Shown here: piece after piece, positions 1 through 33,624 of the stretch
Layout of the letters: the number at the start of each line of letters is the position of its first letter
How positions within the stretch are numbered: the stretch's first letter is position 1
Assembly: GCA_003838145.1 (NCBI GenBank)
Contig: QYZZ01000010.1
Location: 1 to 33,624 of the forward strand
Direction: 5' to 3'
Source of the DNA: Tindallia sp. MSAO_Bac2
GTDB taxonomy: Bacteria > Bacillota > Clostridia > Peptostreptococcales > Tindalliaceae
Length of the DNA: 33,624 bases
The notes under the pieces: model-generated
Seen by the model: only the letters and a program-made list of their open reading frames with translations
What the model was told of the DNA's origin: nothing
Databases searched by the model: none
Program-made: the position numbers and the translations under genes

Positions 1-335
1 GCCATGCTCTTTTTGAGGGCTGACGTTAGATGTTTTTGGGTTGCTTCCTTTTCTTTCCTTTTTCGAGGTGTTACGGGCCTATGGACCCATGGTTTTTGGG
101 TTTGATTTCCGAGAGGCTACATGCTATGTCAAGAACCTTTCAACTTACAGTATAAAGAGGTTATATGTCGTTTTTGTGACCAATGATTAAATATGTAAAA
201 AAATAGCAAACTGAGTTAGTGCAATAAGCTGTGCCACTTCGTAACAAATGATACCTATTTCATTAGAAAAAAAACGTATAATTGATGATACTGCAAAACA
301 TATAAAAAAGGCTGACGGGAGAGGGGACTTCGGAA
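1..335. other. Gene-free left edge with RND operon promoter
   Basis: No credible coding region is visible in the first 335 bases. Bases 1-180 are T/G-rich on the + strand, with a pyrimidine-rich run at about 45-65 and a short imperfect inverted repeat around 76-90 (GGGCC followed by GGACCC). They could be the tail of something cut off by the window edge, but nothing identifiable is seen. Bases 241-289 hold the promoter and operator of the RND operon, listed separately. A ribosome binding site (GAGGGGAC, 321-328) precedes the first gene. Confidence 0.6.
241..282 (+). promoter_or_regulatory. Class II Crp/Fnr-type site and -10 box of the RND operon
   Basis: The site GTAACAAATGATAC (241-254) is an imperfect palindrome of form GTAAC-N4-GTTAC with one mismatch. 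Exactly 22 bases later comes a perfect TATAAT (277-282). At a 17-bp spacing the -35 hexamer would be CCTATT, far from TTGACA. The site centre is 34.5 bases from the last base of the -10, so about -41.5 from the expected start near 289. The same arrangement recurs at 5429-5470 and 9819-9860. The bound protein is inferred, not shown. Confidence 0.65.
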
Positions 336-1613
336 ATGAAGAGCAAAAATAAAAAATGGGGATACAGAGTGCTGTTTCTGACTATGGCAGTGATCTTTGC
401 TTTAGTGGTACTGCCTCGGTTTTTATTGAATAGGGATTATGATGAAGAAATGACTGAGTCGGGGATTCCGGTTCAGAGCATGGAAGTGGAAACGGGCATA
501 CTAAAAGAAACCGTTCGGTACACAGGGAGTGTTGAGCCGGACAAATCAGTGACTTTGTCGGCGCAGATGTCAGCGTTGGTGAAAAACATCTACTATCGGG
601 AAGGGGAGGTAGTGGAGCAGGGCAATACAATAATAACTTTAAATAACGAAAGGCTTACTGCTTCCTATCGATCTTTGGAGCAGAATAAAGCCAGGCTGGA
701 AGAAAATTCAGCCTATATGGACCGGGAAATTACTGGCTTTGAAAAAGATCATCAACTGGTAAAAAAATTAGAGGCAGCTAAAAACCTCAAAGAGTATCTG
801 TTTAATGAACTGGAAAAACTTGAGACACTTTATGAATACGGAGCAGTATCCCAAACAGAATATGAAAAACTGGCTCATGAAGCAAAAACGGCAGAATTGC
901 AGTATCAGGAACTGGAAGCAACAGCAGACGCCACGCTTCAGCAACTGATCCATGAACGGACAATGAGTCATTATCAGGCACAGGAAATTCAGGCAAAAAT
1001 GGATGAAATGAAATTGCAGATTGATGATGCAACGATGGAAGCTCCTTTTAAGGGACAGATCCGCAAAATTTTTTATGAAGAAGGGGATCTGGCGGCAATG
1101 GGTCAGCCTGTTGCCATCATAGATGATGTCAGTAAGTTTTTGCTCAGAGTTGCGGTCAGCGAGGCAGATCTGGTGCGTATCAACGAAGAAACAACCGTTT
1201 CAGTAAAACTAACGGGAACAAATGAGGAAATAAGAGCGGAAATGAACAGAATTTTGCCGGATGTTCATCCGATATCCAAGGTGGGAGAAGTGGAAATAAG
1301 CCTCTTTCCTGATTCAGAAAACAAAATATTTATTGGAGCAGGCGCCCAGGCTTCAATTCATCTGTCGCAGACCAGTGATGGAGATATTGTTATTCCCTCT
1401 TCGGCAATCAGGCGCATGACAGACTATCAGGCTGTCTATGTAATTCAGGATCAGCAGGTAGAAGAACGAAAAATTTCTACAGGCATGTCTGTGGACGGTC
1501 TAACGCAAATCTTAGAAGGACTGGAACCCGGGGAAATGATTGCAACGAAAAATATAAGCAAATTATACGATGGCGCTAACGTCACAATTTTCAGGGGTGT
1601 GGATGAGTCATGA
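336..1613 (+). CDS. RND efflux periplasmic-adaptor-type (HlyD/MFP) subunit
   Basis: This 425-residue protein is the adaptor (membrane fusion) subunit of an RND-type export system. It is made as an N-terminally anchored protein: a basic start (MKSKNKK) is followed by one membrane segment at about 10-30, with no lipobox cysteine. The first half of a lipoyl/barrel-sandwich domain lies at about 70-100, an alpha-helical coiled-coil hairpin at about 100-230, and the second lipoyl half (APFKGQI, from residue 236) comes next. A beta-barrel and a C-terminal membrane-proximal domain follow, as usual in the family. The ATG is preceded by GAGGGGAC. The stop overlaps the start of the permease gene by four bases (ATGA), so the two are translationally coupled. 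No outer-membrane TolC-type partner is present, as expected for a Gram-positive cell. Substrate cannot be told from sequence. Confidence 0.9.
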   Translation: MKSKNKKWGYRVLFLTMAVIFALVVLPRFLLNRDYDEEMTESGIPVQSMEVETGILKETVRYTGSVEPDKSVTLSAQMSALVKNIYYREGEVVEQGNTIITLNNERLTASYRSLEQNKARLEENSAYMDREITGFEKDHQLVKKLEAAKNLKEYLFNELEKLETLYEYGAVSQTEYEKLAHEAKTAELQYQELEATADATLQQLIHERTMSHYQAQEIQAKMDEMKLQIDDATMEAPFKGQIRKIFYEEGDLAAMGQPVAIIDDVSKFLLRVAVSEADLVRINEETTVSVKLTGTNEEIRAEMNRILPDVHPISKVGEVEISLFPDSENKIFIGAGAQASIHLSQTSDGDIVIPSSAIRRMTDYQAVYVIQDQQVEERKISTGMSVDGLTQILEGLEPGEMIATKNISKLYDGANVTIFRGVDES

Positions 1614-4600
1614 ATATTGGGGAATTTTCTATTCGACGAAAGCATTTGATGCTTTCATTAATGATCGGTATTCTGATCTTTGGCATTTACTCCCGGTTTG
1701 CTCTGAACACCCAGTTGGCGCCGGAAACAAACCCTCCTATGGTGACGGTGATAACGCAGTATCCGGGAGCAGCAGCCCAGGATGTTGTCTCTGATGTAAT
1801 CGAACCTCTGGAAGATGTTTTTGGAACCCTGGATGGGATTCAGTCTGTCAGCGCAACCAGTCAGGATAATATTGCCATTATTCAGCTGGAATTTGACTAC
1901 TCGCTGAATACGGATGAAGCCGCTGTAGATGCACAAAATGCAATCAGCCGTGTGAGGGAAAGCCTGCCTGAAGCCATTCATGAACCCTCTGTGCTAAAGT
2001 TTAGCACAGCAGACATACCCATTCTGGAAATCGGGTTGTTCAGTGAATCAATGAGTATGCAGGATATACGCTACCTGGCGGATGATGAAATAGCCTACCG
2101 GCTACAGCTGGTTAGCGGCGTTGCGGCAGTTGACGTTTTTGGAGGAAATGAGCAGGAAGTGATGGTGCAGGTCAATCCATCGCGAATAGCAGCCTACAGC
2201 CTTTCCTTGGAACAGGTAGCCGGTCAGATTCGCCTGAATAATATACAAATGCCCGGTGGGCAGATTTTGCATCACGGAAAAGAAATATTGATCCGGATGG
2301 ATGAAGGATACACCAGTTTGGATCAACTTAAACGGACCGTTATTAACCTTCCTGATGGTGGAACAATCTATCTGCAGGATATTGCTGATATAAGAACAAC
2401 GATAGAAAACAACACCAGCCGGTATCACTTGGATGGGGAAGAAGCCATAGCGCTTCAAATTACAAAAAGAGCAGATGATAATACCATCCAGGTGATTGAA
2501 AACGTGATGCAGGAGCTGGAAGCGCTTGAAAAGGACTACCCGTTCCTGCAATTCGAAATTGCACAGGATGACTCTGTGTTTACCAGCCAGATGGTAAATA
2601 ATATGTCAGCTAGCGTCATGCTGGCTATTCTGTTTACGGTCATTGTGATTCTTCTGTTTATTGGAAATATAAGCCAGTCCCTGGTGGTGTCGATCTCAAT
2701 GCCTTTGGTTTTTTTAAGCACACTGGCCCTGATGCAGGCAACAGGAATGGAACTGGATATGGTGACGCTGTCTGCATTGATTCTGAGCATTGGATTTGTG
2801 GTTGATGCGGCTATAGTCGTCGTGGAAAATATCATCAGCCATTACGCAAATGGACAAAAATCCATCACAGAAGCGGCAATTGACGGCGTAAACGAAATTG
2901 TCGGTCCCAGCCTTTCCGGCGCTACGACTACTATAATCGTGCTGGTACCATTGCTGTTTATTGAAGGCTTTGTAGGAGAGATGTTTCGTCCATTATCCCT
3001 GACATTGCTTTTTGCCATCACTTCATCACTGATTATTGCACTGACCATCATCCCGATGCTTATAGTGCTTATGAACCGATTCCAATTTGTTCGGCTGGAA
3101 AAATTCACAAACAGGCTTAGTTTTCCATTTAATCGATTGATGGACCGGGTGATGAAATTTTATCTTAATCTGATGAATACAGTCCTTAAAAATAAGAAAA
3201 AAGCATACTTGATCCTGGCGCTCTTAATGATTGCCAGTGTTGCTTTTATGGCCGTGAATGGTCTGGAAATGCTTCCTTTGTTTGACAGCGGTGTTACGTA
3301 TATCACAATCGAAATGGAGCCGGGAACACCACTGACAGAGACGGTTTCGTCGGTGGAATACATTGAGTCTCTGTTGAAGGAAGAACCAAATGTTGTCAGT
3401 TTTAACACTCAAATTGGCTATGAACAGGGAAACATTCAAATGGGAGATTTTGGCGTGATGGGGACAAATCAGGCCATGACAACAGTGAATTTATCTACCC
3501 GAAAAGAAAGAAAAGAAAGCATATGGGAATTTCAGGAGAGAATTCGTTCAGAAATAGAAAAAATTCCGGATTTAAAACGATATGTCGTTAAGGAGCAGGG
3601 TGGAACAGCTGTTACCGGAACTTCAGCACCACTGGATCTGAGAATCAGTGGAAGCGACCCGGAAGTGCTGGATGTCATTGCGGATGAAATGCTGGTTCAA
3701 ATACAAGACATTCCGGGAACAACCAATGTATACAAAAGCATTGAAATAGATCAGATGGAAATGAAGCTGATCATGAATGAATCACGAATACTGGAACTGG
3801 GGTTGAACAAAGAACAGGTTGCTTCAGGGATTTATGCAACTGTGGAAGGGATTCAGCAGACAAACATGAATGTGGGAGAAATGATGAAACTTGATCTGTT
3901 GGTGGGTTATGGAGTGGAAGACTCTGACACGTTGGACCGATTAATGGACAGAAGTCTGCAGACACCGGTTGGCATTTCCGTACCGATCCGCGAACTGGTT
4001 CATGTGGATACGGGATACCGTTCCGGGATGCTTACCCGTGAGGATAAGGAACACACCGTAAATATTAACGGATTTACGCATGAAAGAGCATTTAGTCATA
4101 TTGTGCGGGACATTAACCGTCTGGTGGATGATTATCCTGTACCGGCAGGGTATAGTATGGGGATGGCTGGTGAACAGGAAGCCCTGGGAGACTCTATGCA
4201 GGATATGATTTTTCTGCTGGCACTGGCCATTATTTTTGTATATCTGGTCTTGGTTCCACAATTCAAATCATTCCTTCACCCTCTTACCATCATGATGGCC
4301 ATTCCGTTGGTGCTGATCGGAATAGCACCTGCATTGGCACTGACGAATAAATACATTTCAATGCCGGTACTGCTGGGAATCATCCTACTGGCAGGAACTG
4401 TAGTGAACAATGCCATTCTTTTGATCGACAACATACTTTTCCGTCGCCGGGAAGGAGCTTCTGTTGAGGAGGCGGTTCATCAGGCTATTGAGGCACGATT
4501 CCGGCCCATTATGATGACGGCCTTTTCAGATGTTGCCGGCATGATGCCTCTGGCAATGCAGCTGGCTTTGGGCTCTGAACGGTTTTCTCCGCTGGCTATT

Positions 4601-4720
4601 GCGGTCATAGGCGGAATCATTGCAGCAACTTTCTTAACTACTATTGTTATTCCACTTATTTATGTGACCTTTGAAGAATCAAAAATCATAAAAAAAATGC
4701 GAAGAGGCGTTCAGGAATAG
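1610..4720 (+). CDS. RND-family efflux permease (AcrB/HAE-type)
   Basis: At 1036 residues this has the full length of an AcrB/MexB-type proton-driven exporter. It has an N-terminal membrane helix (about 12-30), a large external porter loop, a cluster of membrane segments at about 330-540, a second porter loop, and a final cluster at about 860-1020. The TM4 motif reads GFVVDAAIVVVEN with D399. The family's usual second acidic residue (AcrB D408) is alanine here (A400). In the TM10 equivalent, where AcrB carries the essential lysine, the sequence is GTVVNNAILLID (N933, N934). The proton relay is therefore reduced relative to AcrB, a pattern I believe also occurs in other Firmicute RND pumps. 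The start overlaps the adaptor gene by four bases. A bidirectional terminator follows. The operon promoter has the GTAAC-type site at 241-254. Confidence 0.93.
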   Translation: MNIGEFSIRRKHLMLSLMIGILIFGIYSRFALNTQLAPETNPPMVTVITQYPGAAAQDVVSDVIEPLEDVFGTLDGIQSVSATSQDNIAIIQLEFDYSLNTDEAAVDAQNAISRVRESLPEAIHEPSVLKFSTADIPILEIGLFSESMSMQDIRYLADDEIAYRLQLVSGVAAVDVFGGNEQEVMVQVNPSRIAAYSLSLEQVAGQIRLNNIQMPGGQILHHGKEILIRMDEGYTSLDQLKRTVINLPDGGTIYLQDIADIRTTIENNTSRYHLDGEEAIALQITKRADDNTIQVIENVMQELEALEKDYPFLQFEIAQDDSVFTSQMVNNMSASVMLAILFTVIVILLFIGNISQSLVVSISMPLVFLSTLALMQATGMELDMVTLSALILSIGFVVDAAIVVVENIISHYANGQKSITEAAIDGVNEIVGPSLSGATTTIIVLVPLLFIEGFVGEMFRPLSLTLLFAITSSLIIALTIIPMLIVLMNRFQFVRLEKFTNRLSFPFNRLMDRVMKFYLNLMNTVLKNKKKAYLILALLMIASVAFMAVNGLEMLPLFDSGVTYITIEMEPGTPLTETVSSVEYIESLLKEEPNVVSFNTQIGYEQGNIQMGDFGVMGTNQAMTTVNLSTRKERKESIWEFQERIRSEIEKIPDLKRYVVKEQGGTAVTGTSAPLDLRISGSDPEVLDVIADEMLVQIQDIPGTTNVYKSIEIDQMEMKLIMNESRILELGLNKEQVASGIYATVEGIQQTNMNVGEMMKLDLLVGYGVEDSDTLDRLMDRSLQTPVGISVPIRELVHVDTGYRSGMLTREDKEHTVNINGFTHERAFSHIVRDINRLVDDYPVPAGYSMGMAGEQEALGDSMQDMIFLLALAIIFVYLVLVPQFKSFLHPLTIMMAIPLVLIGIAPALALTNKYISMPVLLGIILLAGTVVNNAILLIDNILFRRREGASVEEAVHQAIEARFRPIMMTAFSDVAGMMPLAMQLALGSERFSPLAIAVIGGIIAATFLTTIVIPLIYVTFEESKIIKKMRRGVQE

Positions 4721-4730
4721 CATTAACTTA

Positions 4731-4769
4731 AAAAGCCTGCCCATTTGATGCTGAAGGGCAGGCTTTTTT
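4731..4769. terminator. Bidirectional terminator between RND operon and Fe-S gene
   Basis: An inverted repeat AAAAGCCTGCCC (4731-4742) / GGGCAGGCTTTT (4756-4767) has a 13-base loop. It is followed by T residues on the + strand and preceded by an A-run that gives T residues on the - strand. It lies between two convergent genes and can serve both. Confidence 0.9.
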
Positions 4770-4781
4770 GAGGTAGTGGAG

Positions 4782-5396
4782 TTATCCATATTGAATACAT
4801 TCTTTGGGACACACTCTGGCACAGGCCGTACAGGCAAGGCAGTCCCTGGGTGAAACGACGGCAGGACTTCTGCTTTCCGGTATGGTGACAGCTTCGGCAG
4901 GGCAAACTTTTACGCAAAGACCACAGCTGATACACTCCTTGGAATTTACCTGCCACTTTTTTCGCGCTGCTTTTCCGGGAATTTGTTGCAGGGTACCGTA
5001 GGGGCACAAATACCGATGCCAAAACTCCGGCACAAAAAACAGTGAAACAAGAATCCCCAGAACGGTAAGAGCCGGTAGTACTGGTAGCTTCAGCCCGAAA
5101 CGCAGTGCAGAAGCCATTAATACAAGAAAAATCAATAAAAACCCATAACGCAGTGCTGGATTTTTTGCCCAGGCAGGAACGGGTTTTCGGATTTTTTTCT
5201 GTTTCCTGAACCAGCGGTCCTGCTGTTCCATAATGGTATTGATGGGGCAGATCCAGCCGCAATAAAACCGGCTGAAAAATAATGCACCCAGTAAACTGAT
5301 GAAAAACACAGCCATCCAGATCTGAATACGTCCTGTGAAAATAAGGATTAAAAATAGTGCCAGGAAAGTCCACTGAATAATACGTTGATATTTCAC
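4782..5396 (-). CDS. NapH/CcoG-like membrane 4Fe-4S protein
   Basis: This 204-residue membrane ferredoxin-like protein resembles the NapH/NosR/CcoG (Fer4_5) group, which pass electrons across or along the membrane. Hydrophobic segments lie at about 8-22, 26-42, 85-102 and 105-122. Two membrane-edge CxxxCP motifs, C46-GWI-C50-P and a YLCPYG near 131, are diagnostic of the group. The C-terminus holds two classical ferredoxin motifs, CISCGLCVKVCP (about 155-166) and CLACTACARVCP (about 186-197). The start is GTG with GGAGG seven bases upstream. The gene is divergent from the Crp/Fnr gene, and its promoter has the GTAAC-type site at 5457-5470. A role as electron donor to the NrfA encoded nearby is attractive because no nrfH is seen, but this is inference. 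Confidence 0.85.
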   Translation of the reverse strand: MKYQRIIQWTFLALFLILIFTGRIQIWMAVFFISLLGALFFSRFYCGWICPINTIMEQQDRWFRKQKKIRKPVPAWAKNPALRYGFLLIFLVLMASALRFGLKLPVLPALTVLGILVSLFFVPEFWHRYLCPYGTLQQIPGKAARKKWQVNSKECISCGLCVKVCPAEAVTIPESRSPAVVSPRDCLACTACARVCPKECIQYG

Positions 5397-5428
5397 GTTA
5401 CCGCCTCCGTTTTCCTTTGTTTACTATC

Positions 5429-5470
5429 ATCATAACCGGGAATCAATATGAATACGGTACCGTTTGTTAC
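5429..5470 (-). promoter_or_regulatory. Class II Crp/Fnr-type site and -10 box of the NapH-like gene
   Basis: Read on the - strand, GTAACAAACGGTAC (5470 down to 5457) is followed after exactly 22 bases by TATGAT (5434 down to 5429). The -35 position reads CCGTAT, so no intrinsic -35 is evident. Spacing and -10 match the cupin promoter exactly. The site is also about 30 bases upstream of the ATG of the divergent Crp/Fnr gene, so binding here could autoregulate that gene. A perfect 10-base palindrome ACGGTACCGT (5454-5463) overlaps it. Confidence 0.65.
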
Positions 5471-5500
5471 GGAAAAAATCGAATGATGGAGGATAAAACC

Positions 5501-6196
5501 ATGAAAATCAGCAGCACTCCTGAAACATGGAAAGAAATTAAGAAGTGTGACCTGTTTGAGGGTATCGGTGATTCGGAAATAGAAGCGTTAATGGACGCCG
5601 TTAATGGAAAGGTGCAGGAATATTCCAAGCACTCTGTGGTAGCCCTTGAAGGAGAAGAATGCAACAGAGTCGGTATTGTTTTGCGGGGGAAAGTGGATGT
5701 AAGAAGGATCCATGCATCTGGAAAGGAAATGACAATTACTTCGCTGAAGGAAGGAGATACTTTTGGAGAAGTAATGGTTTTTTCAGACCACCATAAATAT
5801 CCTTCGACACTTTACACTGAAGCCGGAGTTAAAATTATTCAGATCCCCCAGAAAGATATACTTATTCTATGTAAAACCAGTGAAAGGTTTCTGGAAAATT
5901 TAATTAGGCTGCTTTCAAACAAGGTATGGATGATGAACGAGAAGCTCAAAATGCTTACCTATCAGAGTATTAAACAACGAATTGCAGCTTACTTATTGGA
6001 AGAGCATTGGAAGCAGGAATCAATGCAAATCATATTGCCTCACAATCGTCAGGAAATGGCTGATTTTCTGGGGATACCCAGACCGTCTCTATCAAGAGAA
6101 ATGGCAAATCTGAAAAAAGAAGGTCTGATAGATTACCATAAATCGAATATCACACTCTACAGCGTGGAAGCTCTGAGAAAAATAAATAATGACTGA
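5501..6196 (+). CDS. Crp/Fnr-family transcriptional regulator
   Basis: A 231-residue Crp/Fnr protein. The cyclic-nucleotide-binding-like beta-roll is at about 18-125 (motifs GIVLRGKVDVRR and LKEGDTFGEV), then the dimerisation helix. A C-terminal winged helix-turn-helix starts with N182-RQEMADFLGIPRPSLSRE, whose SLSRE end is the typical recognition helix. The cysteines are scattered, and there is no N-terminal cysteine cluster as in oxygen-sensing Fnr, so a bound 4Fe-4S cluster is unlikely. The ATG at 5501 was chosen over longer in-frame TTG/ATG options because TGGAGG lies eight bases before it. Such regulators commonly sit next to hcp in anaerobes and sense nitrosative stress (HcpR type). That assignment is by context only. 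It is the best candidate to bind the three GTAAC-N4-GnTAC sites. Confidence 0.9.
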   Translation: MKISSTPETWKEIKKCDLFEGIGDSEIEALMDAVNGKVQEYSKHSVVALEGEECNRVGIVLRGKVDVRRIHASGKEMTITSLKEGDTFGEVMVFSDHHKYPSTLYTEAGVKIIQIPQKDILILCKTSERFLENLIRLLSNKVWMMNEKLKMLTYQSIKQRIAAYLLEEHWKQESMQIILPHNRQEMADFLGIPRPSLSREMANLKKEGLIDYHKSNITLYSVEALRKINND

Positions 6197-6198
6197 TT

Positions 6199-6230
6199 AA
6201 AGGCACCCACGAATACGAGGGTGCCTTTTT
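6199..6230. terminator. Terminator between the crp-type gene and hcp
   Basis: AAAGGCACCC (6199-6208) pairs with GGGTGCCTTT (6219-6228) across a 10-base loop, followed by T residues. It lies between convergent genes. Confidence 0.9.
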
Positions 6231-6239
6231 ATAAATCAG

Positions 6240-7886
6240 TTATTGCATAAACGCTTGAATGTCTTCATCCACACTTCCGATGGGTGCCAGATCAAACTTA
6301 TCTACTATGACCTGTGCTACATTCGGTGACAGGAAGCCGGGCAGCGTGGGGCCCAGATGAATGTTTTTTATACCAAGAGACAGCAGTGCCAGCAGTACAA
6401 GTACGGCCTTTTGTTCATACCAGGCTATGTTATATGAAATAGGAAGATCGTTGACATCTTCCAATTCGAAGGCATCTTTTAAGGCCAGTGCTATTTTCAC
6501 CAACGAATAGGAATCGTTGCACTGCCCTGCATCCAGAACCCTTGGAATTCCGCCGATATCGCCAAGATCAATCTTGTTGTATCGATATTTGGCACATCCG
6601 GCTGTAAGAATCACTGTATCTTCCGGCAAGGCTTTAGCAAAGTCGGTGTAGTAGGCACGTTCATTTTGCCGGGCATCACAGCCACCCATAACAAAGAAGC
6701 GTTTAATAGCTCCGCTCTTTACGGCTTCAATTACTTTGTCGGCTAATGCGATTACCTGATTGTGAGCAAAGCCCCCATAGATTTCTCCGGATTCCAGCTC
6801 TTCCGGTGGATCGCATTTTTTTGCATGTTCAATAAGAGCTGAAAAATCCTTCGGCTGCCCGTTGACACGATCCGGTATGAATTGACATCCGGGGAAGCCA
6901 ACGGCGTTTGTATTGTAAATCTTGCCTTTATAGCTGTCTCGTGGTGGAACAAGGCAATTGGAAGTCAGAAGAACCGGGCCGTTAAATTTTTCGAATTCAA
7001 CATTCTGGTGCCACCAGGAGCCGCCATAATTTCCGACAAAATGATCATATTTTTTAAAGGACGGGTAGGAATTTGCCGGAAGCATCTCACTATGAGTATA
7101 GATGTCCACGCCACTGTCTTTGGACTGTTCAAGCAACTCTTCCAAATCCTTCAAATCATGTCCGCTGATCAGAATTCCCGGGTTATTGCGAACACCGATG
7201 TTTACTTTTGTCATTTCCGGATGGCCATAAGAACCGGTATTGGCATCATCTAAAAGCTTCATAGCCTGTACACCCATGGCACCGGTTTCCAAAGTCAGGG
7301 CCACCAGATCATCGGCAGTAAGCGAATCATCCGTCAATTTTGCCAGCGTATCCTGAATAAAATCATGAACTTCCGGATCTTCAAACCCCAGATTGTTAGC
7401 ATGATGCGTATAAGCAGACATGCCTTTTAACCCGTAGGTGATCATTTCTTTCAGAGATCTGATATCTTCTTCTTTTTCAGAAAGAACACCAACGGTTTCG
7501 GCTTTGGCTTCCATTTCTTTTGTGCTGTCGGCAAACCACACAGCTTCGTCACGTTCCGGAACCTTAATTTCTGGAGCTTCCTGTGCCAGCTTTTGCTTTA
7601 AATCTTCTCTCATTTGAAGTCCCTGGCGGATTTTCTCAATAAAAACATCCTTATCGAAATTTGCATTGGTGATGGTGGCAAAAAGCCCGTATAAAATATA
7701 ATGATCCACATCTAAGGACCTTTTTCCCAGTTTGTTGAGTTCGCGGCTGTATAAGGATATTCCCTTAACGGTATGAATCATTAAATCCTGAATCTTTGCC
7801 ACGTCTTCTTTTTTTCCGCATACACCAATACGTGTACATCCGGTATTATTAACGGTTTCTTGGCATTGATAACAAAACATGCTCAT
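6240..7886 (-). CDS. hcp: Hydroxylamine reductase / hybrid cluster protein
   Basis: This 548-residue cytoplasmic protein is a hybrid cluster protein, which reduces hydroxylamine in vitro and is linked to NO/nitroxyl detoxification in vivo. The N-terminus has C5-x2-C8-x8-C17-x5-C23, the class I cysteine spacing of strict anaerobes that binds the cubane cluster. Hybrid-cluster ligands are recognisable in order: the His of ISGHDL, the Glu of HSEMLP, the Cys of TSNCLVPP, then cysteines in GGCDARQ, TAGCAKY and GQCNDS, and the Glu/Lys of WYEQKA. Length is normal. The chosen ATG has AGGAGG six bases upstream. It is convergent with the Crp/Fnr gene and divergent from nrfA. I see no GTAAC-type site or clear promoter in its upstream region. 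Confidence 0.96.
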
Positions 7887-8196
7887 GTTAATCCTCCTTC
7901 TTCATACAATCTTTTTCATGTAGATAAAGTACCTGGAAGATGCAACCGGCTAAACCAATTCCAACCCCTCCTTCATCAGAATTGTATAAACATTGCAACA
8001 ACTAAATACCAAAAAAAGAGAGACTTAATCACCTTGAAGGAAAATACATTAAAATCATTTGTTATTTCGAATAAATAGTGGGTATTTGTTTAAATTTAAA
8101 AATGATGTAATCCTGTTTATAATGGAGGGTGAAAGAATATATGTCCTAATAAGTGAAAACATTCCAATCCGCAAGCAAAAAAATGGAGGAGATCCT
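7887..8196. other. Intergenic region between hcp and nrfA
   Basis: This 310-base divergent spacer has no convincing gene. It is A/T-rich toward nrfA. On the nrfA side there are a TATAAT (8118-8123), an inverted repeat TTATT-TCG-AATAA (8062-8074) and an AT palindrome TTTAAATTTAAA (8089-8100). On the hcp side a TACAAT (- strand, 7986-7981) could be a -10, but no good -35 partner was found. No GTAAC-type site is present in either direction. Confidence 0.6.
8062..8123 (+). promoter_or_regulatory. Putative nrfA promoter region
   Basis: A perfect TATAAT at 8118-8123 gives an expected start near 8130 and a leader of about 67 bases. The -35 position (TTTAAA) is poor, so activation is plausible. The inverted repeat TTATT-TCG-AATAA (8062-8074) is centred about 62 bases upstream of the expected start, a class I activator distance. 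Its sequence differs from the GTAAC-type sites, so the regulator may differ. Such short AT-rich repeats can occur by chance. Confidence 0.4.
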
Positions 8197-9393
8197 ATGT
8201 CTAAAATAAGAGATAACAGGTTGCTGAGCACGGCGATTATTGTTGTTTTAGCTGTTTTTGTGCTGGCAGGCATCAACTACATTATTATGCAGTCGGATGA
8301 AATCGTTTATGCTGAAGGATGGGCAGATGATCAGCCTGATCAGTACCAAAGTTACTTAAGAAATGCTGAAATGGTTCAAACCACTTTTGGAGGATCTGAG
8401 CCCTACGATTATCTGGAAAAATATCCGGAGCTGAAAACCATTTATGAGGGCGTAGGCTTTGATATCGACTATCTTCGTGCAAGAGGGCATGTTTATGCTC
8501 TGGAAGACGTGATAAACACAGGAAGAAACAAAGCGGGAGCCAGCTGTCTTGCCTGTAAAACAGCGGACTACGTTGCGATGGAAGAAGAGCACGGCAGCGA
8601 TTTATACGCCATGGACTTTTATGAAATGGCAGAAGAGGCAAAAACAGGTGTAAGCTGTTATGACTGCCATCGAAATGAACCGGGTGTTTTGCAAATTACA
8701 AGAGGTCATCTGGAAAAAGGACTGGAGCATCTGGAAGAAGAGCACGATATGAAAAATCTGGTCTGTGCCCAATGCCATATTGAATATTACCTTCATCCGG
8801 AAACGAAAGAAGTTACGGTACCATGGAAATATGGTACAGATGTGGCAGATATTGAAGCCACCTTTATTGAATGGAACTTTACAGATTGGACACATCCAAG
8901 AACCGGAGGGGATTTATATAAAATCCAGCACCCGGAGTTTGAAACATATTTGGGAAGCGTTCATGATAATTTTGGCGCTACCTGTGTAGACTGCCACATG
9001 CCTCAAATGGAAAATGAAGAAGGAGGCAGTTATCATCATTCCCACCATTGGACTAGTCCGCTTCATACGGTTGAATCATCCTGCATGGATTGCCACAGCG
9101 GAAGCGAAGAAGACCTGATTGCTGAAGTGGAAGCTCTCCAGGGAGAAGTTGTAGAAAAAACTGCTAAAGTAACCCGACAACTGGAGGAACTCATACTACG
9201 CATTGAGGCAGAAAAAGATGCCTTGCCGGAAGACGTGCGGGAAGAAGTTTATCAGCTGCAACGAAGTGCTCAGGTAAGATGGGATTTTGTGTTTGTGGAA
9301 AACAGCCAGGGCTTCCATAATCATGAAAAAGCCATGGCATATCTCCGGGAAGCAGACGAGATGATCGAAAAAGCTCATGAACTAATGGATTAA
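8197..9393 (+). CDS. nrfA: Ammonia-forming cytochrome c nitrite reductase (pentaheme)
   Basis: This 398-residue NrfA catalyses the six-electron reduction of nitrite to ammonium outside the membrane. Five c-type haem motifs are present: the catalytic-haem motif C117-LA-C120-K121, where lysine replaces histidine as in canonical NrfA, and four CxxCH motifs starting at C154, C190, C263 and C296. The family's KIQHPEFE and HHSHHWTSP blocks are present. A hydrophobic segment at about 11-32 is a signal or membrane anchor. It is shorter than the E. coli enzyme (about 480), as are other compact NrfA proteins. ATG 8197 has TGGAGGAG just upstream. Longer in-frame starts were rejected. No nrfH or haem-maturation gene is in the window, so the electron donor is unknown. 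The NapH-like protein at 4782-5396 is one candidate. Confidence 0.95.
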   Translation: MSKIRDNRLLSTAIIVVLAVFVLAGINYIIMQSDEIVYAEGWADDQPDQYQSYLRNAEMVQTTFGGSEPYDYLEKYPELKTIYEGVGFDIDYLRARGHVYALEDVINTGRNKAGASCLACKTADYVAMEEEHGSDLYAMDFYEMAEEAKTGVSCYDCHRNEPGVLQITRGHLEKGLEHLEEEHDMKNLVCAQCHIEYYLHPETKEVTVPWKYGTDVADIEATFIEWNFTDWTHPRTGGDLYKIQHPEFETYLGSVHDNFGATCVDCHMPQMENEEGGSYHHSHHWTSPLHTVESSCMDCHSGSEEDLIAEVEALQGEVVEKTAKVTRQLEELILRIEAEKDALPEDVREEVYQLQRSAQVRWDFVFVENSQGFHNHEKAMAYLREADEMIEKAHELMD

Positions 9394-9410
9394 TAGCAAC
9401 TCTTCACAAC

Positions 9411-9438
9411 AAAGGCCACCCGCAGAGGTGGCCTTTTA
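9411..9438. terminator. Terminator after nrfA
   Basis: AAAGGCCACC (9411-9420) pairs with GGTGGCCTTT (9427-9436) over a six-base loop, followed by T. It lies between the convergent nrfA and cupin genes. Confidence 0.88.
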
Positions 9439-9457
9439 TCATGATAAGGAGACACAG

Positions 9458-9775
9458 TTAAAAGTTAGGAGTCTTAACATTCAGGACACTGAAGGTTTCA
9501 TCCTGGTCTGCCCACAGAGCCATATCTGTTTTGGGCGGGCAAAGAATAATATCTGTTGCTTCTACCACGGCCTTTTCTTCGCCAATCTGAATGGTACCTT
9601 TCCCGGATACCACGTAAAAAAAGACGGCAACCGGAACATTATGGTGTGGGACATGATCTCCGGGACTAAGTGTTAAATTCATAACTCGGGTGTTGTCATG
9701 ACTGATTAACTGCTTTGCAACAACCCCTCTTTGATTTTTCTTGCCTTCCATTTCATTCATACGAATGATTTCCAT
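9458..9775 (-). CDS. Small cupin-domain protein
   Basis: A 105-residue single-domain cupin. The first cupin motif is visible as SPGDHVPHHNVPVAVFFYVV followed by SGKGTI. The HH pair could bind a metal, but the usual glutamate of motif 1 is not obvious. The second motif lies in ATDIILCPPKTD and is weak, lacking the typical histidine. Metal binding is therefore possible but may be partial. The ATG has AAAGGAG upstream. It is transcribed alone, convergent with nrfA, from a promoter with the best palindromic GTAAC-type site in the window. Small cupins next to redox genes are often sensors or detoxifying enzymes. No specific reaction can be assigned. Confidence 0.82.
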   Translation of the reverse strand: MEIIRMNEMEGKKNQRGVVAKQLISHDNTRVMNLTLSPGDHVPHHNVPVAVFFYVVSGKGTIQIGEEKAVVEATDIILCPPKTDMALWADQDETFSVLNVKTPNF

Positions 9776-9818
9776 ATTAATACTCCTTTCAATTTCAAGT
9801 TTATTGCTCTATATGCTT

Positions 9819-9860
9819 ATCATACAGATTTCTTGAATGAATAACGGTAACGCACGTTAC
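9819..9860 (-). promoter_or_regulatory. Class II Crp/Fnr-type site and -10 box of the cupin gene
   Basis: The + strand reads GTAACG-CA-CGTTAC (9847-9860), a perfect 14-base palindrome with two central bases. Read on the - strand, GTAACGTGCGTTAC is followed after exactly 22 bases by TATGAT (9824 down to 9819). The -35 position reads CCGTTA. The centre-to--10 distance of 34.5 equals that of the promoters at 241-282 and 5429-5470. A bound regulator would sit at about -41.5. Confidence 0.7.
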
Positions 9861-9944
9861 GAAATAAAAAAACAAATTGACAAACAGGTGTGACAATACT
9901 AGAAAATAAAAATCTGCCCTTAATTTACATTTTTTAACAAAACT

Positions 9945-9983
9945 AAAAAAGCCTCTCTCCATATCATCAGGAGAGAGGCTTTT
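9945..9983 (-). terminator. Terminator of the baeRF-type gene
   Basis: GCCTCTCTCC (9951-9960) pairs with GGAGAGAGGC (9970-9979) over a nine-base loop. On the - strand the stem is followed by six T residues (A-run at 9945-9950). It ends the gene that stops at 9990. Confidence 0.92.
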
Positions 9984-9989
9984 AACTTA

Positions 9990-11144
9990 TCAGTAGCGGA
10001 ATATTGCAGCCAGGTCGCTGTCTCCAGGCATTTCATCTGAAGGAAGAACGTAAACACTGCCTCCGTTAAGGTAAGCCTGCTGAGCTGCCAGATTTAATAA
10101 ATCATTATTTTCAGGTCTTGGTTCATCCTCAAAAGAGATGTCCGTTGCATCATCGTTGACCTGACCCCAGCAATGCTTCCCTTTGGCAACGAAAATGGTT
10201 TCTACTCTTCCGTGGAAGGAAGCCAATACAATATCTTCCAGTTGTCTTGAAGCCCGACCCGTTCCTTCCAGTTCTGCAAACTGGTGCAAGGCCTTTTCCT
10301 GAGCTTGTTTAAACAACGGATGAACAACTCCCAGTGCTTCCTGATGCAGGTTTTTCAGTGTCATATCCTCCGGATTACCGGTAATCCCTTTATCAATCAG
10401 CTGAGGATAGGTGTTGGCTTCGCGGTAAATAGGGAACAGGTAATCAACGCCTGCCAATACCAACGGTGCCTCAGGCTGGGTGATTTTTTCCTGAATTCCC
10501 TTGTCTACCTTGTGAAAGAATTGAAGCAAATCTTTCTTTGTATTTTCCATGCCGATTCCCTGACCGTGGAAGGAAGCAGCTCTTTTTCCATCTCCTCCCT
10601 GAGGCATGCGGGTATTAAACTGCAATTGCTTTTCCAGATCGTCATAACGGAGTGCCTCGTTAAGGCTTTCGGGAATCCCATCCAGATTCAATGGATAAAT
10701 GCTTTGGGGAGACCCCTGGAACAATCGAATTTGATTTTGGCTCAGGGTCAGCAGATAAAACTGCTGATCCTGGGTGAGTAAAGGCATCAAGGGTTTAAGA
10801 TGGAATTGGTTTCCCACTTCTGTCACCATATCAAAACTTAATGGAAGTCGATAATAGCGAAATTCGTTGGGGCTTACAAATACAGCAAGACCATCCTGCT
10901 GATGACTCCAAAAAATGCTGTCATTCAAGAGGGTATCAATAGGACTTAAAAGTTTTTCAATATCAGCAGCCCGATAACCAGTTTCTTTTAACTGTTCTTC
11001 TGCCTGACGAAGGAGATTTTTCAGTCTGATCCGATTCTGCTGAGCCTCCGTACCCACCGGATCCGTGGGAAGGAAAAAAGAGACACAGGGCTCCTCCCCG
11101 ATATTCATTAATTCACGCAATTCTTCTTTATTGAACTGTTTCAT
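9990..11144 (-). CDS. baeRF-type (bacterial archaeo-eukaryotic release factor-like) protein
   Basis: A 384-residue protein recognised by overall pattern as one of the bacterial release-factor-like (baeRF) families related to eRF1 and Pelota. The N-terminus carries VSFFLPTDPVG. A middle domain contains H193-G194-Q195 in RAASFHGQGIG, which may correspond to the glycine-glutamine loop used by release factors to hydrolyse peptidyl-tRNA. The C-terminal part has the RASRQLEDIVLASFHGRVE block and ends with LAAQQAYLNGGSVYVLPS, typical of these proteins. Such proteins are proposed to act in ribosome rescue or conflict, but few have been tested. It has AAAGGAGG before its ATG, its own likely promoter (11180-11209) and its own terminator, so it is probably a single-gene unit. 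I am confident of the family, not of function. Confidence 0.75.
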   Translation of the reverse strand: MKQFNKEELRELMNIGEEPCVSFFLPTDPVGTEAQQNRIRLKNLLRQAEEQLKETGYRAADIEKLLSPIDTLLNDSIFWSHQQDGLAVFVSPNEFRYYRLPLSFDMVTEVGNQFHLKPLMPLLTQDQQFYLLTLSQNQIRLFQGSPQSIYPLNLDGIPESLNEALRYDDLEKQLQFNTRMPQGGDGKRAASFHGQGIGMENTKKDLLQFFHKVDKGIQEKITQPEAPLVLAGVDYLFPIYREANTYPQLIDKGITGNPEDMTLKNLHQEALGVVHPLFKQAQEKALHQFAELEGTGRASRQLEDIVLASFHGRVETIFVAKGKHCWGQVNDDATDISFEDEPRPENNDLLNLAAQQAYLNGGSVYVLPSDEMPGDSDLAAIFRY

Positions 11145-11179
11145 TAGACTCCTCCTTTACAGATGGGTTCTATGTCCTT

Positions 11180-11209
11180 TTTATACCATTACCCGTTAGA
11201 AGGATCCAA
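11180..11209 (-). promoter_or_regulatory. Putative promoter of the baeRF-type gene
   Basis: On the - strand TTGGAT (11209-11204) and TATAAA (11185-11180) are separated by 18 bases, upstream of the AAAGGAGG-led ATG at 11144. The region is squeezed into the 71 bases after the alcohol dehydrogenase stop. Confidence 0.45.
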
Positions 11210-11215
11210 TAAACG

Positions 11216-12370
11216 CTAAGCCTGATAGGCTTTGTGGAAAAGATTCAGGTAATCAGTTTCTGAAATCTCCCGTGCATTGCTGGGAGTGGATCCGTTTTTC
11301 ATGGCGATGGCAGCCATTTGAGGAAAGTCGTCCGGAGTGACGGCCAGTTCTTTGAGCTGCGGAAGCTCTACTTTGGCTGCCAGGTCTTTTACAAAACCAA
11401 CCGCTTTTTCAGCACCTTCACTTTCGCTCTGAAAGTCCAACCCCATGGCCGCCGCAATATGGGAAAACTTATTGATGGCTGCCGGGGCGTTAAACTCCAT
11501 CACGTATGGAAGCAAAATTGAGTTGCAAAGTCCATGAGGCAAATCAAGAGAACCACCCAATGCTTCTGCCATGCAATGTACAGAGGCAACATCCGAATGA
11601 CTGAAAGCCATACCTCCCAGAAGGCTCCCCATCATCATTTCATCTCTGGCATGCAGGTTGTCGCTCTCCCTGTAAGCAGTTACAAGAGACCGGCAAATCA
11701 GCTCAATTGATTGCAAGGCCAAAGCATCGCTGATAGGGTTGGCGTTTTTTGCCGTATAAGCTTCGATGGCGTGAGTCAGAGCATCCATACCGGTAGAGGC
11801 TGTAATGGCCGGTGGAACGGTTAATGTCAGCATAGGATCAACCAGAGCAACCGTTGCCGCCATGTAGGTGCTTTTAATGGTCATTTTGTAGTGATTATCC
11901 GTATCATTGATGACGGAAGACCAGGTGACTTCACTTCCGGTTCCGGCTGTAGTGGGAATAGCAAAATATGGGGAAAGAGGACCTGGAACTTTGCCGGACC
12001 CTTCAAACTCTTTAATGGAATCTTTGCCAAGGCTCATAAGTACATTTATGCTTTTGGCACAATCCATAGGGCTGCCGCCACCAACGGCTACTATGGCCTG
12101 TGCATTAGCCTCTTTGCCTAACCGGGCTCCTTCGGAGACTTCAGTGTCCCTCGGATTGGGAGACACTTCACTGAAAACAGCAACCTGAGCTCCGGCAGTT
12201 TTAATGTAGCCTATCACCTTGTCCACCAGTGGTGTTTTTAGTATTCCGGGGTCTGTAACCAGTAATACCTGTTGGATTTGCCGTTCCTGTAGTAAAGATG
12301 AAAGCTCCGAAGTAATATCCTTACCATAGCGAATATCGGTTGGTAGAATAAACGTGAAAGCATCAGTCAT
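11216..12370 (-). CDS. Iron-containing alcohol dehydrogenase
   Basis: A 384-residue group III (Fe-dependent) alcohol dehydrogenase, which interconverts an aldehyde and a primary alcohol with NAD(P)H in the cytoplasm. The NAD-binding GGGSPMD is at 97-103 and TTAGTGSE at 140-147. The metal ligands are all present: D196 and H200 (MDALTHAIEAY), H265 (SVHCMAEA) and H279 (LPHGLCN), spaced as in FucO and 1,3-propanediol dehydrogenase. D103 after GGGSPM suggests NADH preference, as acidic residues there often do, but this is weak evidence. The ATG at 12370 was preferred to a longer TTG start because AGGAG lies about 10 bases before it. Substrate (ethanol, butanol, lactaldehyde or other) cannot be decided. 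A palindrome lies in its leader. Confidence 0.93.
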   Translation of the reverse strand: MTDAFTFILPTDIRYGKDITSELSSLLQERQIQQVLLVTDPGILKTPLVDKVIGYIKTAGAQVAVFSEVSPNPRDTEVSEGARLGKEANAQAIVAVGGGSPMDCAKSINVLMSLGKDSIKEFEGSGKVPGPLSPYFAIPTTAGTGSEVTWSSVINDTDNHYKMTIKSTYMAATVALVDPMLTLTVPPAITASTGMDALTHAIEAYTAKNANPISDALALQSIELICRSLVTAYRESDNLHARDEMMMGSLLGGMAFSHSDVASVHCMAEALGGSLDLPHGLCNSILLPYVMEFNAPAAINKFSHIAAAMGLDFQSESEGAEKAVGFVKDLAAKVELPQLKELAVTPDDFPQMAAIAMKNGSTPSNAREISETDYLNLFHKAYQA

Positions 12371-12400
12371 AATTGAACAACTCCTTTCGCTGCTATTTCG

Positions 12401-12425
12401 AAACAACGCATTCGGCGTATTGTTT
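12401..12425. repeat. Imperfect palindrome upstream of the alcohol dehydrogenase
   Basis: Arms AAACAA (12401-12406) and TTGTTT (12420-12425) enclose CGC-attcg-GCG, with two extra bases on the right side. It lies 31-55 bases upstream of the dehydrogenase ATG and 63-87 bases upstream of the divergent GGDEF gene's -10 box. It could be an operator for either gene or an RNA hairpin in the leader. No regulator is identified. Confidence 0.4.
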
Positions 12426-12487
12426 TCTATCTGAAGTATTATTCGCTCTTTTATTGGAAATTCCTTCTTTCTATTGAAGATTTATTG

Positions 12488-12493
12488 TATAAT
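12488..12493 (+). promoter_or_regulatory. Putative -10 box of the PAS-GGDEF gene
   Basis: A perfect TATAAT lies 79 bases before the chosen start. The -35 position at 17-bp spacing (TTCTTT) is poor. It is divergent from the alcohol dehydrogenase. Confidence 0.4.
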
Positions 12494-12571
12494 GTGAATA
12501 GTCGCAACAATAACGAATTTACAGTTATCGCAAATCAAAGGCATGACCATGCTATGAAGAAAAGGGTGAGT

Positions 12572-14182
12572 ATGATGGGAGGGAATTCCTTGATACTGCA
12601 CGGGACACACGATATAGCGGCACTGATGGAAGTATGCGACGATGGCAGTATTCGTTATCATGATATCAATGAAGCCTATTGTCGTGCTACAGGATTTAAA
12701 CCGGAGGAAATTATCGGAAAAACACCGGAGGAAGTGTACGGTGAAACCCATGGCAGACTGATTTCTTCTTATTATGGTCCTTGCATTCTGGAACAAAAAG
12801 TGGTAGATTATCAGGCTACTGTGAACATTTTGGGAGATATCCGTAAAGTCGAAACCAGGCTGACACCTATCATTGAAGATGGACAGGTTGTCCGGGTTCT
12901 CAGTTGTGCGCTGGATAAAACGCACCTGCGACGGATAGAAGAACGTTTCAGCGGTTTTTACAGCCTGGCGGTGGAGATGATGTGTATCCTGGACTCAAGA
13001 GGATACATTCTGGACATTAATCAGGGTTGGGGGAAAAAATTCAATATCCCACAGAACAGACTGCTTTCTCAAAACATTCTTGACTGGGTGCATCCGGAAG
13101 ACTTGGATAGGACAAAAGAGTCCATGGATCAGGTGTTGGCCGGCGAGAGAATTGAAGGTTTTGAAAACCGCATAAAAATAGGGAAAGAACCATTTCGATG
13201 GGTTTCCTGGGGAGCTATGCTATCGCCGGAAGAAAAGGTTATTTATGCCACTGCCCGGGATATTAATGAGCAAAAAATTGGAAAAGCGCAAATTGATGAA
13301 CAGAAAAAATTCATGGAAACACTCTTCAGAAACTCATCCGATGGCATTGTTTTTTTTGATAATAATCATCGGATAATAGACATTAATGATTCTTTCGAAC
13401 GAATATTTGGATACCAGCTGGATGAAATAAAAGGTAAAACAGTTGATGATGTGGTCTGCAAGTCTGAATTCAGAGAAGAAGCAAGCCAAATAACTGCTGC
13501 GGTTATGAATGGGGAAAACGTGTCCACGGAAGGGATTCGTTACAGTAAGGATCAACGAAAAATTTATCTTAAAATTAAAGGGATTCTTGTGAAAATAGAT
13601 GGCGAAGCCCGGGGAGGATTTGGCATATATACTGATATCACCCGACAAAAAAAGGACGAAGAAGAGCTGAGGCATCTTAGCTATCATGACAAGCTTACCG
13701 GACTGTACAATCGCGCTTATTTCGAAAGAGAGGCAATGAGAACTGATAAGCTGGAAAGCCTGCCCATTACCGTCATGATAGGCGATGTGGACTATCTGAA
13801 ACTGGTAAACGACCAATATGGACACTTTGTGGGGGATGAGCTGCTTGTCCGCATTGCGGATATTCTTCAAAGAAGCTGTCGAAAGACAGATGTGGTAGCC
13901 CGTTGGGGCGGAGATGAATTTGCAATGATACTGCCCAATACAGATGAAGAACAGGCACAAATCATCCTTGATCGTATTAGGGAAAACTGTCAGCAAAACG
14001 ATTTTGATCCGGTGAATCTAAGTATATCCATGGGAATGGCTGTTAAAACAAAAGAAAATGAATCATTGAACAGTCTGATTCAGAAAGCGGAAGAAAGAAT
14101 GTATGAAACAAAAGGAAATAAAGTTCGTCCTGTACGACTCAGAGTGAAACAGCTTAGTGGAGAAAGGTCTCACGACCAATAA
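12572..14182 (+). CDS. PAS-PAS-PAS-GGDEF diguanylate cyclase
   Basis: A soluble 536-residue sensor enzyme that should make c-di-GMP from two GTP. Three PAS-type sensory domains follow one another at roughly 8-115, 120-240 and 245-365 (IRYHDINEAYCRATGF, ILDINQGWGKKF and IIDINDSFERIFGY). The GGDEF domain starts at HDKLTGLYNRAYF. The active-site motif is intact (G446-GDEF450), and the product-inhibition I-site R437-KTD440 lies exactly five residues before it. No membrane segment is seen, so the signal is cytoplasmic. The ATG at 12572 was chosen for the AAAAGGG-TGAG five bases upstream. ATG 12554 in the same frame is the main alternative. The gene is followed by a nitroreductase and an HD-GYP-type gene with short gaps, suggesting one operon. 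Confidence 0.9.
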   Translation: MMGGNSLILHGTHDIAALMEVCDDGSIRYHDINEAYCRATGFKPEEIIGKTPEEVYGETHGRLISSYYGPCILEQKVVDYQATVNILGDIRKVETRLTPIIEDGQVVRVLSCALDKTHLRRIEERFSGFYSLAVEMMCILDSRGYILDINQGWGKKFNIPQNRLLSQNILDWVHPEDLDRTKESMDQVLAGERIEGFENRIKIGKEPFRWVSWGAMLSPEEKVIYATARDINEQKIGKAQIDEQKKFMETLFRNSSDGIVFFDNNHRIIDINDSFERIFGYQLDEIKGKTVDDVVCKSEFREEASQITAAVMNGENVSTEGIRYSKDQRKIYLKIKGILVKIDGEARGGFGIYTDITRQKKDEEELRHLSYHDKLTGLYNRAYFEREAMRTDKLESLPITVMIGDVDYLKLVNDQYGHFVGDELLVRIADILQRSCRKTDVVARWGGDEFAMILPNTDEEQAQIILDRIRENCQQNDFDPVNLSISMGMAVKTKENESLNSLIQKAEERMYETKGNKVRPVRLRVKQLSGERSHDQ

Positions 14183-14212
14183 TAAAAACTGATTTTAAAG
14201 AGGAGGATTTTT

Positions 14213-14779
14213 ATGCTAAGAGAATTGGTAATTAAAAACAGAACGTATCGAAGGTTTGATCAGGAGGCCGTTATTGAAGAACAGCAGTTGAGAGACTGGG
14301 TGGACTTGGCTCGCATGACCAGTTCCGGACAAAACAACCAGCCGTTGAAATATTTCTTGTCCTGCGACAGAGAAACCAACGATATGATTTTTCCGCACCT
14401 TAAGTGGGCTGGAGCTCTGAAAGACTGGGACGGGCCAGAAGAAGGAGAAAAACCGTCTGCCTATATTGTAATGCTGGGGGATACTGAAATCAGCAAAAAC
14501 TATTGGTGGGATCACGGACTGGCCGCCCAAAGCATCCTGTTGGCAGCAGTTGAAGAAGGCTATGGCGGATGTATGTTTGGATCTGTAGATAGAAAAAACC
14601 TGGCTATGGATATGAAATTGCCGGAACGATACGAAATTATTATGGTAATAGCTCTTGGAAAGCCGGTTGAAAATGTGGAGATGGTTCCGGTGGGACAGGA
14701 TGGCAATATGAAATATTATCGTGATGAAGAAGGAAACCACTTCGTGCCCAAGAGAGGGTTGGATGATATTATTATTTAG
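14213..14779 (+). CDS. Nitroreductase-family flavoprotein (short form)
   Basis: A 188-residue FMN-dependent nitroreductase-family protein. The N-terminus has NRTYRRFDQ, the variant of the RRSxRxF motif that binds FMN phosphate. ARMTSSGQNNQPLKYF is the second FMN-contact block, and AAVEEGYGGCMFGSVDR near 105-120 is the usual helix-glycine turn. AGGAGG precedes the ATG. It sits 30 bases after the diguanylate cyclase gene and 46 bases before the HD-GYP-type gene. Why a nitroreductase lies inside a c-di-GMP gene set is not clear. It may provide redox sensing or simply be co-transcribed. Substrate is unknown. Confidence 0.88.
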   Translation: MLRELVIKNRTYRRFDQEAVIEEQQLRDWVDLARMTSSGQNNQPLKYFLSCDRETNDMIFPHLKWAGALKDWDGPEEGEKPSAYIVMLGDTEISKNYWWDHGLAAQSILLAAVEEGYGGCMFGSVDRKNLAMDMKLPERYEIIMVIALGKPVENVEMVPVGQDGNMKYYRDEEGNHFVPKRGLDDIII

Positions 14780-14825
14780 CGGATGAGAAATTTGGATGGA
14801 TTTATTTAGCTTAGGGGGAAGTTTA

Positions 14826-15941
14826 ATGGGAGAGGTAATTTATCCGCAGTCAAAAACGATTATGATCACTGAACTGGTTCCCGGTATGATGATAGATCAG
14901 GAAATCTATAGTGAGCAGGGAATGGTCCTGGTACCGAAGGGACAAGTTGTTGAGAGTGCGGATCGTGTTATGGAATTGCTGATGCAGCACGACGTGATGA
15001 TGATTAAGGTTCGATTGCCCCACAAGGTAGAGACAATAAAAGAACCATCGGAGCTGGGTGAAAAAAAAGAAGAATCGGTTCAGGAAAAACAGATTAATAA
15101 ATTTATTCAAAATTTCGATGAACAGTGCGAGAAATTAAAGACTGAATTTCAAAATATACTGCTGAACCGGGAAGTTGCTCAGGAGGCGATAGAGGAAAGG
15201 CTTCAGAATACACTGACGGCCTTTGAAGTTGACATTAACGTGATTCAGCTGATGCAAAAAGTCCGAAACATGGACGATGCCACATATACCCACTCCCATA
15301 ATGTAGCACTGACAAGTCACTTGATTGGCCGGTGGCTGAATATGAGTGAAGAGGACCTGAAAGAGCTGACAATGACGGCGCTGTTAATTGATATAGGAAA
15401 AATGAAAGTCTCTGCCGAAGTAATGAATAAAAAACATAGCCTGACAGACGAAGAGTACGAAGAAGTGAAAAAACATGTTGTTTATAGTTTTGAAGCAATT
15501 AAGCGCTTCTCATTTCTTTCCGAAAGAGTGCTAACGGGCATATTGTATCACCATGAAAGAATGGATGGAAGCGGTTATCCCAAAGGTTTAAAAGGGGAAG
15601 AAATACCTTATTTCTCCCGTATTATTGCCATAGCGGATGTATATAATGCGATGACATCCAGAAGACCTCACAGGGATAAAATGACACCTTTTGAAGTGAT
15701 TAAAATTCTTGAGACAGAATACCCGGAAAAACTTGATCCATCCATACTTTATTTATTCTTAAACAGGATAGGAACTTTATTTATAGGGCAACAGGTTTTG
15801 TTGGAAGACGGAAGAAAAGGTGAAATTATTTTTGTTCCCAAAAACCAGATTTACCGCCCGATGGTCCGACTGGAGGATGAAAAAGTACTGGACTTAGCTC
15901 AAAAAGCCAATATAAATATCCGAATAGAGGAATTTGCATAA
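14826..15941 (+). CDS. HD-GYP-type protein with altered HD dyad
   Basis: A 371-residue protein with an N-terminal regulatory region (about 1-110, including a charged helical stretch) and a C-terminal HD-GYP domain, the family of c-di-GMP phosphodiesterases. The first histidine region H156-SHN, the pair H242-H243-E244 and G250-Y251-P252 are present. The HD dyad, normally LLHDIGK, reads LLIDIGK: I188 replaces the histidine and D189 is kept. Since that histidine is a metal ligand in characterised members, catalysis may be lost or changed, leaving a c-di-GMP-binding role. The ATG at 14826 is preferred because AGGGGGA lies just before it. An ATG at 14796 in frame has a weak site. It is the last gene of the likely c-di-GMP operon. 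Confidence 0.88.
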   Translation: MGEVIYPQSKTIMITELVPGMMIDQEIYSEQGMVLVPKGQVVESADRVMELLMQHDVMMIKVRLPHKVETIKEPSELGEKKEESVQEKQINKFIQNFDEQCEKLKTEFQNILLNREVAQEAIEERLQNTLTAFEVDINVIQLMQKVRNMDDATYTHSHNVALTSHLIGRWLNMSEEDLKELTMTALLIDIGKMKVSAEVMNKKHSLTDEEYEEVKKHVVYSFEAIKRFSFLSERVLTGILYHHERMDGSGYPKGLKGEEIPYFSRIIAIADVYNAMTSRRPHRDKMTPFEVIKILETEYPEKLDPSILYLFLNRIGTLFIGQQVLLEDGRKGEIIFVPKNQIYRPMVRLEDEKVLDLAQKANINIRIEEFA

Positions 15942-15975
15942 AAGATTAATTTAAGTATAACAAAGCAATTCTTTC

Positions 15976-17205
15976 TCAGAACATTTCTGGTATATTGTGT
16001 CTGATCCATCGGAGAGCTGCTGAAATAAGAACGTTTAATATGGCAGCTAGAGGCACGGCGATAAGCAGTCCCAGGAAGCCCCACAAAGAACCGCCTACCA
16101 GAAGTGCCAGAATAATGACGGTTGGATGAAGGCCGACGCGCTGTCCGACAATTCGAGGAGAAACAACACTGCTTTCTGTTTGTTGAATAATAACAAAAGC
16201 AATAATAACCCAAAGTGCCTTGATGGGGGTATCCAGGAAAGCTATAATAGCTGCCGGGATACCCCCCAATATTGGGCCGAGATAAGGGATGATGTTGGTA
16301 ATACCGGCTATTATTCCAATCAGAATGGCGAATTCCACTCCCAGAATAATCAGGGCAAGGCCACTGGCTACCCCCACAAACAGGGCAACCAGAAGTTGTC
16401 CACGTATAAATCCGCTTAACACCCGATCTACCTGGTTTGCCAGCGGGAAAACCCATTTCTGAGAAAAAACAGGAACGGATTCCTTGATTAAATCAGCAAT
16501 CTTCCTTTCGTCTTTCATAAAATAGAAAGTTAAAACCGGAATAGTAACAATGTAAACCAGGCTGGATATAATGGAACCAACCTGGGTGGCCAGATTCCCT
16601 AAAGAATTAAATAGGAAATTTGTAATGGTACTGAAATCAAGATTAAAAAATTCCAGAATTTCCTGAGGGTGCTCAGGTAAAAACTCAACACCGGACAGAG
16701 TCTGCTGGTACCAGCCTTCAAAACCATGGTAAAGTGCCATGCTGAACTCTGGAAGCTGCTCTCCCAGCCTGCGCAGTTCCTCTGCAATACTGGGCACCAA
16801 TGTATAGAATAAAAACACAATAAGGAATATGCCGGAAAGAAATAAAACCAGCACAGACCAGACGCGGGGTAGTCTGGTTGTTTTCATTATCCACTCTATA
16901 ACAGGTGAAAAAGCATAAGCGATGACAGCGGAAATAATAAAAGGTGTCAGCATGGGCAGGATGGCACCACGCCTGAGGTATAGCCAAAAAAGCATAGTGA
17001 ATCCCAGCAGTAAAAGGAAAATGGCCTTCAGATGATCCGGTTTGAATACCAGCCTTTTCGATGCTTCAACATGTCGGTTCCCGATGTGAATCAGATAATA
17101 TGTACAGGCAATAATTAGAATAAGAATAGAAATAAGCAGGACTTTTGAAAGAAAAGATGTAAATAATCCGGTATCCAGCATATCCAGCAGTGTTTCTATT
17201 TCCAT
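15976..17205 (-). CDS. AI-2E family membrane transporter
   Basis: A 409-residue polytopic membrane protein of the AI-2E (UPF0118) family. Hydrophobic segments are seen at about 15-38, 60-80, 83-105, 115-140, 215-240, 270-300, 305-330 and 350-395, with the family's arrangement of an N-terminal group, a loop and a C-terminal group. The motifs YLGPILGGIPAA and VVSPRIVGQRVGLHP match the family. Members have been linked to export of autoinducer-2 and, in other bacteria, to Na+/H+ antiport, so substrate is open. GGGGAG precedes the ATG. It is convergent with the HD-GYP-type gene, with only 34 bases between stops and no clear terminator, and divergent from the SLH gene. Confidence 0.9.
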   Translation of the reverse strand: MEIETLLDMLDTGLFTSFLSKVLLISILILIIACTYYLIHIGNRHVEASKRLVFKPDHLKAIFLLLLGFTMLFWLYLRRGAILPMLTPFIISAVIAYAFSPVIEWIMKTTRLPRVWSVLVLFLSGIFLIVFLFYTLVPSIAEELRRLGEQLPEFSMALYHGFEGWYQQTLSGVEFLPEHPQEILEFFNLDFSTITNFLFNSLGNLATQVGSIISSLVYIVTIPVLTFYFMKDERKIADLIKESVPVFSQKWVFPLANQVDRVLSGFIRGQLLVALFVGVASGLALIILGVEFAILIGIIAGITNIIPYLGPILGGIPAAIIAFLDTPIKALWVIIAFVIIQQTESSVVSPRIVGQRVGLHPTVIILALLVGGSLWGFLGLLIAVPLAAILNVLISAALRWIRHNIPEMF

Positions 17206-17394
17206 TTTGAGCTCCCCTTTCTATTGACAGGATCAAGTCTTTCAACTAGTAGTATAACGTATTTAGTTTGAAAAATCTTTACCCGGATGCAACTTCTCTA
17301 ACGAAAATTCGTATATATAGTTGGATAAAGCAGTTGTATTTACATATGCGGATAGCAGGATAGCCAAATTGAAAATAGAATGGAGGAAACAGAG

Positions 17395-19755
17395 ATGATG
17401 AAAAAAAGCCACTGGGTAAAAATGGTACTGGTTTTTTCGCTGGTTCTTGCAATGTGTTTCACAACATATGCTGAAACACAAATGCATGTAAGTCCGGAAA
17501 ACATGCAACCCCTTCCTGAACCTGCACCCATACCAATTCGTGAGGTTCAGGACCAGGCCGAAGCGGGTCAGGATTATGTAGAACCGGGGATTACGCCTGA
17601 AATGAGCCGGGAGGAAGCACTGGATATTGCGAAGGAATCCTTGTACACCTATGCCGGTCTGGATCTTGAGGCAAAAGCTTATCAGGTAGGAACGGAATAC
17701 AGAAGAGACTGGCAAAGCCCGGAAAGCTATGTATGGTCCATCTACCTTCACTTCAGCGATCCGGGAGAATACGTGTCAGCTGGCGTGACTCTGGAAGCAT
17801 CAACAGGTAAAATACTGGACTTGCATCATGATTCCGGAAGCTACACCGGTAGCGGAAGACGTCCATTAACACTGACCAAAGAAGAAGCAAAAGATAAAGC
17901 GGAAGCTTATATCAGATTGCTGGCACCCGGAAAACTGGAACAGAGCAAAAATGTTGAAGTACAGGACTATTATGGATATGGCAGCTCTTCACTTTATCAA
18001 TTTCAATATATTGGTGAAGTTCAGGGAATACCCTACGATGCAAATTTTATCAACATAAGCATCGATGGAACCACTGGAGAACTTAGGAGCTATAATCATC
18101 GGTGGGACGAAGATGCGGATTTACCTTCTCCGGAAGGTGCGATTACCAAAGGAGAAGCGAGAGTAATCCTTGATGACTATTCAGAGGTAGAATTATTTTA
18201 TCTGCCCATCAGAGATGAGTTTCAATATGAAGCTGTTCCCCAAAATTTTCGTATTGCTTATCGACTGAATCAGGGCATGGTGGGCATGATTGATGCCCAC
18301 ACAGGAAAACCGATAGACTGGAGTGGAAAAGAAGAGGGATTGGAAACTCACAGGATGGATATATCCAATGAAAGAAAGGAAGAAATACTCAAAAAAGGCG
18401 AAAAACCGGAATACCGCCCACAACCACTAAACCAGCAGGAGGCAGAAAAACTGGCTCTTCAGCTGGCGGAGAAAATATCCGGCAAAAACGTTCAAATCAA
18501 CACATCGCAGTATTCCGAAGGTGAAGGATATTGGGAAAGCTCAGGAAGAAAAGTCTGGCATATGGAATTTACCGCAGAAAATGAAGAAGGTTCCATTAAC
18601 GGCAGGGTGATGCTGGATGCGGAGACAGCTGAACTAATTGCCTACAATTATTGGTATTATGGATACCCGACGGCTGAAAACGGAGAAGCAGTTCTGAGCT
18701 GGGAAGAAGGATATGAAAAGGCAGTTGAACTGATCGAGCAATATCACCCTTATCTGATTGATGAAATCAAAACCGAACAGAAAATGCTAGAGTTTCCGCA
18801 ATTTGCGGAAGAATCAGAATGGATTTCTCCTGAATATAATTATCAGTTTACGCGAAAAATCGGAAATGCATTTTACGATGAAAACAGCATTATGGTTAAC
18901 ATCAACCGGTATACTGGAGAAATACAAAACTATACTGCCCGCTGGGCTCCCGGTTTAACACTGCCGTCCCAGGATCGGATTATGACTGCTGATCAGGCAT
19001 TAAGAATGCTTCGGGAACAGTTTGAACTTGAATTGGCCTATACTCGAATCAATGTCAGCACCGACTATATGAAACCGGAATACAATAAAAGGTTAGTATA
19101 TCGATGGCGGCCTGTTGACCCATCATCTCCCATGACCTATATTGATGCGCATGACGGTACTCCGCTGGACTACAGTGGGCGAAGCATTCCCGGAAGGGAC
19201 AGGGAAGCTTTCGAAAAAGCAATAAGTGGACATTGGGTTGAAAGAACCGCAAAGCTTTTAGCGCAACAGGGAATTATTGAAATGGAAAATTTTAAACCGG
19301 AAGAAGAAATAAGTCGGATTGATGCCGTAAAAATGATGGTTAAAATAAGGGAAACTGACTACAATGTTGGTTACAGGATGGAAGGCGGAGAAGATGTTCG
19401 TTTTGTTGATGTGATGGACCAGGACGAAGATTTTCGGTATATCCAGTGGGCCATAAGATACGGGATCATAAACAACAAGCCGGAGGCATTTCAGCGTGAG
19501 GAAACGGTGAGCAGAGAGGAAATGGCGCAAATGATGGTTAATATGTTGGGTTACCAGCGATTATCACAGGCATCGGATATTTTTTCGTTAAACTACGAGG
19601 ATGTGCAGGATATTTCAGAAAAGCACAAAGGTGCTGTAGCCATTAGCAAAGGCCTGGAGCTGATAAGCCCGGACCAAACCTCTTTCAGACCAAAGGATGC
19701 TTCGACGATGGCTGAAACGGCGGATATGCTCTACAAAGCTTCTGGATTATTCTAA
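17395..19755 (+). CDS. Secreted YcdB/YcdC-repeat protein with three SLH domains
   Basis: A 786-residue secreted surface protein. A signal peptide (positive MMKKSHWVK, hydrophobic core, TYA-ET cleavage region) ends near residue 28. The body contains tandem YcdB/YcdC-type (PepSY-like) units, recognisable from repeated 'sREEALDIAKE', 'TKEEAKDKAEAY' and 'NQQEAEKLALQLAEK' helices followed by 'aetGkil' or 'TGEL' strands. Proteins of this type are thought to restrain or modulate extracellular proteases, but their role is unproven. Three SLH domains (from about 613, 668 and 736) should anchor it to cell-wall polymer. ATG 17395 was chosen for GGAGG eight bases upstream. The 189-base upstream spacer holds a TTGACA (17224-17229) without a well-spaced -10. 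A strong terminator follows. Confidence 0.88.
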   Translation: MMKKSHWVKMVLVFSLVLAMCFTTYAETQMHVSPENMQPLPEPAPIPIREVQDQAEAGQDYVEPGITPEMSREEALDIAKESLYTYAGLDLEAKAYQVGTEYRRDWQSPESYVWSIYLHFSDPGEYVSAGVTLEASTGKILDLHHDSGSYTGSGRRPLTLTKEEAKDKAEAYIRLLAPGKLEQSKNVEVQDYYGYGSSSLYQFQYIGEVQGIPYDANFINISIDGTTGELRSYNHRWDEDADLPSPEGAITKGEARVILDDYSEVELFYLPIRDEFQYEAVPQNFRIAYRLNQGMVGMIDAHTGKPIDWSGKEEGLETHRMDISNERKEEILKKGEKPEYRPQPLNQQEAEKLALQLAEKISGKNVQINTSQYSEGEGYWESSGRKVWHMEFTAENEEGSINGRVMLDAETAELIAYNYWYYGYPTAENGEAVLSWEEGYEKAVELIEQYHPYLIDEIKTEQKMLEFPQFAEESEWISPEYNYQFTRKIGNAFYDENSIMVNINRYTGEIQNYTARWAPGLTLPSQDRIMTADQALRMLREQFELELAYTRINVSTDYMKPEYNKRLVYRWRPVDPSSPMTYIDAHDGTPLDYSGRSIPGRDREAFEKAISGHWVERTAKLLAQQGIIEMENFKPEEEISRIDAVKMMVKIRETDYNVGYRMEGGEDVRFVDVMDQDEDFRYIQWAIRYGIINNKPEAFQREETVSREEMAQMMVNMLGYQRLSQASDIFSLNYEDVQDISEKHKGAVAISKGLELISPDQTSFRPKDASTMAETADMLYKASGLF

Positions 19756-19783
19756 AGCTATAAAAGGCCAGAATAATTATCCT

Positions 19784-19826
19784 AAAAAAGCCAGACAACT
19801 GTTATAATATAGTTGTACTGGCTTTT
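19784..19826 (+). terminator. Terminator after the SLH protein gene
   Basis: AAAAGCCAG-ACAACT (19786-19800) pairs with AGTTGT (19811-19816) and CTGGCTTTT (19818-19826), with a single bulged A. The loop is 10 bases. It is a long stem ending in T residues. Confidence 0.88.
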
Positions 19827-19874
19827 CCAATGGAGGGCTTTAAATTACTTTTTGACGAATGGAGATGATGATTT

Positions 19875-21587
19875 TTGTCAAGAATGGAAAGGCGAAGGTT
19901 AATCGAAGAAAAGAGGAAAATCAGGAAAATTAAATGGATGCTGGTACTGGCATTTGCCGCATCAACGGTGTTTTTTTATTTTTTAGGTCCTTACTTCTTT
20001 GGCACTCTTCCCTGGCAACAGGAGCAAGTGGAAACCTATAACGTTATCTTTGATGATAAAGGACACGATGTATCCTTTTTTATAGAAGAAAATATTGTTT
20101 TTTTGCCTTTGGACTGGGTGGAAGAAAATATTATCGGAGAGGTGAAAACATTAAACAATCCTTTGCGGGTGCGTATGATTATTGATAAGAGTCAGCTCCT
20201 GTATGAAGACCTGGAGCTGACCGAATTTATGACGGAGAGCGAAATATTTGCTGATATTAGTCTGGTTGAAGTGGAGAATCAGCATTATTTCCCTCTTTCA
20301 GGACTGGATCCGCTGTTGAAGCAGGAAACCCAATATCATCCGGAAACGGATATGGTAACGATAGACATAGTAAACAAGCCATATCAAACGGGCATTGTGG
20401 CTGAAGAAACAGAACTGAAAGAAAATACCGGTTTTTTCAGCCGTGGAGTCGGAGTGGTAAATGATGGCGAGAAAGTCCGGGTTCTGGAAATTGGAGAGGA
20501 TTACACTTTTATAAGAAAAACTAATGGGCTAATGGGATATTTATCAAACTCATCTTTGGAATCCATACAAAGGCAAGAACCGGAGCGGGATAAATTAACT
20601 TTAGGGCATGTTACACCGGAAGTGCTGGATCATCCTTTTGGAATGGTATGGGAATACGTAGGGAATTCACATCCTGACCGCAGTAACGATGAAAAAATTC
20701 CTGCTTTGTCCGTGGTTTCACCCACCTGGTTTGATCTGGAAAATGAACATGGTGATCTGACTGGAAAGGCCCAGTTTCGGTACGCCTCGTATATGAGGGA
20801 TCGGGGCTACCAGATATGGGGGCTGGTAACCAACTCCTTTGATCCGGACATGACAGAGTCTTTTCTCATGAACAGGGAAGCGCAGGATCATTTTACCCGA
20901 CAACTGCTTTTGTACGCTTCTTTGTACCAAATGGAAGGCATAAACATAGATTTTGAAAATATTCATTATCGAAATCAGGATGCATTCACCGATTTTGTTC
21001 GACGGTTTTCCGAAAAAATGAAAGATCAGGATCTGATAATCTCCATTGATGTTACCATTCCCGGAGGAAGTTTAAACTGGTCACAGGTCTATGACCGGAC
21101 CAGCCTGGCTCCTCTGGTGGATTATGTTTGTGTGATGACCTATGATGAGCACTGGGGCAGCAGCCCGGTGGCCGGATCTGTTGCTTCTCTTGGATGGGTG
21201 GAAAACGGAATACAAAATACGTTGAGGGAGGTACCGGCGGAAAAAACAGTATTAGGATTGCCTTTTTATACACGTCTGTGGGAAGAAACAACTCAGCCGG
21301 ATGGAAATGTGTCTGTTTCATCCAGAGCCTTGGGCATGGAATATGCACAAAGCATTTTGCAGGAAAATGGGATAGAGAAAGAAGACTGGGAATGGCAGGA
21401 GGAAGCCGGTCAGTATTATGCGGAATATGAAGCTGAAGGAAATCGATACCGTGTCTGGCTGGAGGAAGAACGTTCTATAGAAAGAAAATCTGCTTTAGTC
21501 GCAGAGTACGGGTTAGCAGGTTTTGCCGGATGGCGAAAAGGATTTGAAAAACCTTCCATATGGGATGTTTTGGAGAATGCTCTTTAA
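19875..21587 (+). CDS. Membrane-anchored GH18-family glycosidase-like protein
   Basis: A 570-residue protein with a basic N-terminus, one membrane segment (about 24-44) and a large extracellular part. Residues about 55-170 resemble the copper amine oxidase-like N-terminal module found on Firmicute surface proteins. About 175-235 resembles a bacterial SH3-like domain. About 240-565 is a glycoside hydrolase family 18 barrel like those of spore-cortex or wall hydrolases (YaaH type). The active-site strand reads GINIDFEN, with D359 and the catalytic E361. N357 replaces the first aspartate of DxDxE, as is common in the YaaH group. YVCVMTYDEHWG and the closing GFAGWRKG are family blocks. It probably acts on peptidoglycan. 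The TTG start at 19875 is uncertain, and ATG 19884 is three codons inside. Confidence 0.85.
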   Translation: MSRMERRRLIEEKRKIRKIKWMLVLAFAASTVFFYFLGPYFFGTLPWQQEQVETYNVIFDDKGHDVSFFIEENIVFLPLDWVEENIIGEVKTLNNPLRVRMIIDKSQLLYEDLELTEFMTESEIFADISLVEVENQHYFPLSGLDPLLKQETQYHPETDMVTIDIVNKPYQTGIVAEETELKENTGFFSRGVGVVNDGEKVRVLEIGEDYTFIRKTNGLMGYLSNSSLESIQRQEPERDKLTLGHVTPEVLDHPFGMVWEYVGNSHPDRSNDEKIPALSVVSPTWFDLENEHGDLTGKAQFRYASYMRDRGYQIWGLVTNSFDPDMTESFLMNREAQDHFTRQLLLYASLYQMEGINIDFENIHYRNQDAFTDFVRRFSEKMKDQDLIISIDVTIPGGSLNWSQVYDRTSLAPLVDYVCVMTYDEHWGSSPVAGSVASLGWVENGIQNTLREVPAEKTVLGLPFYTRLWEETTQPDGNVSVSSRALGMEYAQSILQENGIEKEDWEWQEEAGQYYAEYEAEGNRYRVWLEEERSIERKSALVAEYGLAGFAGWRKGFEKPSIWDVLENAL

Positions 21588-21600
21588 ATCAGCGAAACAG

Positions 21601-21622
21601 ATGAAATAATTAATGATTTCAT
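21601..21622. repeat. Small inverted repeat between GH18 and GGT-like genes
   Basis: ATGAAAT (21601-21607) and ATTTCAT (21616-21622) flank an eight-base AT-rich loop. There is no T-run, so it is at best a weak hairpin or an operator. Confidence 0.3.
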
Positions 21623-21671
21623 GTAAAATAAATGAAAGACCTCAAATAATTTAAATGGAAAGGGGATCAAT

Positions 21672-23279
21672 ATGAATTTTTCATCCTTGGAATATCCTTA
21701 TCCGTCAAAAAGAAACCTGTTATACAGTAATCGTGGAATGGTAGCCACATCACAACCACTGGCCGCACAGGCAGGACTTGATATGCTTAAAAAAGGCGGT
21801 AATGCCATAGATGCGGCAATTGCTACTGCTGCCTGCTTAACAGTTGTTGAGCCTACTTCCAACGGTATTGGTGGTGATGCTTTTGCAATAATCTGGACAG
21901 AAGGAAATCTTCATGGGTTAAATGCCAGTGGACCGGCTCCGAAGGAATTATCACTGGAATACTTTGAAAAACAGGGTTTGAAAGAGATGCCTGCTTACGG
22001 TCCGATTCCAATAACTGTACCCGGAGCTCCTGCAGCCTGGGCAGAATTGTCGGAGCGTTTCGGGAACCTTTCTCTCCAGACGGTCCTAAAACCGGCCATA
22101 AACTATGCTCGGTACGGTTACCCGGTAACGCCCGCCACTTCATATTTCTGGAAAAAAGCGCATAACAACGCTCTTGCAAATTATCAGGGTGATGTATTTA
22201 AGCATTGGTTTGAGACATTTGCACCTGAGGGCAGAGCGCCGGAACCGGGCGAAATATGGAAATCGGAAGGACATGCCAGAACATTAGAAGCCATTGCCAG
22301 AACGGAAGGAAGAGACTTTTATGAAGGTGATACAGCTGAAAGGATAGAAACTTTCCTGTCTAATCATCAGGGGAAACTGAAAAAAAGCGATCTGGAAAAA
22401 TACCGGGTACGCTGGGAAAAACCGATATCTGTATCCTATCGGGGATATGATGTCTGGGAAATACCTCCCAATGGCCAGGGAATGATTGCGCTGCAGGCTC
22501 TTTCAATTCTCCAGGGTATGGAGCTGGATCCTGTAGAAAATGCAGAAACAGTGCATCGGATCATTGAATCATTGAAACTGGCGTTTACAGATGGAAAAGC
22601 GCATATTGCAGATCCGGACTATATGACGGTGACTGCGGAGGAATTACTGTCTAAAGAGTACATCGATTCCCGTCGAAAGCTGATTGGTGAAAACGCCATC
22701 GAACCGGAATCGGGGCTTCCACCAAGGGGTGGAACGGTTTACCTTGCAGCGGCGGATAATGAAGGCAATATGATTTCCATGATTCAAAGCAATTACATGG
22801 GATTCGGGTCCGGAGTAGTGGTTCCGGACACAGGCATTGCATTACACAACCGCGGACACAACTTTTCCCTGGACCCAAGACACCCGAACTGTCTGGCGCC
22901 GGATAAAAGACCTTACCATACCATTATACCGGGATTTTTGACAAAAAACGGAAAACCCCTAGGACCTTTCGGAGTTATGGGTGGATTTATGCAGCCACAG
23001 GGACATCTTCAGTTGCTAACGAAGATAATTGACTTTCAGCTGAATCCTCAGGCAGCTCTTGATGCACCCCGCTGGCAATGGATGGGAGGAAAAAGAATAG
23101 AAGTGGAACAAAACTATCCGGAAACGTTAATACATCAATTGGTGGAAAAAGGTCATGATATAGTGATACAGAGGGAAAAGGGAAGTTTTGGCAGAGGACA
23201 GATGATTTTGCGCAATGAAGAGGGAGTTCTTTGCGGCGCAACTGAGCCCAGAACCGATGGCTGCGTTGCTGTTTGGTAA
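21672..23279 (+). CDS. Gamma-glutamyltransferase-family protein (YwrD/HpxW-like)
   Basis: A 535-residue Ntn-hydrolase of the gamma-glutamyltransferase family, normally self-cleaved to free a catalytic threonine. That residue is T355 in RGGT-VYLAAADNEGNM. KKGGNAIDAAIA near the N-terminus and SNGIGGDAF are family blocks, and FGVMGGFMQPQGH lies in the small subunit. The sequence after the nucleophile (MIQSNYMGFGSG and GIALHNRGHNFSLDP) matches the YwrD/HpxW-like branch rather than classical secreted GGT. No signal peptide is present, so it should be cytoplasmic. It may act as an amidohydrolase on small amides. Glutathione use is not established. AAAGGGG lies before the ATG. The next gene begins 38 bases later and may be co-transcribed. 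Confidence 0.9.
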   Translation: MNFSSLEYPYPSKRNLLYSNRGMVATSQPLAAQAGLDMLKKGGNAIDAAIATAACLTVVEPTSNGIGGDAFAIIWTEGNLHGLNASGPAPKELSLEYFEKQGLKEMPAYGPIPITVPGAPAAWAELSERFGNLSLQTVLKPAINYARYGYPVTPATSYFWKKAHNNALANYQGDVFKHWFETFAPEGRAPEPGEIWKSEGHARTLEAIARTEGRDFYEGDTAERIETFLSNHQGKLKKSDLEKYRVRWEKPISVSYRGYDVWEIPPNGQGMIALQALSILQGMELDPVENAETVHRIIESLKLAFTDGKAHIADPDYMTVTAEELLSKEYIDSRRKLIGENAIEPESGLPPRGGTVYLAAADNEGNMISMIQSNYMGFGSGVVVPDTGIALHNRGHNFSLDPRHPNCLAPDKRPYHTIIPGFLTKNGKPLGPFGVMGGFMQPQGHLQLLTKIIDFQLNPQAALDAPRWQWMGGKRIEVEQNYPETLIHQLVEKGHDIVIQREKGSFGRGQMILRNEEGVLCGATEPRTDGCVAVW

Positions 23280-23317
23280 AATAATGTTAATATATGAAAT
23301 AATGTATTGGGGAGACA

Positions 23318-24022
23318 GTGAAACGGATGGAGAGAGCAGGTAAAAAGTTGTCAAAAATTAAATACTGGCAGATTATCTCAATGCTGATGATTTGGACACT
23401 ACTGGTTCTTTACCCAAACCCAATGAGATTGGCACAAAGCATCTACCGGATCGGTAACCCGCCGGTAAATCCGGAAGGAGTGCTTCATCTGCTGGAAGAA
23501 GCTCCTTTCGAGCCGGAAGAGCTGGAACGATTCGTGCTCGGAGAAATACCTTATCAGTATGACTGGGTAACCTTCGGGGTTCCATGGTACTTTCCTACCC
23601 TGGAAGAAGCATTGCATAATATGACCGGCGACTGCAAAAGCCGATTTGTTGTTCTTGCATCTCTTTTTGAAGCCAGAGATATCCCTTACAGGATGAGCTT
23701 TTCGCTTAGCCATTTTTGGGTAGTATACGAGGGGAAAACTGAAACACCAATGGAACAAATCCAAAATGCTTTTTTGTTGAGGGAAGAAGATGGATCCTTA
23801 AGCGTTCAAGTGCCCCGGGAGGATCGCAACCAGATCTGGAATAACTTCCGGGAAGGATTTTGGGATTATATGCCAACACATAGAAAAGTAATGCTCCTCT
23901 CCGGGTTTGCCGTTGCGGCTGCCTTATTAATCCTTACAAAGGCGTCACGTAAAAAATTCAATGAAGAGACAATGGCGATTTTACCGCATTACAATGACAG
24001 AGAAGGAACAGATATGGTATAA
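23318..24022 (+). CDS. Membrane protein with transglutaminase-like core
   Basis: A 234-residue protein with membrane segments at about 17-32 and 190-208 and an external region between them. That region contains a transglutaminase/cysteine-protease-like core: TGDC106-KSRFVVLASLFEARDIPYR followed by SH132-FWVVY. This matches the Cys and His of the catalytic triad. The third acidic residue is not obvious. A GTG start at 23318 follows GGGGAG closely. ATG 23327, three codons later, is an alternative. It follows the GGT-like gene and precedes glnS. I do not recognise a named family, and an envelope role is only inferred from topology. Confidence 0.7.
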   Translation: MKRMERAGKKLSKIKYWQIISMLMIWTLLVLYPNPMRLAQSIYRIGNPPVNPEGVLHLLEEAPFEPEELERFVLGEIPYQYDWVTFGVPWYFPTLEEALHNMTGDCKSRFVVLASLFEARDIPYRMSFSLSHFWVVYEGKTETPMEQIQNAFLLREEDGSLSVQVPREDRNQIWNNFREGFWDYMPTHRKVMLLSGFAVAAALLILTKASRKKFNEETMAILPHYNDREGTDMV

Positions 24023-24071
24023 TACACTGATAAACTGTTAAACCAATGAAAATATTAGAGGAGGGACCAGC

Positions 24072-25766
24072 ATGTCCACCGAAAACCATGTCCCGGTTTC
24101 GTCAAACTTTATTAAAAATATCATCAATGAAGACCTGAAAAACAATAAAAATGACGGTCGCGTTCATACACGTTTTCCTCCTGAACCCAACGGGTATCTT
24201 CATATTGGCCATGCAAAATCCATTTGTCTGAACTTTGGGCTTGCCAAAGAGTATGGTGGATTATGCAATTTGCGGTTTGATGACACGAACCCCTCCAAAG
24301 AAGATGTGGAATATGTAGAATCAATTCAGGAAGATGTGAAATGGCTGGGCTTCGATTGGGAAGACCGATTATTTTATGCATCGGATTATTTTGAAAAACT
24401 ATACGAATACGCTGTGGAATTAATAAAGGCCGGAAAAGCTTATGTTTGTGATTTGACAGGGGAAGAAATCCGCGAAACCCGTGGCACACTCAAGGAACCG
24501 GGAAAAGAGAGCCCGTACAGAAACAGGTCTGCAGAAGAAAATCTGGATCTTTTTCAGAGAATGAGAAACGGAGAATTTCCCGACGGAACCCGAGTACTGA
24601 GAGCGAAAATTGATATGTCTTCCCCAAACATGAATATGAGAGATCCGGTCTTGTATCGGATTGCTAAGGTAAAGCATCATCGGACGGGAGATGAATGGTG
24701 CATATATCCTATGTACGATTACGCCCATCCGCTTTCAGATGCATATGAAGGCATTACTCATTCTATTTGCACGTTGGAATTTGAAGACCACCGCCCCCTC
24801 TACGACTGGGTTCTGGATGCCCTTGATTTTCAACCACATCCACAACAGATTGAGTTCGCCAGGTTGAACCTGTCCAACACGGTAATGAGTAAGCGGAAGC
24901 TGAGAGAGCTGGTGGAAAATGGCGTAGTGGATGGATGGAACGATCCCCGCATGCCCACCATCTGTGGTCTGAGAAGAAGAGGATATACTCCGGAAGCTAT
25001 CAGAGATTTCTGCGATCGCATTGGAGTAGCCAAAAGCAATAGTGTAGTGGATATCGCATTGCTTGAACATTGTATTCGGGAAGACCTAAAACTTAAGGCA
25101 CCTCGGATGATGGGAGTTTTAAAGCCCTTGAAAATTGTAATCACAAACTACCCTGAGGATCAGAAGGAAACCCTGAAGGCTGAAAACAATCCGGAAAATC
25201 CGGATATGGGTCATCGTGAGATGATTTTTGAAAAAGAAATATATATTGAAAGCGATGACTTTATGGAAGATCCACCAAAAAAGTTTTTCCGGCTTGCGCC
25301 GGGTAAAGAAGTTCGCCTTAAATATGCATACATTATCCGTTGTGACGAAGTGGTAAGAAATCCGGAAACTGGTGACGTTGTAGAGTTGCGATGCAGTTAC
25401 GATCCGGCGTCGAAGAGTGGCAGCGATACCAGTGGAAAAAAGGTAAAAGGAACTCTGCATTGGGTTTCGAAAAACCACAGTTTGCCTGCAAAAGTAAGGC
25501 TGTACAACCATTTATTTATTGAAAAAGAAGACGAAGATACTGGTGAAACCATTACGGAAGTAAATTCTGACTCCATACAGGAAATGGAGCAGGCGCTGGT
25601 GGAACCGGGATTCAGTGAGTATGAGGCAGGACAGCAGTTCCAGTTTATGAGACATGGATATTTTGCATTGGATACTGTAGACGGTGTAAAAACCAATGAA
25701 CTGATTTTTAACCGGATTGTATCTCTGAGAGATACCTGGGCTAAAATACAAAAATCCCAAAAATAA
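24072..25766 (+). CDS. glnS: Glutaminyl-tRNA synthetase
   Basis: A 564-residue class I synthetase charging tRNA-Gln with glutamine. The first ATP-binding signature is PPEPNGYLH44-IGH47, and the second is VM272-SKRK in place of KMSKS, as in bacterial Gln[13 protein letters not shown] and [16 protein letters not shown]-type motifs distinguish GlnRS from GluRS. The C-terminal beta-barrel anticodon-binding domains occupy about 340-560 (e.g. [11 protein letters not shown]). Length is normal. GGAGG precedes the ATG. Having GlnRS means the cell need not rely on the GatCAB amidation route for Gln-tRNA, although both can coexist. It is followed closely by a response regulator and a Nudix gene. Confidence 0.97.
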
Positions 25767-25795
25767 ATTCTAACTACCCGGAAGGTATGATAAAC

Positions 25796-26269
25796 ATGTC
25801 TGTAAATCAGGAAGCAGTAAACAATTCTTATCAATTGGACAACTCAATAGAAGAACTAAAAGCACTCATAGCTGAGGAAAACCTTATGATTTTGGTTGTT
25901 GAAGATGACCCTATGAGTCGTATTTTCATGGAAAAAATTCTGCGTCGATTGAATGTGGATGCCGACTTTGCCAAAGATGGACTGGAAGCATTGCGCATGT
26001 ACATGAAAGAAGAATATGACCTGATTTTTCTTGATATTCAGATGCCGGTTATGAACGGTTATGAAACAGCCGAACTGATAAGGCAGCAGGAAAAAATGAC
26101 GTCCATCCACGTTCCCATTGTTGCCGTTACAGCTTATGCGCTGGAAGAAGACAGAGAAAAGTGCATAAAAGTGGGAATGGATGAATATCTTCCCAAACCT
26201 GTCTCCATGGAAAACCTAATTAAAGTCATGTCGAAGTTCTGCTGTGAAGATGCTGGAGGAAAACAATGA
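25796..26269 (+). CDS. Single-domain CheY-like response regulator
   Basis: A 157-residue protein with an N-terminal extension of about 30 residues and one receiver domain without output domain. Acidic-pocket residues are in VVEDDPMSR, the phosphoacceptor is D80 in LIFLD80-IQMPVMNG, the conserved Thr is in VAVTAYA and the Lys is in YLPKPVS. The sequence resembles receivers attached to hybrid kinases, so it may be a phosphorelay shuttle. No kinase gene is adjacent, so its partner lies elsewhere. ATG 25796 was chosen since GGAAGG is 10 bases before it. ATG 25787 is too close to that site. The stop overlaps the Nudix start by four bases, giving tight coupling. Confidence 0.88.
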   Translation: MSVNQEAVNNSYQLDNSIEELKALIAEENLMILVVEDDPMSRIFMEKILRRLNVDADFAKDGLEALRMYMKEEYDLIFLDIQMPVMNGYETAELIRQQEKMTSIHVPIVAVTAYALEEDREKCIKVGMDEYLPKPVSMENLIKVMSKFCCEDAGGKQ

Positions 26270-26769
26270 GAAGATGGCAACCGCAGATGCTGTTTCGTGT
26301 AAGGGCATCTGCGCTGATACTGAACGAAAACAATGACATACTATTGGTACTGCATGATGATCCTGAAACAGGAGAAGTATGGCTGATGCCTCCAGGTGGA
26401 GGATTGGAAGCTGGAGAGAACGCACTGGAGGCACTGACGAGAGAAGTAAGGGAGGAATGTGGGGTTACATGTCTGCCACAGGAACTGCTCTATGTTCGTG
26501 AATACGTTAGTGGCAATGCCAGATTACATCATTTAGGCATGTTTTTCAGAGGAGTGCTCCCAAACAAAAATGAAAAAATCGTAGCGGGAAAGGATCCGGA
26601 GCTTGAAAGGCAGTTAATACAGGACTGTCGGTTTTATAGTCGGGAAGAGTTGCAGAACTCTGAAATTACCGTTTATCCGGAAATCCTGAAACATCAGTTT
26701 TGGTCAGATTTGGAGGAAGGATTCACTGGCCATCAGGTATATTTGGGACAGCAGCGAGATCAGGACTAA
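26266..26769 (+). CDS. Nudix hydrolase
   Basis: A 167-residue Nudix-family pyrophosphohydrolase. The full Nudix box GX5EX7REUXEEXGU runs from G45 to V67, with R59-E60 and E63-E64 binding the divalent metal. Members cleave nucleoside diphosphate derivatives, such as oxidised dNTPs, ADP-ribose or NADH. The specificity here cannot be read from sequence. It overlaps the response regulator gene by four bases (ATGA), an unusual pairing worth noting. A terminator follows the stop. Confidence 0.9.
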   Translation: MRRWQPQMLFRVRASALILNENNDILLVLHDDPETGEVWLMPPGGGLEAGENALEALTREVREECGVTCLPQELLYVREYVSGNARLHHLGMFFRGVLPNKNEKIVAGKDPELERQLIQDCRFYSREELQNSEITVYPEILKHQFWSDLEEGFTGHQVYLGQQRDQD

Positions 26770-26809
26770 AAAGGGCGGGGGGACTATCCCTCTGCTCTTT
26801 TATTTTTTT
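26769..26809 (+). terminator. Terminator after the Nudix gene
   Basis: AAAAGGGC (26769-26776) pairs with GCTCTTTT (26794-26801) with one G-T pair. Inner G/C pairing is possible, and a T-rich tail extends to 26809. Confidence 0.8.
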
Positions 26810-26903
26810 GACATGCGTTGTGGCTGGCTTCCTGTTGATGGTGATTATGGAGTGAGAATAAAGGTATTGATAGAATAGATAGCTTTAAAGGAGTGGTGGA
26901 AAA

Positions 26904-28445
26904 ATGGATAATTTTCAGGAAACAGAACTAAAGCTAAGCCTGCTAGAGTCTGAGGTTTCAGCAAAGTTGGAAAATACGCTGAAATCATTAAAACACCTTA
27001 AAACCCCTATGGAAGAATCTTTACTGGAATCCGTTTATTATGACACAGCCAACCATGCACTTTTAGCTGCCGGATGGACCTATCGAATCCGTAAGGAAGG
27101 CGATAAGTGGACAGCAACGGTAAAAGGTATGGGAAACTCGGATGGCGGCCTTCACCAGCGGGAGGAATGGAACGTAACCCTTGATGACCCTCAGCCGCTA
27201 ATTGAGACATTCGCCGTTCCGGAAATTCAACAGACACTAATGGATGTTGTGAAATCAAAGCCACTGAAGCCGTTGATGGAAACGAAATTCACCCGAAAAA
27301 AAGGAATATGGGAAGATGGTGAAGGGAACTCCATAGAAGTAGCACTGGATGTTGGACGTATTGAAGCCGGTGGATCATCAGTTCCCATTCACGAACTGGA
27401 GCTGGAGTTAGAGGAAGGAAAAACAGCTGCATTACTGGATATTGGGAAAACAATTTCTGACAAACACCCGATGAAGCCGGAAAAAAACAGCAAATTTTTC
27501 CGAGGCCTTCTTCTTGCCGGACTGGCCAATGAAAATAGCCCATCCAAAAGCAAAGTAAAAAGTTTTCCTAAGCTGAATCAGGCAGATGCACCGGAAGGCT
27601 TTATACATTCGACAGCTGCTGCCATGAAGCGTTTGATTAACTCCCTGGATAATCTGACTGAGGATCCGGATGAGCCGGAACATTTACATCAGTTACGTGT
27701 TTCTATAAGGAATTTACGGTCGGTATTATTTCTTTTTAAACCGTTGATGGAAGAGGAACAACACAGCAAATTAAACAAAATGCTTCGGGAATGGAGCCGG
27801 GAAACCAATGAATTAAGGGAATTAGATATGATGTGGCAGCACCTGCAGGAGTGGATTGCAGAACTTGAAAATCCGGCAAAAGCCAATAAGATAATTGATG
27901 AAGTTAAATATACACGGGAGGACAAAAGAAGGATACTCAAACAGGAAATTGCAGAAGGAAAAATGACGCCAAAACTCCTGGATGCTTGGTGTATGATGGA
28001 AAGGATGCCTGAAAGCATTGCTGATATTAACAAAAAAATACCAGTTGATTTATTTGTTGAAAACAGACTTAAAAAGCAAATGAAGCGCTTTAATGAGCTG
28101 GCGAAGAAAATAAACTTTCGTAACCGTGAAGAATTACATCAATTAAGAATCAGGGGAAAAAAAATACGGTATGGTATCGAAAACACTGGAATGAAAACAT
28201 CTGGCATTAACACCAAAAAATCAGGCAGAATACTGAAGGTATCAAAAAAGTTGCAGGATTTGCTTGGAGATATTCATGATTGTCATTGCGAAATGAATTG
28301 GATGCGGCTAATTACTTCTGGAAAAACGCAGACGCTTGATGAGATTAACCTTATCGGTCAGTACGAAGGTTGGCAGCTGAAAAGAATCCATTATCTCGAA
28401 GAAAAACTTGAAAAATTTTGGGAAGAATATGAAAAGAAACTCTGA
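26904..28445 (+). CDS. CYTH-CHAD domain protein
   Basis: A 513-residue cytoplasmic protein. The N-terminal CYTH domain (about 1-205) starts with the ExExK motif E6-T-E8-L-K10 and keeps YYDTANHALLAAGWTYRIRKE and further acidic/basic strands that line the tunnel binding triphosphate and metal. The C-terminal CHAD domain (about 225-510) is helical, with two histidine-containing repeats, H262-QLRVSIRNLRS and H412-QLRIRGKKIRYG. CHAD domains bind inorganic polyphosphate, and CYTH domains often hydrolyse triphosphate, so the fusion is likely a polyphosphate-associated triphosphatase. AAAGGAG precedes the ATG. A 40-codon ORF with its own strong ribosome site follows 14 bases after the stop. Confidence 0.92.
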   Translation: MDNFQETELKLSLLESEVSAKLENTLKSLKHLKTPMEESLLESVYYDTANHALLAAGWTYRIRKEGDKWTATVKGMGNSDGGLHQREEWNVTLDDPQPLIETFAVPEIQQTLMDVVKSKPLKPLMETKFTRKKGIWEDGEGNSIEVALDVGRIEAGGSSVPIHELELELEEGKTAALLDIGKTISDKHPMKPEKNSKFFRGLLLAGLANENSPSKSKVKSFPKLNQADAPEGFIHSTAAAMKRLINSLDNLTEDPDEPEHLHQLRVSIRNLRSVLFLFKPLMEEEQHSKLNKMLREWSRETNELRELDMMWQHLQEWIAELENPAKANKIIDEVKYTREDKRRILKQEIAEGKMTPKLLDAWCMMERMPESIADINKKIPVDLFVENRLKKQMKRFNELAKKINFRNREELHQLRIRGKKIRYGIENTGMKTSGINTKKSGRILKVSKKLQDLLGDIHDCHCEMNWMRLITSGKTQTLDEINLIGQYEGWQLKRIHYLEEKLEKFWEEYEKKL

Positions 28446-28459
28446 AAGGAGGGGTGAGG

Positions 28460-28582
28460 GTGGACCAGCAAGATCTGACAAAAATTAAAAAAGCCATCAA
28501 TGAATTTTTTGGCAGCGCCTTTGACATGAATACCAAATCAACAGCATTTATAAAAAAAGAGGCCCTTGATGAAATTCGCTGA
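28460..28582 (+). CDS. Small hypothetical protein (40 aa)
   Basis: A 40-codon frame starts with GTG, exactly seven bases after a near-perfect AAAGGAGG (28445-28452), and ends with TGA. The predicted peptide begins MDQQDLTKIKKAINEFF and ends in IKKEALDEIR. It is charged and mostly helical, without membrane segment or cysteine. It begins 14 bases after the CYTH-CHAD stop, so it would be co-transcribed. No family is recognised. The strong ribosome site and clean placement argue for a real gene. The shortness means chance cannot be ruled out. Confidence 0.6.
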   Translation: MDQQDLTKIKKAINEFFGSAFDMNTKSTAFIKKEALDEIR

Positions 28583-28693
28583 CAATATAAAAGAAAATGT
28601 TGTATTATTAAGCAAATGGGTATACGGTAGGATATGTTATAAAATAAGTTTAGAAGTGGGTGTGAAGGACTGATCTTTGGCAGGAGGTTAAAA

Positions 28694-29431
28694 ATGAACG
28701 AAGTAATGGAATTAATGAAAAAACACAGATCCATCAGAAGGTTTACAGAGCGGGAGGTGGAAGAAGAACTGCTGAAAGAAATCATAGACTCAGCAAGACA
28801 TTCGGCCACGTCCAGTTTTTTACAGGCCTATTCTGTGGTGCGTGTAAGAGATGATGCCAACAGAGAAAAGCTTGCGGCCTATTGTGGAGATCAGAAACAT
28901 GTAAAGCAGGCGCCGGTTTTTCTTGTTTTTTGTGCAGACTTACATAAACTATCTGTCGCCTGTGACTTACAGGGAGCTGAAATGAAAAAGGGATATGTAG
29001 AGCAGCTTATCATTGCCTCGGTAGACGCAGCGATCTGGGGTCAGAGTGTTCTTTTTGCAGCGGAATCCATGGGGCTTGGCGGAGTGTATGTCGGTGGAAT
29101 CAGGAATCATCCTGATGAAGTCACTGAGATGCTTAAACTTCCGGAACAAGTATTTCCGGTATTTGGAATGAGTTTGGGATATCCGGATCAGAACCCTCAG
29201 GTGAAACCGCGAATGCCATTACCTCTGGTTTACAAAGAAGATATATACCTGATGGATAAAGAAAAAGAGCTATTAAAAGAATACGATGAAAGTTTTCTTG
29301 AGTATCTTAGAAGCAGAGAAAGCAACCCCAGGGAAGAAACCTGGACAGAAACAGTTGCGTCAAAAGTCAGCAAGGAGTCTAGGCCACACATGAAAGCATA
29401 CCTGCAAAAGCAGGGATTCAACATAAATTAA
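28694..29431 (+). CDS. NfsA/NfrA-type NAD(P)H nitroreductase
   Basis: A 245-residue FMN flavoprotein of the oxygen-insensitive nitroreductase (NfsA/FRP) subfamily. MKKHRSIRRFTEREV is the FMN-phosphate motif at the N-terminus, ARHSATSSFLQAYSVVRV the second flavin contact, and AAESMGLGGVYVGGIRN the conserved glycine-rich turn. The C-terminal extension (about 170-245), with GYPDQNPQVKPRMPL, is typical of the NfsA group, distinguishing it from the short nitroreductase at 14213. GGAGG precedes the ATG. It has 111 bases of spacer upstream, including a TATAAA-like stretch near 28640, and the chemoreceptor follows after 19 bases. It is the second nitroreductase in the window. Natural substrate is unknown. 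Confidence 0.92.
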   Translation: MNEVMELMKKHRSIRRFTEREVEEELLKEIIDSARHSATSSFLQAYSVVRVRDDANREKLAAYCGDQKHVKQAPVFLVFCADLHKLSVACDLQGAEMKKGYVEQLIIASVDAAIWGQSVLFAAESMGLGGVYVGGIRNHPDEVTEMLKLPEQVFPVFGMSLGYPDQNPQVKPRMPLPLVYKEDIYLMDKEKELLKEYDESFLEYLRSRESNPREETWTETVASKVSKESRPHMKAYLQKQGFNIN

Positions 29432-29450
29432 TTGACCAAGGAGTGAGCTG

Positions 29451-31448
29451 ATGAAAAACATAACAATCAAAATGAAAATCATTGTATCTCTTGTAGTTTT
29501 GGGTTCGCTGGCTGTTATTATTGGCTTGGCAGGTTTTTATGCGTCGCAAACCATCGCAGATATTGAAACGGAAGTTCAGGAAAATCTCCTGATCACCAGA
29601 GAAATTAGGGAGTTGGAAATTGACCACTTGGACTGGCGCCAGGAACTGTCAGACGCTGTTAACGAAGAAAGGCCTTTCCAGGGCGAGCTGGATTACACAC
29701 AGTGTAACCTGGGAGACTGGTATTATGATTTTATTCAAACGGAAGAATTTGCTTCTTTACCGAGTGAAATACAGCAACCTTTTTACGATATGGAAGAACC
29801 ACACGCAATGATACATACCAGTGCTCACGATATTAACGAAGCCATGCGTGCAGATAATATGGAAGAAGCTGCTCGGATCTATAATACTGTAACTGTACCC
29901 AACCTGGAAGAAGTCAGACAACAGATGACACTGATTAACAATGGTTACGGTCAACTGTCTGAGGAACTGATACAGCAAAGCAACCAGACACAACAAATGG
30001 TGACTACAGTTACTTTGGTATTAATTGCGGCGGCGTTGGTAATAGCTGTGATTGTCGGAATAACTCTCAACAGGGGCGCCATTAAACCAATACAGAACGT
30101 TACGGATATGTTGAAGGATATAGCTGAGGGAGAAGGAGATCTAACCACCAGGCTGAACATCGAAAGCCGCGATGAGGTTGGTATGATGGCCAAATACTTT
30201 AATCAGTTTGTGGAAAAAATCCAGCATACGGTACAGGACATAAACAGCACCACGACAACACTTAAGAAATCTTCGGACAATCTGGGAGAAGTGGCAGATA
30301 CAATGGCTGCCAACAGTGAAGAGCTAAGCTCTAAAATGGAAACCGTCAGTGCTGCAGTGGAACAAATTACTGCCAGTATTGCTGGAACAGCAGATGCTTC
30401 TGATGAAGCAAAAAACAGTCTGGGTGTGGTCGTTTCGGCAGTGGAAGAAATGAATGCCACACTCCGGAATATGGCTTCTGCTTCTGAGCAAAGTTCGGCC
30501 GGTGCTCAGTCTGTATCGGAACTGGTAAACGATATATCCAGAAAAATACAAAACAGTTCAAAATCTACAGACGAAGTATCCACGGCTGTCAACAGCGTTG
30601 TAACAGCCATCAAGGAAATTAATATTTCGTTAAATGAAGTGAGTAGCAGTTGCGAACGTTCAATGGAAATCACGGCAAATGCTGAGGAAAAAGCAAAAGA
30701 AACCAATGAAATCATTGGAAACCTGGATCAACTATCATTGCAGATTGGGAAAATTATTGACGTTATAAACGATATTGCCGATCAGACCAACATGCTTGCA
30801 CTTAATGCTGCTATTGAAGCGGCTGGTGCCGGGGAAGCCGGAAAAGGATTTGCTGTGGTGGCAAATGAAGTAAAGGAACTGGCCAAACAAACTGGTGAAG
30901 CAACAGAAGAAATAAGAAGCCAGATCGAAAACATGCAAAAAAGAACCACCGGAGCCGTTGAGGCAGTTAAATCCATTACGGATGTGATTCAGGAAATTAC
31001 CGAAATAACAAATTCCATTGCGGCTGCCGTAACTGAACAGTCAGCGACGGCCGGTGATATTTCTGAAGCAGCCGTTGGTGCTTCGCAGGAAGTCAACGCT
31101 GTAAACAGAGAAATAGCAGAAATCGCTGGTAATGCAGAGGAAGCATCCAGGGGTGTGGCGGAGATTTCAGAAGGGGTCAATGAATTGGCAAGATCAGCAA
31201 GTGAAATTTCAACAGCATCCAATGAAGTGGCAAGCAGCGTTGATGCTGTATCCCAAAAAGTGGATGAAGTAGCTCGTTCCTCTGAGGAAATTTCAAGTGG
31301 CACCAACGAAATTGCAGAAAACATTGTAGACGTAAACAGTGTGGCGGCTGATGCGGCAAATGGAGCTGCTGAGACCAGTGATGCAGCTAAAGAGCTGGCA
31401 AACATCACCAACACTTTGGAGCAGTTGGTAAACCAGTTTAAGGTGTAA
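29451..31448 (+). CDS. Methyl-accepting chemotaxis protein with extracellular CZB-like domain
   Basis: A 665-residue chemoreceptor. Membrane segments at about 9-32 and 183-206 enclose a 150-residue extracellular sensor. A HAMP domain follows (about 205-260), then the long signalling coiled coil with the hairpin tip [19 protein letters not shown] starting near 442. The sensor contains H59-xx-W62, C85-NLGDW90 and H118-xxx-H122, the spacing of the chemoreceptor zinc-binding (CZB) motif, usually found in cytoplasmic proteins and binding one zinc. Here it lies between the membrane segments. AAGGAG precedes the ATG. It is probably co-transcribed with the nitroreductase. The signal may be zinc, pH or hypochlorite-like oxidants by analogy with CZB proteins. 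Confidence 0.92.
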
Positions 31449-31482
31449 ACCGAATCCCGGAGCAATCTGATACTGCATGAAT

Positions 31483-31519
31483 AAACAGGAAGAGCGGTGA
31501 AGTGCCGCTCTTCCTGTTT
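31483..31519. terminator. 15-bp perfect inverted repeat after the chemoreceptor gene
   Basis: AAACAGGAAGAGCGG (31483-31497) and its exact complement (31505-31519) are separated by seven bases. The position after the chemoreceptor stop fits a terminator. Only three T residues follow, so termination strength is uncertain. It precedes the TTG start of the next gene by 49 bases. Confidence 0.75.
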
Positions 31520-31568
31520 GTCACTTATTCAACTGCATATACTGTTTGAAACGAAGGAGGAAATTCTT

Positions 31569-32588
31569 TTGGACTACCAGGAAGTATTAAATAATGCCAG
31601 AAAAATAATAATGGATAAATGCAAGGTCTGTCCTGATTGCAACGGATATGCCTGTCGCGGTCAGGTGCCGGGGGTGGGTGGTAAAGGAAGTGGTCAGGCC
31701 TTTGTTCGGAACAGGGAAAAGGTTCAACAGGTGAAACTTCATTTGGACACACTGGTAGATAGCGGTGAAATAGATACGGGGATCACACTTTTTGGAAAAA
31801 AATACAAATATCCTTTTTTCGCTGCGCCTATTGGAGCCCTGGAAATGAACTATCACCCCTCACTAAATGATTTAACATACAACGAACACATTATTGCCGG
31901 ATGTTGCGATGCCGGAATATGCGGCTTTACCGGTGACGGAGCAAAAGACGAATTTTATGAGGGCCCCCTTAATATCATTTCAAATAATCATGGTTTGGGA
32001 ATTCCAACCATAAAACCATGGGATAACAAGACGATTATTTCTAAAGTCAGGAAGGCGGAAGCAAGTGGTGTGAGTGCCATTGCCATGGATATTGATGCAG
32101 CAGGACTGGTTCTTTTAGCGATGGCTGGAAAACCTGTCTATACAAAATCTGTGGATGAGCTGAAAGAAATTACGGCCAGCACAAAATTGCCAGTTATTCT
32201 GAAGGGTATCATGACCCCGCAAGGAGCCCTGAAAGCTCTGGAAGCTGGTGCGGCTGGCATTGTGGTATCTGATCATGGAGGGAGAGTGCTGGACAACACA
32301 CCTGCCACTATTGAAGTATTACCGGACATAGTAAAAAAGGTAAAGGATAAAATGACCATTTTTGTCGATGGAGGTTTCAGAAGCGGTGATGACGTTTTTA
32401 AGGCACTGGCCTTGGGAGCGGATGCTGTGTTAATTGGCCGTCCTTTTGCTGTTGCAGCATATGGTGGTGGAAAAGAAGGCGTCAGGCTTTACGCTGATAA
32501 AATCGGAAATGAATTAAAAGAAGCAATGTTGATGACAGGATGTCATCAGTTAAATGATATCGATCGCAATAAAGTAATCACTGTATAG
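31569..32588 (+). CDS. FMN-dependent alpha-hydroxy-acid-oxidising protein with Cys-rich N-terminus
   Basis: A 339-residue FMN barrel protein of the alpha-hydroxy-acid dehydrogenase/oxidase family (lactate or glycolate type). The catalytic Lys is K212 (VILKGIMTP), the active-site His is H236, and R239 lies in SDH236-GGR239-VLDNTPA. VDGGFRSGDDVFKAL and IGRPFAVA are the FMN-phosphate motifs. Unlike plant-type enzymes the N-terminus is short and has C18-x2-C21-x2-C24-x4-C29, which could bind a metal or Fe-S cluster. The GVGGKGSG stretch follows. The start is TTG, eight bases after AAGGAGG. An upstream in-frame GTG lies inside the hairpin and is rejected. Substrate is unknown. Confidence 0.87.
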   Translation: MDYQEVLNNARKIIMDKCKVCPDCNGYACRGQVPGVGGKGSGQAFVRNREKVQQVKLHLDTLVDSGEIDTGITLFGKKYKYPFFAAPIGALEMNYHPSLNDLTYNEHIIAGCCDAGICGFTGDGAKDEFYEGPLNIISNNHGLGIPTIKPWDNKTIISKVRKAEASGVSAIAMDIDAAGLVLLAMAGKPVYTKSVDELKEITASTKLPVILKGIMTPQGALKALEAGAAGIVVSDHGGRVLDNTPATIEVLPDIVKKVKDKMTIFVDGGFRSGDDVFKALALGADAVLIGRPFAVAAYGGGKEGVRLYADKIGNELKEAMLMTGCHQLNDIDRNKVITV

Positions 32589-32593
32589 AAATT

Positions 32594-32634
32594 CCTAAGC
32601 ACTGATGGTGTGAAAATACCTGCCGGTGCTTAGG
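32594..32634 (+). terminator. Terminator after the FMN protein gene
   Basis: CCTAAGCAC (32594-32602) pairs with GTGCTTAGG (32626-32634) over 23 bases, followed by a T-rich tail. Confidence 0.8.
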
Positions 32635-32653
32635 ATTATTTTATATATTTTTA

Positions 32654-32682
32654 TTGACATTTAGGTATCGCAATACTATAAT
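32654..32682 (+). promoter_or_regulatory. Consensus housekeeping promoter of the ferredoxin-like gene
   Basis: TTGACA (32654-32659) and TATAAT (32677-32682) are both perfect and separated by exactly 17 bases. Start of transcription is expected near 32689, 36 bases before the ATG. No activator-type site is present, in contrast to the GTAAC-controlled promoters. Confidence 0.9.
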
Positions 32683-32724
32683 GAAAGAAAGTCAATGAAA
32701 GTAAAAATTGCAAGGAGGACTCTG

Positions 32725-33444
32725 ATGAAAAGAAATATTATCGAAATAAATGAGGAACTTTGTAATGGATGTGGAGACTGTGTTACTGCCTGTCATGAAG
32801 GTGCTATTGAAATGGTAGACGGCAAGGCTCGACTAATTAGTGATACTTACTGTGATGGTCTGGGCGACTGCCTGCCGGAGTGTCCCACTGGAGCCATTAA
32901 AATGATTGAAAGAGAAGCTTTGCCATATGATGAAGAACTGGTAATGGAGCGAATTAAAGAAAGAGAGAAACAGCAAATGCAGGAAGCTCCAATGCCATGC
33001 GGATGCCCTGGCAGCATGTCGAAAGCTATTGAAAAACCGGAAAATGATGATCCGGAAGATTCTGTACAAAGCGTGCCATCTCACTTATCTCAATGGCCGG
33101 TACAAATGAATCTGATTCATCCCCAGGCACCTTATCTTAAAAATGCTGATCTGTTAATTGCTGCAGATTGCACAGCCTTTGCCTATGGGAATTTCCATCA
33201 GGAATTTATCAAAGGTCGGATTACTTTGATTGGCTGCCCAAAACTGGATGACAATAAACACTATCAGGAAAAACTGACTGAAATATTTAAGATCAATCAG
33301 CCAAAAAGTATTACAGTTACCAGAATGCAGGTGCCATGCTGTGGAGGGATTGTCAGTTCAGTAAGACGGGCAATGCTTGATGCACAGACTATTGTGCCTT
33401 ATCGGGAGGTTATCATTACAACGGATGGCCAGATAATTGAATAA
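32725..33444 (+). CDS. Ferredoxin-like 4Fe-4S protein with C-terminal Cys domain
   Basis: A 239-residue cytoplasmic iron-sulfur protein. The first cluster motif is complete (C13-xx-C16-xx-C19-xxx-C23). The second, C43-DGLGD-C49-LPE-C53-P, has L46 where the second cysteine would be, so it may hold a three-cysteine-ligated cluster. A linker with PCGCPGS follows. The C-terminal half (about 130-239) has DCTAFAYGNF, LIGCPKLDD and VPCCGG, a conserved cysteine-rich arrangement seen in uncharacterised anaerobe proteins of this length. ATG 32725 has AAGGAGG six bases upstream. A longer in-frame ATG at 32695 is rejected. It is driven by a perfect housekeeping promoter, so likely strongly and constantly expressed. 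Exact role is unknown. Electron transfer is the safest reading. Confidence 0.82.
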   Translation: MKRNIIEINEELCNGCGDCVTACHEGAIEMVDGKARLISDTYCDGLGDCLPECPTGAIKMIEREALPYDEELVMERIKEREKQQMQEAPMPCGCPGSMSKAIEKPENDDPEDSVQSVPSHLSQWPVQMNLIHPQAPYLKNADLLIAADCTAFAYGNFHQEFIKGRITLIGCPKLDDNKHYQEKLTEIFKINQPKSITVTRMQVPCCGGIVSSVRRAMLDAQTIVPYREVIITTDGQIIE

Positions 33445-33449
33445 TTGAC

Positions 33450-33482
33450 AAAAAGCTGCTTCTGCCAGGAAGCAGCTTTTTT
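33450..33482 (+). terminator. Terminator after the ferredoxin-like gene
   Basis: AAAAAGCTGCTTC (33450-33462) pairs with GAAGCAGCTTTTT (33469-33481) over a six-base loop, with the T-run included. Confidence 0.92.
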
Positions 33483-33503
33483 ATGAATATTTTTAAAAAG
33501 TAG

Positions 33504-33581
33504 TGTCAATAGTCTGAGAAAATGTCACCTAAAAAGGACGAAATTATTCTGAGAAAATGTCACTTTTTAGAATGTCAATAG
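33504..33581. repeat. Repeated motifs resembling an insertion-sequence end
   Basis: TCTGAGAAAATGTCAC occurs twice as an exact direct repeat (33513-33528 and 33548-33563), 35 bases apart. TGTCAATAG also occurs twice (33504-33512 and 33573-33581). Such multiple terminal repeats beginning with TG are typical of IS21-family ends, where they bind the transposase. No transposase gene is visible before the window ends, so this is a possible IS end or remnant. Confidence 0.45.
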
Positions 33582-33594
33582 AAAAATCAAGACC

Positions 33595-33613
33595 TTGGGG
33601 ACGCTGTCCCCAA
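33595..33613. repeat. REP-like palindrome at right edge
   Basis: TTGGGGAC (33595-33602) and GTCCCCAA (33606-33613) form a perfect eight-bp stem with a three-base loop. A further CCCCTGTCC runs to the window end. The GGGGAC/GTCCCC pattern resembles the REP hairpins mobilised by REP-associated (IS200-like) transposases. Only one copy is in the window. Confidence 0.5.
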
Positions 33614-33624
33614 CACCCCTGTCC

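Follow-up and report, generated by a model that had tools for sequence, protein, structure and literature searches.

Three promoters in the window, which here means the whole 33,624-nt stretch analysed from Tindallia sp. MSAO_Bac2, are very probably class II targets of an HcpR2-type regulator encoded at 5501-6196. Each has a GTAAC-N4-GnTAC site and, 22 nt further on, a TATNAT -10 element, and the strands, positions, and spacings given in the first-pass annotation were all reproduced. That annotation had seen an unrecognised local regulon here, a view that we do not share, as the motif is the published HcpR2 motif GTAACnnnnGTTAC (PMC1274295). This motif, a matching recognition helix, and a class II geometry that is general among relatives together point to an HcpR-type nitrosative-stress regulon rather than an unknown local one. 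The features are as follows.

241-254, + strand: HcpR-type site 1, GTAACAAATGATAC, upstream of the HlyD-RND genes (matrix score 30.3 bits)
277-282, + strand: -10 element TATAAT of the HlyD-RND promoter, 22 nt after site 1
336-1613, + strand: RND periplasmic-adaptor-type (HlyD) subunit (Pfam HlyD_3 and NCBIfam RND_mfp, both above cut-off)
1610-4720, + strand: RND permease (Pfam ACR_tran, E 9.5e-216)
4782-5396, - strand: NapH-like membrane polyferredoxin (GTG start; Fer4_5 and Fer4_7)
5429-5434 (read 5434-5429), - strand: -10 element TATGAT of the NapH-like gene, 22 nt after site 2
5457-5470, - strand: HcpR-type site 2, GTAACAAACGGTAC, in the divergent region between the NapH-like gene and the regulator gene
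5501-6196, + strand: putative HcpR2-type Crp/Fnr regulator, 231 aa (cNMP_binding and HTH_Crp_2; recognition helix IPRPSLSR)
6240-7886, - strand: hcp, hybrid cluster protein (Prismane; NCBIfam NF003658 above cut-off), without a site of its own
8059-9393, + strand: nrfA-like cytochrome c552 ORF (Cytochrom_C552; start uncertain), without a site of its own
9458-9775, - strand: small cupin (Cupin_2)
9819-9824 (read 9824-9819), - strand: -10 element TATGAT of the cupin gene, 22 nt after site 3
9847-9860, - strand: HcpR-type site 3, GTAACGTGCGTTAC, upstream of the cupin gene

"NapH-like" is a name given in the present analysis to a protein in which Pfam shows 4Fe-4S domains. An overlapping ORF at 4723-5373 was set aside as a candidate for this gene, as it had no family match in Pfam or NCBIfam. 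NCBIfam nitrite reductase models matched the nrfA-like ORF below cut-off.

Site 3 agrees exactly with the published motif, and sites 1 and 2 each deviate from it at a single position of the second half-site. The pattern GTAACNNNNGNTAC occurs at three places in the window with four strand matches, one of the three sites being palindromic and so counted on both strands, against 0.03 expected from dinucleotide shuffles. At all three promoters the site is centred near -41.5, taking the last base of the -10 element as -7 relative to a predicted start site, and there is no good -35. The class II position for a Crp/Fnr-type activator that had been proposed is thus borne out by the 22-nt spacing in all three, as well as by a spacing peak at 22 nt in other genomes. 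We also scored the window with a matrix built from 67 promoters of other genomes. The three sites scored 30.3, 26.5, and 22.4 bits; site 2 lies under the lowest training promoter (25.4 bits), in a training set whose motifs are perfect by construction. Apart from these, site 2 read in reverse (13.7 and 12.4) gave the only matches above 7 bits in the window, and the best score in 10 Markov windows was 8.4 bits.

The regulator carries residues that fit this motif. Alignment places R194 and P195 at the equivalents of CRP R180 and P181, and R194, P195, and R199 all lie in the helix IPRPSLSR. The FNR-type cysteine motif is absent, with only three cysteines in the whole protein (C16, C54, and C124). 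The adjoining hcp gene is the genomic link expected of HcpR2, and suggests that the protein is an HcpR. The regulator is 82% identical to its counterpart in a genome of the same genus (G006), and a search of genome contigs returned a single relative, a Tindallia MAG. In an NCBIfam scan, no HcpR-named model matched the regulator, and no model at all scored at or above its cut-off. The first-pass annotation had proposed this gene as the regulator of the sites and had linked them to nitrite or NO, without naming HcpR; the published motif and the recognition helix fit the former proposal, with binding predicted, and the HcpR-type identity lends support to the latter. In Porphyromonas gingivalis HcpR, Met68 has been reported as a heme ligand (PMC12750200). 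As this residue aligns with Arg69 of the regulator, heme or NO sensing as in P. gingivalis is not supported by the alignment, and a different heme ligand is possible.

Comparison of upstream regions in relatives, which the earlier annotation had recommended, showed that both site and spacing are conserved. A site at 22 nt adjoins an HcpR relative in three genomes (G006, G001, and G002), and this arrangement recurs in many of the loci read from other members of the order. Among the 150 matches listed from a search of 297 genomes of the order, a few of which overlap as alternative -10 elements of one site, the spacing to the -10 was 22 nt in 67, 23 nt in 20, and 21 nt in 10, with 0-8 matches at each other gap; none of the 150 came from the window's own family. 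The palindrome with a -10 element (gaps of 12-32 pooled) was found in 59 of 65 genomes with a close HcpR versus 66 of 232 others, and as these genomes are related to each other, Fisher values would overstate the difference. The search gave 54 downstream ORFs, and Pfam was run on 29 of them plus the NapH-like gene of the window (L085 and L098 represent one site). The first downstream genes among these 30 included 11 FrdX-like ferredoxins, five Hcp, five NapH-like proteins, two flavodiiron proteins, one HlyD, and one cupin; some of the remaining ORFs were typed as Hcp by tblastn. A one-mismatch site on contig C1 of G004 lies inside an ORF and was judged to be due to chance. The predicted class II geometry of clostridial HcpR sites, with 22-23 nt to the -10, is therefore general.

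It is extremely unlikely that the three promoters are alike by chance and have no common regulator. Such a reading could draw on the genome-wide counts, in which GTAACNNNNGNTAC by itself shows no enrichment (10 places with 13 strand matches, versus 38 for the backwards control) and the site with a -10 at 22 nt and up to two mismatches is found 36 times versus 35 in the control. The latter result means that there is no clear weaker class of sites, and we did not retain two-mismatch sites as extra targets. Two GTAAC-N4-GTTAC palindromes elsewhere, at C49:28331 (between ORFs) and C58:65503 (inside an ORF), were discarded for want of a -10 at 22 nt. However, the perfect arrangement of GTAAC-N4-GnTAC, 22 nt, and TATNAT occurs only three times in the 2.48-Mb genome, every time inside the window and all within a 10-kb span, and the full-genome scan that had been called for returned no equally good matches inside genes. 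The recurrence of site and spacing across families argues against chance as well.

The sites might instead belong to another Crp/Fnr protein of the genome, with the gene at 5501 a bystander, and two weak Crp-like matches are indeed present on C90 (26% identity) and C35 (20%). We consider this very unlikely, as the helix signature of the 5501 product and the motif obey the HcpR2 rule, the site adjoins an HcpR relative in many genomes read, and the C90 protein, the one of the two that was aligned, has Arg-Glu rather than Arg-Pro at the specificity positions. A model in which NO relieves repression has been published for Desulfovibrio desulfuricans, whose HcpR2 is a distinct protein despite the shared name (PMC5701242), but such repression is unlikely at the promoters here. 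A centre at -41.5, the lack of a good -35, and 22-23 nt to the -10 over many genomes make up the geometry of an activator, and a Clostridioides difficile hcpR mutant is described as having lower hcp and frdX expression (PMC12915319).

From the motif, helix signature, spacing, and conservation, we infer how activation by the HcpR2-type regulator may proceed. In response to NO or nitrite stress, the dimeric regulator would become able to bind GTAAC-N4-GTTAC centred at -41.5, where it would contact RNA polymerase and stand in for the missing -35. The HlyD-RND exporter, the NapH-like membrane polyferredoxin, and the small cupin would then be turned on. Read in reverse, site 2 ends 30 nt short of the ATG of the gene at 5501, so the regulator bound there would probably dampen hcpR (negative autoregulation). 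The likely substrates of the pump are toxic compounds, nitrosated or other, that arise from nitrite or NO chemistry, in line with a proposal made for E. coli MdtEF.

The idea that one signal couples all of these genes holds in part, in that the pump, the NapH-like gene, and the cupin carry sites and hcp and nrfA have none of their own. The matrix scan found no site above 7 bits upstream of hcp or nrfA in the window, and the best 14-mer upstream of this hcp has three mismatches. None of the second hcp copies read, in G000, G006, G001, and G002 and including the one on C85, has a site. For hcp, we searched 42 genomes, namely G004, G005, G010, G111, and 38 of the 65 that have a close HcpR. This returned 30 loci, the best hcp of 30 genomes, and all of them were read; further copies were read in G000, G006, G001, and G002. 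A site was present at the best hcp in 0/8 genomes of the window lineage versus 16/22 others, a split that was drawn after seeing the data, the eight being the genomes whose HcpR matched best, at 44-100% identity; here too, Fisher values overstate the difference between related genomes. The ninth-ranked genome (G095, 43%) has an hcp site with one mismatch. With hcp siteless in the lineage, the sites give no support to a wider block that takes in hcp and nrfA; the loss of hcp as a predicted direct target is a point beyond what we found in print. A site at hcp marks the usual HcpR2 target and does not define the regulator as such. For the cupin, all six other cupin-bearing genomes also have a close HcpR, and the cupin relative lacks a site in both G157 and G021.

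The HlyD-RND pump is, as judged from its promoters, a recurrent HcpR target both here and in distant relatives, which likewise goes beyond what we found in print. Relatives of the pump in 10 other genomes have a site in 8/10 and an adjoining HcpR-type gene in 7/10, including one genome outside the order. Three of the eight sites have two mismatches (G006, G002, and G021), no site was found at the pump in G157 or G350, and in tblastn the pump genes look interrupted in G010 and G067. Across 330,656 strand positions around pump loci there were 11 matches (0.01 per 300 nt), 10 of which are the promoter sites already described and one of which is another. Identity between the 5501 regulator and those that adjoin the pumps is only 31-38%, and six of these seven have Pro at position 181. 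When the RND permease was searched for across the class (391 genomes, E <= 1e-250), two genomes beyond our own were returned. We lean, with some reserve, towards the view that Clostridia and relatives have a dedicated HlyD-RND exporter, activated by HcpR-type regulators through a class II site, that is inherited together with its regulator and sometimes also with a NapH-like polyferredoxin, and that in the window lineage the regulator has left hcp and serves the pump, polyferredoxin, and cupin. To our knowledge, little is known of RND substrates in anaerobes, and nitrosative stress provides a predicted, testable role for such a pump. Beyond this, a regulator and a published motif can now be named for a seemingly unknown regulon, clostridial HcpR sites are assigned a class II promoter geometry with 22-23 nt to the -10, and in one lineage the name-giving target hcp seems to be a direct target of its regulator no longer.

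The HcpR2 regulon has been described in Clostridia, Thermotogales, Bacteroides, Fusobacterium, and Treponema (Rodionov et al. 2005, PMC1274295), and the window shares with it the motif, a Crp/Fnr regulator with Pro at 181, and the gene link to hcp. It differs in its predicted targets, namely the RND pump, the NapH-like polyferredoxin, and the cupin, with hcp lacking a site. Efflux, multidrug, and cupin are terms unmentioned in the main text of that study, which does predict a C. tetani operon of a permease and a ferredoxin-like protein divergent from an HcpR2 paralogue. In C. difficile, a clostridial HcpR is likewise needed for nitrosative-stress defence and has a ferredoxin-like target, frdX; unlike in the window, the only site among the genes changed is at frdX-hcp, and efflux, RND, and cupin are absent from the text of that paper (PMC12915319). 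According to Rodionov et al. (PMC1274295), the C. difficile HcpR carries Ser at position 181 and its motif differs. D. desulfuricans resembles the window in having a cupin-fold gene, Ddes_1828, beside hcp in one of its two most NO-induced clusters, and an nrfHA without an HcpR site, and differs in its HcpR proteins and motifs and in the repression by an Fe-S regulator proposed there (PMC5701242). The text of that paper leaves RND unmentioned; its growth-condition section gives Ddes_1000, with a value of 2.9, as an "efflux pump-like protein", in a passage that makes no link to HcpR. MdtEF of E. coli is also an RND pump tied to anaerobic nitrosative damage, and mdtEF mutants are susceptible to nitrosated indole derivatives (reviewed in PMC4462101). 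Unlike the window pump, it belongs to a proteobacterium, works with TolC, and answers to regulators such as ArcBA, GadE, and CRP, and we therefore regard MdtEF as a functional analogue only of the putative nitrosative-stress pump described here.

Our analysis indicates that the motif common to three promoters in the window is the published HcpR2 motif, and that the Crp/Fnr gene beside one of them is predicted to encode a matching helix. The relevant features are:

241-254 (+), site 1, upstream of the HlyD-RND pump
336-1613 (+), HlyD subunit of the pump
1610-4720 (+), RND permease of the pump
5457-5470 (-), site 2, upstream of the NapH-like gene
5501-6196 (+), HcpR2-type Crp/Fnr regulator gene
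6240-7886 (-), hcp
8059-9393 (+), nrfA-like ORF
9847-9860 (-), site 3, upstream of the cupin gene

In the available text of Rodionov et al. (PMC1274295), the motif GTAACnnnnGTTAC is tied to Pro at CRP position 181. The product of 5501-6196 is a Crp/Fnr protein with cNMP_binding and HTH_Crp_2 domains, three cysteines in total, and R194-P195...R199 at its three specificity positions; its nearest named relative is found in a Tindallia MAG (81% identity), and hcp is its convergent neighbour. The three sites reported by the first-pass annotation were found where it had placed them, each with TATAAT or TATGAT 22 nt downstream. It had also suggested scanning the genome for the site with a -10 at this distance, and all three perfect matches to GTWACNNNNGNTAC-N22-TATNAT in the whole genome (2,484,674 bases, 129 contigs) fell inside the window. 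With up to two mismatches there was no excess genome-wide (36 matches vs. 35 in the backwards control). As GTAACNNNNGNTAC without a -10 was not enriched either (13 strand matches at 10 places vs. 38 in the control), it is the combination of site and -10 that is special. A matrix built from 67 promoters of other genomes scored the three sites at 30.3, 26.5, and 22.4 bits, and elsewhere in the window only the reverse face of site 2 exceeded 7 bits.

To examine promoter geometry, we searched 297 genomes of the order with the pattern GTAACNNNNGTTAC-N(12-32)-TATNAT. Among the 150 matches listed, the spacing was 22 nt in 67, 23 in 20, and 21 in 10, with each other gap occurring 0 to 8 times; the window's family contributes none of these, so the peak does not depend on the window finding. 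This spacing is class II activator geometry, and the peak among the matches listed bears out the class II Crp/Fnr position proposed earlier. The 67 promoters favour G at -33 (47/67) and A at -32 (57/67), which correspond to GA in a TTGACA -35 box and would suggest a partly retained -35; the window's own sites show only parts of this preference. At least one palindrome with a -10 at any gap of 12-32 occurred in 59 of 65 genomes with a close HcpR (E <= 1e-40) vs. 66 of 232 others, and those 65 held 219 matches vs. 26 control matches. In another genome (G004, locus L060, C2:326962-327003), TATGAT lies 22 nt downstream of a variant of the site, GTATC-N4-GATAC; the adjacent Crp-like regulator gene has Thr replacing Pro at the specificity position, and helix and motif may have changed together.

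At E <= 1e-30, 9 of the 297 genomes have a relative of the HlyD subunit; extending the search to the class, with the RND permease as query, brought in G423 (57% identity) and G350 (43%). With the window's own genome excluded, 8 of 10 genomes carry an HcpR-type site upstream of the pump, with a -10 following at 22 or 23 nt; it is perfect in G039, G010, and G067, has one mismatch in G111 and G423, and two in G006, G002, and G021. No HcpR-type site was found upstream of the pumps of G157 and G350 or of a second, more distant HlyD in G006. The G010 site precedes a NapH-HlyD-RND run. By tblastn, the pump genes of two genomes look interrupted: those of G010 lack parts of both HlyD and RND, and RND of G067 is split between two frames. 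An HcpR-type gene, 31-38% identical to the window's regulator, adjoins the pump in seven of the ten (G002, G010, G021, G039, G067, G111, and G423), and six of these seven regulators have Pro at position 181. G002 has Thr there, and G021 keeps Arg-Pro with Asn for the last Arg; both are among the genomes with altered pump sites, GTTAC-N4-GTCAC (G002, L058) and GTAAT-N4-ATTAC (G021, L139), a pairing of helix and site that was seen post hoc but is telling. Chance matches are rare, as 10 of the 11 matches of such looseness in 330,656 strand positions around pump and HcpR loci are the promoter sites discussed here. No HcpR-RND pump link was found in the literature searched, though a tabulated prediction may exist in RegPrecise or supplementary tables; in its available text, one paper covering pumps names HcpR once, apart from its pumps. 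At L192 of G350, a NapH-like gene with 54% identity to that of the window comes after HlyD-RND, and neither an HcpR match nor a site was found; the association of pump and polyferredoxin may thus hold in the absence of HcpR.

Domain scans covered 30 genes, one of them the window's own, each the first to follow a site of this kind. These comprised 5 Hcp, 11 4Fe-4S ferredoxin-type proteins (which we label FrdX-like), 5 NapH-like membrane ferredoxins, 2 flavodiiron proteins, one each of HlyD, cupin, hemerythrin/PAS, ArsP-like permease, and GGDEF, and 2 matching no family. The NapH-like gene and the cupin of the window are thus in keeping with a recurrent target set. G011, G042, and G058 have a NapH-like gene and a cupin gene side by side and divergent from HcpR. 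At E <= 1e-12, 7 of 297 genomes have a member of the cupin family, and every one of them also has a close HcpR (6/6 excluding the window's own); the cupin relatives of G157 and G021 have no site nearby. Nearby, 9990-11144 encodes a baeRF-type protein with a below-cut-off match to a ribosome hibernation factor family (168 vs. 330 bits), and for a nitroreductase-family gene (14213-14779) near the nitrogen-oxide block, the scan of the window gave no HcpR-type site.

The first-pass annotation had also placed the three targets in a block with hcp and nrfA, but we found no direct sites at either of these two. Taking the best hcp locus per genome in 30 genomes, we found an HcpR-type site up to 1.3 kb upstream in 16, and in 14 of these it lay within 500 nt. 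None of the eight genomes whose HcpR is closest to the window's (G000, the window's own, and G006, G001, G002, G011, G033, G042, and G058) has one, vs. 16 of the remaining 22 (Fisher P 5e-4, which ignores the kinship of the genomes and uses a grouping set once the data had been seen); in G095, next in closeness after these eight, hcp has a site with one mismatch. The window's hcp and nrfA therefore have no direct HcpR site and may be under indirect or other control. A second hcp in the same genome (C85:410-2038, 63% identical) likewise has no HcpR-type site upstream. On contig C41 of G006 (L056:12904-13350), only pieces of hcp are present (residues about 140-216 and 475-548), adjoining an RND fragment at the contig end, with a full hcp on C86; this is a scar of assembly or of rearrangement.

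On its reverse face, site 2 ends 30 nt upstream of the regulator start codon, and in the close relatives read by eye the distance from site to HcpR start is about 13 to 50 nt. A dimer bound at site 2 would block hcpR transcription. In the available part of a Clostridioides difficile study, the hcpR signal is higher in an hcpR::Tn mutant (listed 1.42 log2; PMC12915319), which agrees with such autoregulation but may stem from the transposon. By analogy with Porphyromonas gingivalis HcpR, which the available text of PMC12750200 describes as sensing NO via heme with Met68 as a ligand, the signal would be NO. The Met in the solved chain 9day_A, where the surrounding sequence agrees with primers in that text, aligns with Arg69 of the window's regulator, which must therefore use another ligand or another sensor. 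C54, within an EGDxC stretch common to many of 16 aligned proteins, is a candidate ligand, as a lead only. The window's host is presumably single-membraned, and the pump would hence work without a TolC partner. For its substrate, the nearest functional analogue would be E. coli MdtEF, linked to nitrosated indoles in the available portion of PMC4462101. As for the cupin, the available text of PMC5701242 names two clusters with the strongest induction by NO in Desulfovibrio desulfuricans, and a cupin-fold gene and hcp form one of them.
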